Shown here: positions 1-64,000 of the stretch, one piece after another
Numbering within the stretch: position 1 is the first letter of the stretch
How the letters are laid out: each line of letters begins with the position of its first letter
Program-made: the position numbers and the translations under genes
NCBI GenBank assembly: GCA_027485145.1
Contig: JAIXRO010000034.1
Coordinates: 1 to 64,000, forward strand
Source of the DNA: Hyphomonadaceae bacterium
GTDB lineage: Bacteria > Pseudomonadota > Alphaproteobacteria > Caulobacterales > Hyphomonadaceae
Direction: 5' to 3'
DNA length: 64,000 bases
The notes under the pieces: generated by a model
Told to the model about the DNA's origin: nothing
Databases searched by the model: none
Seen by the model: only the letters and a program-made list of their open reading frames with translations

Positions 1-53
1 AATCCCCAAAATAACTGTTGCACGCGGCAAGGTTTAACCTAATTCAGGGCGCC

Positions 54-1178
54 ATGAAGATATCAGTGCTCAAAGAACGGCGACCCGGCGAAACCCGCGT
101 GGCGGCAACCCCGGAGACAGTCAAGAAGCTCGTGGGCCTCGGCCACACGGTAACGATCGAATCCGGTGCCGGCACCGTCGCGGGCTTCCCCGACAGCGCC
201 TTCACTGACGCGGGCGCCGCGATAGTGGCAGGCCCCGCCGCCGCCAGCGGCGCGGATATCGTGTTCAAGGTCCGCCGGCCGGAGCCCGCCGAGATCGCCT
301 CCCTGCCGGAAGGGTCGGCCCTGATCGCGCTGATGGAGCCGTTCGCCTATGACGCGAGCGAAGTGGCCGCGCTGAACGCGAAAAAGATCGCCGGCCTGTC
401 GATGGAATTCACACCGCGAATCACGCGCGCCCAGTCGATGGACGCGCTGTCCTCGCAGTCGAACCTCGCGGGCTACCGCGCGGTCATCGAAGGCGCGCAG
501 ATCTATGGCCGCGCCATGCCGATGATGATGACGGCCGCAGGCACCGTCGCCCCCGCAAAAGTCTTCATCATGGGCGCCGGCGTCGCCGGCCTCCAGGCCA
601 TCGCCACCGCCCGCCGTCTCGGCGCGGTGGTCACCGCCAACGACGTACGCCCCGCCGCCAAGGAACAGGTCGCCTCGCTCGGCGCCAAGTTCATCGCGGT
701 CGAGGATGACGAGTTCAAGGCCGCCGAAACGTCCGCAGGCTATGCGAAGGAAATGTCGCCCGAGTACCAGGCGAAACAGGCCGCGCTCACCGCCAGCCAC
801 ATCGCCAAGCAGGACATCGTCATCACCACCGCCCTGATCCCCGGCCGCGCCGCGCCCGTGCTGATCACCGAAGCCATGGTCCATTCGATGAAGCCCGGCT
901 CGGTCATCGTCGACATGGCTGTCTCGCAAGGCGGCAACTGCCCGCTCTCGAAAGCCGACGAGATTGTTGACGTCAACGGCGTCAAGGTTGCCGGCTTCTC
1001 GAACCTGCCTGCCCGCCTGCCGGCAGACTCTTCCTCGCTGTTTGCGAAGAACCTGCTCGCCTTCCTGCCGCTGATCACCGGCGAAGGCGGCAAGCTCAAT
1101 CTCGATACGGACGATGAAATCGTCAAAGCCATGCTGCTCACGCGCAATGGTGCCACCGTCAGCGAAAGGCTCAAGTAA
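54..1178 (+). CDS. pntAA: NAD(P) transhydrogenase alpha subunit part 1 (domain I)
   Basis: Soluble NAD(H)-binding domain I of the proton-translocating transhydrogenase, which passes hydride between NAD(H) and NADP(H) on the cytoplasmic face of the inner membrane. The 374-residue product opens with the alanine-dehydrogenase-like pattern KERRPGETRVAATP and carries the Rossmann loop GAGVAGLQA at about residues 174-182. I start it at the ATG at 54, where the family N terminus (MKISVLKER) begins; the in-frame ATG at 18 would add 12 unrelated residues. The next gene starts on the base after the stop codon, so this is the split-alpha three-gene arrangement common in Alphaproteobacteria. Confidence 0.95.
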   Translation: MKISVLKERRPGETRVAATPETVKKLVGLGHTVTIESGAGTVAGFPDSAFTDAGAAIVAGPAAASGADIVFKVRRPEPAEIASLPEGSALIALMEPFAYDASEVAALNAKKIAGLSMEFTPRITRAQSMDALSSQSNLAGYRAVIEGAQIYGRAMPMMMTAAGTVAPAKVFIMGAGVAGLQAIATARRLGAVVTANDVRPAAKEQVASLGAKFIAVEDDEFKAAETSAGYAKEMSPEYQAKQAALTASHIAKQDIVITTALIPGRAAPVLITEAMVHSMKPGSVIVDMAVSQGGNCPLSKADEIVDVNGVKVAGFSNLPARLPADSSSLFAKNLLAFLPLITGEGGKLNLDTDDEIVKAMLLTRNGATVSERLK

Positions 1179-1544
1179 ATGAAACGCGCCCTTTCCGTCC
1201 TCGCCTTCGCCGCGCTCGCCCTTCCGGCCTATGCCGATGCGGGCGGCATCAACTCGACGGTGTTCCTCGCCGCGATCTTCGCGCTCGCCTGCTTCGTCGG
1301 CTACTATGTCGTCTGGTCGGTGACCCCCGCCCTGCACACGCCCCTGATGGCCGTGACCAATGCCATCTCCTCGGTGATCGTCGTCGGCGCGCTCGTCGCA
1401 GCGGCCGCTGCAGGTCTGTCTTCCGAAGGCTGGATCGCCAAGATCCTCGGCGCCGTCGCCGTCATGCTCGCCAGCGTCAACATCTTCGGCGGCTTCCTCG
1501 TCACCCAGCGCATGCTGGCCATGTACAAGAAAAAAGGGACCTGA
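1179..1544 (+). CDS. pntAB: NAD(P) transhydrogenase alpha subunit part 2 (membrane domain)
   Basis: The 121-residue membrane half of the split alpha subunit. The N terminus (ending PAYADA) looks like a signal sequence or leading helix, followed by three hydrophobic segments at about residues 25-42, 50-76 and 85-108 and a basic tail (YKKKGT). With the PntB helices it builds the proton channel (domain II). It is flanked directly by pntAA and pntB with 0 and 3 bases of spacing, so the three genes are certainly one transcript. Confidence 0.94.
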
Positions 1545-1547
1545 CCC

Positions 1548-2966
1548 GTGGAACAGTTTCAATCCACCTGGGCGCCCCTGCTCTATCTCGTCGCGGGCGT
1601 ATTGTTCATCCTGGCGCTGCGCGGGCTCTCGAGCCCGGCGACCAGCCAGAAGGGCAACCGCAATGGCATGATCGGCATGGCGATTGCCGTCGGCACGACC
1701 ATTGCCCTCATCTGGAACCAGCTTGATGGCGCCACCTGGGCGCTGATCATCGGCGCGGTCGCCATCGGCGGCACCATCGGCGCGGTTACCGCCCGCCGCA
1801 TCGCGATGACGGACATGCCGCAGCTCGTTGCGGCCTTCCACTCGCTCGTCGGCCTCGCCGCCGTGCTCGTCGCCGCCGCCGCGCTCTACGCGCCGGAAAG
1901 CTTCGGCATCATGGGCCTCACCGGCATCAAGATGGCCTCGCTCATCGAACTCGGCCTCGGCTCCGCCATTGGCGCGCTGACGTTCACCGGCTCGATCATC
2001 GCCTTCGCCAAGCTCAATGGCAACATGAGCGGCGCGCCGATCCTGCTGCCCGCCCGCCACCTGCTGAACCTGGCGCTCGGCGGCGGCATCATCGCGCTCA
2101 CGGTCGTCCTCATCATGAGCGGCGGCGAAGCGCATTGGGCCTTCTGGGGCCTCACGGTCCTCGCGCTCATCCTCGGCATCACGCTGATCATCCCCATCGG
2201 CGGCGCCGACATGCCGGTCGTCGTCTCGATGCTGAACTCCTATTCCGGCTGGGCGGCGGCCGCCCTCGGCTTCACGCTCGGCAACTTCGCGCTGATCATC
2301 ACCGGCGCCCTCGTCGGCTCGTCCGGCGCGATCCTTTCGTACATCATGTGCAAAGGCATGAATCGTTCCTTCATCTCGGTGATCCTCGGCGGCTTCGGCG
2401 GCGAGGATGCAGCCGCGGCTGCCGGCGGCGCAAAGGTCGATCGTCCGTACAAGAAGGGGTCTGCCGAAGACGCCGCCTTCATCATGAAGAACGCCTCCAA
2501 GGTCATCATCGTCCCCGGCTACGGCATGGCCGTCGCCCAGGCCCAGCACGCGCTGAAAGAGATGGCCGAGAAGCTGAAAGCCGAAGGCGTCGAAGTGAAA
2601 TATGCCATCCACCCCGTTGCGGGCCGGATGCCGGGCCACATGAACGTCCTCCTCGCAGAGGCCCAGGTGCCGTACGACGAAGTGTTCGAACTCGAAGACA
2701 TCAACTCCGAGTTTTCCGCTTCGGACGTCGCCTTCGTCATCGGCGCCAATGACGTGACGAACCCGGCGGCGAAAACCGACAAGACCTCACCGATCTACGG
2801 CATGCCCATCCTCGACGTGGAAAACGCCCGCACGGTGCTCTTCATCAAGCGCTCGATGGGCTCGGGCTATGCCGGTATCGAGAACGAACTCTTCTTCCAC
2901 GACAACACGATGATGCTGCTCGCGGACGCCAAGAAGATGGTCGAGGACATCGTCAAGAACCTCTGA
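1548..2966 (+). CDS. pntB: NAD(P) transhydrogenase beta subunit
   Basis: 472 residues, the usual PntB length. The first half is a run of hydrophobic helices (membrane domain II). The last 180 residues are the NADP(H)-binding domain III, with the conserved stretches IIVPGYGMAVAQAQ, AGRMPGHMNVLLAEA and GANDVTNPAA. The start is a GTG three bases after the pntAB stop. The enzyme uses the proton gradient to make NADPH. It is the last gene of the pnt operon; an inverted repeat that can act as terminator follows at 3064-3147. Confidence 0.95.
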   Translation: MEQFQSTWAPLLYLVAGVLFILALRGLSSPATSQKGNRNGMIGMAIAVGTTIALIWNQLDGATWALIIGAVAIGGTIGAVTARRIAMTDMPQLVAAFHSLVGLAAVLVAAAALYAPESFGIMGLTGIKMASLIELGLGSAIGALTFTGSIIAFAKLNGNMSGAPILLPARHLLNLALGGGIIALTVVLIMSGGEAHWAFWGLTVLALILGITLIIPIGGADMPVVVSMLNSYSGWAAAALGFTLGNFALIITGALVGSSGAILSYIMCKGMNRSFISVILGGFGGEDAAAAAGGAKVDRPYKKGSAEDAAFIMKNASKVIIVPGYGMAVAQAQHALKEMAEKLKAEGVEVKYAIHPVAGRMPGHMNVLLAEAQVPYDEVFELEDINSEFSASDVAFVIGANDVTNPAAKTDKTSPIYGMPILDVENARTVLFIKRSMGSGYAGIENELFFHDNTMMLLADAKKMVEDIVKNL

Positions 2967-3063
2967 TCGCGCTCACACGCGGGTTGCGGTCGTCACCCTC
3001 GTCGGGCGCAGCCCGTCTGAGGGCCCATCTCCCGATCCTTCCGCACACGCATCATCCTCTATC

Positions 3064-3147
3064 TGTCATCCCGGCGAAAGCCGGGACCCAGTGAAGTCGC
3101 TTTGCTGCGGAACAAAGGTCTGGGTCCCGGCTTCCGCCGGGATGACA
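3064..3147. repeat. Alphaproteobacterial palindromic repeat, probable bidirectional terminator
   Basis: Two 28-bp arms (3064-3091 and 3120-3147) are near-perfect inverted copies, and each arm is itself a small hairpin (CCCGGC-gaaa-GCCGGG and CCCGGC-ttcc-GCCGGG). The element sits between the convergent ends of pntB and the LD-carboxypeptidase. Elements starting with a GTCATCCCGGC core are scattered intergenic repeats in many alphaproteobacterial genomes. Only one copy is visible here, so the dispersed nature is from general knowledge and the terminator role is inferred. Confidence 0.75.
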
Positions 3148-3164
3148 AAATGGGGAAGTGAGGA

Positions 3165-4004
3165 TTAAGCCCCCGCGCCCCGCTCCCCGAACACCACGAT
3201 CTTGTTGTCCACATCGTGCCCGATATCCGCGCGGCCGAGATAGGCAATCCCGCCCCGCGCGCACCAGTGCTGCACGATCTCCTCTTCGGTCCTGCCAAAG
3301 TCGATATCGTTCACCGGGATCGCCCCGCACCGCCCCAGCCGGATGCCCGCCACCTTCTTCACCTCCTGGTTCGACGTGATCGTGAACATCATCCGGTCCA
3401 GCCGGTAATGATACTCGCCCACATCCTCCAGCATCAGCACATGGCCGGTGAGGTCCGGCAGAAAACCGGTGCCGATCAGGCTCGCGAATACCGAGATATT
3501 GAACGCCGCATACTTGCCCGGCGCAAGCGTCACCGGATCAACCCCCGCCCCATCATCCGTACCCGTCAGGAAGGCGAGCGACCGGCGCACCGCGGCCACG
3601 CCGCCCTCGCGCAGGATGTCCGCCGGCATCGGCCCATGCACCACGCGGCCAATCCCATCACGCGCCAGCCGCGCCAGCAGGCTGCCCGCATCGCTATAGC
3701 CGAGATAGGTCTTCCGCCGCGCCGCATCGCCAAGGTTGTCGAAGGCCAGGTCGAGGATCCGGCAGGCTCCATACCCGCCCCGCGCAAACCAGATCGCATC
3801 CAGCGAGGGATCATTCGCATATTCGGCAAACGCCGCCGCCCGCGCGCTGTCCGGCCCCGCAAAATGCCCCTCGCGCAGGAAGCACTGCGGATGAAACACC
3901 AGCTCCGTGGTGTTGCCCGCCAGCGCGCTCACCCGCTCCGCCAAGCCAAGGTCAATCGCCCGCCCCGGCCCGACAATCCCGATGCGTGTCACCTTCGCGC
4001 CCAT
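3165..4004 (-). CDS. LD-carboxypeptidase family protein (peptidase S66)
   Basis: 279 residues of the LdcA/MccF family, cytoplasmic serine peptidases that trim the terminal D-alanine from recycled murein tetrapeptides (LdcA) or cleave microcin-type conjugates (MccF). Visible family signs are FARGGYGACRIL (residues 73-84), the nucleophile loop GYSD with Ser104, a glutamate in LMLEDVGEYHYRLDRM and a late GHD histidine in RADIGHDVDNK. It is convergent with pntB and divergent from the SMR exporter, 139 bp away. I cannot tell LdcA from MccF-like specificity by eye. Confidence 0.82.
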   Translation of the reverse strand: MGAKVTRIGIVGPGRAIDLGLAERVSALAGNTTELVFHPQCFLREGHFAGPDSARAAAFAEYANDPSLDAIWFARGGYGACRILDLAFDNLGDAARRKTYLGYSDAGSLLARLARDGIGRVVHGPMPADILREGGVAAVRRSLAFLTGTDDGAGVDPVTLAPGKYAAFNISVFASLIGTGFLPDLTGHVLMLEDVGEYHYRLDRMMFTITSNQEVKKVAGIRLGRCGAIPVNDIDFGRTEEEIVQHWCARGGIAYLGRADIGHDVDNKIVVFGERGAGA

Positions 4005-4143
4005 GTCACTCTCCCGGCGTTGCCGGAGCAGTTAGAGCGGCATTCCCGGAAAATTGGAACGCATTTTACGGCCCGTTTGCGGCTGGCGGGCCGGGAGGCG
4101 AAACACTACATGTTCCCGATCAGCACGGGACCGAGACGCGATC

Positions 4144-4464
4144 ATGGGTTGGATATTCCTGATATTGGCGGGCGTGCTCGAAGTCGGCTTCACCACGACG
4201 CTGCGCCTGCTCATCAAGACCCCCAGCAGTATCCTGCTGAACGCGGTCTTCATCGTGCTCATCATTGCAAGCTTCACCTGCCTTCAGCAGGCCGTGAAGA
4301 CCGTCCCCCTCGGCACGGGATACGCGGTCTGGACCGGCATCGGCGCCGTCGGCACGGTCATTGTGGGCGGGCTGTTCTTCAACGAGAGCCTGCCGCCCCT
4401 CCGGATCGCACTCATCGGCCTGATCATCGTGGGCGTCGTCGGCCTGAAACTGATCGAGCATTGA
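4144..4464 (+). CDS. Small multidrug resistance family exporter (SugE/Gdx-like)
   Basis: 106 residues with four hydrophobic helices, the size and layout of SMR proteins, which work as antiparallel dimers exchanging protons for cations. The essential glutamate of helix 1 is present (LAGVLEVGFTT, Glu13), and GYAVWTGIGAVGT in helix 3 matches the SugE/Gdx branch, whose known substrate is guanidinium. I start at 4144 because family members begin MGW or MAW at the first helix; upstream in-frame codons encode basic non-membrane sequence. A 7-bp hairpin lies in the leader at 4069-4093, but without the loop motif of a guanidine riboswitch. Confidence 0.85.
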   Translation: MGWIFLILAGVLEVGFTTTLRLLIKTPSSILLNAVFIVLIIASFTCLQQAVKTVPLGTGYAVWTGIGAVGTVIVGGLFFNESLPPLRIALIGLIIVGVVGLKLIEH

Positions 4465-4570
4465 CCCGTTCAGAGGTGTGCAGCGAACGGCTTGCTTGGC
4501 CTTAGTGTTTCCGGGAACTACGGAATCGAGACAAAGCTCCCGTCGCAACCCCTGCCAAAGAATGCCCATC

Positions 4571-5980
4571 ATGACCGACACGACTCGCTATTTCTTCTGC
4601 GGCATCGGCGGCTCCGGCATGTTGCCGTTGGCGTTGATCCTGCTCGATCAGGGCCACATCATCGAGGGGTCGGACCGGTCGCTCGACCAGGGGCGCACGC
4701 CCGCGAAATTCGACTACCTGCGCTCGCGCGGCATCCGCCTTTATCCGCAGGATGGCAGCGGCGTCACCAGCCCCGAGCAGGTCGTCGTCGCCTCCGCCGC
4801 CGTGGAAGACACGGTGCCCGATATCGCCGCCGCCATCCGCGCGGGCGCCAAGCGCATGAGCCGGGCGGACATGCTGTCGGCCCTGTTCAATGCCGCGCCG
4901 TTTGCGATTGGCGTGGCGGGCACGAGCGGCAAGTCGACCGTCACCGGCATGATCGCCTGGATCCTCCACCATGCGGGCAAGAGCCCCACGGTGATGAACG
5001 GCGCGGTGATGAAGAATTTCCGCACGCCCGAGGCGCTGTTCTCAAGCTCCCTTGTCGGCAGCAGCGGCATCTTCGTTTCGGAAGTGGACGAGAGCGACGG
5101 CTCAATCGCTGCCTACAATCCGCGCGTTGTGGTGCTGATGAACATCGCGCTCGATCACAAGACGATGGACGAACTGCGCGCCCTGTTCGGCGGCTTTGCT
5201 TCGCGCGCCAAGGATGTCGTGCTGAACCTCGACAATGCCGAGACGGCGCGCATGGCGGCGGACTTCCCGGCGGCGATAACCTACAGCCTCGACAATCCGG
5301 CCGCGCGGCTTACTGCCAGCGATATTGCGCCCGCGCCGACGAGCATCACATGCTCCGTACACGACCGGGAGTCGGGCGCCTCCGCCGCAATCCGCCTCGC
5401 GACACCCGGCCGGCACAATGTCTCAAACGCACTCGCGGCGATTGCGGCGACGCTGACCTGCGGCGTAACGCTCGCCGAAGCCGCCGCTGCGCTCGGCGAA
5501 TTCGCCGGAATCGCCCGCCGGTTCGATATTGTCGGCACCGAGAACGGCGTGACGGTCATCGATGATTTCGGGCACAACCCGGACAAGATTTCCGCCACCT
5601 TGCGCACGGTGAACCAGTTCCCCGGCCGCGTGCTGGTCATGTTCCAGCCGCACGGCTTCGGCCCGATCAAGAAGATGCGGCGCGAGTTCGCCGAATGCTT
5701 CGCGGATAATCTGGATGCGGAGGATATCCTGCTGATGCCCGAGCCTGCCTATTTCGGCGGCACCGTGGACCGCTCGGTGGGCAGCGCCGACCTCGCCGCC
5801 GATATCCGCGCGCTGGGGCGCAGCGCTGAAGCCCTCGGCGACCGGCCGGCCTGCGGCGCGCGGCTTGTCGAACTCGCCCGTCCGGGCGACCGCATCCTCG
5901 TAATGGGCGCCCGCGACGATACGCTAACGACGTTCGCGCAGGACCTGCTCGTCAGTCTGCGGACGACCGGGGGTCAATGA
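4571..5980 (+). CDS. Mur ligase family protein (MurC/Mpl-like)
   Basis: 469 residues with all three Mur ligase domains: an N-terminal UDP-binding motif (FFCGIGGSGM), the ATP P-loop GVAGTSGKSTV at about residue 115, the acidic EVDESDGS segment, and the C-terminal VIDDFGHNPDKI motif. This family joins L-alanine (MurC) or a recycled tripeptide (Mpl) to UDP-MurNAc in the cytoplasm. No dcw cluster surrounds it, so it is more likely a recycling ligase or paralogue than the essential MurC. An in-frame ATG at 4562 is an alternative start. Its 3' end overlaps the convergent esterase by 29 bases. Confidence 0.82.
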   Translation: MTDTTRYFFCGIGGSGMLPLALILLDQGHIIEGSDRSLDQGRTPAKFDYLRSRGIRLYPQDGSGVTSPEQVVVASAAVEDTVPDIAAAIRAGAKRMSRADMLSALFNAAPFAIGVAGTSGKSTVTGMIAWILHHAGKSPTVMNGAVMKNFRTPEALFSSSLVGSSGIFVSEVDESDGSIAAYNPRVVVLMNIALDHKTMDELRALFGGFASRAKDVVLNLDNAETARMAADFPAAITYSLDNPAARLTASDIAPAPTSITCSVHDRESGASAAIRLATPGRHNVSNALAAIAATLTCGVTLAEAAAALGEFAGIARRFDIVGTENGVTVIDDFGHNPDKISATLRTVNQFPGRVLVMFQPHGFGPIKKMRREFAECFADNLDAEDILLMPEPAYFGGTVDRSVGSADLAADIRALGRSAEALGDRPACGARLVELARPGDRILVMGARDDTLTTFAQDLLVSLRTTGGQ

Positions 5981-6911
5981 AGCTCGCGAGTACGTCTGCC
6001 TGAACGTCGAATACGGCTGTGCCGGGCGCGACCAGTTCGACATGGCCGGTGGCGGGCACGACGATCAACGATGTTACATCGCCTGCGGCTTCGGCCTTGC
6101 GCGTGAGCGCGTCGCCCAGAAGCGGCGGGGCGATCCTGTCCTCGCTTCCATTGACGCTGATGAAGGGCACGCCGATGGGCAAAAGCCGCGCGGGTGAGGT
6201 GTCACTCAGCGGGTCCGGTCTCTCCGCCGAGGACATCCCGGTCACCTGATCGTAGACCGCATCAAGGCAGCTCGGCAGCGTCACCGGCCGCGAGGCTTCG
6301 AGGTCAGCGAGGCCGCCGGAAACAATGACGCCCTGGAAGGCCAGAGGGTCGGTCACGCGCAAGGGGCTCGACTCCGGCAGGCGCGACCGCGCGGCCAGCC
6401 AGAGGATCAGGTGGCCACCCGCCGAGTGGCCAATCCCGGTAACGTGGTTGAGGTTCAGATTGTAGCCGGCGGCCCGATCGCGCAGCGCATCCGTCGCCGC
6501 GCTGACATCCTGATACGTGCCGGGATAGCCGCCGCCGGGCTCGTCCACGCCCCGGTATTCGATGTTCCAGACCGCCCAGCCCTTCTGGCGCAGGGCGTCC
6601 GCCATCCAGTCCATCAGGCTTTTATCTGCGATCGACTTTTGCCAGCATCCGCCATGCACCATGACGACCACGGGGTGCGGCCCCTCGCCTTCCGGCAGCC
6701 AGAGGTCCACCACGTCCGTGGCGCCCTCGCCCCAGCGGATCTGCTGGGAGGCGGCCGGGCGCGGCCGGGCGGTCAGGTCGTCCCAGGTCATCAGCTTCGC
6801 CGGTTCTGCCACCGCTTCAGCCTCCGAAGACTTGGGCGCCGCCGGCTCCGGCGCCGGCGTGCAAGCGGCCATGAGCATGAGCGCGGCCATCGCCAACTGA
6901 CTTTTCCACAC
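5952..6911 (-). CDS. Alpha/beta-hydrolase lipoprotein esterase; candidate kynurenine formamidase
   Basis: 319 residues. A hydrophobic leader ends LMAAC, a lipobox-like site, so the mature enzyme should be membrane-anchored outside the cytoplasm. The catalytic elements of the esterase/BD-FAE group are present: oxyanion motif VHGGCW, nucleophile elbow GIGHSAGGH, and the late histidine ATGHVEL. I choose the GTG at 6911, which follows the strong ribosome-binding site AAGGGAG. HGG-x-W is also the signature of alpha/beta-hydrolase kynurenine formamidases, and the gene is divergent from kynureninase 72 bp away. That role is inference; an exported lipoprotein would be unusual for it. Confidence 0.8.
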   Translation of the reverse strand: MWKSQLAMAALMLMAACTPAPEPAAPKSSEAEAVAEPAKLMTWDDLTARPRPAASQQIRWGEGATDVVDLWLPEGEGPHPVVVMVHGGCWQKSIADKSLMDWMADALRQKGWAVWNIEYRGVDEPGGGYPGTYQDVSAATDALRDRAAGYNLNLNHVTGIGHSAGGHLILWLAARSRLPESSPLRVTDPLAFQGVIVSGGLADLEASRPVTLPSCLDAVYDQVTGMSSAERPDPLSDTSPARLLPIGVPFISVNGSEDRIAPPLLGDALTRKAEAAGDVTSLIVVPATGHVELVAPGTAVFDVQADVLASFIDPRSSAD

Positions 6912-6983
6912 ACCAGGCTCCCTTGCCGCCGCTGTCTCCGCCCCTACTGTCGCAGCTTCATCCCGCGAGGCAAGGTCTACGCC

Positions 6984-8204
6984 ATGATCCCGACGCCGAC
7001 ATCGCGCGCAGACGCGCAGGCACTCGACCGCACGGACGCGCTCGCCTCCCGGACCGGCCTGTTCAGACTGCCGGAGGGCATCACCTATCTGGTCGGCCAC
7101 TCGCTCGGGCCGCCGCCCAGAACGGCGCAAACCCGGCTCAGTGCGGCGCAGGCCGACTGGGCCTCCGGCCTGGTGCGCAGCTGGAACTCCGCCGGCTGGA
7201 TCGATCTGGCCGAGCGCACCGGGGACCGGCTGGCCGCGCTGATCGGCGCGCCGGCCGGCGATGTGATCGTGACGGACAATGTGTCGGTGAACCTGTTCAA
7301 GCTCGCTGCCGCGGCTCTGCCGCATGCCGAGCGCTACGCCCTGTTTGTTGAAGAGGACGAGTTTCCGACGGACCAGTACATCGCGGCGGGGCTGGGCGGC
7401 CTGTCCGGCGCCGCGGTGCGGCTCCTGCCGCCGGGTGGCAGTTTCGAAGCGCTCGCCGCGGGCGGCGTGGTGATCAAGAGCGCGGTCAACTACCGGTCTG
7501 CCGAAGTCGCCGGCATTGCGGCGCATGAACGCGAAGCGCAGCGGCATGGCGCGCTGATCGTCTGGGACCTCAGCCACGCGACCGGCGTGATCGATCTGCA
7601 TCTGGCGTCCGATGGCGCACGGCTCGCCGCAGGGTGCACCTACAAGTACCTGAATGGCGGACCCGGCGCGCCAGCCTTTGTCTACGCGGCAAAGGAGATC
7701 GCCGCGAGACTCGCGACGCCTCTGCCGGGCTGGATGGGGCACTCGGCCCCATTCGCATTTGACAGCCGCTATACGCCGCGTGACGGCGCCGCCCGGTTTG
7801 CCAGCGGCACGCCGCCCATCCTGTCGCTGGCCGCCCTCGGCGGCGCGCTCGATGTGTTCGATGGTGTTGCGCTTGAAGACCTTCAGGCGAAGGCGCGCGC
7901 GCTCGGCGCCATTGCCATTGCCCGCGCGCAAGGCATGGGGCTGGAGGTGCTGTCGCCCATCGAGGACGCCGCGCGGGGTGGGCATGTCAGCCTGCGCATT
8001 GCGGAGGGCTATCCGGTTGTGCAGGCGCTGGCCGCGCGCGGCGTGCTGGCGGATTTCCGCGCGCCGGATACGGTGCGCTTCGGCTTCTCGCCCCTGTTCC
8101 TGCGGTACGCGCAGGTCTGGGACGCGCTTGATGTGCTGGACGAAATCCTCGCCTCGCGCAGCTGGGATGCGCCGGAATTCCATGCCCGCGCGAAGGTGAC
8201 CTGA
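6984..8204 (+). CDS. kynU: Kynureninase
   Basis: 406 residues, the normal length. A PLP-dependent fold-type I enzyme cleaving L-kynurenine to anthranilate and alanine. The cofactor lysine is Lys221 in GCTYKYLNGGPG, preceded by the PLP-binding aspartate in VWDLSHATG (Asp195), and the family start TYLVGHSLGP is clear. I start at the ATG at 6984, which gives the usual N terminus. The gene stands divergent from a possible formamidase, so together they could supply two steps of tryptophan breakdown. No tryptophan dioxygenase is in the window. Confidence 0.93.
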   Translation: MIPTPTSRADAQALDRTDALASRTGLFRLPEGITYLVGHSLGPPPRTAQTRLSAAQADWASGLVRSWNSAGWIDLAERTGDRLAALIGAPAGDVIVTDNVSVNLFKLAAAALPHAERYALFVEEDEFPTDQYIAAGLGGLSGAAVRLLPPGGSFEALAAGGVVIKSAVNYRSAEVAGIAAHEREAQRHGALIVWDLSHATGVIDLHLASDGARLAAGCTYKYLNGGPGAPAFVYAAKEIAARLATPLPGWMGHSAPFAFDSRYTPRDGAARFASGTPPILSLAALGGALDVFDGVALEDLQAKARALGAIAIARAQGMGLEVLSPIEDAARGGHVSLRIAEGYPVVQALAARGVLADFRAPDTVRFGFSPLFLRYAQVWDALDVLDEILASRSWDAPEFHARAKVT

Positions 8205-8230
8205 CGTCCGGGATTGACGGCGCTTTTTAT

Positions 8231-8247
8231 TGGCATTAACCGTGCCA
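8231..8247. promoter_or_regulatory. Candidate TetR-family operator (copy 2)
   Basis: TGGCA-TTAACCG-TGCCA: an inverted repeat with the same 5-bp half sites and the same 7-base spacing as the stronger palindrome at 15834-15874. It lies 34 bases before the haloalkane dehalogenase start and downstream of a TTGACG hexamer (8214-8219), so a bound repressor would block that promoter. The binding protein is presumed to be the TetR regulator at 12282-12896. Confidence 0.5.
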
Positions 8248-8280
8248 CAATAGAGATGAACCGGCAGGGAGGCCCGTTAC

Positions 8281-9267
8281 GTGCAGATTCTCAGGACGCC
8301 CGAGACGCAATTCGAAAACCTGTTCGAGTACGGATTTTCGCCGAACTATGTCGAGATTGCCGGCGCGGACGGAACGCCGCTGCGGATGCACTATCTGGAT
8401 GAAGGCCCGAAGGATGGCGAGCCGATCCTCTGCCTGCACGGGCAGCCTTCGTGGAGCTATCTTTACCGCAAGATGATCCCGATACTGACGGCCGCCGGAT
8501 ACCGCGTGCTGGCGCCGGATCTCATCGGCTTCGGCAAATCCGACAAGCCGGGCGCGATGGAGGATTACACCTATTCGGGACACGTCCGTTGGCTGAATGA
8601 ATGGCTTCGCAAGCTGGACCTGACCGGGCTCACGCTTGTCTGTCAGGACTGGGGCGGGCTGATTGGTCTGCGCGTGGCGGCTGACCAGATCAGCCGGTTC
8701 AAGCGCCTCGTGGTCGCCAACACGGGCCTGCCGGGAACGGCGACGCTGAACGACGACGTGTCAGCCTTTCTCGGCCAGATGTATCCGGCCGTGCCGGTGC
8801 CCGACGCGGCGATGGTGCGCGAGCAATTCCAGTCCGGCGGGCCGGGCGCGTTCCTCTACTGGGTGAAGTATGCGAGCGAGTCGCCCTCCTTCTCGGTGCG
8901 CGACGTGTTCGGGTTGCTTTCGGGCGTAACGGATCCACGGATCCTCGACGGCTATGTCGCGCCGTTTCCTGATGACACATTCATCGCCGGCGCCCGCAAG
9001 TTTCCGGCGCTCGTGCCGCTGCTGCCACAGCACAAGGAGGAGCGCCTCGCGAATGACCGCGCCTGGGCCGTGCTCGAGGCCTTCACGGGCCGCACCCTGA
9101 TTGCCTTCAGCGACGGCGACCCGGTGACCAAGGGAGGCGACGCTGTGTTCAAGGCGCGCAATCCCGGCGCCGATTGCGTGACCATCAAGAATGGCGGACA
9201 CTTCCTGCAGGAAGACCAGCCGGCCGCCTTTTCGGATGCAATCATCGCGTTCATGCGGCAGGGATAA
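8281..9267 (+). CDS. Haloalkane dehalogenase (HLD-I like)
   Basis: 328 residues. An alpha/beta hydrolase that replaces halogen on small haloalkanes by water, releasing an alcohol and halide. It has the family stretches HGQPSWSYLYR, PDLIGFGKSDKP and CQDWGG, where Asp123 is the nucleophile and the next Trp is a halide ligand; the catalytic His is His307 in GGHFLQED. The start is GTG after AGGGAGG. It heads an apparent operon with a sulfatase (21 bases on). The physiological substrate cannot be read from sequence, but the close DhlA-type motifs make true dehalogenation likely. Confidence 0.87.
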   Translation: MQILRTPETQFENLFEYGFSPNYVEIAGADGTPLRMHYLDEGPKDGEPILCLHGQPSWSYLYRKMIPILTAAGYRVLAPDLIGFGKSDKPGAMEDYTYSGHVRWLNEWLRKLDLTGLTLVCQDWGGLIGLRVAADQISRFKRLVVANTGLPGTATLNDDVSAFLGQMYPAVPVPDAAMVREQFQSGGPGAFLYWVKYASESPSFSVRDVFGLLSGVTDPRILDGYVAPFPDDTFIAGARKFPALVPLLPQHKEERLANDRAWAVLEAFTGRTLIAFSDGDPVTKGGDAVFKARNPGADCVTIKNGGHFLQEDQPAAFSDAIIAFMRQG

Positions 9268-9288
9268 GAACGGGACGGGGAACGGGCC

Positions 9289-10947
9289 ATGAAGCGGATA
9301 TTGCTGATCATCCTTGCGATCATTGTTGGCGCCGGCGCGCTCGCCTATTTCTACCGGGAGAAGATCCTCCTGTTCGTCATCTCGCGGGCCGAACGTCCGG
9401 AAATCGGACCGAACCAGCCGATCGCATGGCAGCAAGGCCCGGCGGCGCCCAGCGCGCCCGCCGCCGAACGCGCGCCGAATATCATTTTCATCCTCGTCGA
9501 TGATCTCGGCATGAATGACCTGTCGACGTTTGGTGGCGGCGTGGCGGGCGGGCGCGTGCCGACGCCGAACATCGACGCACTGGCCGCACGCGGCGCCATC
9601 TTCTCGACCGCCTATTCCGGGACCGGCACGTGCGCGCCCTCCCGCGCCATGCTGATGACGGGACGCTACCCCACGCGGACGGGGTTTGAATTCACGCCGA
9701 CCCCGAGCGGGATGGGACGGGTGATCTCGATGATCTCAAGCCCCGAGCAGTCCGGCCTGCCGGCCATCGAATACGATTCAAAGGCCGCATCGGAATCCCC
9801 GGACTTCGTTGACCAGGGCCTGCCGGGCGAAGAAGTGACGGTCGCCGAACTGCTCAAGGGCGCGGGTTATCACACGGTGCACATCGGCAAATGGCACCTC
9901 GGCAACAACGCCGAGTCCCACCCGAATGCGCAAGGGTTTGACGAGACGCTGACCATGGACGGGTTGCTTCATCTGCCCTCGGATGATCCGGATGTCGTCA
10001 ATGCGAAGCTCGATTTCGACCCGATCGACAAGTTCCTCTGGGCCCGGGGCTTTGCCGCCACGTCCTATAATGGCGGCAAGAAGTTCCTGCCGGGCGGATA
10101 TCTCGCTGATTACTGGACGGCCGAATCCCTCAAGGTGATCGAGGCCAACAAGAACCGCCCCTTCTTTCTCTATCTCGCGCATTGGGGCGTGCACACGCCC
10201 ATGCAGGCCACCAAGGCGGACTATGACGCCGTGGGGGATATCGAACCGCACCATCTTCGCGTCTATGCCGCCATGCTGCACTCTCTTGACCGCAGCGTCG
10301 GGGAGATCGTCGCCAAGCTGGAGGCGGAAGGCCTCGCGGAGAATACGCTGATCGTCTTCTCGAGCGACAATGGCGGCGCCGGCTATATTGGCCTGCCGGG
10401 CATCAATGATCCCTATCGCGGCTGGAAGGCGACGTTGTTCGAAGGCGGCATCCGCGTACCGATGTTTGTGTCCTGGCCGGCAAAAATCACGCCTGGAACC
10501 GTGGTGGATACGCCGGTTGCCCACATTGATGTGATGCCGACCCTGGCCTCAGCCGGCGGCGCCGCCTTGCCCGCCGGGGTCGAGATCGATGGACGCGACC
10601 TTCTTCCGTTGGCGGAGGGTACGGGGGGGCTGACGCGTCCGGATGACGCCATCTACTGGCAGAGCGGCACGTACCGCGTTGTCCGCGCGGGTGACTGGAA
10701 GCTGCAGGTCGATGGCAAGCAGGACAAGGTGTGGCTGTTCAATCTTTCGGCGGACAAGACCGAAGAAACAAACCTTGCCGACCGCGAGCCAGGCAAGGTC
10801 GCCGAGTTGAAGGCCCTGCTCGACAAACACGCGGCAGGCGCGCGGGCACCGCTTTATCCGCCAAGCGTTGTTGCGCCGGTCGCCATCGACAAGACGGGCG
10901 CGGAAAAGGCAACGGCCACGGACGAATACATCTGGTGGCCGAACTGA
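9289..10947 (+). CDS. Sulfatase, type I formylglycine-dependent, N-terminally membrane-anchored
   Basis: 552 residues. Residues 4-20 form an uncleaved-looking transmembrane helix, so the catalytic domain should sit in the periplasm. Metal-binding NIIFILVDD (Asp71, Asp72) and the modification site TCAPSR (Cys115) are intact; Cys115 must be oxidised to formylglycine by an FGE for activity. Further family signs are HIGKWHLG, HWGVHTP, SSDNGG and YRGWKATLFEGGIRVP. It hydrolyses sulfate esters; the substrate is unknown. Its stop overlaps the start of the next gene (TGATG), and the needed FGE is encoded nearby at 11395-12285. Confidence 0.92.
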   Translation: MKRILLIILAIIVGAGALAYFYREKILLFVISRAERPEIGPNQPIAWQQGPAAPSAPAAERAPNIIFILVDDLGMNDLSTFGGGVAGGRVPTPNIDALAARGAIFSTAYSGTGTCAPSRAMLMTGRYPTRTGFEFTPTPSGMGRVISMISSPEQSGLPAIEYDSKAASESPDFVDQGLPGEEVTVAELLKGAGYHTVHIGKWHLGNNAESHPNAQGFDETLTMDGLLHLPSDDPDVVNAKLDFDPIDKFLWARGFAATSYNGGKKFLPGGYLADYWTAESLKVIEANKNRPFFLYLAHWGVHTPMQATKADYDAVGDIEPHHLRVYAAMLHSLDRSVGEIVAKLEAEGLAENTLIVFSSDNGGAGYIGLPGINDPYRGWKATLFEGGIRVPMFVSWPAKITPGTVVDTPVAHIDVMPTLASAGGAALPAGVEIDGRDLLPLAEGTGGLTRPDDAIYWQSGTYRVVRAGDWKLQVDGKQDKVWLFNLSADKTEETNLADREPGKVAELKALLDKHAAGARAPLYPPSVVAPVAIDKTGAEKATATDEYIWWPN

Positions 10948-11381
10948 TGGCATTCCTTCCGCCGAGCACCAATGCGGCGTATCGCGGCCAGATGGTCTCG
11001 GCCTGGGGACTGACGCTGATCTCGGCCGGGACAATCGTTCCGGCCCTGATCCATATCGGCCTGCCGGATGGGGGCGCGGGCGTGATCGCCGGCCTTGATC
11101 TTTCCCACAGCCGGGAGACCATCATCAGCCTGTTTGCCTGGGCTGGCACCACGCAGCTCGTCTGGGGACTGATGTTGCTGGCAATCTCCCTGCGGTACCG
11201 TGCGATGGTGCCGCTTGCGCTTGCCTTGCTGAGCCTGGAACGCAGCGTGCATGCCTGGAACATGTGGGGCCCGAAGGGCAATCAGAGCCTGTCTGGACAT
11301 CATCCGCCGGAAGTGTGGATCACGCTGGGCGCCGTTCCCGTTCTTCTGGTGCTGCTGTTTCTCTCGCTGCGCCGGAGCTGA
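10947..11381 (+). CDS. Small four-helix membrane protein of the sulfatase operon
   Basis: 144 residues with hydrophobic segments at about residues 17-36, 50-75, 80-98 and 121-140. I recognise no family. The ATG at 10947 overlaps the sulfatase stop in TGATG, so translation is coupled and the protein probably works with the sulfatase, perhaps as a membrane partner or transporter subunit. It ends 13 bases before the convergent FGE gene. Confidence 0.75.
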   Translation: MAFLPPSTNAAYRGQMVSAWGLTLISAGTIVPALIHIGLPDGGAGVIAGLDLSHSRETIISLFAWAGTTQLVWGLMLLAISLRYRAMVPLALALLSLERSVHAWNMWGPKGNQSLSGHHPPEVWITLGAVPVLLVLLFLSLRRS

Positions 11382-11394
11382 GGCCCCTCCGCGA

Positions 11395-12285
11395 TTATCT
11401 CACGATGCGGAAGCCGATATGTCCGGATGAGAAATCGTCCTCCTGCGGCTGACGGGCAGCGGGGCGATACCTGCGGCAGAAATTCTCCGCACACAGATAA
11501 GATCCGCCCTTGATCGTGTGCGTACCTTCGCCGAAGGGCGTTTCGGTCCATTCCCAGACATTGCCAATCATGTCGTACAGGCCGATCGCGCTTGGCGAAA
11601 AGCAGCCAACGGGCGCGCGGCCCGAGACGCCGTCACCCGCTTCGTCTGCCAACGGAAAGAAGCCCTGCCATGTGTTGGCGACCGGCGCGCCAGCGGACGT
11701 ATAGGCGCTTGACTGCGGGTCGGCGGCGTCGGGCAGCCCGATGGCGGCGGCGTATTCCCATTCCGCCTCGGTCGGCAGGCGTGCGCCGGCCCAGGCGGCA
11801 TAGGCGCGCGCGTCGGCCAGCGTGACGTGCACAACCGGATGAAGCTGGCGGCCCGTAATGTCCGAACCCGGACCTTCGGGTGCGCGCCACGTGGCACCCG
11901 GCACCAAGGCCCAGGCGCCGACGCCCTGCTTTCCGGGCATCTGAAAGACCGCGGAACCGGAAGCGGCCGTCGGATTTTCCTGCCCGCGCTCGGCCTCAGT
12001 GACGTAGCCGGTCTCGCGGGTGAAGCGATCGAACTCCTCGTTGGTCACTTCATGCGACAGCATCTCGAAGCCTTCGACATGCAGGATCAGGCCGGGCGCT
12101 TCTTCGGGATAGACCGCATACGCACCTTTCCGGAATTGTCCGGATGGGACGGCGACAAAGTCGCCGAGACCCGGCAGCTCGGATGTGCAGGCCGCGACTG
12201 CAGGGTCACTCGGCGATGTTTTCGCGGGTTGCTTGTCGCAGGCCGTAAATGCGAGCGCAGCCGCGATGAGGCAGGCGGCTCTCAT
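11395..12285 (-). CDS. Formylglycine-generating enzyme (SUMF1/FGE family), predicted lipoprotein
   Basis: 296 residues with the FGE-sulfatase C-type-lectin-like fold: HEVTNEEFDRF, LPTEAEWEYAA, IGNVWEWTET and the C-terminal GGSYLCAENFCRRYR. The two copper/thiol active-site cysteines (C-x4-C, Cys265 and Cys270) are present, so it should oxidise the sulfatase cysteine to formylglycine. Unlike many bacterial FGEs it has a leader ending AFTAC, a lipobox-like site with Asp at +2, predicting a periplasm-facing inner-membrane lipoprotein. Its start overlaps the TetR stop by 4 bases (ATGA). Confidence 0.9.
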   Translation of the reverse strand: MRAACLIAAALAFTACDKQPAKTSPSDPAVAACTSELPGLGDFVAVPSGQFRKGAYAVYPEEAPGLILHVEGFEMLSHEVTNEEFDRFTRETGYVTEAERGQENPTAASGSAVFQMPGKQGVGAWALVPGATWRAPEGPGSDITGRQLHPVVHVTLADARAYAAWAGARLPTEAEWEYAAAIGLPDAADPQSSAYTSAGAPVANTWQGFFPLADEAGDGVSGRAPVGCFSPSAIGLYDMIGNVWEWTETPFGEGTHTIKGGSYLCAENFCRRYRPAARQPQEDDFSSGHIGFRIVR

Positions 12286-12896
12286 GCGCCGATGAGACGG
12301 TCCAGCGTGAGCCGGACAACAGCGGCCGCTTCAGCCGGCGACAGGTCGCTATCCTGGCGAAGGCGCCGCCAGGTCTGGAAGCTGACCGACGTTTCGATTG
12401 CGGCGAAGAGGACCGGATCCTGATGGATCGCCTCGGGCAGCAGGGCCTTGAGGGCGGCGCGCTCGATCAACAGGTTGCGCCGGTACTCTTCCATCAGGAA
12501 GCGGGACTGGAAACGCCGCAAATTGCCCGAGACCCGCACGGGCATAACATACTCGTAGATCTCGATGCGGCGTTCGACATGTTCCAAAACGCGGCCGCGC
12601 CACTCGCGCGCTTCGAATGGCGCGAGAATTTTCGGCATCACCTCGGCCGTGATGCGCTCGGCCATCTCGACATACAGGCTGTCCATGTCCTCGAAATGGC
12701 GGAAGACCGTCCGCAGGCCGACTTTCGCGCGGTCGGCGACTTTTGCAGCGCTCGGGCTCATGTCGCCCTCGCGGATCAGCTCGAACATGGCTTCGATGAT
12801 CTGCGCGCGGCTGCGTTCGCTGCGCTGGCGGCGGCCATCGCCAGACTCGGCAGGCGATGCAACGCCCGGCAGGGTGACAATTCGGGAGTCCGTCAT
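12282..12896 (-). CDS. TetR family transcriptional regulator
   Basis: 204 residues. The N-terminal helix-turn-helix is clear (AAKVADRAKVGLRTVFRHFEDMDSLY) and is followed by an all-helical ligand domain. The ATG at 12896 lies one base after the stop of the upstream metallo-hydrolase. Longer in-frame starts exist, but the operon spacing favours this one. It sits inside the operon it probably represses; matching inverted repeats at 15834-15874 and 8231-8247 are the candidate operators. Confidence 0.88.
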   Translation of the reverse strand: MTDSRIVTLPGVASPAESGDGRRQRSERSRAQIIEAMFELIREGDMSPSAAKVADRAKVGLRTVFRHFEDMDSLYVEMAERITAEVMPKILAPFEAREWRGRVLEHVERRIEIYEYVMPVRVSGNLRRFQSRFLMEEYRRNLLIERAALKALLPEAIHQDPVLFAAIETSVSFQTWRRLRQDSDLSPAEAAAVVRLTLDRLIGA

Positions 12897-12897
12897 T

Positions 12898-13983
12898 TCA
12901 GAAGGCTTTCGTGCGTTCGATCGTGTCATTATCGGGGGGCAGCGTATAAATAAACCCGTCTTCTGCAACCTCCATCGGCCCATCGAACAAGGCCTCGGCG
13001 TCTTTCATGAAGAGCTCGTTGAGCGATCGCTGCGGCAGTGGCGGGATCGTATGGTAGTAGACGAGGCGCGACACGTCCGCTTCCTGGGCGGAGCGGGCGG
13101 CGTCTTCGGGCGTCGCGTGATAGTCGAGAATGTCGTCGAAGATCTGGACGAGGCCTTCGCGGCCGGCGCCCTCTGCAGCGGTGCGCAAGGTGGTGACCAT
13201 GTTGCGGTTCAGCGCCTCGTGGAACAGGAGATCGGCGCCGCGCGATGCCGCGATGAGGTTCGGATCATAAATCGTGTCACCGCTGATCGAAATGGAGCGG
13301 CCTTCGTAATCGATACGGTAGCCGTATGCGCCCTCGACCGGTGCATGGCGGACGCGGTAGGCAGTGACGGTCACGCCACCCGATTCATAAACGACCGCCT
13401 GGCCGCCGGGACCGGCCGGCATCGAAATCGTCACCGGCGCGCCGCCGCGGCCTTCGGGGTTGGCGATCGCCGGGCCGTGATGGGCTGTGCGGTAGGTGCT
13501 GTCGATCCGGTAGGCCGCGTTGAAACCGTTGACGAGTTCATCGACGCCCGGTGGCCCATGCACCGGCAAGGGCGAATCCCGGCCACCATTGACCCAGACC
13601 TGCAGGAGAAGCTCGCCGAGGCCGTCCATGTGATCCGAGTGCAGATGGGTGAGGAAGACCGCGTCGACCTCACCGATCGGATAGCCCATCCGGGTCAAGG
13701 TGCGCGCCCCACCGGAACCGGCATCGATCACGATGAATTCCCCGCCTGCCATGACCGCGAGACACGGACCGCCGCGGAGAGGGTCGGGCATTGGTGTTCC
13801 GGCGCCGCAGACGAAGACGTGCAATCCGTCGCCCAACTCCTCTGCCACATTCCGCGTTATGTTCATTTCCGCACCACGTTGGAAAACGCGCTCGGCGATC
13901 TGTACACGGAACACCCACACGGCAGTCGCACCAGCCGCGGCCAGCAAGGCGACACCTATCAGACTGCGGCCAACGATGCCCAT
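12898..13983 (-). CDS. Metallo-beta-lactamase-fold hydrolase, membrane-anchored
   Basis: 361 residues. A transmembrane helix at about residues 7-25 is followed by an MBL domain with the full metal motif THLHSDHMDGL (His113, His115, Asp117, His118) and ISGDTIYDPNLI further on. The layout resembles the RNase Z-like group that also contains the class III arylsulfatases (Pseudoalteromonas AtsA type). Given the sulfatase context, a zinc sulfatase is possible, but this is inference; a lactonase or phosphodiesterase cannot be excluded. It starts 4 bases after the DUF1330 gene. Confidence 0.82.
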   Translation of the reverse strand: MGIVGRSLIGVALLAAAGATAVWVFRVQIAERVFQRGAEMNITRNVAEELGDGLHVFVCGAGTPMPDPLRGGPCLAVMAGGEFIVIDAGSGGARTLTRMGYPIGEVDAVFLTHLHSDHMDGLGELLLQVWVNGGRDSPLPVHGPPGVDELVNGFNAAYRIDSTYRTAHHGPAIANPEGRGGAPVTISMPAGPGGQAVVYESGGVTVTAYRVRHAPVEGAYGYRIDYEGRSISISGDTIYDPNLIAASRGADLLFHEALNRNMVTTLRTAAEGAGREGLVQIFDDILDYHATPEDAARSAQEADVSRLVYYHTIPPLPQRSLNELFMKDAEALFDGPMEVAEDGFIYTLPPDNDTIERTKAF

Positions 13984-13987
13984 GGTG

Positions 13988-14449
13988 TCACTCCCCCGCC
14001 TTCAGCATCATCTCGAGGAAGGGCGAAGACATGCCATTCTGTGGCAGGACGGTTTCGATGTTCAGTTGGCCCTTGAGACCGGCCGACCGGTGCACGGCGA
14101 TCTCGCGCCATTCGTCCGACATCGACATCTGCACCATCGCCGAACGCTGCGGATACATCGCGATGGCGACCTCATCCCAGAGTTCCTCGACCTGGCCGAG
14201 GGCGAGGAAGGTGACATCGGCAGCGAAGATCCCGCGCCCGCCGAACTTGGGCAGGAGTTCGGTGACCGCGCGGCCATAGATCATGTAGGCCTCCCGGCCC
14301 GAAAGATCGCAGGGACGGCCATCCTCGTATTCGGCTTTATCCTTGAATTTCAACAAGTTGACCATGAAGATCGGGCCGTCCGGACCCTTCTCCAGCATCG
14401 ACTGGATACGCGAAGGATCGGTTGGGAAGAGTTCGTTCTGGACCAGCAT
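13988..14449 (-). CDS. DUF1330-like protein
   Basis: 153 residues. The pattern GPIFMVNLLKFKDKAEY followed by GREAYMIYGRAV is typical of DUF1330, a dimeric alpha/beta-barrel family related to small monooxygenase-like folds without settled function. Second gene of the minus-strand operon, 10 bases after the DsbA-like gene and 4 bases before the MBL hydrolase, so it is probably part of the same catabolic or detoxifying function. Confidence 0.7.
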   Translation of the reverse strand: MLVQNELFPTDPSRIQSMLEKGPDGPIFMVNLLKFKDKAEYEDGRPCDLSGREAYMIYGRAVTELLPKFGGRGIFAADVTFLALGQVEELWDEVAIAMYPQRSAMVQMSMSDEWREIAVHRSAGLKGQLNIETVLPQNGMSSPFLEMMLKAGE

Positions 14450-14459
14450 GTTTTGCTCC

Positions 14460-15749
14460 CTATGCGGATTTAATTGTCAGGCGTTTGAGTTCGTCTTCGA
14501 TCAGCCACATCCGGTCCTGACCCCAGGTGATGACATCACCAACGCGGAAACTGGGCACACCCCAGACGCCCAGCGCCATCATCTCGGCGCGGTTGGCTTC
14601 GGCCTCGGCGCGCCATCTGTCTGTTCCAAGCTGGCTGCGGGCGCCGGTCCAGTCGAGGCCAGCTGTCTCGACGATGCGGCGCAGGCCTCCGTCGATTCCA
14701 GCATCGATGCCCTGGGACCAGACACCCGTCATGAAGGCGTGGCAGTATTCGAATCCCCTGCCCTGATCGCGCGCCCATGGAAGGATCGAATAGCCGCGCT
14801 CGACCGGCTTGCCGACAGGGTCGGCCACCTTTCCGAACGGGATGCCGAGGCGCCGCGCTTCGCGGGCGGTATCAGACGTGATGTACCAGCGTTTCATGCC
14901 CGGCACAGGCAGGCCGCGCATCACCATCGGCAGGACATAGCGCAGCTTCAGCTCGGCGCCATAAGCGTCCGCGAGCGCCTTGGCGCGCGCTGCGGCGATG
15001 TAGGTGTACGGACTTCTGAAGGAGAGATAATAGTGCAGCTCCGGCGCAGTTGCGCCTCTTGCGCTCGCCGCCGGTACGGTGGGCGGCGGGAAAATGACGG
15101 CAATGTCGTCTCCCGATCTGCGCGCTCCCAGGTCCGTCAGACGCGCTTCGAGATAGTGAAGACGGTCGAGCCCCCAATACCACTCCCCTGCATAATTGAA
15201 GGTGGCGCCAAGATAGTGCCCAAGCTCTTCCCGCTTCTGGCTTCCTGCGGCAAGGCGCGCGTCCAGATCGCCGTCGGGGCCGGACGGGCCGGCGAGCTTT
15301 CCGCTCCACAGATCGTCGCTGATCTGCGGGGCGTCTGCGAGAAAGGATCCGGCATCAATGGCCGCGGCGAAGCGTGCATTCGCGATCCGGAGCGAGGCGG
15401 CGTCCGGCTGGTGACCCGGATCGGTGAACTGTAATCCCGCCCGTCGCGCGAGGCGACCCGCATCGAGACGGGCGTAAGCCTCCAGGCGGTCGCGCTCCGG
15501 GGCTGCCCAGTCGGGGGGTGGCGCAACGAGGTGGATGTTCAGGCGGATGTCATAGCGCGCCGCCAGCTTCGGCAGGACCTGCAGGCAGACGTGGGAATAC
15601 GGGTCGGTTGCATCATGGAAGTAATCCACAGCGTGGGGCGCCGATGCGGCCGCGCGCTTCGATTCCTGCCTGGCCCGGTTCCGAAGCAGCCTTTTTTCGC
15701 TGGTGATGCTTGCGGCGATGCGAGACACCAGAAATGACTTGATCGTCAT
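14460..15749 (-). CDS. Tandem DsbA/GST-kappa-like (2-hydroxychromene-2-carboxylate isomerase type) protein
   Basis: 429 residues made of two thioredoxin-like domains of the DSBA/HCCA-isomerase superfamily. The first starts at YFHDATDPYSHVCLQVLP (about residue 43), the second at YYLSFRSPYTYIAAARA (about 240) and ends with the cis-proline loop GVWGVPSF. Both active sites carry a D/S-P-Y pattern in place of CxxC, so a glutathione-dependent isomerase or transferase role is likelier than disulfide exchange. First gene of the five-gene operon; a 41-bp near-palindrome lies 85-125 bases upstream. Confidence 0.78.
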   Translation of the reverse strand: MTIKSFLVSRIAASITSEKRLLRNRARQESKRAAASAPHAVDYFHDATDPYSHVCLQVLPKLAARYDIRLNIHLVAPPPDWAAPERDRLEAYARLDAGRLARRAGLQFTDPGHQPDAASLRIANARFAAAIDAGSFLADAPQISDDLWSGKLAGPSGPDGDLDARLAAGSQKREELGHYLGATFNYAGEWYWGLDRLHYLEARLTDLGARRSGDDIAVIFPPPTVPAASARGATAPELHYYLSFRSPYTYIAAARAKALADAYGAELKLRYVLPMVMRGLPVPGMKRWYITSDTAREARRLGIPFGKVADPVGKPVERGYSILPWARDQGRGFEYCHAFMTGVWSQGIDAGIDGGLRRIVETAGLDWTGARSQLGTDRWRAEAEANRAEMMALGVWGVPSFRVGDVITWGQDRMWLIEDELKRLTIKSA

Positions 15750-15833
15750 CGGCAGATACCTCGTGCGCTGGGCCGAAACGGAGTGCCTTGAGGGCAGGCG
15801 TACGGACGAGCCATTCGGGGTGCCTTGGAACCA

Positions 15834-15874
15834 TGGTCCTTATTATGGCACTTTAAGTGCCATATCTTGGACCA
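15834..15874. promoter_or_regulatory. Candidate TetR-family operator (copy 1), 41-bp palindrome
   Basis: Perfect 10-bp arms TATGGCACTT / AAGTGCCATA around a central T (15844-15864), with a second outer pair TGGTCC / GGACCA exactly symmetric about the same centre (15834-15839 and 15869-15874). It stands in the 129-base gap upstream of the operon that contains the TetR gene, the usual place for autoregulation. The core TGGCA-N7-TGCCA recurs at 8231-8247. Confidence 0.65.
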
Positions 15875-15878
15875 AGAC

Positions 15879-17648
15879 TCAAGCCCGGCGTGACCGGTGG
15901 CGTCGCCAGAAGAAGAAAGCCGCGGCGAGGACGAGCACAGCGCCGATTCCCGCCGCAATCAGGACGGGACGATATTGCTGGGCTTGCCGGGCCATCGAAT
16001 GGCGGGTGACCTCCGCGAGCGAGTCATACCCGGGCGGAACTTCGAGCACCCCGACGCGGCGGCTGTAGCTGGCATACTCCGTCTGCAGATCATCATAGAT
16101 GTCCGGAAAGGACGCGCTGAGGTCTTCGGTCTCGCCGGGGTCCTTCGAAAGGTCGTAAAGGCGCCAGCGGGCATCGCCGTGCGGCTTCTGGTTACGGGTC
16201 AGCTTGTAGTCGCCCTTCACAACCGCGGCATTGCCGGATACTTCGATGACGATCGCGTCGCCGGGCGCATACACGGCCGCCACCTCGCCGCGCAGCAGCG
16301 GCAGGAGGCTGCGCCCGGTCACCGGTTTGGCGCCTTCAAGGTCTGTCGGCGCGCCGGCGAGCGACAGCAAGGTTGGCGCTATATCGGTCACGTGCGCGCG
16401 GGCGTCGATCCTCTTGCCGGCGGAGAGCCCTGCCCCCGACAGGATGAACGGCACACGGATGCCGCCTTCGGAGCCGAGGAACTTGAACTTGTCGTGCGGC
16501 GAAGCGGCGGCCATCGCCCATTCCGGGCCGATGAATGCCCAGCTTCCCTTTTCACCGATACCATCCGCATCCAGATGATAGCCGTTCATGCTCATCCAGA
16601 ATTTCAACCGCGAGTCATTGTCGCCGCGGGATGGCTCGGGGCCATTGTCGGAGGTAATCACAAAGACCGTATTCTCGAATTGGCCGGTGGATTTCAGGTG
16701 CGCGACCAAACGGCCAATATGGTGATCCATCGCCTCGAGCATCCCGGCGTTCACCTCCATGCGTGCGGCATACAGTTTCTGATCTTCGGGCGTCAGCGAC
16801 GCCCATGCGCGCAGGTGATCCGGCATGGGCGCAAGCGCGGCGCCCTCAGGAATAAAGCCCTGCGCCTTGGCGCGCTCCCAACGGGCAAGGCGCGTTGCTT
16901 CCCATCCGGCATCATAGACGCCCTTGTAATTGGCGGTGAACTCGGCTGGGGCCTGAACGGGGATGTGAACGGCCTGAAATCCGAGATAGGCGAAGAAAGG
17001 CTCCGTGGACGGACCTTCGCCCAGATAGGACACCATCTTGTCGACGATGAATGCGGACGAATAGAATTCGTCCGGCAGGCTGGCCGGGGCGCCGTCTTCA
17101 TACCAGGGCGCGTCGGCGTAATAGGGCATGTAGGACTTGTCTTCCCAATTGTCGGCGCCCGAGGCGTCCAGCGCAAAGGACCGGTCGAACCCATGCGCAT
17201 CGGGCAAATCGCCCTTGCCGCTGCCGAGGTGCCATTTGCCGGTCATCAGCGTCCGGTAGCCCAAGGGTTTCAGCCGGTCAGCCAGCGTGGCGACGCCCGG
17301 CTCGAGGCGCATCGTGTAGCCAGGCTGTCCCTCGTGCTCCTTCGGCAGGACTTCGGGAATGGTCGAGACACCCGTGAGGTGATTGTCCATACCGGTGAGC
17401 AACATGGCGCGGGACGGCGAGCAGAGCGGAGACGTGTAGTACCGCGTGAACATCGCGCCGCCGGACGCCAGCGCATCGATGTTCGGTGTGCGCGCCTCGC
17501 CGCCATAGACACCAAGGTCCATGAAGGCCGCATCATCGATCAGCAGGATCACGAAATTCGGGCGCGCAGGCTGTTCAGCTGTCTGCGCGTCGGAGCGCGT
17601 CGAAAGCGTCAGCACGGCAAACACGATTGCCAGAATGATTCGCGACAT
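15879..17648 (-). CDS. Sulfatase, type I, exported with C-terminal membrane anchor
   Basis: 589 residues. A Sec-type leader (residues 1-21, ending SDAQ), metal-binding NFVILLIDD, the formylglycine site LCSPSR (Cys76), GKWHLGSG and SDNGPEPSRG, and a C-terminal helix (about 555-575) followed by a basic tail WRRHRSRRA, which predicts anchoring in the inner membrane with the catalytic domain outside. The ATG at 17648 has GGGAGGGG just upstream; a TTG at 17660 is in frame but lies in that ribosome-binding site. It needs FGE maturation, and the FGE gene is 3.6 kb downstream on the same strand. Confidence 0.92.
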   Translation of the reverse strand: MSRIILAIVFAVLTLSTRSDAQTAEQPARPNFVILLIDDAAFMDLGVYGGEARTPNIDALASGGAMFTRYYTSPLCSPSRAMLLTGMDNHLTGVSTIPEVLPKEHEGQPGYTMRLEPGVATLADRLKPLGYRTLMTGKWHLGSGKGDLPDAHGFDRSFALDASGADNWEDKSYMPYYADAPWYEDGAPASLPDEFYSSAFIVDKMVSYLGEGPSTEPFFAYLGFQAVHIPVQAPAEFTANYKGVYDAGWEATRLARWERAKAQGFIPEGAALAPMPDHLRAWASLTPEDQKLYAARMEVNAGMLEAMDHHIGRLVAHLKSTGQFENTVFVITSDNGPEPSRGDNDSRLKFWMSMNGYHLDADGIGEKGSWAFIGPEWAMAAASPHDKFKFLGSEGGIRVPFILSGAGLSAGKRIDARAHVTDIAPTLLSLAGAPTDLEGAKPVTGRSLLPLLRGEVAAVYAPGDAIVIEVSGNAAVVKGDYKLTRNQKPHGDARWRLYDLSKDPGETEDLSASFPDIYDDLQTEYASYSRRVGVLEVPPGYDSLAEVTRHSMARQAQQYRPVLIAAGIGAVLVLAAAFFFWRRHRSRRA

Positions 17649-17770
17649 GACCCCTCCCAAGGATTCGTCCAGCTCGTCTGCCGGCCTGAATGCCGGGGAT
17701 GCTGCTTATGCGCTCACTGAATGGAGCCGTTGCGCCCCGGGATCAAGGTGCGCCCGCGCGCCGGTGCCGG

Positions 17771-18493
17771 TCAGCCGCCCTGAAAGAGGCGCATGAACTG
17801 ATCGACCGCAAAGCCGATGGCCGCATACCCCAGCGTCAGGAACAGGGCGCAGTAAACCACGCCGAGCAGGCTTCCAACGATCGCCAGAAAGCCGTCGCGT
17901 TCGATCATGGCAAGCGCCACCAAGGCGATGGCGAAGGCCGGTACGCCGTTCGTGCCGGGCCCGGGAATGGCGACGATCGCAGCAAATATCAAAATCAGAA
18001 TGGCCAGCACGGGCTCAGCGCCACGTCCTGCAAGGAAGCGCAGGCGCGGTTTGGTCAACCGCTCGATCCTGAGTAGCCAGGGTATGACCGCGGTGGTCAT
18101 CTTCCGGAAGGTGGTGACACTGATTGTCTGCGCACGGACACGTCTTGGCAGCCAGGGGCGCCGCTGGCCAACCATCATCTGTCCCGCCAAGAGCGCGATC
18201 GGCAAGGCCGCAAAGGAGTTGATGCCGACGAGCGGCAACATGGCCGGGATCGCAAACAGAAGCATGAGCATGCCGAAGGCGCGCTCTTCGAGGGCGTCAA
18301 CTATGGCGCCGAACGAGATTTCGGTTTCATCGGCGAGTTCGGAAATCTGGCGCAGGATGCCGGACGCCGAGCCATGCAACGCGTCGATGCCCCGCGCGGC
18401 AGGATTATCGAGCTCCGGCACGGGCTGCGGGCTGACCTCGAGCGGGTCCGCGTCCCCGCCAGGTGGACTGTCTTCGTTATTCAGACTCGACAT
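17771..18493 (-). CDS. ExoD family protein
   Basis: 240 residues. After a hydrophilic N terminus the ExoD pattern appears: ISFGAIVDALEERAFGML, FAIPAMLPLVG and AIPGPGTNGVPAFAIALVAL, with about five hydrophobic segments. ExoD was described in rhizobia, where mutants are affected in exopolysaccharide production and alkaline tolerance; the biochemical role is not settled. It is the last clear chromosomal gene before the prophage junction. Confidence 0.85.
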   Translation of the reverse strand: MSSLNNEDSPPGGDADPLEVSPQPVPELDNPAARGIDALHGSASGILRQISELADETEISFGAIVDALEERAFGMLMLLFAIPAMLPLVGINSFAALPIALLAGQMMVGQRRPWLPRRVRAQTISVTTFRKMTTAVIPWLLRIERLTKPRLRFLAGRGAEPVLAILILIFAAIVAIPGPGTNGVPAFAIALVALAMIERDGFLAIVGSLLGVVYCALFLTLGYAAIGFAVDQFMRLFQGG

Positions 18494-18702
18494 GCACGAC
18501 TAGCCGGTGAAGGCCCCTGTTGTTCCGTGTCCACGGAGAGAAGCTGAAGTGGGGCGGGCTGCGCGGTGCAATCTGTCACGGACTTCATGTTGGCAAGCGA
18601 ACTACGCCCTTGCGAGCCCGGCGTAAAGCATGCCTGCTCCGCTGCCGCGTCGAAGGGGGTGCGGCAACACCGACGCGTTTATTCGTGGTCATGAGGGTGA
18701 GA
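18494..18702. other. Chromosomal spacer before the prophage junction
   Basis: No convincing gene. The stretch contains the upstream region of the ExoD gene and the host flank of the tRNA-Lys fragment. I see no repeat, terminator hairpin or recognisable promoter here. Confidence 0.5.
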
Positions 18703-18737
18703 TGGTGTGCCCAACAGGATTCGAACCTGTGACCTAC
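18703..18737 (-). other. attL: 3' fragment of tRNA-Lys(TTT)
   Basis: Read on the minus strand this is the last 35 bases of a tRNA-Lys: anticodon loop CTTTTAA, the 3' anticodon stem TCAGT, variable loop, a T arm with ACAGG and CCTGT stems around TTCGAAT, acceptor strand TGGGCAC and an encoded ACCA end. The sequence stops matching tRNA exactly 5' of the anticodon loop, so it is not a working gene. This is the expected left junction of an element integrated by recombination within the 3' half of a tRNA. The intact gene should lie at the right end on the minus strand. Confidence 0.85.
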
Positions 18738-18820
18738 TGATTAAAAGGCCCATGCTTATTGCCGAAGAACAAGGCAGTGACCTAAAAACCGTTTCGGAAC
18801 ATATCGGGAAACAACAAACC

Positions 18821-19006
18821 ATGCCCCGCCTCGACGTGATCTACCTCGCCCTTCAGACGACCCGCGCCAAGGCGATCATCGACCTGCTCGCGGAGGATAC
18901 GCTTCTCGTGGCGGCGCGGAACGGCGCTTACCGGGAACTGGCTGAGATCGTGGACCGGGCGCTGGCCGAGGAAGTGGCCCGCCGGGCGCGCGAGGACGGG
19001 GTGTGA
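18821..19006 (+). CDS. Small hypothetical protein at the prophage left end
   Basis: 61 residues, MPRLDVIYLALQ then a helical, charge-rich C terminus rich in Ala, Glu and Arg. No family recognised. It is the only plus-strand frame with coding-like composition between attL and the late-gene terminator. An in-frame ATG at 18752 would lengthen it by 23 residues; no clear ribosome-binding site decides between them. It could be a lysogeny-expressed cargo gene. Confidence 0.4.
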   Translation: MPRLDVIYLALQTTRAKAIIDLLAEDTLLVAARNGAYRELAEIVDRALAEEVARRAREDGV

Positions 19007-19409
19007 GCGGCGCTTTGCCGGTCTAAGCTACCCCGGCCGCAGCCGGGGCCGAGATTCGAACTCAGTTCTCCGCTCGTCCTCCCCCTACTCCATTCTCCCG
19101 CGCCGAACAAACAGAAAAGCCCCCGCGCCGATCTAGAACGACACAGGGGCTCCTACTGTTTTCGTCGCCGATGATCGCTAGCAGATCGCCAGCAACTATT
19201 GCAGTGTTCACCCGCCTTACCGCTCAGACCATCCTGCGAACAGGAGCGGGGACTCGAACCCCGCATCAGGGCCTCATAGAGATAGCTCTGGTGAGCCCAA
19301 AATCCAAGACGGACAAACACAGACGCCCTCGCCGCCTTCGTGGACATGGGCGGCCGCTGCGGCGTTCGTTGTGGGGCCGGTCGCGGCCTACCTGCTGTTC
19401 GGATAGGGC
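19007..19409. other. Gene-poor left end of the prophage
   Basis: About 400 bases without a convincing gene. It holds the minus-strand terminator at 19115-19151 and two T-arm look-alikes (GAGTTCGAATC near 19050-19060 and GGGGTTCGAGTCC at about 19250-19262, both on the minus strand) that lack a matching acceptor stem, so they are not tRNA genes. A short hydrophobic plus-strand reading frame ends at about 19406 without a good start. Confidence 0.5.
19115..19151 (-). terminator. Rho-independent terminator of the late operon
   Basis: On the minus strand AGCCCC (19151-19146) can pair with GGGGCT (19123-19118), followed directly by a TTTT run (19118-19115). It lies 260 bases beyond the last minus-strand phage gene, where the long late transcript should end. 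Confidence 0.6.
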
Positions 19410-19850
19410 TCAGGCCTTGGGCTTAGGGTTCCGCGGCTTTCCCGGCGGCCGGGTCGTCGTTTCAGCCACGCGGGCCTCGATAGCGCTCAGGCGCTCCTCT
19501 AGCCGGGCCTTCGCCACTTCGAGTTCCGCGATGCGCGACATCATCATGTTCTCGCGATCCCGCATGCGGCGGATCAGGTCTTCGGCCCGGCGAAAGCGCT
19601 CATCAGCTGGGCGGGACACGACCCAGTAGAACGCGCCGCAGCCGGCAAAGAAGTTGCTCAGCATGGCCAGCACGACCATCGCCGGGCTTTCGAGGATCGG
19701 CTCGATTTCGGCCCAGCGGTTGATCACCACGAGGCAAACGCCGCCGACGGCCCCGAGGATGCCCGCGAGGGACAGATAGGGCGGCTTGGGGCTGGCTGGC
19801 ATCACGACAGGCTCTCCTGCGGCGTCGGGGTATGTGTTGGCGTCCGTCAT
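19410..19850 (-). CDS. Phage membrane protein with coiled-coil tail (holin candidate)
   Basis: 146 residues: two hydrophobic segments at about residues 26-43 and 57-76, then a long charged helix (ENMMMSRIAELEVAKARLEE) and a basic Pro/Lys tail. It is the last gene of the late operon, in the lysis region beyond the endolysin, so a holin or similar lysis-timing role is possible. The ATG at 19850 overlaps the stop of the preceding DUF1508 gene (ATGA). Confidence 0.7.
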   Translation of the reverse strand: MTDANTYPDAAGEPVVMPASPKPPYLSLAGILGAVGGVCLVVINRWAEIEPILESPAMVVLAMLSNFFAGCGAFYWVVSRPADERFRRAEDLIRRMRDRENMMMSRIAELEVAKARLEERLSAIEARVAETTTRPPGKPRNPKPKA

Positions 19851-20020
19851 CCGGCCACCGTCTTCACCGGCGCCGAGGCCGATGCCTTGCACGCCTCGAT
19901 CGCGCGGTCGCAGTCTGCCTTGTCCCGGTAGGATTCGCCGGACGCGAGGATCTTCCCGTTGCGGGCGCGCAGGCGCCAGCGCCACTTGCCGGACTCGTCC
20001 TTGTACTGCTCGTATTTCAT
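19847..20020 (-). CDS. DUF1508-like small protein (YegP type)
   Basis: 57 residues, MKYEQYKDESGKWRWRLRA then NGKILASGESYRDKADC, which is the single-repeat DUF1508/YegP pattern (usually F-x-K-D-x-x-G-x-W-R-W-x-L-x-x-x-N-G). Function is unknown; such proteins are common in phages and proteobacteria. It ends in a 4-base overlap with the membrane-protein gene downstream. Confidence 0.8.
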   Translation of the reverse strand: MKYEQYKDESGKWRWRLRARNGKILASGESYRDKADCDRAIEACKASASAPVKTVAG

Positions 20021-20091
20021 GGGTCAGCCCCTGTCTTCAGAGTGCGGAGGAGGAACCGGGCGAGCGCTGGCCCGCCCGGATCGGGATGAGG

Positions 20092-20382
20092 TCAGCCTGC
20101 GGCGTTCCAGCGGTCTGCGGCGGCGCGGACGTTGCCGGCCAGCGCGTCCCATTCGGCACGGTCCGGCACGCCGTCCGCGTCGAGCGCTTCGGCCAGGGCG
20201 CGCACATCGGCCGCCACGGCGGCATCGATCCGGCCCGAGGTCTGGACACCGGCGACGATCACGGCGCCGAGGCCCGCGACCTTCTTGGCCGTGGCATTGT
20301 CGGAGCGTTCAATCGCGGCGGCGCCGATCTTGAACAGGAGGCCGGCGAGTTCGAGACCGGCGGTGAGGGTTGCAGCGTTCAT
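20092..20382 (-). CDS. Phage protein of unknown function
   Basis: 96 residues, with an Ala-rich mildly hydrophobic first half (LELAGLLFKIGAAAIER) and a helical acidic C terminus. No family recognised. It lies between the lipoprotein gene and the DUF1508 gene in the lysis end of the late operon, so a lysis accessory is possible. Confidence 0.65.
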   Translation of the reverse strand: MNAATLTAGLELAGLLFKIGAAAIERSDNATAKKVAGLGAVIVAGVQTSGRIDAAVAADVRALAEALDADGVPDRAEWDALAGNVRAAADRWNAAG

Positions 20383-20409
20383 GGCAGTGATCCTTTCGGG
20401 AATGAATGA

Positions 20410-20946
20410 TCAGGACGCGGAAGGCTTCAGGCCGATCACGGCCTCGACCTTCGGCTTCAGCGTGGCCCAGTCCGTCTTCGCCTGCTCGGTCACACGCTTC
20501 AGCTCGCCCGTCGCGGTGAGGTAGCCGACCGCCGCGAGGCAATCGTTCAGCTTCGTCCGGTCACTGACGGTCTCGATGCACGCCTTGGCCAGCGGCTCAA
20601 GCGTCTCGACCTCGGTGCGCCAGCCTGCGACCGCGCCCCAGAGTTCGGAGGCGACGGCGACCCGTTCGGCGGTGGCCTTGATGGCCACGTCAGCAGCGGC
20701 CTCGACCTTCGGATCGAGCGTGCCCGCCTCGCGTTCGGCGGCGAGCGCATCGACGACAGCGGCATAGGTGCCGATGAAGCAGAAGGCCACCTCTTCCGGG
20801 TGACGGTCAGCGAGGCAGACGTCCTGCACCGCATCGACGGTCTGGGCGCCGGGGATCACCTTCGGCAGGATCGAGCAGCCCGTGGCATTGCCGAGGGCGA
20901 ACATGGCGGCGAGCAGGGCGCCGGCGCGCTTTCTGTAGTCAAACAT
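20410..20946 (-). CDS. Phage lipoprotein, possible spanin-like lysis protein
   Basis: 178 residues. A leader with a basic start and hydrophobic core ends in ATGC, a lipobox (Cys24), so the mature protein should be a lipoprotein. Four more cysteines (in DVCLAD, FCFIG, KACIE and NDCLAA) suggest two disulfides, in keeping with a periplasmic location. It sits directly after the endolysin gene. An outer-membrane spanin function is conceivable from position, but the size is larger than typical. Confidence 0.65.
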   Translation of the reverse strand: MFDYRKRAGALLAAMFALGNATGCSILPKVIPGAQTVDAVQDVCLADRHPEEVAFCFIGTYAAVVDALAAEREAGTLDPKVEAAADVAIKATAERVAVASELWGAVAGWRTEVETLEPLAKACIETVSDRTKLNDCLAAVGYLTATGELKRVTEQAKTDWATLKPKVEAVIGLKPSAS

Positions 20947-20969
20947 GGGGTCTCCTTTCAGGGAGGCTT

Positions 20970-21518
20970 TCAGGCTTCGTTGGTGGACACTTCGCCGCTC
21001 GCCTTCAGGACGATGCGGCGGCAGTTCGGAGGCTGGGCGCGGGCGTAGGAATTGCGGACGCCCAGAAGGCGGTCCTTGGCGATCCGGGTGATCGTCACGG
21101 CGTCGGACTGGTTGCCGCCGAGGACGTGGTAGGCGCTGTCATCCTCGCCGACATACAGCCCGACATGGCCGGATGTGGCGCCGCGCGCGAACACGAGCAC
21201 GTCGCCGAGCTTCGCTTCACTGACCTGCACCTTGTCGCCCCAGCGCAGCCAGGACCGCGCCCAGAGCGAGTTTGTGTTGACCGGCTTGCCCGCCTTCTTC
21301 GCAACGTAAGCCATCCAGAGTCCGCACCACGCCACAGCGTCAGAGGTGAACGCGGCGGAGATTTCCGGCACGTCAACAAAACGAGCCCAGCCCATGATGA
21401 CCGGATTATTGGCCGTGCCCGGACGTTCCATGACGCCGAAGGTCGTCAGCCCCTCGACCAGCATCCGGGGGGCAGGCTCATCGGCGAGCCAGGCATAGGC
21501 TGGGGTGAGCGCGGTCAT
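20970..21518 (-). CDS. Phage endolysin, NlpC/P60-CHAP type (TIGR02594-like)
   Basis: 182 residues. The TIGR02594 pattern is clear: GTANNPVIMGWA, then the nucleophile in AWCGLWMAYVAKKAG (Cys65), and the histidine in SGHVGLYVGED (His118). These enzymes cut peptide bonds in peptidoglycan. There is no signal peptide, so a holin is needed for release. The start overlaps the stop of the tailspike gene by 4 bases (ATGA). Confidence 0.85.
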   Translation of the reverse strand: MTALTPAYAWLADEPAPRMLVEGLTTFGVMERPGTANNPVIMGWARFVDVPEISAAFTSDAVAWCGLWMAYVAKKAGKPVNTNSLWARSWLRWGDKVQVSEAKLGDVLVFARGATSGHVGLYVGEDDSAYHVLGGNQSDAVTITRIAKDRLLGVRNSYARAQPPNCRRIVLKASGEVSTNEA

Positions 21519-24148
21519 GCGGCGTTGCGCGTCTTGAAGGCAATCCAGCTATAGCTTTGAGGAGTACCGTGTGTGTGCGTGTACACATAGTTCCCGCCGG
21601 TGAACGAGAAGGCGCCTTTGGCAGTGCCCCTCTCCGATACGATGTTAATCCCGCCGCCTGATGCCAGCACGAGCATCAGATGCCCGTCTGACCGGTTATG
21701 CAGCAAGATCGCGCCGCCAAAGCTGCCAAACGTGATGGTTTGTCCCGACGAAAGGTTTGCATCGCCCTGCTGGAGCGCGCGCTCCGATCCGTCGCCGAGA
21801 CTCATGCCTGCAAACCGCGGCGTGGAGCTGGTCAAAAGCTCTTGGTTCGCGCCTCTGATGATCGTACCCGGGCCGCTCGAAAGCGGGCCAGACCCGTGAG
21901 GGGAGGCGACGTTGTCGCCGTTCAAAATGAGGGTGTTTCCGGACGTTGCCGTTACGGCCGACCAGCCCTCGTTGACCCGGTCGTATCCGTTTGCGAACAG
22001 GTTGTCGGTGATGACGCGATTTCCTGTGCCGCCCACAAGCAGCGCATAGGCGCCTGCGTTTTCGAGTCGCGGCTGGCTCATCCACAATTTGTTGTTGGAG
22101 CCGCCGACGCGCACATTCGGCTGCTTCAGCGAGTTGACCTCAAGCCCCTGCTGCGTCGTATAGGCGACCCAGCGGCTCTCATGGCCATTGCATGCGTCAT
22201 CGACTTCGATTCCGGTCAGGCCCGTATCGTTCTCACACGCGATAAAGTTACCATTGTAGGTCGGGCCGCCTACCAATCCGGTCGCCTCAGCCGACTGGAA
22301 GAAATTGAACCCGATCTTGGCCCAGATGGAAAAGCAGGAGAAAAACTTCGGGTTGTCGCAACGTCCAAGACGGTATGCGATCAGGTTCGCCTGCATGTAG
22401 TTTCGCAGCGCGTCGCCAGCCGAGCCGGCGTGATCACCCAACACGAACGGCCATGCCTGGACGTTGTTGCAGCGAAGGGTGTCGTACCAGTGCTCTGATT
22501 CGATCCCGCGCCTGAACGCGCTGATAAAGCAGTTCTGGACAAGCCCGCGCCCGTTGTGCTGGCCAGCGCTTCCCTGGATACGAATAGCTTTCGTGGTGTT
22601 CGCGTGCAGCAGCTGGTCAATGACGAACCCGCCTGCACCGTCAACCAGAATGTCCCAATCGAGCGACTCATTCGGCGTGTAGGAGCCGCCCGTCCAGCTC
22701 GGCTGCTGCCGCTTGATCGCAAAGCCTTTCAGGACGCGAGTCCCAACGGCGCCCTCAAGGTGAAAGCCAAGCCCGGCGTGACCGATCAAAAACGTCGTCG
22801 TTCGTGTTGGGTCTAGCTGAGCGCTGTTGATCGTCTGCTCGGGCATTCCGAGCCCTTCAATGCAGGTCCCCTTCGGAATCACGATGCTCCTGCCCGTCGC
22901 GTATAAACCCGCCGGGGCATCGATGGGAACGCCGGCAGAAGCGGCCTGCGCAATCAATGCGTCCAGCGCCGAGGCGTTGTCGTTGGCGCCGGTCTTGTCC
23001 ATGCCGTTCATGTCGGTGAAGTGCGCGCGGCGGCTCGAGAGGCGGGCCTTGATGTAGGCCGCCACGCTTTGCTGGGAGGGCGGCTTCGAGGCGGAATCGT
23101 CCGTGAACGCATCTTGATCAAGAACATCGGTCGCGGCGAGCTTGCCCGCAAGCTGCGTGGCCAACGCGGCCTGCGCCCGCGCGTCCGTGAAATACTTGTT
23201 GGCCGCACCTTCCGGCACGGCGTCGGTCGAACCTGGAGAGGCGACGATTTCGACATAGGCCGAGCCGGACCAACGGTAGACCTTGCCGTTGTCGACGGTG
23301 ACGTAGATCTTGCCGGTCTCGCCCGTGCCCGGCAGCGCCGCAAGATTGGCGGCCTCGATCACGTCGTCCACATAGGACGGAAGCTGGCCGGCTGGCACCT
23401 TGCCGCCGCTATCGAGGCTCGCCACACCGTTCGCCGCGCCCTTCTGCGACAGCGGCACAGACGCCGCCGCTGCCGCATCCGCCGCCGCCTTCGCAAACGC
23501 GGTCGTCGCGATCTGCGTGGTGTTCGTGCCGGGCGCCGCAGTTGGCGCAGTCGGCGTGCCGGTGAAGGCGGGGCTCGCCAGTGCGGCTTTCGTGCTGGTC
23601 AGCGACGAGATCAGGGCCTCAAGCTTTCCGAGCGTATCGCCCGCCGTCGTCGCTGTGCCGGAGATTTCCTCCTTGAGCGTATCAATCGCGTCCTGAAACA
23701 CCTCGACCTGTTCGGACTCGAGCGCCTGAAGCCGGGCGATGATCGGCATGAGGATTGCTTCGACCGCGTAGAGGTCTTCGACGAAGCCGACGCCGTTGAA
23801 CACGCGCGGGACGCGCACACCCGCATCACCAGGCGAGAGCCAGATATCGCCGAACTTGGCCGTCTGGGTCGCGGGCTGGTCCGCGCCGCGGAACACCCGG
23901 AACCCGTTGATCTCGTCGTTGACACCGCCGATCAGCGTCTCGATTTCGGCCGGCTTGATCGATCGGATGAAGCGCGAGGCTCGGTTCAGTTCATAGATGA
24001 TCTGCGACAGCCGCTCCTCGACCGTGGCCTGTACGCCAGGCGTGTAAAGGTCCGGGTAGCGATCCGCCGACGTCGTGTCGGGGATCGATTGCAGAATCGC
24101 GAGCGCGTCGGTCGCAAGATCAATGGGCGTGTGCGTCGGTGCCGGCAT
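21515..24148 (-). CDS. Tail fibre / tailspike protein with beta-helix domain
   Basis: 877 residues. The N-terminal third has short helical and low-complexity segments rich in Ala and Thr (TPTAPTAAPGTNTTQIATTA) typical of tail-fibre shafts. From about residue 390 (DAPAGLYATGRSIVIPKG) the repeat pattern of a right-handed parallel beta-helix begins, as in tailspikes that bind or cut surface polysaccharide. It most likely sets host range. Catalytic residues cannot be picked out by eye. Confidence 0.82.
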   Translation of the reverse strand: MPAPTHTPIDLATDALAILQSIPDTTSADRYPDLYTPGVQATVEERLSQIIYELNRASRFIRSIKPAEIETLIGGVNDEINGFRVFRGADQPATQTAKFGDIWLSPGDAGVRVPRVFNGVGFVEDLYAVEAILMPIIARLQALESEQVEVFQDAIDTLKEEISGTATTAGDTLGKLEALISSLTSTKAALASPAFTGTPTAPTAAPGTNTTQIATTAFAKAAADAAAAASVPLSQKGAANGVASLDSGGKVPAGQLPSYVDDVIEAANLAALPGTGETGKIYVTVDNGKVYRWSGSAYVEIVASPGSTDAVPEGAANKYFTDARAQAALATQLAGKLAATDVLDQDAFTDDSASKPPSQQSVAAYIKARLSSRRAHFTDMNGMDKTGANDNASALDALIAQAASAGVPIDAPAGLYATGRSIVIPKGTCIEGLGMPEQTINSAQLDPTRTTTFLIGHAGLGFHLEGAVGTRVLKGFAIKRQQPSWTGGSYTPNESLDWDILVDGAGGFVIDQLLHANTTKAIRIQGSAGQHNGRGLVQNCFISAFRRGIESEHWYDTLRCNNVQAWPFVLGDHAGSAGDALRNYMQANLIAYRLGRCDNPKFFSCFSIWAKIGFNFFQSAEATGLVGGPTYNGNFIACENDTGLTGIEVDDACNGHESRWVAYTTQQGLEVNSLKQPNVRVGGSNNKLWMSQPRLENAGAYALLVGGTGNRVITDNLFANGYDRVNEGWSAVTATSGNTLILNGDNVASPHGSGPLSSGPGTIIRGANQELLTSSTPRFAGMSLGDGSERALQQGDANLSSGQTITFGSFGGAILLHNRSDGHLMLVLASGGGINIVSERGTAKGAFSFTGGNYVYTHTHGTPQSYSWIAFKTRNAA

Positions 24149-24157
24149 GTGGCGCTC

Positions 24158-25744
24158 CTAAAAAGGCAGACGGTTGAGCGGGAAGTCGTCAAGCGGCGTC
24201 CCGCCGCCTCCGCCCCCTCCGCCGCCCGGGTCGGCGGCAAGAATGGTGAGGTCGAAGGACCGCGACGCGATCTGGTTCGCGCGGTTTGTGATCGTGACGG
24301 AGACGACGCGGATGGTGGTGGCCGCAACGGGGATCGTCAGTACAAGGTTATTCGTGCCGCCCTTGGTCGTGCCGGCGGGCGCGTTGCTGAACTGCAGCGA
24401 TGTGCCGAGTTCCGAGAGCGGCGTGTTTGCGTCCGAGGCATAGATGTTGAGGTCCACAACGATCGGCGCGCCGCCGACCTGACCGGCGCGCGATGGGATC
24501 GAAGCGATCATTGGGGGCTCGGCGGCCCGCACGGTGTAAGGGTGCGTGATCGTGGCCGCGTTGCCTTCCGGGTCGGTCACTGTCAGCGTCAGCGTGTAGG
24601 AGCCCGGCGTGATTGCGCCGACCTGAACAAACTTGGTCTCGTCATTGATGCCGACCCCGGCCCCGGTCGAGCTACCGGTAAGCGCGAGGTCTTCGATGTC
24701 CGTGTCCGGATCGTTGACGAAGCCCTCGATGCTGAAACTGTAGGAATTCCCGACCGCGATATTGATCGGTGGCAGCGCAAGCCAAACGGGTGGCTGGCCG
24801 GATGGCTCGCCGGCAGCGTACGACTCAATGATGATCGACGCATTGGCGATGTTGCCGGTTTCATCCGTGACCCGGATCGGGTGGCTTGCGCGCGTGACCA
24901 CGCCGGAGCCGCTTGTCTTGACCAGGTTGCGGCCGACAATTGAGAATCCGGACGGCAGGCCAGACGGCGCGGTGAAGGTCAGGTTGCCGATGGGCGAGTC
25001 GGCGTCGTCGACAAACTCGCCAAGGTCGCGCACCGTCCCGGTGAAGGACTCGTCCACGATAACCGGCGTGATCTGGCGCCAGAACGGCGGCGCGGGCGGG
25101 ACGGCCACATTGAGGCGGGCCAGCTGCCGGTTGATCGTGACGATGTCGGCTTCGATCTCATCGACGCGGGCGTTGACGGCGGTGATGTCGGCGTCCGAGG
25201 CCGTGCCGGGGAATGCGTCGAGGATGTTCGAATGCACGACCCAGGAACCGGCGCCGCTCGCCCCGGTCTTCCGGTAGATGACGAGCGTTTCCATATCGAT
25301 GGCGAAGGCACCGGCCGGAAAGTTGAGGTTGGCGAGAAGCGTTGCCTCGTCATCGAAGCGCTCGTTGAACGGCGCGTCCTCGCTGATGCCGCCGATGACC
25401 GCGGCGACCGCCGCCGCGATCTGCGTGTCGATCTCGTCTTCGAATGCAACCAGCTCTGCGGCGCGGGCCACATCGGCCGCGTTTGTCACGTTCCACGCCG
25501 TGCCGTCCGAATTGAGGTAGAACAGCTTTCCGCGAATCGCAGCGTTGGCCGGGATCTCCGGATACTGCGACCCGGATGTGCCTGTGAGCGTTCGGGCGAG
25601 AATGTTCGGCAAATCTGTTCCGAACACGGAGCGGATCGCCGCGATATCGGGCTCGTTCAAACCAGATTGCGGGTCGCCGTCCCGGAAATAGGTCCGGAAC
25701 AGGTTGCGGAGTTTCGACTGAAGGTCAGCGATGGCCGGGAGCAT
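24158..25744 (-). CDS. Phage tail protein with Ig/cadherin-like repeats
   Basis: 528 residues. An N-terminal domain of about 200 residues is followed by three Ig-like or cadherin-like repeats, seen as recurring GEFVDDADSPIGNLTFTA, EGFVNDPDTDIEDLALTG and NIYASDANTPLSELGT, and a polyglycine linker near the C terminus. Such repeats decorate phage tail tips and help hold surface sugars. It is placed between the central tail-tip protein and the tailspike. Confidence 0.78.
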   Translation of the reverse strand: MLPAIADLQSKLRNLFRTYFRDGDPQSGLNEPDIAAIRSVFGTDLPNILARTLTGTSGSQYPEIPANAAIRGKLFYLNSDGTAWNVTNAADVARAAELVAFEDEIDTQIAAAVAAVIGGISEDAPFNERFDDEATLLANLNFPAGAFAIDMETLVIYRKTGASGAGSWVVHSNILDAFPGTASDADITAVNARVDEIEADIVTINRQLARLNVAVPPAPPFWRQITPVIVDESFTGTVRDLGEFVDDADSPIGNLTFTAPSGLPSGFSIVGRNLVKTSGSGVVTRASHPIRVTDETGNIANASIIIESYAAGEPSGQPPVWLALPPINIAVGNSYSFSIEGFVNDPDTDIEDLALTGSSTGAGVGINDETKFVQVGAITPGSYTLTLTVTDPEGNAATITHPYTVRAAEPPMIASIPSRAGQVGGAPIVVDLNIYASDANTPLSELGTSLQFSNAPAGTTKGGTNNLVLTIPVAATTIRVVSVTITNRANQIASRSFDLTILAADPGGGGGGGGGTPLDDFPLNRLPF

Positions 25745-25786
25745 GGCGCGATAATCGCCGCCCGCCGGGGCGTGGGGATTTCCGGC

Positions 25787-27133
25787 CTAGGTGAAGTCGC
25801 CGGGCCGGACCGATCGGCAGCGGACCGAGACCTGACCCGTCGCAGGATCGAATCCCCAGCCGTCCAGTTCCATCGGCTCGTCATTGAGACCGAAGGCCGG
25901 GAGGTGAACCGTCACGAAGCGCTGGTTGATCAGGCGCAGGCCGGCAAGGTTGACCGTCGCCTCAAGGCGCCAGCGCGCCGTCTCGCGGCGAAAGATGCGG
26001 CGCCCGAGGCGAAGGGCCTGGGCCTGCGTCGGGCAATAGATCAGGTCCGCGACCTTCGGCTCACGGAACGGCGCGTCGACCGAGGCGGCGACGTCCTCGA
26101 CTTCGCTATAGTCCCGGGCGCGGTCGATGTACTTGACGATCTGTTCCGTGACCGCATCGCCTTCCTCCGATCCGGCGCTGAGGCTCTGGACCTGCAGGAT
26201 CTGGTCTTCGGTCAGACGGACCGTCGGAGCGCGCCATTCGCCAAGGTCGAGCCGGACGCGCCCGGTGTGATCGGTCCACATCGAGGCGTCGAGCGCGGCC
26301 AGCATGTTGGCCTGCGCGACCTTCGGCGCCTCGTCACCGTTCCATGATCCGGCCAGTTCATAGCCAAGCCTGTCGGCCGCATCAGCGGCTTGCCCGATGG
26401 CGGTCCAGTCGATCCGGCTCTCCGGCAGGCGCCCGCCCATCGGGTGCGTCAGGAACCAGGCGAAGATCAGCGCACCGTTGCGGGTGAAGCCGCGTTGCCC
26501 GGTGCGCGGATCGAACGGGTCGCCGAACTCGCCGACGATCGAGGGCACCGGCGGGCGGCCCTCGGGGTAGATTTCCGAGAACTTCTCGGCCTTGACCGAG
26601 GGGGCGCGGATCACGGTATAGGCCAGCCCGCGCAGGCGGTGGTCGGTCGTCCAGCCCGGCGCGGCCGAGGGGCCTTTGCGCCGGTCCGGGGTCCGCATCA
26701 GCAGCGAGGCCAGCTGATCATCCGAGCCGTCGTTGAACTCGGCGTAGGGCGAGTCCTGAAACCGGCTGAACGGCAGGAGCTGGCCGTCGATTGCGACGGG
26801 ATAGACCGTGCCGCCGAACCGGCGTTCGAGGACGTTCTGCGCCCGCCCGTAGTTGTGGATATGGACCTGCCAGCGGGTCTTTGAGGCCACCGCGTCGTAG
26901 ACCAGCGACGAGCCCGCAAGGGTCTGGCCGAAGTGGATCGGCAGCGGCAGGATTTCGCCGCGCAGGGTTTCCTTGCGGTCGGCCGGCTTCGGCGGCTTGT
27001 TCAGCGCTTGGACCAGGACCTGCGACCCGAGCGCAAACGCGGCATAGGTCGCGACGTAGATCGCCTTCGCGGCGAGCGACCCGGTCGCGACGCCGGCTGC
27101 GCTGACGATGGCGGCGGCGGCGGCTTGCGGCAT
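25787..27133 (-). CDS. Tail tip (host specificity-like) protein
   Basis: 448 residues. The N terminus has two hydrophobic Ala-rich segments (AAAAAIVSAAGVATGSLAAK), followed by RGEILPLPIHFGQTLAGSSLVYD and a beta-rich body, a layout seen in central tail-tip proteins of siphoviruses and gene transfer agents. The ATG at 27133 shares a base with the stop of the preceding gene (TGATG). Order after the tape measure (two baseplate genes, DUF6950-like gene, this gene) parallels the RcGTA gp12-gp15 block. Confidence 0.75.
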   Translation of the reverse strand: MPQAAAAAIVSAAGVATGSLAAKAIYVATYAAFALGSQVLVQALNKPPKPADRKETLRGEILPLPIHFGQTLAGSSLVYDAVASKTRWQVHIHNYGRAQNVLERRFGGTVYPVAIDGQLLPFSRFQDSPYAEFNDGSDDQLASLLMRTPDRRKGPSAAPGWTTDHRLRGLAYTVIRAPSVKAEKFSEIYPEGRPPVPSIVGEFGDPFDPRTGQRGFTRNGALIFAWFLTHPMGGRLPESRIDWTAIGQAADAADRLGYELAGSWNGDEAPKVAQANMLAALDASMWTDHTGRVRLDLGEWRAPTVRLTEDQILQVQSLSAGSEEGDAVTEQIVKYIDRARDYSEVEDVAASVDAPFREPKVADLIYCPTQAQALRLGRRIFRRETARWRLEATVNLAGLRLINQRFVTVHLPAFGLNDEPMELDGWGFDPATGQVSVRCRSVRPGDFT

Positions 27134-27555
27134 CAGCGCGGCCCCTTCGGATCGCAGAACGCCACCAGCGCCATGGTGCGGAACGCGGCAAAGCCGGAGC
27201 GGGTCCGGGCGGCCCACCAGCCCTCGCCGGTACAGAGCGCCGCGACGAGGTTTCCGCCGGCATCGCGCACAAGGCCCACCGCGCCCCGCTGGGCGGCTTT
27301 CGTGCGCCGGGCGCCTATGGACTCCATCTCGTCCTTGAAGGCGTTCACCGGCCCGCCCCGCGTGCGCATGTGCGTGTTTGCTTCGGCCTCGGTCATGTAC
27401 CGCCCGGCCCAGCGCGCCACGGGCCTCGGATCACCCCAGCCCTCAGCAACGTAGCGGAACACGGACAGGGCGCAGTCCGACGTGCCATACTCGAACGGCT
27501 CGCGCGCCCAGCGGCGCAAAGCCTGATCCACGGGGTCCCCTAGAACACCGGCCAT
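27133..27555 (-). CDS. Tail assembly protein, DUF6950 / NlpC-P60-like
   Basis: 140 residues beginning DPVDQALRRWAREPFEYGTSDCALSVF, which places a cysteine (SDC) at the position of the NlpC/P60 nucleophile, as in the tail-associated peptidase genes found here in many alphaproteobacterial phages. The matching histidine is not obvious, so the fold may be structural rather than catalytic. It overlaps the preceding gene by 16 bases. Confidence 0.65.
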   Translation of the reverse strand: MAGVLGDPVDQALRRWAREPFEYGTSDCALSVFRYVAEGWGDPRPVARWAGRYMTEAEANTHMRTRGGPVNAFKDEMESIGARRTKAAQRGAVGLVRDAGGNLVAALCTGEGWWAARTRSGFAAFRTMALVAFCDPKGPR

Positions 27556-28106
27556 ACGATCTCCTTCCCGTCGAGGGAGTGAACAAACTCAAGGCCCCGG
27601 TCGCCGGGAAAGCGGGCCTTCTGGTCCCGGTCGGTCAGCATCCCGAACGGCGGTCGGTTGCGGCGGCTCGACAGCGTGTCGCACTTGATCGCGAGGGTCT
27701 GGGCGCCGGTCTCGACCGAGAGGTTAGCGCCGCGCATGATCCCGTCCCTGATCTGCCAGGGCGGGCCGAGCGCGGTGTCGGCGTCATAGTTCAGGAATTG
27801 CAGGTACACGTTCAGCGTCCGGTTCAGCGCCTCGGTCTGGAATTCGATCAGGCCCTGCCGGATGATCTCTTCCGGGGCCGACACCGTGATCTCGAACGGA
27901 TCGGCCTGCCCGTTCTGAAGCCGGGTGATCTCGCTGATGTCGATGATCGACCCGATGCCCTGCCAATTGCGTCCGCCGAACTCGCGCGTCCCGAGCCCGG
28001 TCCAGACCCGGAACGGGCCGGACGCGAACTGCACCTCGACAAGCATCGCCATGACGACGGTCGCCCCGGTCAGCTGGGCTTCAATGGCGGGTTCGAAGTC
28101 GCTCAT
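27540..28106 (-). CDS. Phage tail tip/baseplate protein (DUF2163-like position)
   Basis: 188 residues, beta-rich, ending DRGLEFVHSLDGKEIVWP, reminiscent of the C terminus of baseplate hub proteins of the DUF2163 / BR0599 group. The ATG at 28106 overlaps the previous stop (ATGA). Assignment rests mostly on gene order. Confidence 0.65.
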   Translation of the reverse strand: MSDFEPAIEAQLTGATVVMAMLVEVQFASGPFRVWTGLGTREFGGRNWQGIGSIIDISEITRLQNGQADPFEITVSAPEEIIRQGLIEFQTEALNRTLNVYLQFLNYDADTALGPPWQIRDGIMRGANLSVETGAQTLAIKCDTLSSRRNRPPFGMLTDRDQKARFPGDRGLEFVHSLDGKEIVWPVF

Positions 28107-28777
28107 GGCAGGACGTGCTCGATGAAGCTGATCTGCGGGCGGCCCCATTTGCCGAAGTCCAGCGACAGCGCGCCGGACGTGTCGTCTTCGAGGCGAGCGA
28201 TCAGGACGGGCCGCAGGCTTATGGGTGTGCTGCGGTGGCGGCGGCGTGCGGCCGGCTTGAAGTAGAGCCGCTGGGCCGCGTGATGCGTGCACATGTGGAG
28301 GTCATCGCCGAGGCCGAAAAACATGCCGGGGCCGAGGTACTTGAACACCAGCGGTGCATCGAGCGCGTTCGGTTCGAAGAAGTTCTCGCCCGGCTCAAGC
28401 AGCGGCGCCCGAATGGCGGGGCCGTTGATCGTATAGCCCGCGCCGGAATTGAACGCCGCGCCGCTATTGTGGAACACGCGCGAACGGCCCGGCAGGCCTT
28501 CCTCGCCGGGCTTCGGGGCGTACTTGTCCCGCACCGGAATCCTGAAGATGCCGAGCCGCCCGTCCGCCTTTGCCAGAGTGGCGCGGTAGACCGGGATCAG
28601 CTCGGGCCGCAGCGTGTTCAGGTCCATCGTGAAAGACCAGCGCTGCCCGCCCCCGCCGATGACCTGCGTGAAGCCGGACAGCGACGATCCGGGCGAGCGG
28701 TTCTGGGTCACGAGGTTCAGGCCCACCTCGCCGGAATAGATCGCATAGGGCCAGGCGATGATCTCGCGCGTCGTCAT
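28103..28777 (-). CDS. Phage distal tail protein
   Basis: 224 residues starting TTREIIAWPYAIYSGEVGLNL; beta-rich, no transmembrane segment. It follows the tape measure gene by 4 bases, where siphoviruses encode the distal tail protein. I recognise no named domain with certainty. I chose the ATG at 28777 over longer frames because it follows the tape measure directly. Confidence 0.65.
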   Translation of the reverse strand: MTTREIIAWPYAIYSGEVGLNLVTQNRSPGSSLSGFTQVIGGGGQRWSFTMDLNTLRPELIPVYRATLAKADGRLGIFRIPVRDKYAPKPGEEGLPGRSRVFHNSGAAFNSGAGYTINGPAIRAPLLEPGENFFEPNALDAPLVFKYLGPGMFFGLGDDLHMCTHHAAQRLYFKPAARRRHRSTPISLRPVLIARLEDDTSGALSLDFGKWGRPQISFIEHVLP

Positions 28778-28781
28778 GGGG

Positions 28782-31700
28782 CTACACCTTCCGGGTCTGG
28801 AATTCGGCCGCAGCGGGGCCGGCCTGCGCCTTGGCGATCCGAACCGCGCGCTGCACGCCCTGATCAACGGCGCGCTGGATCTCGGAATTGCCGGTGCCGT
28901 TCACGTAGATGTCGAACCGGGACACCTCGCGGCTCGACGGTTCGGGCAGGCGGCTGTTCGCCAGCGGCGTCACATCGCCCGACGATCCTGGCAGGAGGAA
29001 CTTGCGCGATCCCATCGAGAGCAGCTCAGGCAGGCCGCCTTCGTTCACCTCGTAGAACTTGCCCGGCATGACCGGCCCGCCGCGCGCGCGCCCGCCGCCG
29101 AACGTGAGGCCGCCCAGAATGTCCGTGGCGAGCGATCCGCCCTGCGATGTGGCGACGGCCGCCAGCGCCGAGGCGGCGGCCTGTGCCGCAAGGCTGGCCG
29201 CAGCAAGGGCAGTGGCGAGCGCCGTCGCCGAAGCCGCCCCGGCTGTTTCAGCCACGGACAGCGCCGTGACCGAGGCCGCCCCGCCCGCCGCCGCTGCGCC
29301 GAGCGTCGTCACGCTGGCCGCAGCCGTGGCCTCTGCCGCGCCCTTGACCGCATCGGTCGCCGCGCCTGCCGTGGCCGGGTCGAGGATCGGCGGGGTGCCG
29401 CCCGAGCCGAGCAGGCCACCGAGAATCCCGCCGGCGCCGTTCTGCCCGAAGAGCAGGTTTCCGGCGAAGTTGGCGAACTCCTCGGCCAGCTCGTTGATCG
29501 CATCCTCCAGCCCGCGCGCCGCGCTCGAGTTGATCACCTCCTGAAACACCGCGCCGTAATCGCCGGACCGGACAGCGTTCGAAAGCGCGCTGGCGAGGTC
29601 GCCGGACAATCCGTCCACGAATGTCTTGCGCGCCTGCTGGGCCTCGGAAAGTTCGCCGGCCTTGAGGCGGTTGATCTCCGCCTCCGCGCGGGCCTGCGCC
29701 TCGGTCGCATCCAGCCCGCCCGAGATCAGTTCGCTGATCCGCTCGCGCAGGTCGGCCTGCGCCTTGAGCCGTTCGACCGCTGCGTCATCGCCGCGGGCCG
29801 TCGCGATCTGAAGCTCGATCTCGGTGTCCCGCTCGGCAAGGGTGCGCTTGATGGCTTCGGCCTTGGCGTTCTCGCGATTGATGGTCGCGTTGGCGCTGGC
29901 CTCGCCCGTCTCCTGATCGATGAACAGCTGGTCCGACTTTTCCCGGTAGACGGCTTCCAGCTTCGCCATAGCATCGGCGCGCTCTTCAGCGGTGCGGGCA
30001 ACCAGGTCGATCGCTTCGATCTGCCGCTGACGCCAATTGTCCAGCGCCTCGGTCGGCGTCTCGACTGCGTACTCCGCGTCCAGTTCGGCGAACAGTTTCT
30101 CGCGGGCCTGCGCCAGACCGTCGACCGCGCCGGACGGGTCCGCCGCCACGTCTGAAGGCGTGACGGGCGGCAGGCTTGTCGCAGACGCATCCGAGCCGTT
30201 GCGGAACTGGTCGACGACGTCGCTGATCGTCAGGCCCTTGGCCGCAGCGCGCCGGCGGTTTTCGAGGGCGGCGCGCTGTTGCTTCAGGAGCAGAAGCTTC
30301 TGGCCTTCGTCGCTGCGATCAAACCGGTCGACCGCGCCGGCGTCGAGCAGAACGCCGGACTTCACTTCCCGGCGATTGGCACGATCCGCGGCGGCGTTTC
30401 GCTGGGCCTCCAATTCGTCAATGGCCGACTGCGCCTGATCGATATCGACGCTCAGCTTCAGGACGGTGGCGACCTGCCCCTCTTCGCGCAGGTTGCGAAG
30501 CCCGTCCGTGAGCTGATCGACGACACCGGCCAAGGCGGACACCTCGGTCGCGGCGCCCGTGGCCTGATCGCTGATCTCCGAGAATGGACTGTCGCCGCCG
30601 GTGACCAGATCCTGCGTATCGGCCAGCGCTTGGCGCGAGTTCTCGATCGCAGCCGTGGCCCGGTCAAGGCGGTCCTTCGCCTTTTCAGCGTCCCGGGCGA
30701 GGAACACATAGGCCGCCGCCGCCGCCGTCACCGCGAGGGTCATGGGGTTGAGCACGCGCAGGGCGACAGCGCCCGCGCCCGCGACGCCGGTCAGTCCGGT
30801 CGTGGTGCGTCCCGCGATGGCGTTGAGAATCAGCAGCTGTGCCTGCAGGGCGCGCACCGCCGTGACGGCCCGCGTGCCGAGCGCGATGGCGAGCGGGATG
30901 ATTGCCTTCACCGCGAGGGAGATACTGATCGCCTGCAGCACGTCGGCATTGTCGGCCGCCACCACCAGCAATTTGCTCAGGCCTTCAAGGGCAAGCAGCA
31001 GTCCGCTGGACGCGCCGGCGTCGCCGATGGCGATGACCAGCGCCTCGATCTTCGACGAGACGTTCTGGATCGCACCGTTCAGGTTGTCGTCCATGATCGC
31101 GGCGGCCTTGGCCGTCGAGCCTGTCGCGTTGTCAAGCGCGCCCTCTAGTGTCGCGAGACTGCCCTCTACGGCACTGGTCCGGAGGACCTCAAAAGTGTCG
31201 AGGTTCTCCGCGCGAAAAATCTTGATGATCTGCTCGGTCTTGATCCCGGCCTCGTCCAGGCGCTTGACGACACCGCCGAGTCCTTCTTCCGCAATATCGA
31301 AGCTTCCAATCAATGCCTCAACTTGCGACCGATTATTGACCAGCTGGGTCGAGATGGACTGGAAGCCCCGACCCCCGAGGCCGCCCTTCAAACCGCCATC
31401 CGACAGCTTGCCGATCACGGCCACGGTTTCTTCCAGTTCCAGACCCAGCGCCTTAGCGGTCGGTGCGGCGAACTTGAGCGCCTCGCCGAGATCAACAATG
31501 CCAGCATTGGACGAGTTTGACGCCTGCGCCAGCACGTCAGCGACTCGCGCGGCCTCGCCGGCTTCAAGCCCGAAGCCCCGGATCGTCGTGCCGATGATTT
31601 CAGCTGTGGTCGCAATTTCCGCCCCGCCTGCCTGCGCAGCGGAGAGCGTCGGACCGATCGAGGCCAGAACCTCCTTCGCCGAGAAGCCCGCGCGGGCGAG

Positions 31701-32144
31701 TTCGCCCATTGCATCGGCGGCCTGCGTGGCGCTGAACCGGGTGTCGGCGCCGAGCTGCAAAGCCTTCTCGCGCAGCTGCTCAAGCTCTTCGCCGGCCGCG
31801 CCGCTGACGGCTTGGAGGGTCGAGATCGACTGCGAGAAGTCCGCCACGGTTTGAATGCGGCTGATCACGCCAACGGTGAACAGCAGGGTCGAGACGGTGT
31901 TGCGAAGCAGCGCGGCGTTCCGGTTCGCCCGCTCCATCGTGTCGCCCACGCGGTCGGTCTGTCCGACGAGGCCGCGCATCGCGCGATCGCCCGTCGCGCC
32001 GACCTGCCGCAGCTGGTCCTCCAGCCGGTCGGCCGCCGTCGTCGTGCCATCCAGTTCACGCTTGCCGCGCTCGCCCGCTTTGCGCAGCTGCTGGATGAAC
32101 TTGGAGTCGTCGACTTCGATCGAAAAAACCGATCCCGCCGACAA
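28782..32144 (-). CDS. Phage tail tape measure protein (TP901 type)
   Basis: 1120 residues, setting a tail of roughly 160-170 nm by the usual length rule. The TP901 core is clear: FSQSISTLQAVSGAAGEELE, LREKALQLGADTRFSATQAA and AMGELARAGFSAKEVLA. It is followed by two hydrophobic helices near residues 410-480, long coiled coils and an Ala-rich C terminus. No in-frame ATG precedes the conserved N terminus, so a TTG at 32144, 22 bases after the chaperone stop, is the likely start. A relic joining both ends of a related gene lies at 54539-54694. Confidence 0.9.
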   Translation of the reverse strand: MSAGSVFSIEVDDSKFIQQLRKAGERGKRELDGTTTAADRLEDQLRQVGATGDRAMRGLVGQTDRVGDTMERANRNAALLRNTVSTLLFTVGVISRIQTVADFSQSISTLQAVSGAAGEELEQLREKALQLGADTRFSATQAADAMGELARAGFSAKEVLASIGPTLSAAQAGGAEIATTAEIIGTTIRGFGLEAGEAARVADVLAQASNSSNAGIVDLGEALKFAAPTAKALGLELEETVAVIGKLSDGGLKGGLGGRGFQSISTQLVNNRSQVEALIGSFDIAEEGLGGVVKRLDEAGIKTEQIIKIFRAENLDTFEVLRTSAVEGSLATLEGALDNATGSTAKAAAIMDDNLNGAIQNVSSKIEALVIAIGDAGASSGLLLALEGLSKLLVVAADNADVLQAISISLAVKAIIPLAIALGTRAVTAVRALQAQLLILNAIAGRTTTGLTGVAGAGAVALRVLNPMTLAVTAAAAAYVFLARDAEKAKDRLDRATAAIENSRQALADTQDLVTGGDSPFSEISDQATGAATEVSALAGVVDQLTDGLRNLREEGQVATVLKLSVDIDQAQSAIDELEAQRNAAADRANRREVKSGVLLDAGAVDRFDRSDEGQKLLLLKQQRAALENRRRAAAKGLTISDVVDQFRNGSDASATSLPPVTPSDVAADPSGAVDGLAQAREKLFAELDAEYAVETPTEALDNWRQRQIEAIDLVARTAEERADAMAKLEAVYREKSDQLFIDQETGEASANATINRENAKAEAIKRTLAERDTEIELQIATARGDDAAVERLKAQADLRERISELISGGLDATEAQARAEAEINRLKAGELSEAQQARKTFVDGLSGDLASALSNAVRSGDYGAVFQEVINSSAARGLEDAINELAEEFANFAGNLLFGQNGAGGILGGLLGSGGTPPILDPATAGAATDAVKGAAEATAAASVTTLGAAAAGGAASVTALSVAETAGAASATALATALAAASLAAQAAASALAAVATSQGGSLATDILGGLTFGGGRARGGPVMPGKFYEVNEGGLPELLSMGSRKFLLPGSSGDVTPLANSRLPEPSSREVSRFDIYVNGTGNSEIQRAVDQGVQRAVRIAKAQAGPAAAEFQTRKV

Positions 32145-32166
32145 TCGGATTACGTGCCATCCCGCG

Positions 32167-32819
32167 TCACTCCGTTAGCCACGACTCGAGTGCGGCCCAG
32201 ACTTGTTCGGGTGATCTTCGTTCGTTGCGGGTGCGCGGGGATTGTTTGCCGACGAGGTAGGCCTCAAGCCGCTTCGGCTTCTTCGCCCGCTCCATGTTGA
32301 GGTATTGCCATTGCGCCACGATCAGGCGGTTCTGTTCGTCCTCGGATCGTTTGGCATGGGCCTTCAGGATGCCCCGCAATTGCCAGGGTGTCAGGCGCCA
32401 GAATTCAGCCTCTGGAACGCCCGCGACCAGAGCTTCGTGACGCGCGTCCACAATGCCCTGCCCCAGCGGCTCGGGCTCGGCATCGGCTTTCCCGCATCCG
32501 GCGCCGCCGCCTCCTTGGCGACGGCTTCCTGATACCGGCGCAGGGCCTCGGGGCCTTCCATGCAAAGCGTCCATGCGCCGGTGACGCAGCGCTGCAGTTC
32601 GGAGACGGGCGGGGACGCGGCGATGATGTCAGCCTGCGGAACATTGGCGAACAGAGCGGCGATCTCGATCAGGGACGAGAACCGGCGAAGGCCGACCGCA
32701 TCGCCCAGCACGTCGCGCCAGTCGGGTTTGGCTTCCAGCTTGAGCAGGACGCTGTAGTCGCACCGGAAGGCGAAACGCTGACCCCCGGCTTCGAGGATCA
32801 GCGTGTGCGGGTCGGACAT
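32167..32819 (-). CDS. Tail assembly chaperone, -1 frameshift product (gpGT-like)
   Basis: Long product of programmed frameshifting. The first 111 residues are shared with the 142-residue short form. At the heptamer GGGAAAG (32493-32487) the ribosome slips back one base and reads 106 more residues, giving about 217. The extension contains EFWRLTPWQLRGILKAHAKR and QYLNMERAKKPKRLEAYL, typical of the second tail assembly chaperone of siphoviruses. It would help recruit tail tube protein to the tape measure encoded next. No good independent start exists for the extension. Confidence 0.8.
32391..32819 (-). CDS. Tail assembly chaperone, short form (gpG-like)
   Basis: 142 residues. The zero-frame product of the chaperone pair, between the tail tube and tape measure genes as in lambda G/GT. 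Core pattern: AFRCDYSVLLKLEAKPDWRD and a C-terminal YQEAVAKEAAAPDAGKPMP, where the slippery site falls at Gly110-Lys111. In lambda the short and long forms must be made in a set ratio for proper tail assembly. Confidence 0.8.
   Translation of the reverse strand: MSDPHTLILEAGGQRFAFRCDYSVLLKLEAKPDWRDVLGDAVGLRRFSSLIEIAALFANVPQADIIAASPPVSELQRCVTGAWTLCMEGPEALRRYQEAVAKEAAAPDAGKPMPSPSRWGRALWTRVTKLWSRAFQRLNSGA
32487..32493 (-). promoter_or_regulatory. -1 ribosomal frameshift slippery heptamer GGGAAAG
   Basis: The minus-strand sequence G-GGA-AAG lies in the zero frame of the chaperone gene exactly as X-XXY-YYZ and leads into the -1 frame that encodes the conserved C-terminal extension. It is the same heptamer as the lambda G-T frameshift site. 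Confidence 0.82.
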
Positions 32820-32829
32820 GGGGCCAGCC

Positions 32830-33279
32830 TTACGGGTTCGTGGTCACGGCCACGACCGGGGCGCCGGTGCGCTTGATCGTGTAGGCCAGCGAGGCGGCAT
32901 CGCCCGGGGCGAGCGGCTCGGATTCGCCGGTGACGTTGACGAGGAACGAGATCGACTTGGTCTTGATGCCGTCCGTCTTGGTCACGCGGAGCGCGATCGG
33001 ATCGCCGCCCAGCGCGTCGATGATCTGTGCCTGGACCGTGTCGCCGATCAGTTCGTAGAACTCGATGGTGCCGTCCGAGAACGACTTGAAGCCGTTCAGT
33101 TCCTCGCGGAAGTCGCCGGTGGACGAGAACGACGTGACGTCGACCTTCTCCACATCGACCGAGCCGCGCTCAAGGTTGAAGACTTCGGGGATCTCGGTCC
33201 AGGTCGCGGTGCCGAGGTTCGTGGAGCTGCCGACGAACACCGAGACGTTCGATTCCTTGAGGATGTACTTCTTGGCCAT
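32830..33279 (-). CDS. Major tail tube protein
   Basis: 149 residues, compact and beta-rich, with a central segment VDVEKVDVTSFSSTGDFREEL and GFKSFSDGTIEFYE typical of siphovirus tail tube subunits (lambda gpV-like). Placed directly before the chaperone pair. It polymerises into the tube around the tape measure. Confidence 0.85.
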   Translation of the reverse strand: MAKKYILKESNVSVFVGSSTNLGTATWTEIPEVFNLERGSVDVEKVDVTSFSSTGDFREELNGFKSFSDGTIEFYELIGDTVQAQIIDALGGDPIALRVTKTDGIKTKSISFLVNVTGESEPLAPGDAASLAYTIKRTGAPVVAVTTNP

Positions 33280-33357
33280 CGCGGGGTGCCTCCGGTTCGT
33301 CAGCTGACTGGGTCAGCCCCGAAAGTCGCACGCGCGTGCCGCGTGGGGATTTGAGCG

Positions 33358-33807
33358 CTACGGCGCCGGTTCGGTGATCAGGACGCGGACGATCAGGCGC
33401 CGGCCGCCGACCGTAGCCCCGCTCGTGGGCGCCTCTTCCGGGAAGCTGCAGTCCACATCGTTCAGCACCGCGCCGGTCAGGGTCAGGCGTTCGAGCAGGA
33501 TCAGGCCGCGCACCGCCATAGCCGCGGCGTGGACCTTGGCGTCCCCGTCGTTGCGGATCAGGCCGAAGAGGCGAACCGGGATGTCGAGCATCGGCGCTCG
33601 CGACGAGAACGAGCCGAACGAGCGCGCGCCTTCCTGCGCCGGGTCCACGATGATGTGGGGTAGCTCGTCGGTCTTCCAGTTCGCCGGGGTCTCGGTTCGG
33701 AACACGGCGCGCACCGACAGGCCGGGCCGGGCGAAGGGCTGGATGATGCCGTTAAGTTCGGGCGCGGTGCGAAGATGGGCGATCAGGTCGTGTTGCGGGT
33801 CGATCAT
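33358..33807 (-). CDS. Tail terminator / tail completion protein
   Basis: 149 residues: an N-terminal helix (HDLIAHLRTAPELNGII), then a beta-rich domain, the pattern of gpU-like tail terminator proteins (DUF3168-type). Gene order before the tail tube supports this. Its start overlaps the preceding gene stop by 4 bases. Confidence 0.7.
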   Translation of the reverse strand: MIDPQHDLIAHLRTAPELNGIIQPFARPGLSVRAVFRTETPANWKTDELPHIIVDPAQEGARSFGSFSSRAPMLDIPVRLFGLIRNDGDAKVHAAAMAVRGLILLERLTLTGAVLNDVDCSFPEEAPTSGATVGGRRLIVRVLITEPAP

Positions 33808-34286
33808 TCGCTGAAGTTCCTGCGCGCGCGGCTATACTGGCGGCGAATCCCGACGCGGAACGCCTTCAGGATGCGGGACCAGCGCTCCTCTGTGGCGAGC
33901 AGGCTGATCCACGGGCGAGGCTTGATGTGCTCCGTCCCCTCCTGAAGCAGGGCGCCCCGCTCGAGCGGCGTGCCGACGATGGCGCGGAACGAGTCGCCGA
34001 ATTCCTCGGTATAGCTCTTGACGGACTGGCGCAGCTCGCCCGTGTCCGGCGCCGGCGCCTCGCCGCCCCCGGTCTCGCCGCCGATCTCGTTGGAGGCCTG
34101 ATGCGTCTGGCCCTTCTTGCCGCGCGGGTAAATCCGGCCCGTGCGGCGCGGCGGGACGCTCAGGATGTCGACCAGTTCGTTCTCGGCCTGCAGCTCGGCA
34201 TACTCGATCCCGGCCCGCGCGACTTCGCGCGTGATGCCTTTGGCGACCCGTTTGTTGATGAAGACCCTAGCCGGCCGCCGCGCCAT
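33804..34286 (-). CDS. HK97 gp10-like head-tail (neck) protein
   Basis: 160 residues. Basic N terminus, then TGRIYPRGKKGQTHQASNE and APDTGELRQSVKSY, a pattern shared by HK97-gp10-like proteins, which join the head connector to the tail. It overlaps the upstream gene by 20 bases and the downstream one by 4. Confidence 0.72.
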   Translation of the reverse strand: MARRPARVFINKRVAKGITREVARAGIEYAELQAENELVDILSVPPRRTGRIYPRGKKGQTHQASNEIGGETGGGEAPAPDTGELRQSVKSYTEEFGDSFRAIVGTPLERGALLQEGTEHIKPRPWISLLATEERWSRILKAFRVGIRRQYSRARRNFSE

Positions 34287-34608
34287 CTGATCCGCCTACG
34301 TAATAGACGCCGCCTTCCGGGCTGCGCTTCACGTCGGTGATGATCATGGCGTCCGTCCCGATGCGGAGAAGATCGTCGGCCTGGGGCGCGAAGCCCGGGT
34401 CCGGGACATGGGCGTAGCGCGGGCAGTCCGGCATGCCGAGGCGGCGCATGGATTCGGTATAGGCGGTCCAGTGGGCCTTGATCTGGCGCGTCTCGGTCGA
34501 GGCCCGGATCGATCCGCCGTCGCCCGATGACCAGGCCACCTTGACCGTGATCGTCGCGGCCTTCGACAGCGCGGCTGATGCGGCCCGCGTGGACCCGCCG
34601 ATGTTCAT
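34267..34608 (-). CDS. Phage head-tail connector region protein
   Basis: 113 residues, including PDPGFAPQADDLLRIGTDAM and DVKRSPEGGVYYV, without a domain I can name. Its place between the DUF4054 adaptor and the gp10-like neck gene suggests a head-closure or stopper protein. The ends overlap neighbours on both sides. Confidence 0.6.
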   Translation of the reverse strand: MNIGGSTRAASAALSKAATITVKVAWSSGDGGSIRASTETRQIKAHWTAYTESMRRLGMPDCPRYAHVPDPGFAPQADDLLRIGTDAMIITDVKRSPEGGVYYVGGSDGAAAG

Positions 34609-34988
34609 ACCGCAAACCCGATGGGCTTGTACTGGTCCTTGATCGCGATATAGCGGCGGCCATAGGACGTGCTGGCGAGGAGCTGATCCGCAGTGGTCTG
34701 CGCCGTGCCTTCGCCGATGAAGAATTCGACCTCGGTGGCGCCGTCCTTGATCCGTTTCGCCCCGGCCGCCTTGGCGCCGGCAAGGCCCGCGCTGGACGCA
34801 TCGCCGAAGCCTTCCAGAGTCAGTTCATGCGCCGCGATCATCATCACGCAGCGCGGCTGGATTTCCTCGGGGATGTAATAGGCCACCGCACCGGCGGCGT
34901 CGGTGAGATACGCCGAGACGGTGAGGTCCGGTGTGTCAACGAACGCGGGGTGCCTGGCCCTGAAGTCCTGCAACGTGGGCGCGGGCAT
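34605..34988 (-). CDS. DUF4054 family head-tail adaptor
   Basis: 127 residues beginning PTLQDFRARHPAF, the DUF4054 N-terminal signature, followed by MMIAAHELTLEG and a C-terminal STSYGRRYIAI segment. The family corresponds to the first head-completion adaptor of many siphoviruses with DUF1073 portals. Confidence 0.8.
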   Translation of the reverse strand: MPAPTLQDFRARHPAFVDTPDLTVSAYLTDAAGAVAYYIPEEIQPRCVMMIAAHELTLEGFGDASSAGLAGAKAAGAKRIKDGATEVEFFIGEGTAQTTADQLLASTSYGRRYIAIKDQYKPIGFAV

Positions 34989-34991
34989 GCC

Positions 34992-35483
34992 TTATCCGGC
35001 GGGGGTCTCGCCGCCTTCTGCAGGGGTGTCGGTGACGGGCTCGACGGGCGTCTCGGGCTGGGCTTCGACGACAGGATCGACAACGGCCTCGACGGGCTCG
35101 GTGACGGCCTCCGGCACGGCAGGGGTCTCGGTGGTGGCGGGATCGACCGGAGCGGGCTCAGGCGCAGCGACAGGCGTGGCGGCGCCTGCATTGATCGCCA
35201 GTGTCACAGCCTCGCCCGGGATGATGGCGATAGCTTCAAAACCGGTAAGGGCGCGGAAGCCTTCGCCGAGGTCGGCATCAACAGTGACAGTGACCAGCGC
35301 TGCGCCGATGACGTTTCGCGCACGGGCGATGATCTTGAACGGGTCATCGGTCGGGATCAGGTCCATGTCGGCGCCCTCGCTGAGGGTCCAGACCGGATCG
35401 CCGTCAACACGGGCCGGGTTGCCCCAGACGTCTTTAGGCGTGATTGAGAGTTCGATTTCGTGATTGACCGGCAGGGGTTTCAT
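34992..35483 (-). CDS. Phage structural protein with Ig-like domain and Pro/Glu-rich tail
   Basis: 163 residues. Residues 1-98 read as a beta-sandwich (EIELSITPKDVWGNPA, ALVTVTVDADLGEG), and the last 65 are a repetitive Pro/Val/Glu/Thr linker. Such small Ig-like proteins often decorate capsids. It sits among the head genes behind the capsid gene. Confidence 0.65.
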   Translation of the reverse strand: MKPLPVNHEIELSITPKDVWGNPARVDGDPVWTLSEGADMDLIPTDDPFKIIARARNVIGAALVTVTVDADLGEGFRALTGFEAIAIIPGEAVTLAINAGAATPVAAPEPAPVDPATTETPAVPEAVTEPVEAVVDPVVEAQPETPVEPVTDTPAEGGETPAG

Positions 35484-35495
35484 GGGGCGGCTTCC

Positions 35496-35780
35496 TTACG
35501 AGACGGGGCGAGGCTCGCCCGCTGTGATGGTGATGGAGCTGGCAGGCGCGCTCGCCGCGAGTTCAGCGGCAAGAGCCTCGGCGGCTTCGCGTTCGCCCGC
35601 CACGGCGGCATCGCCGGTGATAGTCAGCATGCCGCTGTCGATCCATGTACGGATAGGGGGGTGATCCGTGTCTAGATCCGCTACGACCGTCGCGTTACGC
35701 TCGATCAGAAGCTCGGCGCCCGATCGGTCGTAGCAGATCAGCGCGCCGCGCCCGGTGTTCGTGAACTGTTGCGCGGCCAT
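35496..35780 (-). CDS. Phage protein of unknown function, head region
   Basis: 94 residues beginning MAAQQFTNTGRGALICYDR; beta-rich first half, Ala-rich helix after it. No family recognised. Between the capsid and Ig-like genes, 12 bases after the capsid stop, so probably structural. Confidence 0.6.
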   Translation of the reverse strand: MAAQQFTNTGRGALICYDRSGAELLIERNATVVADLDTDHPPIRTWIDSGMLTITGDAAVAGEREAAEALAAELAASAPASSITITAGEPRPVS

Positions 35781-35792
35781 GCCCCGGCTCCC

Positions 35793-36728
35793 TTAGAAGC
35801 CGGTGGCGTAGCGGACCGCGCCGGGCTTCCGGATGTTGACGCCGCCGATGCGGAACACACCGGGCACGATGATGTTCATGCCCGAGACCTGCGGGGGCAG
35901 GAACTGGTGCGGCATCGGCATGTGGAACTTGAGCACGTCCGGTGCGCGGCGATAGGCGACCATGCGCTTAGCGCCGGAGGCAATCGTCTCAAGGTCCGTC
36001 AGGCCGCGAATGTCCAGCGGGCGGCCGGTCTTGGCGGTGTAGACGTTGTTCTCGCGGATGAACTTCAGCACCGTCATGTTCGTGTCGGTCAGCCGGCGCG
36101 TGGTGAGGTGGTTGAAGGTCGTGTTCGGGATCAGCCACGTGTCGGCCAGTTCGATGCCGCGCGTGGCGGTATTGATGCCCGACAGAAGGGTGTTGACGCG
36201 GGACAGGATTTCATCCGGCGTCATGGCTTCGAAGGTGGCGGCAGAACCGGCACCCGCAGCAAAGGCGACCGACGTGATGTCGGCGTTGTTCAGCAGGCCC
36301 TTGAAGCCTTTTCCGGTGTCGCCGGTGAGGGCCACGCGGTCACACATTTCCTCAGCCGCGCGGGTCGCAGTGATGGCGTGCTCCGAGGAGAGGTTGTAGC
36401 CCAGCATCCGGGCCTGGCCGACTTCCTCGAAGCCGAGGTTGTAGCCGATGCCAGCGGTGAAGACGGACTCTTCTTCTTTCGACATGTTGAGACCGACGAC
36501 CGGCACGTCGTTCGAGTTGCCGTTCATCCAGTCCGCCTTGCCGACGCGATCCATGTAGAAGAACGTGACGGTCTTGGCGAAGGGGTGCGCCGAGGTGTCT
36601 ACCGGGATCAGGTCCTGGTAGATGATGCCCTCGTAAGCCACTTCGGCCACTTCGGCCTCGATGTGCGAGGTCTGCGAAAGAACGAAGCCAAGGTTGGCCT
36701 GCGCGTCGAAGAGTTTGATGGGGTCCAT
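35793..36728 (-). CDS. Major capsid protein (DUF2184 type)
   Basis: 311 residues. Conserved stretches of the DUF2184 capsid group are visible: IIYQDLIPVDTSAHPFAKTV, SSEHAITATRAAEEMCDRVA and KRMVAYRRAPDVLKFHMPM. HK97-like fold expected. It is followed upstream by a cement protein and the DUF2213 protease/scaffold, the normal head block for this group. Confidence 0.86.
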   Translation of the reverse strand: MDPIKLFDAQANLGFVLSQTSHIEAEVAEVAYEGIIYQDLIPVDTSAHPFAKTVTFFYMDRVGKADWMNGNSNDVPVVGLNMSKEEESVFTAGIGYNLGFEEVGQARMLGYNLSSEHAITATRAAEEMCDRVALTGDTGKGFKGLLNNADITSVAFAAGAGSAATFEAMTPDEILSRVNTLLSGINTATRGIELADTWLIPNTTFNHLTTRRLTDTNMTVLKFIRENNVYTAKTGRPLDIRGLTDLETIASGAKRMVAYRRAPDVLKFHMPMPHQFLPPQVSGMNIIVPGVFRIGGVNIRKPGAVRYATGF

Positions 36729-36741
36729 AGCGCGGGGCTCC

Positions 36742-37185
36742 TTACTTCAGCTTCAGTTTGACGAGGGCGCCGGAGACGGCGGTCGAGTCGAAGCGGGCAC
36801 CGTCGATCGCGGTGGTGTCGGCTGTGGTGGCCTTCATGAAGGCGCCGGTTGCGGTGAGGAACGCGGCGCGGTCGCCCGCAGCGACGTTCTCGCCAGCGAT
36901 GACCCAGATCGTGCCACGGTCCATGACGCGGACCGCATCGTTGGCCTTGAACTCGTCAGGCGAGTTGGCGCCGGTGGACTGGTCCCGGACTGTGACGCCG
37001 ATGAACAGCGTGGCCGCGCCGCCGACCGCCTTGATGGCGTCCGCTGCGGTGCCTTGAAGGGCGACCTTGCCGAAGCCGATGGCTGCGGTGGCGCGTTTCG
37101 AGAGGAGGTTGGCGTCCTGCTGATCCGCGATCATGCCTTCGAGGGCCGGGGCGAGGTAGCGGCTGTAAGAGGTCTGGATCGGCAT
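36742..37185 (-). CDS. Capsid decoration (structural cement, Gp24-like) protein
   Basis: 147 residues starting PIQTSYSRYLAPALEGMIAD, with VRVMDRGTIWVIAGENVAAG, the pattern of structural cement proteins. It would sit on the outside of the shell and stabilise it. It lies directly between the scaffold and capsid genes. Confidence 0.75.
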   Translation of the reverse strand: MPIQTSYSRYLAPALEGMIADQQDANLLSKRATAAIGFGKVALQGTAADAIKAVGGAATLFIGVTVRDQSTGANSPDEFKANDAVRVMDRGTIWVIAGENVAAGDRAAFLTATGAFMKATTADTTAIDGARFDSTAVSGALVKLKLK

Positions 37186-37213
37186 GGGGCTACTCCTTGG
37201 CGGTCAGGTCGGG

Positions 37214-37759
37214 TTAGGCGGTGGCGGGAGCCGGGCGTTTCCAGGCGTCCTTCAGACGCTCGTGACGCTTGGCCATCGGCGATTTGCCATCGGCGAGGTT
37301 CTGCGTGCCGCTGGGCACGAGCGGGTCAGCGACGACCGCGGGCTTCGCGTCCTTCGTGACGATGTCGAACGCGATGCGGTGCTGGTCGGCGGTGTAGTCC
37401 TTCGCGGCGTCGCCCAGGCGGGCCAGAACAACTTCCTTGCGGATCGCTTCGGCGTCCTTGCCGGTCGCATCGAGCGCGGGCACGGCGGCCTTGGCCACGG
37501 CGATCAGGTCGGCGCGGTCGCGGGCCATCTTTTCAAGCGCGGCGGCGTCCGGGATGGATTTCTTCGCGGCCTCGATCTCCGCATCCTTGGCGGCGAGGGC
37601 GGAGGCGTGGGCCGCAGCGGTCGCGGCGGTGGCGGCATCGGCGGCGGCCAGCTTCGTGCGGGCCTCGTCGCGTTCGGTCAGAACCTTCTGCAGCGCAACG
37701 GCGCCGGCTTCGGTGGTCTCGACGTTCAGGCCATCAACAGCGACGGTACGGGTGGTCAT
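37214..37759 (-). CDS. Nested capsid scaffold protein (internal start)
   Basis: 181 residues in the same frame as the DUF2213 protease, starting at an ATG that follows AAGGA with a 7-base gap. It covers exactly the coiled-coil region (LTERDEARTKLAAADAATA) after the short Cys-containing linker MCKCGQPDHK. The layout resembles lambda C/Nu3, where the scaffold is translated from within the protease gene. Confidence 0.5.
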   Translation of the reverse strand: MTTRTVAVDGLNVETTEAGAVALQKVLTERDEARTKLAAADAATAATAAAHASALAAKDAEIEAAKKSIPDAAALEKMARDRADLIAVAKAAVPALDATGKDAEAIRKEVVLARLGDAAKDYTADQHRIAFDIVTKDAKPAVVADPLVPSGTQNLADGKSPMAKRHERLKDAWKRPAPATA

Positions 37760-38413
37760 CGGGGCGTCCTTCGTTTTGTGGTCGGGCTGGCCGCATTTGC
37801 ACATGGCGCTATCTTTAAGCCTCGCGGCGATGGCGGGGGATTTCGCGGCGTCCCCGGCGCGGCACTCAGGCCCGCAGCGCGCGACGTCCACGATGGCGAT
37901 GTGGTTGCCCCGGATCTGGCGCGCGACGATGTCGTAGGTCTCGCCCTGGGGCGTCACGCCCGGCGCCATGTCCGGGACAAACGACCAGCCCGCTGACAGC
38001 TCGCGCCGGCCGCGTTGCACGTCGTTGACCGCCCCGGCCTCGGTGATCAGCAGGCTTTGCTTGACGTAGTTGCCGTCCCGGATTGCGAGGCCCTCGGTCA
38101 TGCCGACGGCGAACTCCTTCCAGTTCGCGGCGTTCACGTCGTCCCACGGGTGCGTGTTCGTGACCGGCAAACGGTTGAACGAGGCCAGCGCGTCAGGCGC
38201 AAAAACCTCCTCAGGCGGACGATAGACGCGGATGATCGCGTCCCACGGCCGGTCCGGGAAAAGCTCGCCGCCACCGAGTTCGATGTTCAGGTATTCCTGC
38301 ACCCCGTCGCGGGCGATGCGCGCGGGGATGGGCAGGTATCCGTTGGGGGTCAGGTCGATGTCGGCCCCGGACAGGGGCGACAGATCGGCGAGGCTGAGGC
38401 GGGCGTGCGTCAT
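37214..38413 (-). CDS. DUF2213 prohead protease with C-terminal scaffold
   Basis: 399 residues. The first 200 are a DUF2213 protease, with LPVTNTHPWDDV, QRGRRELSAGWSF and GNHIAIVDVARCGPECRAGD, in which the His is a likely catalytic residue. The C-terminal 180 residues are a charged coiled-coil scaffold. I take the ATG at 38413; a GTG at 38434 is also in frame. An internal start at 37759 probably makes free scaffold. Confidence 0.83.
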   Translation of the reverse strand: MTHARLSLADLSPLSGADIDLTPNGYLPIPARIARDGVQEYLNIELGGGELFPDRPWDAIIRVYRPPEEVFAPDALASFNRLPVTNTHPWDDVNAANWKEFAVGMTEGLAIRDGNYVKQSLLITEAGAVNDVQRGRRELSAGWSFVPDMAPGVTPQGETYDIVARQIRGNHIAIVDVARCGPECRAGDAAKSPAIAARLKDSAMCKCGQPDHKTKDAPMTTRTVAVDGLNVETTEAGAVALQKVLTERDEARTKLAAADAATAATAAAHASALAAKDAEIEAAKKSIPDAAALEKMARDRADLIAVAKAAVPALDATGKDAEAIRKEVVLARLGDAAKDYTADQHRIAFDIVTKDAKPAVVADPLVPSGTQNLADGKSPMAKRHERLKDAWKRPAPATA

Positions 38414-38446
38414 GCCTAAGCATCGCAAAGCCACGGCGCGGGGGGA

Positions 38447-38659
38447 TTAGATGCGCAGCCAGTCCGGCAAGGGCGTGTCGATCAGGACGTGCGCGGCATG
38501 TAAAGCGGCGGCCTGCGTGTCGAAGATTTCGATGACGCTATGCGGGTCGAGGCCGTTCATCAGGGCGAAGCCGTCGAAGACGAAGACGCCCTTGGCCGTG
38601 GCGGTCTCGGACCTGTAGTGCCGGATCACGAGGATGTCGCTCGCGGCGGCGGGCTTCAC
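38447..38659 (-). CDS. Small phage protein of unknown function
   Basis: 70 residues, SDILVIRHYRSETATAKGVFVF, mixed alpha/beta, no family recognised. The start overlaps the stop of the Mu-F-like head gene (ATGA), so it is translated with the head genes. Confidence 0.6.
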   Translation of the reverse strand: MKPAAASDILVIRHYRSETATAKGVFVFDGFALMNGLDPHSVIEIFDTQAAALHAAHVLIDTPLPDWLRI

Positions 38660-39456
38660 GGGTCAGCGCCTTCCCACCGGTTCATGCCAGGGATCACGGC
38701 CCGGGCCCGGCACCGGCAGCGAATCTCCGTCCCCGGAGGACCGCCCATCGGCGGATCGCTCCACCGGAACTCCTCACCGTTGCGGGCCGCGTGCGTCGGA
38801 CGGACCCGCCCGTCGCCGACCGTGAGCCACTGATAGGAATCAATCCCTGCCTCGGTCTGGCGCAGCTCGTCCAGCTTGCCCGTCAGCTTGCCGAGCTGGT
38901 CTTGCGCGATCAGGTCGGCGCGGCGGCGGGAATAGCCGAATACCTCGCGCAGTTCCTTCGCCAGACCGGCCCGGCCCTTGCCGGACTCGAACGCTTCCAG
39001 AGCCGCCTTCTCAAGCCGGGTCGCGGCGTCGTCGCTGATGTCGCGGACCAGCCGGGTGCTTTCGCTGATCGCCTCGCGCAGGGCCGGTCCGATGGTCTCG
39101 GACCGGGTCAGAGGGGTGACGTCGATCCCGGTCGCGGCAACGACCCGGGCCTGCCAGCGGCGGCTATGCCAGCCCGAGACGTTCGACGCCCAGGCCTTGA
39201 TCTTCTCGACCGCTTCCTCGACCGGCAGGCGGGCATCGGCCCGCATCTGGTTGATCACGGCTTGGATCTCAGTCGGCATCCCGGTCTGCGCCGCGGCAAG
39301 CGTGGCGTCGATCAGGTCGGTCTCCCCGTCCTCGTAGAGCTTGATCACGGTCAGCATAAGGCGCCGCAGTTCGGCCTCGTGACGGGCGGTCGGGTTGATC
39401 GCGCCGAGGGTCGCCTTGCGCCGGCGGCGGGCCAGCTGGGAAAGGTTATAGGCCAT
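38656..39456 (-). CDS. Phage head morphogenesis protein (Mu gpF / SPP1 gp7 family)
   Basis: 266 residues. The C-terminal motif of the family is plain: TVGDGRVRPTHAARNGEEF and GGPPGTEIRCRCRARAVIPG. A helical N-terminal region precedes it. These minor head proteins bind the portal and are packaged into the prohead. Gene order portal, this gene, protease is standard. Confidence 0.87.
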   Translation of the reverse strand: MAYNLSQLARRRRKATLGAINPTARHEAELRRLMLTVIKLYEDGETDLIDATLAAAQTGMPTEIQAVINQMRADARLPVEEAVEKIKAWASNVSGWHSRRWQARVVAATGIDVTPLTRSETIGPALREAISESTRLVRDISDDAATRLEKAALEAFESGKGRAGLAKELREVFGYSRRRADLIAQDQLGKLTGKLDELRQTEAGIDSYQWLTVGDGRVRPTHAARNGEEFRWSDPPMGGPPGTEIRCRCRARAVIPGMNRWEGADP

Positions 39457-39913
39457 CGGCGAGCGACACGAGGCGGACCATCGCGCGGCTATAGTCGCGG
39501 ATCATCGCCGCCACGGCGCCGCGCCCACCCGTTGCGACGGTCTGGGCCAGCGCCGCGTCGTAACGGGCGATCTGCACCGATGCGAGCCGGGCCGCGTTCC
39601 TGAGCGCGAACGGCTCGGGGGTGATCACGACCTCGGTCCAGACCTGAGCGGCAAGGGTGCGCTCGCGCATCGACAGCGGGTTGCGGTGGCGGATGCCGGC
39701 GGCGAACCGGGCGTAAGCCTCAAGGCCGTTGCGTGCCGCGCGCATGAACACGGCCTGACGGGCCAGCGCCGGGGTCTGCTTCAGATCCGCGAGGCCCGAT
39801 ATCTCGTCCCACGACTCGGCGGGATGCAGCACGGCAAAAAGCGCACGGGCCGCAGCGGCCTGCGCTTCGATGACGGAAGTCGCGGTCTCCGGGGTGGCGC
39901 GGTACTCGATCAC
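39446..39913 (-). CDS. Phage protein of unknown function, portal-adjacent
   Basis: 155 residues, almost all helical (VIEAQAAAARALFAVLHPAE), no family recognised. It overlaps the portal gene by 4 bases and the morphogenesis gene by 11, so it is likely to take part in head assembly. Confidence 0.6.
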   Translation of the reverse strand: MIEYRATPETATSVIEAQAAAARALFAVLHPAESWDEISGLADLKQTPALARQAVFMRAARNGLEAYARFAAGIRHRNPLSMRERTLAAQVWTEVVITPEPFALRNAARLASVQIARYDAALAQTVATGGRGAVAAMIRDYSRAMVRLVSLADGL

Positions 39914-41349
39914 GCGGCGGCTCCGGCTTGCGCGGGCGGCCTGATCTCATCGTCGGGCGGATCGGTGTCCTTGAAGTCGACCGCATTGCCCGCGGCGTCC
40001 CACTCGAGATAGGCGCCCTCCGCACCCGGAAGGTCGCCGGTCTCGGTCAGGACCGAGCGCGCCGCGGCTTCCAGCACCGGCTCAGGCACCGAGCCAGACG
40101 AGGCCCAGGTCGTGAAAGTCTTGGCCCGGGTCTCGGCATGCTTGACGCGCTGCTCCTCGGTCAGGACGTCGGGCTTGCGCCAGTCGTACCAGATTTCGGG
40201 CGGCTTATCGCCCAGCGCGGACCGGATGATCGCCTCGTCCAGCGCCGCCATGCACGGGGAAAGCATCGAAGATTGAATGGCGGTTAGCATCGAGAAGTAG
40301 TTCAGCAGGTCGGATTCGCCGGTCGCGTTCATTCCGGCGGGCGAGCGTCCGAGCAGGCGCGTGATCGGGATGTCGGCCGCCGCCGCGACGAGGGCGTGCT
40401 GGGTCTCGACGATGTCCTTGATGCCGGTGAACGAGAAAGCGTTGCGGCTGTATTCCTGGTCCTTGTCGAGCATCAGCATGCTGAAGTTCGACTTCATCTG
40501 CTTCATCATGTGCGCCGCGGCGATGAGCTGCCCGCGCCCCTGCTCGGTGTCCATCCGGGTCAGCAGGCCCTGCGTGCGGATCACATCGACGTTCGCTTCC
40601 TGCATGAGGTGCGTCGCGGCGGAGCGCGCCCCGGAGGCGTTGGCAATGTCCTGCGCCATCGTCTGAAGCACGGGCTCGCCCCACCACCAGTCCGGGCGCA
40701 GCGTGTCTTCGATCCCGTCTCCCTGCGCGAGCAGGACGAGGCGGCTGTGGTGTACGACCTTGTTGCCCGTCCCAACGAACCGCTTGGACTGATAGTTCCA
40801 GAGCATCGGCAGGCCGTAGTGCGGATCGGCCGGGTCGGTGACGAACTGGTTTGCAGCGTTGGCGGTCAGCTCGGAACGGGACGCGACGACGACGGCCTTC
40901 AGCCCGCCACGCTTGACCGAGGCGGCGACGAACGGCTTGGACCAGTCCTGCTCCCCATCATGGATGATCAGGGCGCCGCCGCCGAACAGGCGGGCGTGCT
41001 TCAAGGCCTGGCGCACGCGGTCCCGCACGCGGAGGCGCTCTTCCTCGGCGAACAGCTTGGACGCCTTGTCGGCCTCGGCGTTCCAGACCCGCCACGGGCG
41101 CGTCGCGTCATCGGCCGGCACGTCAACGACCTGCCGCGCCATGAAGTCGGTCTTGTAGAGCAGTTCGAGGCCGGCGGCGCTGAACTGGAACCCGCCGACG
41201 AGGCCGGTGATGACCGACTTGTCATTGCCAACGGTGCCGAGACCGGAGAGCAGGTTCGAGTAGGTGTCATAGAGCGCGACGCCCGGCGCGGCGTCGGCGG
41301 CCTTGACGGTCTTCGTGCGGGGCGTGGAGGCGGATATCTTTGCGGTCAT
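39910..41349 (-). CDS. Phage portal protein (DUF1073 family)
   Basis: 479 residues. DUF1073 features: DFMARQVVDVPADDATRPWR near the N terminus, LFGGGALIIHDGEQ, and DIPITRLLGRSPAGMNATGE in the clip/crown half. It forms the dodecameric ring through which DNA passes. The ATG at 41349 overlaps the terminase stop (ATGA). Confidence 0.88.
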   Translation of the reverse strand: MTAKISASTPRTKTVKAADAAPGVALYDTYSNLLSGLGTVGNDKSVITGLVGGFQFSAAGLELLYKTDFMARQVVDVPADDATRPWRVWNAEADKASKLFAEEERLRVRDRVRQALKHARLFGGGALIIHDGEQDWSKPFVAASVKRGGLKAVVVASRSELTANAANQFVTDPADPHYGLPMLWNYQSKRFVGTGNKVVHHSRLVLLAQGDGIEDTLRPDWWWGEPVLQTMAQDIANASGARSAATHLMQEANVDVIRTQGLLTRMDTEQGRGQLIAAAHMMKQMKSNFSMLMLDKDQEYSRNAFSFTGIKDIVETQHALVAAAADIPITRLLGRSPAGMNATGESDLLNYFSMLTAIQSSMLSPCMAALDEAIIRSALGDKPPEIWYDWRKPDVLTEEQRVKHAETRAKTFTTWASSGSVPEPVLEAAARSVLTETGDLPGAEGAYLEWDAAGNAVDFKDTDPPDDEIRPPAQAGAAA

Positions 41350-42857
41350 AGGGCGTCGAAGAAGCTCCGTGGGCCGCTGCACATCTCAGCGACGGCGTCG
41401 AATGTGGGGTCGCACTGGTCATCATAGGCGCCTTGGGGGAATGCGAGCATTTCGGCGCGCCAGCCCTTGACCCACGGGTGCTTCGTTTCGTCGGGGTGCA
41501 GGGCGAGGCCGGAGGCGAACGCGGCCACGACATCATGCGCCCGCATGACCTTGTCCTTCGCCCTCGGGATGGCGATCACCGGGACGCCCTTGCGCTGCAG
41601 GTTCTGGATCAGGCCCGTCCCGCTGACCTTGTCCTCGATGTTCATCGATCGCAGCGATCCCATCGCTATGTCGTCCTGCGCCTTGCACAGATCCCAATAG
41701 GACAGCGCCTGCGTCAGCAGTTCGGGCGCCTCAAGGCGCATGCGCAGCTGGCCGAGGAAGTAGGCCTTGTTATCGACGCCCTTCCCCCAATGCTGGAACA
41801 CGGTCCAGTCGTGCTCCTCGCCCGCTTTCTGGGCCGTGTCGGCGTAGATGACGCGGTACTGAAGGTTCGGCAGTTCGCGCCAGGCATGGAAGTGATCGGC
41901 GGTGAAGATCAGGCCGCTGCCTTCCAGCGGTTGCTGCATGTACTGCGCCATGAAGATGGACTCGGGATGGCGCAGCGCATCGATCTGGTCCGCGTTGTGC
42001 GCCAGTTCCCAGAGCGGACCGGGCGGCAGGTCGTGCGCGAACGGGATGCCATGCGTCCACTCGTCGGGATAGGTCCAGCCCGGGATGATCTCGACCGGCA
42101 GCACGAGGTGGTGCCACTTCTCACCCGATCCGCCGGTCAGCAGGTGGCCGGTCAGGTCGTCTCGGTGGACCCGCTGCTGGATGACGATCACGGGCGTCGT
42201 CGAGGCCGGGAACAGACGGGACTTCAGCACCGAGTGATAGCGCTGGTTGACGGCCCGGAGTTCGGCGCCGGATTGCGCCGTCTTGATCGGGTCGGCGTCC
42301 TTCGTCATGTTTGGGTCGTCGATGATCATGGCCCCGGTGAACTGGCCGGGATGGGCTTGCACGCGGCCGGCGCGCATACCGGTGATCTGGCCCTTGCCCT
42401 GAATGGCGAAGAACTCGCCGCCCTCGGCGGTGTTCCATCGGCCCTCGTTGTTCAGGCGGAACGTCTGGGGGAAGTTCTGCTGATAGCGCTCCGACGCGAT
42501 GATGTCTTTGATCTGCCGGGAGTTGGCGCTGACGATCTGCGGCGAGGCCGAGGTGTGCAGGAAGCGGCAGGCCGGGTTGATCGCAAAGCCGCGCGCCGCG
42601 AGCATCGTCGTGCCGAGGATCGTCTTCGTGTAGCCCGGCGGCAGGCTGATGATCCCCCGCTTGATCTCGCCGGTGAACACCTTGTCGATGAACCGGCACA
42701 TCACCTCGTGATGGCGGCCCCAGCGAAAGCCGGTGTCCTCGATCGTCTTGAAGTGCTCGTCGGTGAAGGCGCGGTGGGACTTGAGCTGGCGCTGGCGGTC
42801 GAGCCTAGCCCGCGTCAGCGCCGGGTTCGACAGCAGCGGTGCGGGCAAGGAGGGCAT
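41346..42857 (-). CDS. Terminase large subunit
   Basis: 503 residues. The packaging ATPase has a P-loop LPPGYTKT (about 73-80) and Walker B GAMIIDDP (Asp180-Asp181). The RNase H-like nuclease has acidic residues in VIYADTAQKAGEEHD and in the late AYDDQCD. It cuts and pumps phage DNA into the prohead through the portal. It overlaps the small-subunit gene by 53 bases. Confidence 0.9.
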   Translation of the reverse strand: MPSLPAPLLSNPALTRARLDRQRQLKSHRAFTDEHFKTIEDTGFRWGRHHEVMCRFIDKVFTGEIKRGIISLPPGYTKTILGTTMLAARGFAINPACRFLHTSASPQIVSANSRQIKDIIASERYQQNFPQTFRLNNEGRWNTAEGGEFFAIQGKGQITGMRAGRVQAHPGQFTGAMIIDDPNMTKDADPIKTAQSGAELRAVNQRYHSVLKSRLFPASTTPVIVIQQRVHRDDLTGHLLTGGSGEKWHHLVLPVEIIPGWTYPDEWTHGIPFAHDLPPGPLWELAHNADQIDALRHPESIFMAQYMQQPLEGSGLIFTADHFHAWRELPNLQYRVIYADTAQKAGEEHDWTVFQHWGKGVDNKAYFLGQLRMRLEAPELLTQALSYWDLCKAQDDIAMGSLRSMNIEDKVSGTGLIQNLQRKGVPVIAIPRAKDKVMRAHDVVAAFASGLALHPDETKHPWVKGWRAEMLAFPQGAYDDQCDPTFDAVAEMCSGPRSFFDAL

Positions 42858-43227
42858 CGATCATGTCCAGCTCTTCGGGGGTGGCGGCGGCGAGGATGCG
42901 GTCGATGTCGGACACGGCGACCTGCGGCGCTTCGGGCGGGGTTTCCTGCACGACGACCTTCTCGTTCCAGCCCATGCGGCGGGTGGCGATCAGCTTCAGC
43001 GCCCAGGGCTCCTCCTTGTCAATCGCGGCCTTGACGATCTTTGAGCCGACCGCGGCGAAGATGTTTACCGCGCCCCGGTCGAGGGCGTCCTTGTACTGAG
43101 CATGCTCGTGCAACGTCTTCGTGCTGATCTTGAGGTACGTCGCGATATCGATCTGGCGCAGCCCCGCCGCCACGAGGGCGCGGATCGCATTGGCCGTTGC
43201 ATCGTTGGGGTGGACGTTGTCGCTCAT
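42805..43227 (-). CDS. Terminase small subunit-like protein
   Basis: 140 residues: an N-terminal helix-turn-helix (LVAAGLRQIDIATYLKISTK), then a helical core with FAAVGSKIVKAAIDKEEPWA, the pattern of small terminases that recognise the packaging site. Directly upstream of the large subunit, as expected. Confidence 0.8.
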   Translation of the reverse strand: MSDNVHPNDATANAIRALVAAGLRQIDIATYLKISTKTLHEHAQYKDALDRGAVNIFAAVGSKIVKAAIDKEEPWALKLIATRRMGWNEKVVVQETPPEAPQVAVSDIDRILAAATPEELDMIDALLARTAAVEPGADAG

Positions 43228-44528
43228 GCCGCCTCAGCCGGCGCCCGCACGAGTTCGGCCTTGCGGCCCGTGAACGCTTCCCAGCGCGCGACGATAACGT
43301 CGCAGTAAGCCGGGCTCAGCTCGAGGCCGAGGCAGACGCGCCCTTCCTGCTCCGCCGCGATGATCGATGTGCCGGAGCCAAGGAACGGGTCGTAGACCAG
43401 ATCGCCGGGCTTCGAATTGTTGCGCATCGGGCGCGCCATGCACTCGACCGGCTTCTGGGTGGAGTGGCCCGTCTCGGACTTCTGAGGCTTCGGGATGGCC
43501 CAGACCGTGGACTCCTTGCGGCTCCCCTGCCAGTGGCCGGTCGCCCCCCCCCCTGAGCGGACGACATACCAGGCGGGCTCGTGCTGCCAGTGGTAATGGC
43601 CCCGGCCGATGGCGATGGTCCCTTTGTCCCAGATGATGTTGGCCCGGCGCTCAAAGCCGCAGGCTTCCAGCGACGACAGGACTTCAGCGGTCCTCATCGA
43701 GGCGTGCCAGACATAGGCCACATCGCCCTTGAATAGCGCCCATGCCTCGCGCCAGTCGGCACGATCATCGTTGAGCACCTTTCCGACGGCCCGGGCGCCA
43801 ACGACTGAGCCATCGGCCCTTGTGATCCCATTGCGAAACTCGGCGTCATACTCGACGCCATAAGGCGGGTCCGTCACCATCAGATGCGGCTTCGCCCCGG
43901 CCAGCACGCGGGCCACGTCCGCCGCGTTCGTGGAGTCCCCGCAGGTCAGCCGGTGCGGCCCGAGCAGCCAGACGTCGCCCGGCTTCGTGACCGGATCGGC
44001 CGGCGCCTCGGGGACCTCCTCCGGATCGCCGGTCGCATCGAGGCGGGCGAGGAAGCGCACCTCGGACAGGTCAAAGCCGACGAGCTCCAGATCGAAGTCC
44101 AGATCCGCGAGGGCCTTCAGTTCAGCGTTCAGGACTTCCTCGTCCCATCCCGCGTTCAGGGCCAGCTTGTTATCGGCCAACACATAGGCCCGTTTCTGCG
44201 CCTCGGTCAGGCCCTCGATGGCGATGCACGGCACCTCGGCCAGCCCCATCTTCGAAGCCGCCATGACGCGCCCGTGGCCGGCAAGGATCAGGCCGGCCTC
44301 GTCGATCAGGACAGGGTTCGTCCAGCCCCACTCGTGGATCGAGGCGATGATCTGCTCGACCTGGGCGTCGCTATGGGTCCGGGCGTTGCGGTCATACGGC
44401 TTCAGCGCGGCGACGGGGCGGACCACAACAGGACGGCCGCCGATCCCGTGCGCGAGAACGTTTTCCGGGTTGGCAGGCGCTGCGGGCGATTGCGCCGCGT
44501 GTTCCGAGGTGGCGGGAAAATCGGTCAT
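43224..44528 (-). CDS. ParB/Srx-domain DNA methyltransferase (N6-adenine or N4-cytosine, beta class)
   Basis: 434 residues. Residues 35-120 are a ParB-like nuclease fold (ILAGHGRVMAASKMGL). Residues 185-430 are an amino-methyltransferase with catalytic DPPY (220-223) preceding the AdoMet motif DPFLGSGT (about 380-387), the beta-class order. The coding strand holds a run of ten G at codons 326-329, between the two motifs. It probably protects phage DNA from restriction or marks packaging sites. Confidence 0.88.
   Translation of the reverse strand: MTDFPATSEHAAQSPAAPANPENVLAHGIGGRPVVVRPVAALKPYDRNARTHSDAQVEQIIASIHEWGWTNPVLIDEAGLILAGHGRVMAASKMGLAEVPCIAIEGLTEAQKRAYVLADNKLALNAGWDEEVLNAELKALADLDFDLELVGFDLSEVRFLARLDATGDPEEVPEAPADPVTKPGDVWLLGPHRLTCGDSTNAADVARVLAGAKPHLMVTDPPYGVEYDAEFRNGITRADGSVVGARAVGKVLNDDRADWREAWALFKGDVAYVWHASMRTAEVLSSLEACGFERRANIIWDKGTIAIGRGHYHWQHEPAWYVVRSGGGATGHWQGSRKESTVWAIPKPQKSETGHSTQKPVECMARPMRNNSKPGDLVYDPFLGSGTSIIAAEQEGRVCLGLELSPAYCDVIVARWEAFTGRKAELVRAPAEAA
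43544..43553 (-). repeat. Ten-G homopolymer inside the methyltransferase gene
   Basis: Ten C on the plus strand, ten G in the coding direction, encoding Gly-Gly-Gly and the first base of Ala. Slippage of one base would truncate the enzyme before its AdoMet-binding motif. In this sequence the tract is in frame and the gene is open. Confidence 0.9.
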
Positions 44529-44770
44529 GGCTTCGGAATGCCAGCGCGGACCGCCGCGTCCTTGGCCTCGATGAGCTTGTTCAGGGCGATGGTCCGTTGA
44601 GGACAGCGCGGCAGCGTATCGATCAACAGGCGGGCCAGATCGCAGAACGGTTTAGACTTCGCCTGCAACACAGGCGGCAGATGGCCGTAGTGGAAAAACC
44701 GAAGCACGTCGTCGCGCTCGATCTCTTCCGGGCTGAACTCGGTCGGGGGCGGGTGAATGGCGTCGGTCAT
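44525..44770 (-). CDS. Acb2/Tad1-type hairpin-domain protein (probable anti-defence sponge)
   Basis: 81 residues. The segment FFHYGHLPPVLQAKSKPFCD followed by ARLLIDTLPRCPQRTIALNK and LIEAKDAAVRA matches the pattern of the Acb2/Tad1 hairpin family (F-x-Y-x-x-L/P-P, then helix, P, R/S-x-x-A-L-x-K-L-x-E-A-x-x-A-x-x-A). Known members sequester cyclic nucleotide signals of CBASS or Thoeris defence. Overlaps of 4 bases link it to both neighbours. The family call is by eye; the ligand is unknown. Confidence 0.6.
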   Translation of the reverse strand: MTDAIHPPPTEFSPEEIERDDVLRFFHYGHLPPVLQAKSKPFCDLARLLIDTLPRCPQRTIALNKLIEAKDAAVRAGIPKP

Positions 44771-44982
44771 GATTTGCCTTTCTTTGGCGGCGCAGGCCGG
44801 GGGTTCGCCAGAACATATGCCTGCAGGTGGTGGTAGAGGGGGTGATCGGCGAGATCGACGCGGACGCGGTCGTCCATGCCGATGAGCGTCTTATCGAGCG
44901 CGACGGTGACGCATTCGATGCGACCCGGCACATCGGCCGTGTTGGCCGACACCATGTATTGAAGGCCCTGCTTCTTCTTCAT
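44767..44982 (-). CDS. Small phage protein of unknown function
   Basis: 71 residues, MKKKQGLQYMVSANTADVP with a basic Pro-rich end (PRPAPPKKGKS). No family recognised. It overlaps the anti-defence gene downstream and the DnaA-like gene upstream by 4 bases each, which supports translation from the ATG at 44982. Confidence 0.6.
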   Translation of the reverse strand: MKKKQGLQYMVSANTADVPGRIECVTVALDKTLIGMDDRVRVDLADHPLYHHLQAYVLANPRPAPPKKGKS

Positions 44983-45809
44983 GCCGCTGCAATCCTCTGA
45001 GGTTGATCGTCGGCCAGCTCCTGCGCCTTGGCGAGGACCGAGCAGGCCCGGTCGATCCATGTGTCCACGTCCGGGTCTTCCCGGAGTTCCTCGATCACGC
45101 CGCGGGCGTGTTCCACCGTGGTCCGGTCCCGGCCGATGACACGGGCCACTCGAGTCGCGTTCCAGCCATTGTTGATCGAGAGCGCGTAGACCGTCAGCTG
45201 GCGGGCCAGCGTGGCGCGGGCCGAGAGTCGGGTCGGCGCCATGATCTCTTCGACCGACGAATTGCACAGCGAGGCCATGACATGGATCACGCGCCAGGCA
45301 TGGGCCATGTCGGCGACGTCGGGCTCGGGCGGGGGTTCTGCCGGCGCGTCCGGGATGGCCGAGGCATCGCCCGGGGCGCGGGCCGGGAAGCGAAGGGCGC
45401 GGAGGTCTTCCCGCTTCATGCCGGGATGGATCACGCCCTTGCGGATCGCGGTGTCGAGCGTGTCGGCATCGAGGCGGACCATTTCGGCGAGGATGGACCA
45501 TCGGGGCGGCAAATCCGCAGCCCGCTCAGGATTTGACAGGATCGGGTGCGACGCGATCTGCATCAGGCGGAGCGCGACGTTGACCCCAAACGGCAGGCGG
45601 GCCTCGACGAGCGATTCCCATTCGCCGTGCCCGGTCTGGGACTTCAGCTCGATCAGCAGGTTTCCGGTGCGGACGATCCCGGAGACCATGCCCGACCATG
45701 TCCGGGTGATCTCGGTCAGGAGACCATCGACGGACGCGGTGTGGGCCGCGTCCGCGATGCGGTCGAGGCTGGACACTGCCTGCAGGGGTTCATCATTGGC
45801 GGCCATCAT
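44979..45809 (-). CDS. Phage protein with DUF3102-like N terminus and DnaA domain IV-like C terminus
   Basis: 276 residues. The N-terminal half contains GNLLIELKSQTGHGEWESLV and LRLMQIASHP, similar to DUF3102 proteins. The C-terminal part has IMAPTRLSARATLARQLTVY followed by GRDRTTVEHARGVIE (from residue 226), matching the DnaA box-binding signature GRDHTTVLHA. No AAA+ domain lies between. It could bind DnaA boxes in the host or phage origin and steer replication. Confidence 0.7.
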   Translation of the reverse strand: MMAANDEPLQAVSSLDRIADAAHTASVDGLLTEITRTWSGMVSGIVRTGNLLIELKSQTGHGEWESLVEARLPFGVNVALRLMQIASHPILSNPERAADLPPRWSILAEMVRLDADTLDTAIRKGVIHPGMKREDLRALRFPARAPGDASAIPDAPAEPPPEPDVADMAHAWRVIHVMASLCNSSVEEIMAPTRLSARATLARQLTVYALSINNGWNATRVARVIGRDRTTVEHARGVIEELREDPDVDTWIDRACSVLAKAQELADDQPQRIAAA

Positions 45810-45858
45810 GTGCGGCTATCCTTTCGGGTTTCGCGTGCATGGGGATATCGGGCGCGGA

Positions 45859-46335
45859 TCACGGCTCGGGCGCGGTGCGATACAGGCCCTTGAGGTGCGT
45901 CCCGCAATAGGACGCGCCGGGCTTGGCCGGACGGCCGCAGAACCGGTGGGGCGAGTTGGCGGTCAGGGCGTACTTGCACCCGCCACCCGGGATCTCGGTG
46001 ATCGGAAAGCCGCCCTCCGGGGTCTGGCCGTGGAGCAGTCGCGGCGCCCTGATCCAGACCTTACCGAGGCCGGCCTTGCGTTCCGGTGACGGCTCGCCCG
46101 GGGCGCCCTCAGGTTTGTTCCGTGGACGGCGGGCCGCGTCAGGCGTGCGGCGCACCGGCAAGTCGCGGCGCTCCATGTTGCGCGTCACCCAGCCTATGAC
46201 GGCGTTGCGCGACCGGCGGTGTCCCGCCTTCGCCAGGGCGGCGGCGATCTTCGAGTAACTCACGCCTTTGACCCAGAGCGGCTCGATGATCGCGATCTCG
46301 GCCTGTGTCCATTCAGCGCGCTTCGCTTCGGTCAT
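45859..46335 (-). CDS. GcrA-family cell-cycle regulator homologue
   Basis: 158 residues. N terminus EWTQAEIAIIEPLWVKGVSY then SRNAVIGWVTRNMERRDLP is the GcrA DNA-binding pattern. The C terminus KYAL...HRFCGRPAKPGASYCGTH matches the Cys/His segment that contacts sigma factor in GcrA. In Caulobacter GcrA acts with sigma-70 at methylated GANTC promoters. A phage copy could redirect host cell-cycle genes or activate phage promoters. The ATG at 46335 overlaps the upstream stop. Confidence 0.8.
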   Translation of the reverse strand: MTEAKRAEWTQAEIAIIEPLWVKGVSYSKIAAALAKAGHRRSRNAVIGWVTRNMERRDLPVRRTPDAARRPRNKPEGAPGEPSPERKAGLGKVWIRAPRLLHGQTPEGGFPITEIPGGGCKYALTANSPHRFCGRPAKPGASYCGTHLKGLYRTAPEP

Positions 46336-46685
46336 AGCTTCATCCCTCCCAGCGGCTTCGTCGTCTCGAAATGAAATTCGCAGACCCCGAGCAGCTCGCC
46401 GCAGGCCGTTCGCTTCTTCGGGTCGCCGCAAGTCTCGAAGCCCTTCCGGACGTCGGGGCGCTGGCACGTCTCGGGCGGGGCCTTGCGGCGGAACCGGTTG
46501 ACCGTGATCCCGTCGCTCATGCGGGGTGCCGGATCGTTGGCGCGGCTCAAGACCTGGCTGACGTTCGAGCTACTGCATCCCAGCCGGCGCGCGATCTCGC
46601 GTTGACCGATGCCCATCCGGTCCAGCTCGCGGATCTCGACCGCCATGTTCCGCGGCCCGGTCTGTTTCGGGTCGGGGCGGCTCAT
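46332..46685 (-). CDS. Phage HTH DNA-binding protein
   Basis: 117 residues. A helix-turn-helix lies at IRELDRMGIGQREIARRLGC followed by SSNVSQVLSRA, then a C-terminal region with five spaced cysteines (ETCQRP, FETCGD, TACGELLGVCEFHF), probably a zinc site. It resembles the small regulators found beside GcrA homologues in alphaproteobacterial phages. Its stop overlaps the GcrA-like start. Confidence 0.65.
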   Translation of the reverse strand: MSRPDPKQTGPRNMAVEIRELDRMGIGQREIARRLGCSSSNVSQVLSRANDPAPRMSDGITVNRFRRKAPPETCQRPDVRKGFETCGDPKKRTACGELLGVCEFHFETTKPLGGMKL

Positions 46686-47017
46686 GCGTCCACCGTTTCG
46701 CGGGTCGTGTTGACCAGGCCGACCAGTTCGGCCAGCGCGGTGCGGGTTTCAAGGCGCTGAGGGCGGCGGAAGCGGTAGCACGCCCAAAAGTCGTATTTCA
46801 GGGTGTGCCGCGAGTAATCGAATGCCAGAAACGTCAGATCGAGATGAGCGCCGACCGAGATGGTGTCCTCGCAAATGGTAATGCTGGTGCTTCCATGTTT
46901 GAAGATGACCGTGCCGCCGGGCACCAAGGCTTGCACGACATAGCTCCGGCCCCGGACGATCGCGCCGTCGCAACCGCTGTCATCAACGCAGATCACGCGC
47001 TCCCCGACTTCGAACAT
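46682..47017 (-). CDS. Phage protein of unknown function
   Basis: 111 residues. The beta-rich first half starts MFEVGERVICVDDSG and reads like a small SH3-like barrel (VRGRSYVVQALVPGG). No family recognised with confidence. The ATG at 47017 follows GGGAGG and shares a base with the preceding stop. Confidence 0.6.
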   Translation of the reverse strand: MFEVGERVICVDDSGCDGAIVRGRSYVVQALVPGGTVIFKHGSTSITICEDTISVGAHLDLTFLAFDYSRHTLKYDFWACYRFRRPQRLETRTALAELVGLVNTTRETVDA

Positions 47018-47235
47018 CAGAAGCCTCCCGGCGCACAAGGCACACGTGAAAAAGCGGCAATCGCAAATGCGACACATGCGATCGCCGAGGAAATTGAGAT
47101 CAGCAGGATCCGGCCTCGGTATGCGTCGACGACTTTCAAAGCCTCCCGCACGCCATCGGTATCGGGAAAGGAGCCGTATTCTGTGACGATCCGCCCGGGC
47201 GGTGTCTCTGGGTATCCGCAATTCTTGCAAACCAT
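47017..47235 (-). CDS. Small membrane protein with N-terminal zinc-knuckle-like CxxC
   Basis: 72 residues: MVCKNCGYPE at the N terminus and one transmembrane helix near residues 43-63 (ILLISISSAIACVAFAIAAF). It overlaps both neighbours by one base (TGATG). No known family. It may sit in the inner membrane with the CxxC end in the cytoplasm. Confidence 0.55.
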   Translation of the reverse strand: MVCKNCGYPETPPGRIVTEYGSFPDTDGVREALKVVDAYRGRILLISISSAIACVAFAIAAFSRVPCAPGGF

Positions 47236-48245
47236 CAGGCCGCCTCCTCGCTGGATTGATCGGATGCCGGCGCCGCGAGCGGCTTGAGGCCGTACTTCGC
47301 GTAGAGCTCGGCGGGGTAGCGGCCGGGCGGCGCCTGGGTCGGCTTAAGCGGCCAGCCGTCGCGGGCGCCGTGCCATTCGCCGGTGCGCGAGAACCGCCAG
47401 AACGCGGCGTCGAGGCGCTCGGCCATCGCAGCGGTGTTCACCTCCGCGCCGGTCGGGGCCGCCTTGGCGAGCAGGCCGGGCGGGCCGATGAAGGCGTCGA
47501 ACCGGTGCTGGCCGATCCAGCGGTGGACGCCCATCGCGTAGCGCCCACCCTCGCGGTGCACGTCGCTGGATTTCAGATACCGGCGATAGGCGTCGAGCAA
47601 GGCCGGGGCGGTGATGTCGGCCCGCTTCTTCAGCACCCGCTCGACCGCGGCCTGCAAATCCTTCCGGCTGGATTTCGTCCGGGTGCCCTGCGGCCCTGCG
47701 TTCCACAGCTCTTCCAAAATCACTCCGAGCGGCCCGCCGCGCGTCTCGCGCGGAATGGATGATTCAGTGGATAGTTCTATGGAGTTATTCGTCGGACACT
47801 GTGCCCGGGGGTCTTGGACAGAATGTCCGGGGGTTTTGGACACAGTGTCCGGGGGTTCGCCCTTACCAGCGGACAGATTGTCCGGCGGTGCGAGACCGCT
47901 TTCACAAAGGAGATCGGGCTCACTTTCGAGTTCGCTTTCGATCGATGGCACGGCGTCAGGGAGGGCCATGATGGCGCGCAGATTGATCCGCCAGACGATC
48001 ACGGCCCCGCCCCGGAATTTCTTCTCCCCTGCCCGGCTGATGACGCCGGCGGTCTCAAGTTCTTGCCAAGTGCGCCTCACGGTACGTTCGTGGATCTCGC
48101 AGCGCAGCCCGAGCCGTTCCGCCGAGGGCCATGCGAAGGGCTCGGCCACCTCGTTGACGTGGAACGCCATCATCTGGATAACTTGCTTTCGGGTCGGGCT
48201 GCCAAAAGCCTTCCGATGGATCAGGCCCATCACTTCGAAGTTCAT
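47235..48245 (-). CDS. Phage replication initiator-like protein (winged helix; gene contains iterons)
   Basis: 336 residues. Residues 10-90 form a winged helix (RKQVIQMMAFHVNEVAEPFA, HERTVRRTWQELETAGVISR) like the N termini of lambda O-type initiators. Residues 110-160 are a low-complexity linker encoded by the iteron array at 47793-47891. The C-terminal part may contact the host helicase loader. The origin inside the initiator gene is the lambda O layout. Confidence 0.7.
   Translation of the reverse strand: MNFEVMGLIHRKAFGSPTRKQVIQMMAFHVNEVAEPFAWPSAERLGLRCEIHERTVRRTWQELETAGVISRAGEKKFRGGAVIVWRINLRAIMALPDAVPSIESELESEPDLLCESGLAPPDNLSAGKGEPPDTVSKTPGHSVQDPRAQCPTNNSIELSTESSIPRETRGGPLGVILEELWNAGPQGTRTKSSRKDLQAAVERVLKKRADITAPALLDAYRRYLKSSDVHREGGRYAMGVHRWIGQHRFDAFIGPPGLLAKAAPTGAEVNTAAMAERLDAAFWRFSRTGEWHGARDGWPLKPTQAPPGRYPAELYAKYGLKPLAAPASDQSSEEAA
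47793..47891. repeat. Iteron array, probable phage replication origin
   Basis: Four copies of a 22-bp unit with core GGACA-N3-TGTCC followed by GGGGGT. Cores start at 47794, 47816, 47838 and 47871, spaced 22, 22 and 33 bases, which keeps them on the same helix face or half-turn related. Copies 2 and 3 are the best; copy 1 has TGCCC and copy 4 has GGCGG. The adjacent stretch 47755-47792 is visibly AT-rich and could be the unwinding element. Confidence 0.75.
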
Positions 48246-48787
48246 GCTGCGCTCCGGATGACAGTGACGCGGGCCAGTGTGAAAGGCCGGAGCGGGTGCC
48301 CGCCCCATTCCTCGGGCGTCTTGGCGCCCTTCGAGATGTTGCAGGGCGCGCATGCGAGGGCGAGGTTGGAGGGCGCGTCACCCCCTCCCCTCGATGCCGG
48401 CAGGATGTGATCGATATGGAACGGGCCGGATTCGCAGTCGCAATACACGCAGGTCCGGTCGCGTTGACTGATTTGATACCGGAGGAACTGAGGGATTTTA
48501 GGTGAAGCCTTCCGCCTCCCTAGAAAGGTTTCGAACCATGGAAAGGTGACCTGCCAGCGGTCTGTCTCTGCGTCGAATGCCGCCTCGGTCAGAAAGCCCA
48601 CCGTGATCAGATCGGCGATAAGCACGGCAGCACTCACCGCGCAGCTGAACCGTGCGATGGCATCACCGTCAAATGCGCAGGACTCGATGGTCGTGTCGGC
48701 TGAGTCCGCCATGAAGATGGCGGCCAACTTTGAGGCCGGGTGAATGCCCTCAAGCTCGAAGGCCTCGACAAGTCTCGCTGCGCTCAT
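48242..48787 (-). CDS. HNH endonuclease
   Basis: 181 residues. The HNH motif is complete at the C terminus: CVYCDCESGPFHIDHILPAS, then GGGDAPSNLALACAPCNISK, with two CxxC pairs for zinc. The N-terminal 90 residues look like a separate helical domain seen in replication-associated phage proteins. It could be a free-standing homing enzyme or aid packaging or replication. It overlaps the initiator start by 4 bases. Confidence 0.82.
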   Translation of the reverse strand: MSAARLVEAFELEGIHPASKLAAIFMADSADTTIESCAFDGDAIARFSCAVSAAVLIADLITVGFLTEAAFDAETDRWQVTFPWFETFLGRRKASPKIPQFLRYQISQRDRTCVYCDCESGPFHIDHILPASRGGGDAPSNLALACAPCNISKGAKTPEEWGGHPLRPFTLARVTVIRSAA

Positions 48788-49107
48788 GACGATACCTCCG
48801 GAAAAAGCACCACCAGCGCCTCGGCGCGAAACGCCCAGCCGGCCGGTGTGACAGTGATGCGGACCTTGGCGTGATAGCCGCGGCCCTCGTGTTCGATGGT
48901 GATGAAGCCCCAGGCCTCCATGTCGGCGAGGCTGCGCCAGAGCGTCTTGCGATCCGTCCCGCAGCGCTCCGCGAGGCGGCTCATGCCATCGGTGTAGACG
49001 CCATCGACGCCGGCCCGCACGATCTCGGCAAAGGCCGCGAGGAAGTTGCTCCGCGTCCGCAGCCGGACGGCCTGCAGGCAGTCGATGTAGGGCGATCCGT
49101 CAGCCAT
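48784..49107 (-). CDS. Phage winged-helix protein
   Basis: 107 residues with a winged helix: VYTDGMSRLAERCGTDRKTL, then RSLADMEAWGFITIEHEGRG. A phage regulator or replication helper. The ATG at 49107 shares one base with the stop of the ParB-like gene upstream. Confidence 0.65.
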   Translation of the reverse strand: MADGSPYIDCLQAVRLRTRSNFLAAFAEIVRAGVDGVYTDGMSRLAERCGTDRKTLWRSLADMEAWGFITIEHEGRGYHAKVRITVTPAGWAFRAEALVVLFPEVSS

Positions 49108-49931
49108 TACGCGGCCCCCGCCATGTTCGCCCGGATCACGCCGGCGAGAACCTTGTGGATCGGCAGGCCCTGCGCCTTCGCGCGCACCGAGGCCATGCCG
49201 ATCAGGTTGTCCTGCCCGTGACGCCGCAGAGCCTGGACAATGGCGCCGTCCTCGACCGGAATGCCCCCGCCCCAGATGATCGCCTCGATCGCCTTCAGCG
49301 TGCCGCCCTTGATCGGCGCAAGGTCTGCCGCGACGCCGATGGCAACGGCCCGCTTGACATAGGCAGGCCCTCCCCGCTTCGCGAGCGCACGCAGCTGGCC
49401 GACGCATATCAGGTCGCCGGGCCTGTAGATCCCGTGCGCGGGCGGGGCCTTGAGGATTCGGCCGCCGGCAGCGGCGACGCCTTGTGCCACCTCGACCGAC
49501 AATTCGTCCTGCGCCGCGAGTTCGGCTTGGAAGACCTGCATCGGGGTCATCGCCAGCCGATCCCGGTTCAGGCCGACGAAGTCTGCGGCGCGCTCGGCAA
49601 CCGACTTGCCCCGCGTGATCAGGCAGGGCAGCTCAGCGATCCCGCCGTGCGTCGCCGCCGCAATGGCCGTGTGCTGACCATCGATCACCTCATAGACGCC
49701 GGGCCCGGTCTCGACGACGGACAGGGCCTTCACCCTGCCCCAATCGAAGGCGGCAACCATCTTGCGGATCATGCGGTGCGACTTCTCGGAAAGGCCGCGC
49801 TGGTACTCGTCGTTGATCACGAGCGACGACAGCGGGAGCCATGTCAGGTCCGGCTTGTCGCCCAGGGCCGATGGTGTGACGTCGGGCGCCTTGATCGGCG
49901 CGACGGGGCGGAGGAGCGGGGTGTCAGTCAT
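49107..49931 (-). CDS. ParB-like nuclease-fold protein
   Basis: 274 residues. The ParB box is visible in LSSLVINDEYQRGLSEKSHR and VYEVIDGQHTAIAA, as in the DUF6551 group common in phages. The rest is helical (SVEVAQGVAAAGGRILKAPP). It may bind or process DNA during replication. It overlaps the MT-A70 gene by 4 bases, so the two may act together on phage DNA. Confidence 0.75.
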   Translation of the reverse strand: MTDTPLLRPVAPIKAPDVTPSALGDKPDLTWLPLSSLVINDEYQRGLSEKSHRMIRKMVAAFDWGRVKALSVVETGPGVYEVIDGQHTAIAAATHGGIAELPCLITRGKSVAERAADFVGLNRDRLAMTPMQVFQAELAAQDELSVEVAQGVAAAGGRILKAPPAHGIYRPGDLICVGQLRALAKRGGPAYVKRAVAIGVAADLAPIKGGTLKAIEAIIWGGGIPVEDGAIVQALRRHGQDNLIGMASVRAKAQGLPIHKVLAGVIRANMAGAA

Positions 49932-50491
49932 GTCGGGGCCTCATCAAACTTCGCCGCCTCATTGCCCCACGCGTCCCAACCGGGGCGGGTCTCGCGGCTG
50001 AACATGTCGAGCCGGCGGAGCGCGCCAGATCCCATCGCCTCGGCCTCTCGGTAAGCCTCGTCCGGCTTGCGGGAGTGCTCGCGGACCGGTCCTTCGATCA
50101 CGGTGCGGACGGTCTTCGCGGTCTTTGGATTGCCCAGCGTCCCGATCAGGAACGGCTCGGACGCGCAGCGCAGCCGGTAGCCCGTGCCGAAGGCGAGCTT
50201 CCCGGTCTTCGTGCGCTTTACCCAGACGCCGGACGTGACGTATCGGAAGCCCCACGCGTCCATCACGTCGAGCCCTTCCCGCAGCATCGGGTGCGTGGCC
50301 CAAAGCCAGAGCAGGCAGTCGCCGCGCCCCAGATACGAGACAGGCATCTGCTTGATGTCAGTGAGGCTCATGGTGGCGTAGTGCTGATCGGCAGACTTTC
50401 CCCGCCCGGCGTCGGAATAGGTCTCGAATTGCCAGGGCGGGTCCGCCATGATCAGGTCGTAGGAAAGCGGGCGCAGGGTCTCGAACATCAT
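49928..50491 (-). CDS. MT-A70 family adenine methyltransferase
   Basis: 187 residues. Catalytic DPPW is in DLIMADPPWQFETYS, followed by ADQHYATMSLTDIKQMPV and GDCLLWLWATHPMLREGLDV, the standard MT-A70 order; C-terminal HSRKPDEAYREAEAM is also typical. It makes N6-methyladenine in DNA. This is a second methyltransferase within 7 kb, pointing to strong anti-restriction needs. The ATG at 50491 overlaps the preceding tiny gene. Confidence 0.87.
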   Translation of the reverse strand: MMFETLRPLSYDLIMADPPWQFETYSDAGRGKSADQHYATMSLTDIKQMPVSYLGRGDCLLWLWATHPMLREGLDVMDAWGFRYVTSGVWVKRTKTGKLAFGTGYRLRCASEPFLIGTLGNPKTAKTVRTVIEGPVREHSRKPDEAYREAEAMGSGALRRLDMFSRETRPGWDAWGNEAAKFDEAPT

Positions 50492-50610
50492 GCGCCCCCG
50501 ATCGAGCAGAGCCGGACGAGCGCCCAGACAAAGGCGATCAGCCCGGTCCATGACGTGGCGCTGAGCGCGGCAATCGTCAGCAGGCGGAATTGTATCGGCC
50601 ACTGGTTCAT
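50488..50610 (-). CDS. 40-residue membrane peptide
   Basis: MNQWPIQFRLLTIAALSATS then a hydrophobic run to the C-terminal IGGA: one transmembrane helix. It is linked by ATGA overlaps to the gene before (32-residue peptide) and after (MT-A70), which argues that it is translated. No family known at this size. Confidence 0.55.
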   Translation of the reverse strand: MNQWPIQFRLLTIAALSATSWTGLIAFVWALVRLCSIGGA

Positions 50611-50705
50611 CTGAGGGCGCCACCGATGAAGATCACCGCGAGGCACGCGAGCGCGATCCAGGCGAGGTCATTGAGGATGGCGAAGGGGTCATCGCGGCGG
50701 TTCAT
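50607..50705 (-). CDS. 32-residue membrane peptide
   Basis: MNRRDDPFAILNDLAWIALA then a hydrophobic end: a short charged head and one membrane helix. ATGA overlaps with the HTH gene stop and the next tiny gene start. With the 40-residue neighbour it may form a small two-part membrane system. Confidence 0.5.
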   Translation of the reverse strand: MNRRDDPFAILNDLAWIALACLAVIFIGGALR

Positions 50706-50998
50706 GCCGGCACCCTCCCCGCTTTGAGGCGGCGCCGGGCGACCGACACGCCGCCCTTGGACGCGCCGGTGCGGGCGCAGGCCTCCGTGATGGTCAGGCC
50801 CTCGTCGATCACAAGCCGGGCCGCGGCGACGGTATGCGGCGCGGCGCGCAGGCGCGGCGGCGGACGCTTGAGCCCGGACGCCTTGAACCGGTGGTGCAGC
50901 GTGTTCAGGCTGAAGCCGGTATCGGCTGCGACGGCGCGGTAGGTCTCACCCGCAGAGATGCGGATCAGGGCTGCGCGGAGGCGTTCTTCGCGGGTCAA
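50702..50998 (-). CDS. Small phage protein with two HTH-like segments
   Basis: 98 residues. Two helix-turn-helix-like segments are seen: RISAGETYRAVAADTGFSLN and LTITEACARTGASKGGVSVA, resembling Pin/psq-type short repeats. The likely start is a TTG at 50998 in a TTGA overlap with the RuvC-like gene stop; no ATG fits. Regulator by likeness. Confidence 0.62.
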   Translation of the reverse strand: MTREERLRAALIRISAGETYRAVAADTGFSLNTLHHRFKASGLKRPPPRLRAAPHTVAAARLVIDEGLTITEACARTGASKGGVSVARRRLKAGRVPA

Positions 50999-51534
50999 AT
51001 CAGCGCCTCCCCGGCTTCGGCGCCGGCGGCGCGGCGGCGGGCTTCCCAGACCTTGAACTGTTCCGGGTGCCAGTGCTTCACCGCGACGAGCCACACCGCT
51101 GCGGCGTCGGCCTCGTCGTGGCCCTTGGGATCGAAGCCCCAGAGCCTGGCGCGCGGCACGGCCACCTTCTTCGCCTCGGCCGACTTCAGCCCGCCATTCC
51201 CGTAGCAGAGCTTCTTCGCCTCGGTGTTCGAGACCTGGCGGGCCGGAATGTTGCGCCTGGCGCATTCCATTTCGAGGACGCCGGCGAGGCCATACAGCTT
51301 GCGGGCCGTCTCGAGGTTCAGCGCGGCGAACGGCCGGACGGGCTTCTCGAAAGCGACGAGCTTGATCTGGTCGCCTTTGAGGAAACCGTCGAGCCACCGG
51401 CTATGGGCGAGCAACAGCCCGCCGATATCCTCACGAAACGGCGGCAGGCGGAACGACCCGGTTTCCACCGGGCCGCCCGCTTCGCCGATGCACCAGCCCG
51501 AGCACGAGGCCGAGAGATCGAAGGCTGCGATCAC
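50995..51534 (-). CDS. RuvC-like Holliday junction resolvase
   Basis: 179 residues of RNase H fold: AAFDLSASCSGW (Asp6), LVAFEKPVRP (Glu63) and the C-terminal GHDEADAAAVW, the acidic set of phage RuvC-like nucleases. It would resolve branched DNA after recombination or replication before packaging. The start is a GTG in a GTGA overlap with the upstream stop. Confidence 0.8.
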   Translation of the reverse strand: MIAAFDLSASCSGWCIGEAGGPVETGSFRLPPFREDIGGLLLAHSRWLDGFLKGDQIKLVAFEKPVRPFAALNLETARKLYGLAGVLEMECARRNIPARQVSNTEAKKLCYGNGGLKSAEAKKVAVPRARLWGFDPKGHDEADAAAVWLVAVKHWHPEQFKVWEARRRAAGAEAGEALI

Positions 51535-51890
51535 GCGGTCGCCCTCGCGCGTCTCGGCCCCTCTTTCGGTGCGGGCTCTGGCGCCGGCGCGGCCTCGGTC
51601 GGCAGCTGGTCGAAGCCGAGCTGGTTGCCGCCGTGGGTCAGGGCGCGCCAGGCATAGCCCCGGATCGCCTCGTCCTCGATGTCCTGAAACTTGAGCAGCG
51701 TCTTGAAGATCCATTCCGGAGTCGCATGCGACGCGCAGAACTCCTTCAAGTCGGCCTTCTGCTTGCTGGCGATGGCCTTCTTCTTCTCGTTCAGGGTGCG
51801 GTAGCTGTTCATGCCCTCGAACAGCAGGCCCTGCGTGGGCAGCTGCGCCGCGCCGGGCGGCGGGCTCTTGTCGTTGATGTCCTTCGCCAT
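51531..51890 (-). CDS. Phage protein of unknown function
   Basis: 119 residues. A helical core (LNEKKKAIASKQKADLKEFC, PEWIFKTLLKFQDIEDEAIR) and a basic Pro/Ala C terminus. No family recognised. Its stop overlaps the RuvC-like start, so it may belong to the same DNA-processing step. Confidence 0.6.
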   Translation of the reverse strand: MAKDINDKSPPPGAAQLPTQGLLFEGMNSYRTLNEKKKAIASKQKADLKEFCASHATPEWIFKTLLKFQDIEDEAIRGYAWRALTHGGNQLGFDQLPTEAAPAPEPAPKEGPRRARATA

Positions 51891-51934
51891 AAGGCTAGGC
51901 CTCCTATTGTCAGTCGGCGGATTGAATGAGCGGC

Positions 51935-52189
51935 CTAGCGGCCACCCACGCGACGAGGCTCCGCCGGGACGCCTGTCTCGATTTCGTTGAGGGTCTGCGC
52001 GCCGCGGTCAATCAGCGACCAGCCGTCGCGCTGAAGCCCGGTATCGCCCATCCGGCGGCCCAGATCGCGGAGCGCTTCAACCATGCCGATCTGTTGCTCG
52101 GCGCGCTGGCGCCGGCGCGAAACGCGCAGCGTCAGCCATTTGATCCGCAGCCGCATCACCGCCCTTTCAAGGAGTCGCATGATCGTCAC
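51935..52189 (-). CDS. Small basic helical phage protein
   Basis: 84 residues, MRLLERAVMRLRIKWLTLRV then a coiled-coil-like stretch. No family recognised. The GTG at 52189 makes a GTGA overlap with the HNH stop; the ATG at 52180 is an alternative. Confidence 0.5.
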   Translation of the reverse strand: MTIMRLLERAVMRLRIKWLTLRVSRRRQRAEQQIGMVEALRDLGRRMGDTGLQRDGWSLIDRGAQTLNEIETGVPAEPRRVGGR

Positions 52190-52665
52190 GTCAGCCAACC
52201 CCAACTCTTGCCCCGGACAATCAGACTGATGCTCGCCTGACTTACCCGGTAGCCAGTCGCAATCTTGCGCTGCGCTTCGCCGTCGGCTGCGCGCTTTCGA
52301 ATTTCGCGCACATCTGCCTCGGTAAGGACGGCCTGCGAATTTCGGGCGCCCCGGCTCTGCGTGCCGTGAAGCAGCTTATCGGCCTCGTTCTCGGCGCGCG
52401 TGGCCCACCGGATGTGCCTCGGGTTGATGCAGCCCTCGTGACCCTTGCCGCATGAGTGCGCGGCTTGATGCTTGCGGGTGGGCGGGGCGCCATGCGTTCG
52501 CTCACAAACGACACGGGACGCCACCTGTAGGCGGCCGTCGACATAGACCTTGCCCCAGCCCTGCCCGTTGCCCGAAAACGGCCAGCGTATGCACTGGTCG
52601 GTGTCGGCAAGAAGAGCTTGGGCAAGAAACGCGAGGGGTGCGCCGGGCGCCGTTCGTTCATTCAT
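52186..52665 (-). CDS. HNH endonuclease with HTH tail (homing type)
   Basis: 159 residues. HNH_3-like motif: QAAHSCGKGHEGCINPRHIR and WATRAENEADKLLHGTQSRG, followed by a C-terminal helix-turn-helix (GEAQRKIATGYRVSQASISL). This is the usual build of phage homing endonucleases. The start is the ATG at 52665. Confidence 0.8.
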   Translation of the reverse strand: MNERTAPGAPLAFLAQALLADTDQCIRWPFSGNGQGWGKVYVDGRLQVASRVVCERTHGAPPTRKHQAAHSCGKGHEGCINPRHIRWATRAENEADKLLHGTQSRGARNSQAVLTEADVREIRKRAADGEAQRKIATGYRVSQASISLIVRGKSWGWLT

Positions 52666-52837
52666 AGCTGACCTCAAGCAGTTGCCGGGCGTCGCGGGTC
52701 AGGCGTTCAGCCCTCTGACGGAATCGGGTTGCCTTCGCCGCGCAACGCTCCGCGCGCGCCAATGTCAGTCGCGCCTCCCAGCGCCTGACGAAGCTGATGA
52801 AGTTCTTGCTCAGCGGCTCGGATGGCAGCTTTTTCAT
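52658..52837 (-). CDS. Possible small basic protein overlapping the HTH/coiled-coil gene
   Basis: 59 residues starting MKKLPSEPLSKNFISF and continuing as an Arg/Ala-rich helix. It overlaps the 3' part of the 52707-53129 gene in another frame by 131 bases, which weakens the case, but it links the two neighbours by a short overlap with the HNH start. Could be a chance frame. Confidence 0.33.
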   Translation of the reverse strand: MKKLPSEPLSKNFISFVRRWEARLTLARAERCAAKATRFRQRAERLTRDARQLLEVSYE

Positions 52838-53129
52838 TTTCAATTTTCGCCTCCAGTTCAGTAAGTCGGCCAATGGCCATCGCGGGACCGAACGCGCCCT
52901 CAAGCAGCGATCCGAAACCCGACCGCATCAATTGTATGGAGTGCCGGTTCGAGGGGAGTTGGCCCTGCCGCCATCCGGCAACCGTCCGCTCCTCTATCGT
53001 CACGCCCCGGGCCTTAAGTTCGGCGGTTTGCACAGCCCCCGATGGCCAGCGTTGGTGTTGTAGTTTGGCCCATCGGCGGCAGACGATTTGCAGCAGCATT
53101 TCGTCGCCGATTTGGGTGTGGCTTTGCAT
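52707..53129 (-). CDS. Early phage protein with HTH-like and coiled-coil regions
   Basis: 140 residues. The middle (TIEERTVAGWRQGQLPSNRH) reads like a regulator DNA-binding helix pair, and the rest is a coiled coil (ELEAKIENEKAAIRAAEQEL). The ATG at 53129 follows the strong site AAGGAGAT. Second gene of the leftward early unit after the Cro-like gene; perhaps a CII-type activator. Confidence 0.6.
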   Translation of the reverse strand: MQSHTQIGDEMLLQIVCRRWAKLQHQRWPSGAVQTAELKARGVTIEERTVAGWRQGQLPSNRHSIQLMRSGFGSLLEGAFGPAMAIGRLTELEAKIENEKAAIRAAEQELHQLRQALGGATDIGARGALRGEGNPIPSEG

Positions 53130-53168
53130 GTGCGATCTCCTTCATGGTTTCCGGAGGAAGGAGGCCGG

Positions 53169-53348
53169 ATGCAGCGATGTGAGGAACTTCAACAGGAGGC
53201 CGCGGACTTTGAACGGGTGGCGGCTTTCCTGTTCGCGGAGGCGATGCGAAAGCGCGCCCTCGCCAGAGAGATTGAAAGGATCGGCAGGGCGGAGGACGCC
53301 ACTGGGAGGAAACCGAACCCTCCGCCCTGCCTGACCGGCGACGCTTAG
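53169..53348 (+). CDS. 59-residue coiled-coil protein on the opposite strand
   Basis: Begins MQRCEELQQEAADFERVAAF and continues as a charged helix. It has a strong ribosome-binding site (AAGGAGG, 6 bases before the ATG) but lies antisense between two leftward genes. It could be expressed in the lysogen. A leftward frame on the other strand (53393-53142) is less protein-like. Confidence 0.45.
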   Translation: MQRCEELQQEAADFERVAAFLFAEAMRKRALAREIERIGRAEDATGRKPNPPPCLTGDA

Positions 53349-53389
53349 CGCCCGCCGCCGGTGTCTTGTGGGGATCGTGCGCAGGCGCG

Positions 53390-53611
53390 TCATGGGGTGG
53401 CCTCGGCGCCGTGCTCAGGCGCCAGCTTGTCCATCGCTTTTTCAATGGCATGGAGACGGTCGAGCGTTTCCTTGATGCGCTGGGAGGGCTTCTCCTTGCG
53501 CATGTGGTCGAGCGTGGTGAGCGGGATGTCCGTCTCGCGCGCAATCGCCGTAAGGGTGAATTTCTTGTCTTCGATGCCTTTGCGAAGGCGGGAGAGGATG
53601 TCGTGTGCCAT
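53390..53611 (-). CDS. Cro-like repressor
   Basis: 73 residues with a lambda-type helix-turn-helix (KKFTLTAIARETDIPLTTLD) and a short dimer tail. First gene of the leftward transcript and divergent from the CI gene, the place of Cro. The ATG lies about 7 bases after the -10 element of its promoter, so the message may be leaderless. Confidence 0.75.
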   Translation of the reverse strand: MAHDILSRLRKGIEDKKFTLTAIARETDIPLTTLDHMRKEKPSQRIKETLDRLHAIEKAMDKLAPEHGAEATP

Positions 53612-53618
53612 GCCTTGG

Positions 53619-53646
53619 GATAATACGACACATCGTATTTCGTCAA
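53619..53646 (-). promoter_or_regulatory. Leftward early promoter (cro promoter) with embedded operator
   Basis: Minus strand -35 TTGACG (53646-53641), 16-base spacer, -10 ATTATC (53624-53619). The spacer is almost filled by the operator ATACGA-CACA-TCGTAT (53623-53638). The same arrangement recurs at the 55.3-kb promoter. Confidence 0.65.
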
Positions 53647-53695
53647 CAGGAATTACGACACCTCATAGATGACCGCGCCGTACTAAACTTCGTAA
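53622..53695. promoter_or_regulatory. CI/Cro operator cluster (three sites)
   Basis: O1 at 53622-53639 is a perfect inverted repeat with 7-bp arms AATACGA / TCGTATT. O2 at about 53653-53668 (TTACGA-CACC-TCATAG) and O3 at about 53680-53695 (GTACTA-AACT-TCGTAA) match with one main mismatch per site. The three lie between the divergent Cro-like and CI genes, as in lambda OR. O3 covers the likely -10 (TAAGAT) of the CI promoter. Confidence 0.65.
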
Positions 53696-53704
53696 GATTG
53701 TGGA

Positions 53705-54313
53705 ATGACGTACGAATCGGACGACGACCTACGCGAAGCCATCAAGAAAGCCGGCGTCCAGAAGGTCGCCGCCCGGGCCAAAGTACCCGTCACGACGCTT
53801 TACAGCTTCACCGGCGGCAAGGCGAAACGGATGCTCTCGGACACAGAGCGAAAGGTGCTGAAGGCGCTGGCCGATATGGCGCCCGAGATCGCCGCCGTGA
53901 AGGAAGAGTTCCAGCCCGTTCCAATCTACGACATCCGCGCCTCCGCCGGCGCGGGCGCGCTGGTCGAGGACGGCGCCCCGTCGGGGTATCAGCCCTACCG
54001 GCTGCAGGAGATTTCGCGCTGGAACTTCGACGATCTGGCCGTGATCCAGGTCGGCGGCGACTCGATGTGGGAGACCCTGCACGACGGCGACAAGGTGCTG
54101 GTGAACCGGGGCGAGCGCCGGATCGTCAAGCCGGGGATCTACATCCTTGCCTATGAGGGTGAGCTGCTTGTGAAGCGCTGCCAGCGCAACCTGAACGACG
54201 GCTCGGTGATGGTCTCGTCGGATAACCCGGCCTATCAGTCCTTCATCGTTGACGACGCCGAGCGACTCGACGTGATCGGGCGGGTCGTCTGGATCGGGCG
54301 GGCGCTGGGGTGA
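53705..54313 (+). CDS. CI-type repressor, LexA/S24 peptidase family
   Basis: 202 residues. The N-terminal HTH contains GVQKVAARAKVPVTTLYSFT. The C-terminal S24 domain has the catalytic serine in GGDSMWETLHDGD (Ser120) and lysine in ELLVKRCQR (Lys157), with Ala-Gly bonds in the linker RASAGAGAL as cleavage sites. RecA-stimulated self-cleavage is therefore expected, making the prophage SOS-inducible. It has no visible ribosome-binding site and may be leaderless. Confidence 0.9.
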   Translation: MTYESDDDLREAIKKAGVQKVAARAKVPVTTLYSFTGGKAKRMLSDTERKVLKALADMAPEIAAVKEEFQPVPIYDIRASAGAGALVEDGAPSGYQPYRLQEISRWNFDDLAVIQVGGDSMWETLHDGDKVLVNRGERRIVKPGIYILAYEGELLVKRCQRNLNDGSVMVSSDNPAYQSFIVDDAERLDVIGRVVWIGRALG

Positions 54314-54567
54314 TCACAACCGACGATCTTTACGACGCTATCAACATGCTTTCGGGGTCGATCTACACGGTGCTTAGCGATCTCGATCCGGCAGCCGGGG
54401 CGCGAATTCTTGTGTTTTGGCGGGACAGCGGGTCACGCGTCCTTGAACAGATCGCGAGGAACATTGAAGACGCCGGGCGAGCGCCCGAAGCCGCTCGCGC
54501 AGGGTTCCTTGTAATTGACGGCGGCAAGGGCACAGAAGAACAGGCCCCTGACCCCGAGCAATCCTGA
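54310..54567 (+). CDS. Small protein co-transcribed with CI
   Basis: 85 residues, MITTDDLYDAINMLSGSIY; no family recognised. The start is a GTG in a GTGA overlap with the CI stop, so it is lysogen-expressed. It may be an immunity or exclusion factor, but nothing in the sequence proves it. Confidence 0.6.
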   Translation: MITTDDLYDAINMLSGSIYTVLSDLDPAAGARILVFWRDSGSRVLEQIARNIEDAGRAPEAARAGFLVIDGGKGTEEQAPDPEQS

Positions 54568-54694
54568 TCGCTCGCGTGACACCCTCGTCCACGGCCCGCC
54601 GGATTTCGTCGTTCGAGCACCTCAGCTTGGCCTTGCCCGCCTCGCCCGCCTCCCGCAGCCGCGCAATGAACTCTGAATCGTCTTTGTCGCTCAT
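54539..54694 (-). pseudogene. Relic joining both ends of a tape-measure gene
   Basis: On the minus strand 52 residues read DDSEFIARLREAGEAGKAKL followed directly by DEIRRAVDEGVTRAIRIARG. The first part matches residues 12-31 of the tape measure at 28782-32144 (13 of 20 identical), the second matches residues 1087-1107 (14 of 21). About 1050 residues are missing between them. The frame stays open to 54374 but the rest has no likeness. It overlaps the plus-strand gene at 54310-54567. Confidence 0.6.
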
Positions 54695-54736
54695 GCCCCC
54701 ACCCTACCCACCGGGCGGAGGGCGGGGATTTAGCGG

Positions 54737-55183
54737 TTACTGACCAGCTAGAGACTGCATCGCGACGACGCCGATAACCACCAGCACGAAGGCAACAATT
54801 GTAATCCCCAAGACGGCCTTTGCGTTATCCGCCGTCGGTTCGCGTGATGGTCCTTGGGCAGCTGGTGAGCCCGTCTCGGCTGAAGCAGGCGTCACCGCTG
54901 AGGCAGGCGTCACCAAAGTCACCTCACCCGCTCGCCATGCCGCGTCAAAGGCGATCCGTCTGATCTCGCGCAAGACAAAGCTGATCGCCAATATCGAGAC
55001 ACCGATCTGAAGTGCGGCCGCGCCGGCCAGTATCCAAGCAAGAGAGAACTCTTGATCGTTGATCCCGACGTACAGTCCTATAACTCCAAGCACGGACAAC
55101 AGCAGCCCGAAACCTACGCCGCCGCCCTGATGTTCTTCGGGCAACTCAGGCCGCCGCCAGATGTATCTCGCCGGTCCCGCCAT
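54737..55183 (-). CDS. Membrane protein of the immunity region
   Basis: 148 residues with three hydrophobic segments (about 23-43, 48-70 and 122-144) and an Ala/Pro/Thr linker containing a VTPASA duplication. It lies alone on the minus strand between the CI unit and the 55.3-kb promoter. This position is typical for lysogenic conversion or superinfection-exclusion genes; no family recognised. Confidence 0.6.
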   Translation of the reverse strand: MAGPARYIWRRPELPEEHQGGGVGFGLLLSVLGVIGLYVGINDQEFSLAWILAGAAALQIGVSILAISFVLREIRRIAFDAAWRAGEVTLVTPASAVTPASAETGSPAAQGPSREPTADNAKAVLGITIVAFVLVVIGVVAMQSLAGQ

Positions 55184-55270
55184 GCATCGCACCCCTCTGG
55201 CTTTTGACCACGTTTAACCGAGGCAACCCTAGCGTCAATCGGCTCCCGCAAACGTGGCGCAGACAAAAGA

Positions 55271-55320
55271 TTACGATTCTTCGTTTTTGGTGTTGACTGA
55301 AATACGATGCTTCGTATAGC
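55271..55320 (+). promoter_or_regulatory. Rightward early promoter with two CI-type operators (PL analogue)
   Basis: -35 TTGACT (55293-55298), 16-base spacer, -10 TATAGC (55315-55320). The operator ATACGA-TGCT-TCGTAT (55302-55317) fills the spacer and a weaker site TTACGA-TTCT-TCGTTT (55271-55286) lies just upstream. Both share half sites with the operator cluster at 53.6 kb. Confidence 0.75.
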
Positions 55321-55347
55321 GTGCTTTCAACCAACAGGGAGAAAGCA

Positions 55348-55482
55348 ATGCCCCTACCACTGATCCTCTCCGCCGGGCACCTCGCCCTCCGCCTTGCCCT
55401 CGGGCCTCGCCCGTTGGCGCGCATGGGCCTCGGCCTTGCCGCCTTCGCCGCCAGCGCGGTGATCAATCGGAGGGCATCGTGA
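55348..55482 (+). CDS. 44-residue protein, first gene of the rightward early operon
   Basis: MPLPLILSAGHLALRLALGP then a second hydrophobic stretch. A ribosome-binding site (AGGGAGA) precedes the ATG, and the stop overlaps the next start (TGATG). Short amphipathic or membrane peptide; no family known. Confidence 0.55.
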   Translation: MPLPLILSAGHLALRLALGPRPLARMGLGLAAFAASAVINRRAS

Positions 55483-55691
55483 TGGCTGCCGCTCCCCGCC
55501 TCGCCCACCCGCCCCGCGTCACGCCGGAAGCCTTCGCGGCGGCCTGCAGCACGGTCAGCCGCTTCATCAATGACCCGGAGACCGGCTGGGACGAGGCGCG
55601 CGGCGATCAGGTCGAAGCCCAGCTCAAGCAGTGGCGGCTCGATCTTCAGGCGGCCGCCTATCACGCCGCATGCGACGCGGAGAAGAGCTGA
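55482..55691 (+). CDS. Small helical phage protein
   Basis: 69 residues, MAAAPRLAHPPRVTPEAFAA; helical, acidic, no family recognised. GGAGG lies 8 bases before the ATG. Second gene of the early rightward operon, sharing a base with both neighbours. Confidence 0.6.
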   Translation: MAAAPRLAHPPRVTPEAFAAACSTVSRFINDPETGWDEARGDQVEAQLKQWRLDLQAAAYHAACDAEKS

Positions 55692-55876
55692 TGCTTGACC
55701 CGAACCAGGCCCGCGCCGCCGCAATCCTAGCCGACGAGGAAGCCCTGACGCGCGCGGCCCGCGCCCAGCTTGACGCGGTTGTCCTCATCGTCATCGCCAA
55801 ACTTGAGGGCCTGCCGGAGCCCGAGGAAGCGCGCCGGATCATCACCGCTCTGCCTGCGGAGTATCCCGATGCTTAA
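55691..55876 (+). CDS. Small phage protein of unknown function
   Basis: 61 residues, two helices (NQARAAAILADEEALTRAAR, LDAVVLIVIAKLEGLPEPEE). No family recognised. The start shares one base with the previous stop (TGATG) and its end overlaps the next gene by 8 bases. Confidence 0.58.
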   Translation: MLDPNQARAAAILADEEALTRAARAQLDAVVLIVIAKLEGLPEPEEARRIITALPAEYPDA

Positions 55877-56114
55877 GCCGAAACGCCTCTCCGCCCTCGG
55901 CCAGGAACGCCTCGACTTTGCCCGCGAGCGGCTGATCGGCGCCTATCGCCTGAAGGCTTTCGCCGAGGCCGCCGGGGTCAAGTCGCCCGTCGCCCCCGAC
56001 GCCTTCCGCCAGCTGGAACGCGACGTGGAGCGCGCCCGGCAGGGCAAGACGATCATCTCATTTGATGCCCTCGGAGGCCGGGGGCTCTGGGCAAAACGGA
56101 AGGAAACTGCATGA
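55869..56114 (+). CDS. Small basic phage protein
   Basis: 81 residues, MLKPKRLSALGQERLDFARE, helical and basic, no family recognised. It overlaps the RecE-like gene start by 4 bases, so it may serve the recombination module. Confidence 0.58.
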   Translation: MLKPKRLSALGQERLDFARERLIGAYRLKAFAEAAGVKSPVAPDAFRQLERDVERARQGKTIISFDALGGRGLWAKRKETA

Positions 56115-57040
56115 CCCGCGAAGCCTTTGGAATGCCGATCCGCACACTGAGCGATGGCGATCAGATCACCGAGAACGGGCTCTACGATATCTCGATGGCG
56201 GACTATCACGGCCGCACCGATCTCTGCGACGGCCCGTCGATCTCGAACAGCCGCCTGCGGATGATCGAACGCTGCCCGGAGAAGTACCGCGCGCAGGTCG
56301 ATGACGACGACAGCGACGATACGCAGGCCCAGACCTTCGGGCGCATGGCGCATACGCTCTGCATCGAGGGCCGGTTTCCGAGCGACGTGATCATCAGTCC
56401 CTACGACGACTTCCGCACGAAGGAAGCGCAGGCATGGAAGGCCGAGCAGGTCGCCAAGGGCTTGTCCGTTTTCAAGCGGGCCGAGATCGACGACGTGTAC
56501 GGCATGGCCGAGCGCCTGTCCCGCGAGCCGATGGTCCGCGACGGACTGTTCGGCGGACCGCTGGAAGTCTCGGTCATCGCCCGCGATCCGAAGACCGGGA
56601 TCTGGATCAAGGCCCGCCCCGATAGTCTGCCCACGGACACGATCTGGGGCGACTACAAGACCGTGCGCAGCGCGGAGCCGGATTACATCAGCCGGGCCAT
56701 TCTTGACTACGGCTATCACTGCCAGGCCGCGCTTTCCGCCGAGGCCATTGCCTTGGCCTGCCGGCGCGCGATGGAGAGCTTCGTGCTGGTCTGTCAGGAA
56801 AAGAAGAAGCCCTACACCGTCACCATCGCCGCGATCTCGGACGCGGCCATCGAATGGGGCGCGCGCCAGAACCGGCTCGCCCTGAACCGCCTTGAGCACT
56901 GCCTGAAGACGAACGACTGGCCCGGCTATGCCGATGGCCCGGTCACGGTCGGCCTGCCCGCGTTCGAAATGAAGCGGCTCAAGGATCACGACGCCCTCTT
57001 CCCCACCGTCCCCAGCTTGAAGGAGCTAGCCAATGCCTGA
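56111..57040 (+). CDS. RecE-like exonuclease (PD-(D/E)XK)
   Basis: 309 residues. The nuclease core can be read as GRMAHTLCIEG (His81), PLEVSV (Glu152), KARPDSL (Asp170), GDYKTV (Asp181 and Lys183) and YGYHCQAALS (Gln205), the order of phage RecE/exonuclease VIII-type enzymes. It would chew 5' ends to make single strands for the RecT protein encoded 1.1 kb on. Confidence 0.85.
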   Translation: MTREAFGMPIRTLSDGDQITENGLYDISMADYHGRTDLCDGPSISNSRLRMIERCPEKYRAQVDDDDSDDTQAQTFGRMAHTLCIEGRFPSDVIISPYDDFRTKEAQAWKAEQVAKGLSVFKRAEIDDVYGMAERLSREPMVRDGLFGGPLEVSVIARDPKTGIWIKARPDSLPTDTIWGDYKTVRSAEPDYISRAILDYGYHCQAALSAEAIALACRRAMESFVLVCQEKKKPYTVTIAAISDAAIEWGARQNRLALNRLEHCLKTNDWPGYADGPVTVGLPAFEMKRLKDHDALFPTVPSLKELANA

Positions 57041-58145
57041 CACCATCACCCATCCCGTTGCCGAGGCCGCGCCCGGCCATAACTCCGCCGCCGTTGGCGA
57101 AATGATCGACGCCGATCCGGCGGTGATCTTCCGCGACCCGGACCTCGTGCCCGCGCTGTTCTCCGAGATCGAGACGTCGATCGATGCTCTGACCCCGGAC
57201 GTTTCGACCGAGGTGGGACGCAAGGCCATCGCCTCTCTGGCCTATGGCATCGCCAAGACGAAGACCCGGCTCGATGCGGCCGGCAAGGCGCTGAACGAGG
57301 ATCACCGCGCCGCGATCGGCAAGGTCGATGCGGTGCGCAAGACGGTTCGCGACCGCCTCGACGAACTACGAGACCAGGCACGCGCGCCGCTCACGGAATG
57401 GGAAACCGCCGAAGACGCGCGGGAGAAGCGGATCGCCGACACCTTGTCGCGACTCGAGTACGCCGCGCGGCCCGCTGCCGGCGCAGACTCGACCGAGCTG
57501 GCGCACAACATCCGGGCGGTTGAGGCCGTCACGATCGACGAGCCGACCTTCCGCAACCGCGTTGCCGAAGTGACAATGGTCCGGGACCGCGTCCTTGCCA
57601 CCCTACGCGCCGCCCATGTCAACGCGGTGAAGGCCGAAGAGGCGCAGGCCGAACTTGCCCGGATCAAAGCCGAACAGGCCGAGAAGGATCGTGTCGAAGC
57701 CGAGGCACGGGCGACGGCCGCCGCCGAGGCGGAACGGCAGCGCCTAGCCGAAGCCGAACGCCAGCGGGAAGCCGCTGCGTTGAAGGCCGCCGAGGATCGC
57801 GCCGCAGCTGATGCAAAGGCGAAAGCCGAGAAGGAAGCGAGCGCCGCCCGCGAGCGCGAGCGCAAGGCCGCGCAGGCAAAGATCGATGCAGCCGAAGCGG
57901 AACGTAAAGCCGCCGCCGACGCGCTGGCCGCAAAGGAGCGGGCCGACGCAGAGGCGAAGCGCAAGGCCGATGCCGAAGCCGCCGAGGCCAAACGCAGGGC
58001 CGCCGATCAGGCCCACCGTGAGCGGATCGTCGCCAACGCTGTCGATGCCCTGATCCGCCACACCAGCCTGACCGACGAGCAGGCCCGCAGCGCGGTCCTC
58101 GCCATCGCCGCGGGCCAGGTGCCCGCGCTTTCCATCACCTTCTGA
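57033..58145 (+). CDS. Coiled-coil protein of the recombination module
   Basis: 370 residues. Residues 60-200 are helical with KTKTRLDAAGKALNEDHRAA; residues 200-330 are an extreme Ala/Glu/Lys/Arg coiled coil; the end is a small globular domain (AHRERIVANAVDALIRHTSL). It lies between the RecE-like and RecT genes, as similar long coiled-coil genes do in other RecET phages. Its function is not known. Confidence 0.72.
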   Translation: MPDTITHPVAEAAPGHNSAAVGEMIDADPAVIFRDPDLVPALFSEIETSIDALTPDVSTEVGRKAIASLAYGIAKTKTRLDAAGKALNEDHRAAIGKVDAVRKTVRDRLDELRDQARAPLTEWETAEDAREKRIADTLSRLEYAARPAAGADSTELAHNIRAVEAVTIDEPTFRNRVAEVTMVRDRVLATLRAAHVNAVKAEEAQAELARIKAEQAEKDRVEAEARATAAAEAERQRLAEAERQREAAALKAAEDRAAADAKAKAEKEASAARERERKAAQAKIDAAEAERKAAADALAAKERADAEAKRKADAEAAEAKRRAADQAHRERIVANAVDALIRHTSLTDEQARSAVLAIAAGQVPALSITF

Positions 58146-58170
58146 CCTGACCCGAGAAAGGGATCACACC

Positions 58171-59277
58171 ATGCCCACTGACACCGCCCCGACGACCGAT
58201 CTCGTGCCGACCGAAATCGCCAAACCCCGAACGCTGCAGGAGGCCAAGAACCGCGGCGCCGGTGTGCCGATGGCGCAGCACGGCGGCGCCTTCCTGCCCG
58301 CATTCACCGACGTCGGACAGGTGATGGAATTCGCCGCGCTCATGTCCGGCGCCGGCGTGATGGTCGGCAAGGTCTGCCGGGGCAACCCGGGCGCCTGCGC
58401 CGCCGTGATCATGATGGCGGGGCGCTTCAGCCTTGATCCCTTCCTCCTGAGCCACAAAGCCTATCAGACCAAGGAAGACGCACCGATGGCGTGGGAGGCG
58501 CAGGCCATCAACGCCATGATCATGGGGTCCGGCGCACTTGCCGAGCCGCTGGACTATATCTTCGAAGGCGAAGGGCTGGACCGGAGAGTCACCGTTGTGG
58601 GCCGGCTCCGAGGCACGTCGAAAGACCGGACGATCACGACGAACACGCTGGCGAACATCAAGCCGCAAAACTCCCCGAACTGGAAAAACGAGCCGGACCA
58701 GCAGCTCGCCTACTACGGTAGCCGCCTCTGGATTCGCCGCCACGCGCCGCACGTCCTGATGGGCGTCTATGACCGCGAAGAGGTCGAGACGATCCCGGGA
58801 TCGTTCGTCGAGGTCGAGCCTGGCAAGTCCGATCCCGTCGCCCGCCTTCAGGCGAACATGGCGGCGGCCCGGCCCGCCGAAACGAAAGTTTCAGACCCGG
58901 TTATCCAGCCAAACGAAAGCGGCACGGCGCCACCCGATCCAGATCCCGATCCGCCCGCCGCGGCGCAACCGTCGCAGGAGCCCGAGACGGACGACGACGA
59001 GGCCGAGCCCATCGCGGCTGATGCCGATGATGAACCAGAGCCCGATGCGGCCCCGCCCGCCCGCGAGCTGCCGCCGAAGCCAGGTGCACTGATCCGCACG
59101 AAAAAAGGCGTGATGGAGTGGGCCCAGCAATGGGCGGCATACTGGATCGCGATCCCGAAAGAGATGGAGGACGCGTTCTGGGACGAAACCGATCAAAGCC
59201 AGCGCGCCGCGGTCGGCATCGATCCGAAGACGGAGGAAGTCTTCAACGGCGCGATCAACTCCAAAGACGCCCCCTGA
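58171..59277 (+). CDS. RecT family single-strand annealing protein
   Basis: 368 residues. The RecT core covers residues 1-220 (DPFLLSHKAYQTKEDAPMAW, AWEAQAINAMIMGSGAL). A long acidic Pro/Asp/Glu linker (about 245-310) leads to a C-terminal domain (KPGALIRTKKGVMEWAQQWA) not part of the minimal RecT fold. It pairs complementary strands after RecE digestion. Confidence 0.8.
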   Translation: MPTDTAPTTDLVPTEIAKPRTLQEAKNRGAGVPMAQHGGAFLPAFTDVGQVMEFAALMSGAGVMVGKVCRGNPGACAAVIMMAGRFSLDPFLLSHKAYQTKEDAPMAWEAQAINAMIMGSGALAEPLDYIFEGEGLDRRVTVVGRLRGTSKDRTITTNTLANIKPQNSPNWKNEPDQQLAYYGSRLWIRRHAPHVLMGVYDREEVETIPGSFVEVEPGKSDPVARLQANMAAARPAETKVSDPVIQPNESGTAPPDPDPDPPAAAQPSQEPETDDDEAEPIAADADDEPEPDAAPPARELPPKPGALIRTKKGVMEWAQQWAAYWIAIPKEMEDAFWDETDQSQRAAVGIDPKTEEVFNGAINSKDAP

Positions 59278-59301
59278 TCCCAAACCCTGAAAGGAATTAA
59301 C

Positions 59302-59547
59302 ATGACCGAAGAAGAACAGAAAGAAGCCATCGAAGCGATGCGCAAGGCGCAGGCCAACATGCGCGCGGTACTCGACCGAAACTCCACTCTCGAACGCGAG
59401 CTTAGCCGCTGCGTCGACTTGGCGGACCGGCTGATCAAGAACCACGTGCCATCCGAGACCTACTGCATCGATCACAATCAGCGGTACCAGCCCGCCCGCC
59501 AATTCTACGGCGAGAAGCTGGATCAGATCCGCAAGACCCTCCCGTAA
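59302..59547 (+). CDS. Small coiled-coil phage protein
   Basis: 81 residues: EEEQKEAIEAMRKAQANMRA is a coiled coil, the end is a small domain with two cysteines. No family recognised. It starts 24 bases after RecT behind an AAAGGAA site. Confidence 0.62.
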   Translation: MTEEEQKEAIEAMRKAQANMRAVLDRNSTLERELSRCVDLADRLIKNHVPSETYCIDHNQRYQPARQFYGEKLDQIRKTLP

Positions 59548-59576
59548 TCCCCCACCCCCGAAAGGAACCCCTCCCC

Positions 59577-59921
59577 ATGCCCGACACAATGACCCGCCCG
59601 CCTGGCTCCCGCTCACCGACCGAGATCGACAAGCAGGTCGGCCGCAACATCCGCACCCTCCGCACGGAGGCCGACATGACGCTCGACGAAATGGGCGCCG
59701 CGCTCGGCATCAGCCATCAGCAGCTGCAGAAGTACGAGACCGGCACGAACCGCCTCAGCGCCGGGATGCTGGCGAACGTGGCCCGCGTCCTTCGCGTCAA
59801 GATCGGCGACCTGTTCGAGGAGGAGCCGGAACTTTCGCCGCTGATCCCGGGCAACCTGCGGCGCAGCCTTGAGGCGGCGCAGCGCGCCATCGAGACGACA
59901 CTGAAGGGAGCCGCCGCTTGA
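59577..59921 (+). CDS. XRE family regulator
   Basis: 114 residues. A canonical XRE helix-turn-helix (DMTLDEMGAALGISHQQLQK) with QKYETGTNRLSAG after it. It could regulate a third phage promoter or a host gene. The stop overlaps the exonuclease start (ATGA or TTGA type, 4 bases). Confidence 0.85.
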   Translation: MPDTMTRPPGSRSPTEIDKQVGRNIRTLRTEADMTLDEMGAALGISHQQLQKYETGTNRLSAGMLANVARVLRVKIGDLFEEEPELSPLIPGNLRRSLEAAQRAIETTLKGAAA

Positions 59922-60610
59922 GCCCGCTCGTTTGCCTTCTCGACGTCGAGACCACCGGCATGGATGACGATTCCCGCGTGGTCGAGATCGCGGCGCTCTG
60001 CGGCCGGTTCTTTGAACCGCAGGCCCCGGTGCTGGTCAAGGTCAACACGCTGGTCAATCCCGGCGTGCCGATCCCGGCGGTCGCTTCGGCGGTCCATCAC
60101 ATCACGGATCGAATGGTGAAGGACGCGCCTTCGCTGGACGAGGTGATGGAGACCTTCCCCGTCGCTGATCTGTACGTCGCCCACAACGCGGCCTTCGACC
60201 GGCGCTTCCTGCCGCAGCTCAAGGCCGCGCCCTGGGGCTGCACGCTCAAGTGCGCCTATGAGGAGTTCCATGACGCGCCCTCGTATGGCCTTCAGACGCT
60301 CCGATATTGGCTGGGCACACCCGACCCGATGCTCAATAGCTCCAGCGCGCACGCCCACCGCGCCATGTTTGACGTCTGGACCCTGTACGGCCTGTTCGAT
60401 GACCTGCGCTCGCGCGGCTGGACGAAGGACCGGATGATCGAAGTCTCGTCCCGCCCGCGCCTTCTCCGGACCATCGACTTCGGTAAGCACAAGGGCACGG
60501 CCTTCAAGGATCTGGACCGCTCCTATCTGGACTGGATGCGCAAGCAGCCGGATTGGGACGAGGACGTTCGGTACACGATCGATCAGATGGCCGAGCCCCG
60601 CCGTGCCTGA
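59918..60610 (+). CDS. DEDD 3'-5' exonuclease fused to DUF3820-like domain
   Basis: 230 residues. ExoI CLLDVETTGMDDDS (Asp9, Glu11), ExoII VAHNAAFDRRFL and ExoIII HRAMFDVW mark a DnaQ-type nuclease. The last 55 residues (TIDFGKHKGTAFKDLDRSYL) are the DUF3820 pattern. Removing 3' ends could aid recombination or proofreading. Confidence 0.82.
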   Translation: MSPLVCLLDVETTGMDDDSRVVEIAALCGRFFEPQAPVLVKVNTLVNPGVPIPAVASAVHHITDRMVKDAPSLDEVMETFPVADLYVAHNAAFDRRFLPQLKAAPWGCTLKCAYEEFHDAPSYGLQTLRYWLGTPDPMLNSSSAHAHRAMFDVWTLYGLFDDLRSRGWTKDRMIEVSSRPRLLRTIDFGKHKGTAFKDLDRSYLDWMRKQPDWDEDVRYTIDQMAEPRRA

Positions 60611-60752
60611 CCAAACCCCACCCTTCAACCCCTTCGACGATGACGACGACGAGCCCGGCTACTGCGCGACGTGCTGCAATACCGGCGAAGTCGACTCCGT
60701 CCTCGACGGATCGCCGATGCCTTGCCCAGATTGTGACGGAGAACGCTCTTGA
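60603..60752 (+). CDS. 49-residue zinc-ribbon-like protein
   Basis: Four cysteines pair as CATCC and CPDC, spaced like a small zinc ribbon, after an acidic DDDDDE stretch. The start is a GTG overlapping the exonuclease stop by 8 bases; the stop overlaps the next start in TTGA. No family recognised. Confidence 0.6.
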   Translation: MPDQTPPFNPFDDDDDEPGYCATCCNTGEVDSVLDGSPMPCPDCDGERS

Positions 60753-61075
60753 CTGACCTATTCCCCGAAGCCCCGAAGGCCGTTTCACTTGAGCGGCAGC
60801 TGGAGGGCGCCCGCCGCGAGTCCTCGTTCCGCCGCCGGGTCTACGCCCGCCGGATCGAAGACGGAAAGATGACCAAGGCCAAGGCCAACGAAGAGATCGC
60901 GGTCATGGATGCCATCGGCTCAACGCTCTGCGCCCACACCACCGCCGTGGAGGCGCTCCGGGCCATCGCCGCCGGCGACGGTCAGTACGGGGCGCAGGCC
61001 GCGGAATACAAGGAACTGGCGCGCGGAGCGCTCACGAAGATGGGCCTGCAATGGCCGGGGCGGGAGGCGGTCTGA
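60749..61075 (+). CDS. Phage protein of unknown function
   Basis: 108 residues, helical: LERQLEGARRESSFRRRVYA then a second helical segment. The start is a TTG in a TTGA overlap; the stop shares a base with the methyltransferase start (TGATG). No family recognised. Confidence 0.6.
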   Translation: MTDLFPEAPKAVSLERQLEGARRESSFRRRVYARRIEDGKMTKAKANEEIAVMDAIGSTLCAHTTAVEALRAIAAGDGQYGAQAAEYKELARGALTKMGLQWPGREAV

Positions 61076-62625
61076 TGGGCCTGATCATCGACTACTTCGC
61101 CGGCGGCGGTGGCGCCTCGACCGCAATGGAGCAGGCGTTGGGCCGGACGGTGGATATCGCCGTCAACCATGACGCCGACGCCATCGCGATGCACGAGGCA
61201 AACCATCCGCACACGTTGCACCTTCAGGAGAACGTGTGGGCCGTCAGCCCCGCCGAGACCTGCGCCGGCCGCCCCATCGACGTGATGTGGTTCTCGCCGG
61301 ACTGCAAACACTTCAGCCGCGCCAAAGGCGGCGCCCCCGTTTCGAAGCGCGTCCGCGGCCTGGCATGGGTCGTGCTGCGCTGGGCCGCGTTGCCGAAGTG
61401 GCAGCGCCCCCGGGTCATCTTCCTAGAGAACGTCGAGGAGTTCCAAACGTGGGGGCCGCTCTGCAAGCGGGGCCGCCCCATCGCAAAGGACATGGGCGAG
61501 ACGTTCCGGCTCTGGGTGTCTCACCTTGAGGCGCTCGGCTACGTGGTCGAGTGGCGCGTCCTTCGGGCCTGCGACTACGGCGCGCCGACGATCCGCAAGC
61601 GCCTGTTCCTCGTCGCCCGGTGCGACGGCGAGCCGATCCGCTGGCCGGAGCCGACGCACGCCAACCCGGCCCTGAAGCGGCGCGGCACGAAGCCGTGGCG
61701 CACCGCAGCGGACATCATCGACTGGTCGATCCCATGCCCGTCGATCTTCGAGCGGAAGATCCCGCTCAAGGACAAGACGATGGCCCGGATCGCGCGCGGC
61801 ATCATGCGCTATGTCGTGAACAACCCGCAGCCCTTCATCGTGCCGATCACTCACACGAAGGCGGGCAATATGGCCTACCCGACCCGTGAGCCGGTGCGGA
61901 CAATCACGACGGCCAAGGGCGGCGAGATGGCGATCGTTGCGCCCACGCTCGTCAGCGTCGGGCACGGTTTCTCCGGCGGGCGCCGCGAGTATCCCGCGGA
62001 CGCCCCGGCGCTCACCATCACGGCGGGCGGGAATCACCAGGCGCTCGTCGCCGCCTTCCTCGCCCAGCACAATGACGGCCCGCGCAATCAGGGCCTGACC
62101 GGGCGCGCCGCCGATGCGCCGATCTCGACGATCACCGGCCGCGGGACGCAGCAGCAGCTCGTCACGTCGCACCTTCTCAAGCTGCGCGGCACGTCGAAGG
62201 ACGGCCGCCCGGTCGATGAGCCCGCGCCGACCGTGACCGCTGGCGGGATGCACATCGGCGAGGTCCGCGCCTTCCTGCTGAAGTATTACGGCAACGAGAC
62301 CGAGGGCCACGACCTGACCGACCCGCTCGGCACAGTGACGACGCGGGACCGCTTCGGCCTCGTGACCGTCGCCGGCGCGGAGTACGTTATCGCCGACATC
62401 GGCATGCGAATGCTGGCGCCGCATGAACTCTATGCCGCGCAGGGCTTCCCGGCCGACTACATCATCCAGCCCATGATCGACGGAAAGCCGATGACCAAGT
62501 CGGCATCGATCGCGCGGTGCGGCAACTCTGTCAGCCCGCCCGTCGCCCGCGCTCTGGTCGAGGCGAACGCGCCGATGTTCTCCCGCGTCGCCGGTGGATC
62601 GCCACGCTTTGCGGAGGCGGTCTGA
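61075..62625 (+). CDS. C5 cytosine-specific DNA methyltransferase
   Basis: 516 residues. Motif I DYFAGGGGAS, motif IV with the nucleophile FSPDCKHFS (Cys77, PDC in place of the usual PPC), motif VI ENVEEF, motif VIII RKRLFLVA and motif X CGNSVSPPVARAL. The target domain (about 270-440) contains several short repeats of the type P-T-I/V-T-x-G-G-x-H. It methylates cytosine at C5, probably to guard phage DNA. Confidence 0.88.
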   Translation: MGLIIDYFAGGGGASTAMEQALGRTVDIAVNHDADAIAMHEANHPHTLHLQENVWAVSPAETCAGRPIDVMWFSPDCKHFSRAKGGAPVSKRVRGLAWVVLRWAALPKWQRPRVIFLENVEEFQTWGPLCKRGRPIAKDMGETFRLWVSHLEALGYVVEWRVLRACDYGAPTIRKRLFLVARCDGEPIRWPEPTHANPALKRRGTKPWRTAADIIDWSIPCPSIFERKIPLKDKTMARIARGIMRYVVNNPQPFIVPITHTKAGNMAYPTREPVRTITTAKGGEMAIVAPTLVSVGHGFSGGRREYPADAPALTITAGGNHQALVAAFLAQHNDGPRNQGLTGRAADAPISTITGRGTQQQLVTSHLLKLRGTSKDGRPVDEPAPTVTAGGMHIGEVRAFLLKYYGNETEGHDLTDPLGTVTTRDRFGLVTVAGAEYVIADIGMRMLAPHELYAAQGFPADYIIQPMIDGKPMTKSASIARCGNSVSPPVARALVEANAPMFSRVAGGSPRFAEAV

Positions 62626-62656
62626 TGTTTTCAATCCTCAGAGAAAGGACTTCGGC

Positions 62657-62929
62657 ATGACCGACTTTTTTTCGTTGCCCAGCGAAATTCGACAGATCGC
62701 GCGGCTGGGCGGCGTAGTTATCGTTCCGACTGCGAACGCGGTCAAAATGGTTGAGGACTGGTCAATGGTGCGGTCTCCGTCCCGCGCACGCCGTCGCCTC
62801 AAGTACGGGCACCGGCAGAACATCCGCACCGCCTATGAGCCCGTCGCCTATCGGATGGACGACAGGATCTACATGCACCCCGTCCTCTACAATCAGCTGA
62901 AAAACATGGAGGCACTTCGCCATGACTGA
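62657..62929 (+). CDS. Small phage protein of unknown function
   Basis: 90 residues, MTDFFSLPSEIRQIARLGGV; central basic region (SPSRARRRLKYGHRQNIRT). The ATG at 62657 follows AAAGGA. It overlaps the next gene by 8 bases. No family recognised. Confidence 0.62.
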   Translation: MTDFFSLPSEIRQIARLGGVVIVPTANAVKMVEDWSMVRSPSRARRRLKYGHRQNIRTAYEPVAYRMDDRIYMHPVLYNQLKNMEALRHD

Positions 62930-63260
62930 ACAGACAATCTCACGGCTTCGCAGCGCCCTCGACGAAATGGTGCAGGCCTTCGAGGAGCATGTCGTCCTGC
63001 CGGAACGCGAGTGCCGCTGCCACTTGGCCCCGCCTTGCAACGACTGCGTCGAGAACGACTTCGCCCGGAACGCCTTGGCGAATGCGCGGGACGTTCTCCG
63101 GCTCATGGACGCTCCACCGCCCGGGGCCGTGCCAAAATGCCGGTGCCATCTGGAAGAGCGAAAGACGTGCAGCCTCTGCATCCTTGATCGCTTCCCGCTG
63201 CCTGCTGACGACACGATCCGCCTCGGCGACGTTCACCTGGCGAAGGACTTTCTGTCATGA
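62922..63260 (+). CDS. Cys-rich phage protein
   Basis: 112 residues with two similar Cys clusters, RECRCHLAPPCNDC and KCRCHLEERKTCSLC, each able to hold one zinc. The regions between are helical. Probably a DNA- or protein-binding zinc protein; no family recognised. Overlaps both neighbours. Confidence 0.62.
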   Translation: MTEQTISRLRSALDEMVQAFEEHVVLPERECRCHLAPPCNDCVENDFARNALANARDVLRLMDAPPPGAVPKCRCHLEERKTCSLCILDRFPLPADDTIRLGDVHLAKDFLS

Positions 63261-63940
63261 CCAAGCGGATTGATCTAACCGGCCGCACCTTCGGGCGCTG
63301 GACCGTGCTCGAATACTCTGGCGGGGGCCGATGGCTCTGCAAGTGCGCATGCGGCACAACAAAGCCCGTCGAAGGCGGGTCTCTGCGAGGAGGAAAAACG
63401 GCCGGGTGCATCAAGTGCCACCCTGCTATCGGCAACCAGCGCACACACGGCGAGAAGCGATCACGCCTCTACAATATCTGGAGAGGGATCATTGCGCGGT
63501 GTGAAAACCCGAATGAAGTCGCCTATCCTCGCTATGGCGGCCGGGGCATTTTAATCTGCCCAGAATGGCGAGAGAGCTTTCCGGCTTTCCGAGACTGGGC
63601 CAAGTCGAACGGCTACGACGATACGTTGACGATTGACCGGATCGACAATGACGGCTGCTACACGCCCGGAAACTGCCGGTGGATTCCGCTCGCAGCTCAG
63701 AACCGCAACAAGAGCCGCCATAATCCGATCACGTACAATGGCGAAACGCTGTTGATTAGTGAACTGGCCGAGCGTCACAGCCTTCCCGCCGATGTCGTCA
63801 AGAATCGCATCCGGCGTTACGGCTGGTCGATCGAGCGCGCCATCACCACACCAGTGTTGCCCATCGGTGCGAAGACGCGTGGGGGAACCGTCCACCACGC
63901 CAACGTCGATCAGGTCGCGGCCGGAAAGGCGGCGGCGTGA
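63257..63940 (+). CDS. Phage HNH-like homing endonuclease
   Basis: 227 residues. An N-terminal zinc-ribbon-like NUMOD/AP2-type region (GRWTVLEYSGGGRWLCKCAC), then RLYNIWRGIIARCENPN and the nuclease signature LTIDRIDNDGCYTPGNCRW. A C-terminal HTH follows (ISELAERHSLPADVVKNRIR). Typical free-standing phage homing enzyme. It overlaps the upstream stop by 4 bases. Confidence 0.8.
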   Translation: MTKRIDLTGRTFGRWTVLEYSGGGRWLCKCACGTTKPVEGGSLRGGKTAGCIKCHPAIGNQRTHGEKRSRLYNIWRGIIARCENPNEVAYPRYGGRGILICPEWRESFPAFRDWAKSNGYDDTLTIDRIDNDGCYTPGNCRWIPLAAQNRNKSRHNPITYNGETLLISELAERHSLPADVVKNRIRRYGWSIERAITTPVLPIGAKTRGGTVHHANVDQVAAGKAAA

Positions 63941-64000
63941 TCACCCTTCCTTGCCTCGAATGCCCGAACGATCAGGCCGAGTTCGTGACCGGCGCGGTGA
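63937..64000 (+). CDS. Partial gene cut by the window edge
   Basis: Starts with a GTG in a GTGA overlap with the preceding stop and reads VITLPCLECPNDQAEFVTGA before the window ends. The CLEC pattern hints at another small zinc-binding protein, but too little is visible to name it. Confidence 0.45.
   Translation, partial: MITLPCLECPNDQAEFVTGAV

What the first reader, a model, noticed from the sequence alone, without database searches (positions are those of the whole stretch)
47793..47891. Iteron array with palindromic cores inside the initiator gene: a phage origin
Four 22-bp units (core GGACA-N3-TGTCC then GGGGGT) spaced 22, 22 and 33 bases fall in the part of the gene that codes for a low-complexity linker, next to an AT-rich stretch. 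This is the lambda O plan with unrelated sequences and a different, palindromic iteron, so it looks like an undescribed origin type.
Basis: partly seen in the sequence, partly recalled or inferred. Interest (0 to 1): 0.7.

Follow-up and report, generated by a model that had tools for sequence, protein, structure and literature searches.

The report
Phage initiator carrying its own binding sites
A bacterial virus appears to keep its DNA replication start inside the gene of its replication starter protein; the layout is known from phage lambda, but this particular binding site recurs in many distantly related phage genes and tends to go with two amino acids of the protein's DNA-reading helix.

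Summary
The array is real: four 22-bp units (starts 47794, 47816, 47838, 47871) in the linker-coding part of gene 47235-48245(-), beside that gene's most AT-rich 40 bp. The protein matches PHROG 'replication initiation' and 'O-like' families, but its wHTH is not detectably homologous to lambda O. The plan is known (lambda O, SPP1 gp38, RepA_N plasmids), and lambda's iteron is an inverted repeat too. Best reading: an intragenic origin bound by its own initiator; binding and replication are inferred.

What looks new: GGACA-N3-TGTCC is not private. Of 35 representatives of these, 34 have R58 and 34 have R/K54 in the recognition helix. A rule written down before testing (R/K54 plus R58 predicts two or more GACA-N3-TGTC sites in the same gene) was met by 9 of 28 rule-positive and 0 of 56 rule-negative protein-selected initiators. 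A natural swap of the wHTH-plus-iteron block agrees. The code is partial: three rule-positive genes clearly carry other palindromes, and L142 has GGACA sites without R58.

The parts
47235..48245 (-). initiator gene, 336 aa: wHTH, disordered linker, C-terminal part
   Evidence: (phrog_270 4.4e-15, phrog_391 1.1e-11)
47967..48245 (-). wHTH domain, residues 1-93
   Evidence: 10-residue block pLDDT 83-98; coordinates computed from residues
48051..48089 (-). recognition helix, residues 53-65, with R54 and R58
47794..47815 (+). iteron, core GGACACTGTGCCC (1 mismatch)
47816..47837 (+). iteron, core GGACAGAATGTCC
47838..47859 (+). iteron, core GGACACAGTGTCC
47871..47892 (+). iteron, core GGACAGATTGTCC
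47753..47792 (.). AT-rich stretch, candidate unwinding element, on the 3' side of the array in coding orientation
47238..47735 (-). C-terminal part, residues 171-336, proposed to recruit the helicase (inference)
   Evidence: phrog_270 match reaches residue 251; helices, moderate to low confidence

Best explanation
A phage replication origin inside its own initiator gene. A dimer of the initiator's N-terminal wHTH binds each palindrome GGACA-N3-TGTCC; sites 22, 22 and 33 bp apart put the dimers on roughly the same face of the DNA and build a nucleoprotein complex. The adjacent AT-rich stretch (47753-47792) melts, and the C-terminal part brings in the helicase, probably the host's. The linker is the part of the protein that can tolerate carrying the sites. 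Shown here: array, place, reading-frame independence, AT-rich flank, initiator family, association of recognition helix with site across genes, and one natural block swap. Inferred: binding, melting, helicase recruitment and replication.
For: PHROG initiator families for the window protein and for 22 of 27 diverse GGACA-type proteins (phrog_270). Array right after the wHTH in 34 arrays examined, median distance 0.7 residues; spacings cluster at 21-23 (53 of 88) and 33-35 (12 of 88); spacings modulo 3 are 30/26/32; copies in more than one frame in 25 of 34; the 3' flank is AT-richer than the 5' flank in 25 of 34 (p 2.4e-4). Rule test: 9 of 28 against 0 of 56, 7 of 18 against 0 of 41 after clustering at 45% identity. 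Natural swap L329/L330. The lambda yardstick has the same layout: iterons code residues 117-145 of 299.
Against: No binding or replication data. No close relative of the window protein was found. No clear helicase or loader gene among the 30 window proteins scanned against PHROGs. 54 of the 120 paired GGACA stretches are not in a frame that the wHTH model hits; several of these look like repressor operators. A second wHTH protein of the window with the same helix signature could also bind.
Confidence: 0.85

Rival explanations
1. The array is a regulatory operator: the second wHTH protein (48784-49407) or another phage regulator binds it to control the gene or to block the initiator.
For: The second wHTH frame (48787-49632, E 2.7e-5) has K and R at the positions of residues 54 and 58. 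Several viral contigs carry GGACA-N3-TGTCC pairs between genes, overlapping TTGAC, in operator-like positions (by eye).
Against: Four copies inside the coding region far from the gene start, AT-rich flank on one side, and the same place in many initiator genes.
Confidence: 0.08
2. A partition or host-factor site that happens to lie in this gene, for instance a site for the ParB-like protein 49107-49931.
For: A ParB-like gene lies nearby (phrog_1033 2.5e-15); palindromic repeats are typical of such sites (recalled).
Against: The site goes with the initiator's own recognition helix and changes together with the wHTH in a natural swap.
Confidence: 0.04
3. A low-complexity protein repeat without DNA function.
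For: It lies in a disordered linker, and one hit elsewhere (L140) is a protein repeat of that kind.
Against: The units fall in all three frames and so code different peptides; in the 34 arrays the spacings do not favour multiples of three.
Confidence: 0.02

Closest known systems
Phage lambda O protein and ori-lambda
   Same: Iterons in the middle of the initiator gene (residues 117-145 of 299), inverted-repeat iterons, AT-rich DNA on the 3' side.
   Different: wHTH not detectably homologous to lambda O (hmmsearch domain E 0.19 for one target, hhalign probability 0.9%); iteron sequence and half-site spacing differ; no P-like loader gene recognised next to it.
SPP1 gp38 and oriL
   Same: Origin-binding protein with direct repeats inside its own gene and an AT-rich unwinding element (PMC6316719 passages).
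   Different: SPP1 has its own loader and helicase (same passages); sequences not compared here.
RepA_N plasmids (pSK41) and the chimeric pPR9 initiator
   Same: N-terminal wHTH binds four Rep boxes centrally in the rep gene; the origin codes a dispensable linker. In pPR9 a block of about 500 bp (N-terminal domain plus origin) is replaced by a phage-like HTH_36 type and still replicates (PMC5703833 passages).
   Different: The window protein has no RepA_N match in Pfam at E 0.1. The pPR9 rep linker has repeats but no GACA-N3/4/5-TGTC sites.
PHROG 270 and 391 initiators
   Same: The window protein and most diverse GGACA-type proteins match.
   Different: These families are defined by sequence; the shared iteron and the helix-site relation are not part of the annotation shown to me.
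repABC plasmid RepC
   Same: Origin inside the initiator gene with an A+T-rich region (PMC3155836 passages); weak RP-C match.
   Different: The p42d repC origin has no iterons (same passages); the match is below the curated cut-off (15.1 against 24.4 bits).

Membership tests
lambda O-plan intragenic origin | iteron array in the linker-coding part of the initiator gene | tested here: met
   lambda yardstick
lambda O-plan intragenic origin | AT-rich stretch beside the iterons | tested here: met
lambda O-plan intragenic origin | iterons are inverted repeats | tested here: met
   lambda: PMC7466680 passages
lambda O protein family proper | DNA-binding domain homologous to lambda O | tested here: not met
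lambda O-plan intragenic origin | helicase loader gene next to the initiator | tested here: inconclusive
   no PHROG match for 46682-47230 and 47017-47235; 30 window proteins scanned, not all ORFs
lambda O-plan intragenic origin | initiator binds the iterons and replication starts there | not testable with these tools
   needs the bench
PHROG replication initiation families (270, 391) | profile match | tested here: met
   4.4e-15 and 1.1e-11
RepA_N initiators | RepA_N domain | tested here: not met
   not among Pfam matches up to E 0.1
RepABC RepC | RP-C profile over cut-off | tested here: not met
   15.1 bits, cut-off 24.4; NCBIfam RepABC_RepC 11.7 bits, cut-off 150

The most novel reading that the evidence does not exclude
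Phage wHTH initiators carry their own DNA-binding sites in their genes, and the sites follow the recognition helix. GACA-N3-TGTC with R/K54 and R58 is the commonest class that I met; wHTH plus iterons moves between phages as one cassette. If so, origin specificity and incompatibility of many phages could be read from sequence, each gene recording its own protein-DNA pair.
Probability: 0.5. Interest if true: 0.72.

Novelty: new variant of a known kind. Interest (0 to 1): 0.5.

Why it matters
It would also give a sequence-level account of how phages and plasmids escape origin incompatibility, by swapping the wHTH-plus-iteron block.

Tried and rejected
Close relatives of the window protein: none in viral contigs, none in phages at 1e-5, none in genome contigs. 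One other weak match each, at E 1e-5 or better, in 105 family genomes, 398 order genomes and 385 class genomes. Two plasmid records matched at 1e-3. At E 0.5, 108 phage records matched, weakly; I fetched 10 of these plus one of the two plasmids.

Private iteron: rejected. Paired GGACA in 385 class genomes: 6 with a match, own included. Of the other five, L140 is a protein repeat, L142 lies in a wHTH-like frame without R58, and L143-L145 I could not place.

Control palindromes are not pure background: 8 of the 13 GACAG-N3-CTGTC loci also lie in frames that the wHTH model hits.

C-terminal-domain selection (best 80 of 272 kept): 64 of 80 had no wHTH by my model. 1 of 80 (L167) has an exact GGACA pair; it carries the query at 100% identity, and my frame choice missed it. 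Arrays beat all 40 shuffles in 12 of 16 wHTH genes and also in 21 of 64 others, many of those simple repeats by eye. ST64B relatives: 80 of 582 kept, nearly all one type; I analysed 5.

Fold search: no PDB match at E 0.001; generic wHTH folds only; 4pql at rank 24, whose identity as pSK41 RepA is recalled. A literal text search for the motif found 0 papers.

Full report
What is there. It holds phage genes: portal, terminase large subunit, head protease, tape measure, RecT-like protein, exonuclease VIII and an S24-type repressor. Gene 47235-48245 on the minus strand codes 336 residues and matches PHROG replication-initiation families (phrog_270 4.4e-15, phrog_391 'O-like' 1.1e-11); Pfam HTH_36 is below its cut-off (18.9 against 25 bits). 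The model shows a wHTH in residues 1-93, a recognition helix at 53-65 and low confidence over the linker (mean pLDDT 65, so only the wHTH is trusted). The array is as described. Its four units fall in all three frames, which points to selection on the DNA. The AT-rich stretch 47753-47792 follows the array in coding orientation, as in lambda.

Relatives of the protein. Among 15 genes (window plus 14 weak relatives), an array in or near the linker beats all 60 codon shuffles in 11; L006 (1 of 60), L015 (3), L007 (33) and L018 (44) do not. Each has its own sequence, often a palindrome: GTGMA-N5-TTCAC in ST64B (L010) and Ayreon (L016), GGAAC-N1-GTTCC in Bcep176 (L013), GGCCA-N3-TGGCC in L008, GTGAC-N5-GTCAC in Vibrio phage D77 (L019). 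So the O plan is general in this group of initiators, and the iteron varies.

The GGACA palindrome is widely shared. GACAG-N3-CTGTC gave 13 and AGGCA-N3-TGCCT gave 6, without reaching a limit. These controls are not pure background: 8 of the 13 lie in frames hit by the wHTH model. A wHTH model grown from the window gene and its 14 relatives hit a frame over the array in 66 of 120 loci. In 6 of the other 54 a hit frame lies elsewhere in the locus. Of the rest some look like operator pairs upstream of small regulator genes (by eye), a few may be initiators that the model missed (L027, L113, L138, by eye), and many I could not place. An independent library agrees: 22 of 27 diverse members match phrog_270 and 19 match HTH_36. 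These 26 proteins are 14-21% identical to the window protein over the alignment, whose only invariant column is R58 of the recognition helix.

Geometry. In 34 arrays (33 representatives plus the window; L054 and L116 left out because their arrays are not next to the wHTH) the array starts at a median of 0.7 residues from the end of the wHTH match. Spacings peak at 21-23 (53 of 88) and 33-35 (12 of 88), show no preference for multiples of three (30, 26, 32), and 25 of 34 arrays use more than one frame. The 45 bases on the 3' side are AT-richer than those on the 5' side in 25 of 34 (mean GC 0.41 against 0.51, Wilcoxon p 2.4e-4).

Recognition helix and site. After clustering the 66 at 60% identity, 34 of 35 have R58 and 34 of 35 have R or K at 54; the exceptions are L116 and L054. 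These loci were chosen by the motif, so I wrote a rule into the notebook and tested it on initiators chosen by protein family. The set was 60 loci returned plus 60 of the further rows, picked by hand. 109 of 120 had a wHTH by my model and 85 remained below 70% identity. Without the window itself, 9 of 28 rule-positive and 0 of 56 rule-negative genes had two or more GACA-N3-TGTC sites with at most one mismatch (Fisher 1.9e-5); the shuffle rate was about 0.3%. R58 alone gave 0 of 15, R/K54 alone 0 of 26, neither 0 of 15. The other 11 permutations of GACA gave 0-2 in rule-positive and 0-2 in the other genes. After single-linkage clustering at 45% the count is 7 of 18 against 0 of 41, and at 40% it is 3 of 10 against 0 of 29 (p 0.013). 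Allowing N4 and N5 afterwards gives 11 of 28 (post hoc).

Results against the code. 19 of 28 rule-positive genes lack the predicted sites. Some have no clear array, but L423 (GGGAC-N6-GTCCC), L444 and L446 (TCGGTAACCGA) clearly have other palindromes, and L357 and L363 borderline ones. L142, from the class search, has a GGACA pair in a wHTH-like frame whose helix, aligned by eye, has N and K at 54 and 58. L333, with A58, has the GTGAA-type site of N58 proteins. So 54 and 58 matter but do not decide alone. Shared ancestry is reduced by clustering, not removed. In all, 38 of 85 genes have a palindromic array that beats 19 of 19 shuffles, about 4 being expected.

A natural swap. L329 and L330 are 50-63% identical in DNA over the first 300 alignment columns (wHTH plus iterons), 81% over the next 60 and 95-100% after that. 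The helix changes from RTVTRS to RTIINA, and the iterons from GGACA-N3-TGTCC (one exact, one with a mismatch) to GTGAATTTAATTCAC. ST64B, also N58, has the GTGMA-N5-TTCAC type. The L330 array is short: my scorer did not find it significant, so this rests on one clear palindrome. The published pPR9 initiator is a parallel case: an N-terminal domain plus origin block replaced by an HTH_36 type, functional and compatible with pSK41 (PMC5703833 passages).

Literature. The plan is known for lambda and Stx phages (PMC7466680, PMC3349717), SPP1 (PMC6316719) and RepA_N plasmids (PMC5703833), all seen as passages. HTH_36 Rep proteins with iteron-like repeats are described for Paracoccus plasmids (PMC3832669 passages). 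No paper in the held library has the motif written in any of five forms, and the listings showed no title on a shared phage iteron or a helix-site code. The library lacks most subscription journals, so this is weak evidence of novelty.

Mechanism and odds. I hold the origin reading at 0.85 and the general recognition-code reading at 0.5. No helicase or loader stood out among 30 window proteins scanned against PHROGs, so recruitment of the host helicase is inference. A second wHTH protein of the window (48784-49407, frame E 2.7e-5) has K and R at the two key positions and could compete for the same sites.

Noticed in passing
window 48784-49407(-): Second wHTH protein about 0.5 kb upstream of the initiator gene, with K and R at the positions of residues 54 and 58; it might bind the same array.
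   Followed up: partly
L029, L067, L079, L094, L099, L114, L127, L135: GGACA-N3-TGTCC pairs (mostly 23 apart), several overlapping TTGAC, between genes near small regulator-like frames: the same palindrome perhaps used as a repressor operator (by eye).
   Followed up: partly
window 44979-45809(-): Phage protein with a DnaA domain IV-like match below cut-off (Bac_DnaA_C 6.8e-5).
   Followed up: no
window 43224-44528(-), 49107-49931(-): ParB-like domain fused to an N6/N4 DNA methylase, and a separate ParB-like protein.
   Followed up: no
window arrays and L020, L045, L049, L168, L171, L172: Runs of 4 or more C on the coding strand (or G on the other) next to the half-site in many GC-rich arrays, whatever the half-site; not counted.
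   Followed up: no
L023, L090, L104, L109, L126, L128: GGACA arrays outside the wHTH frame, with a wHTH frame elsewhere in the same locus: perhaps origins beside rather than inside the initiator gene.
   Followed up: no
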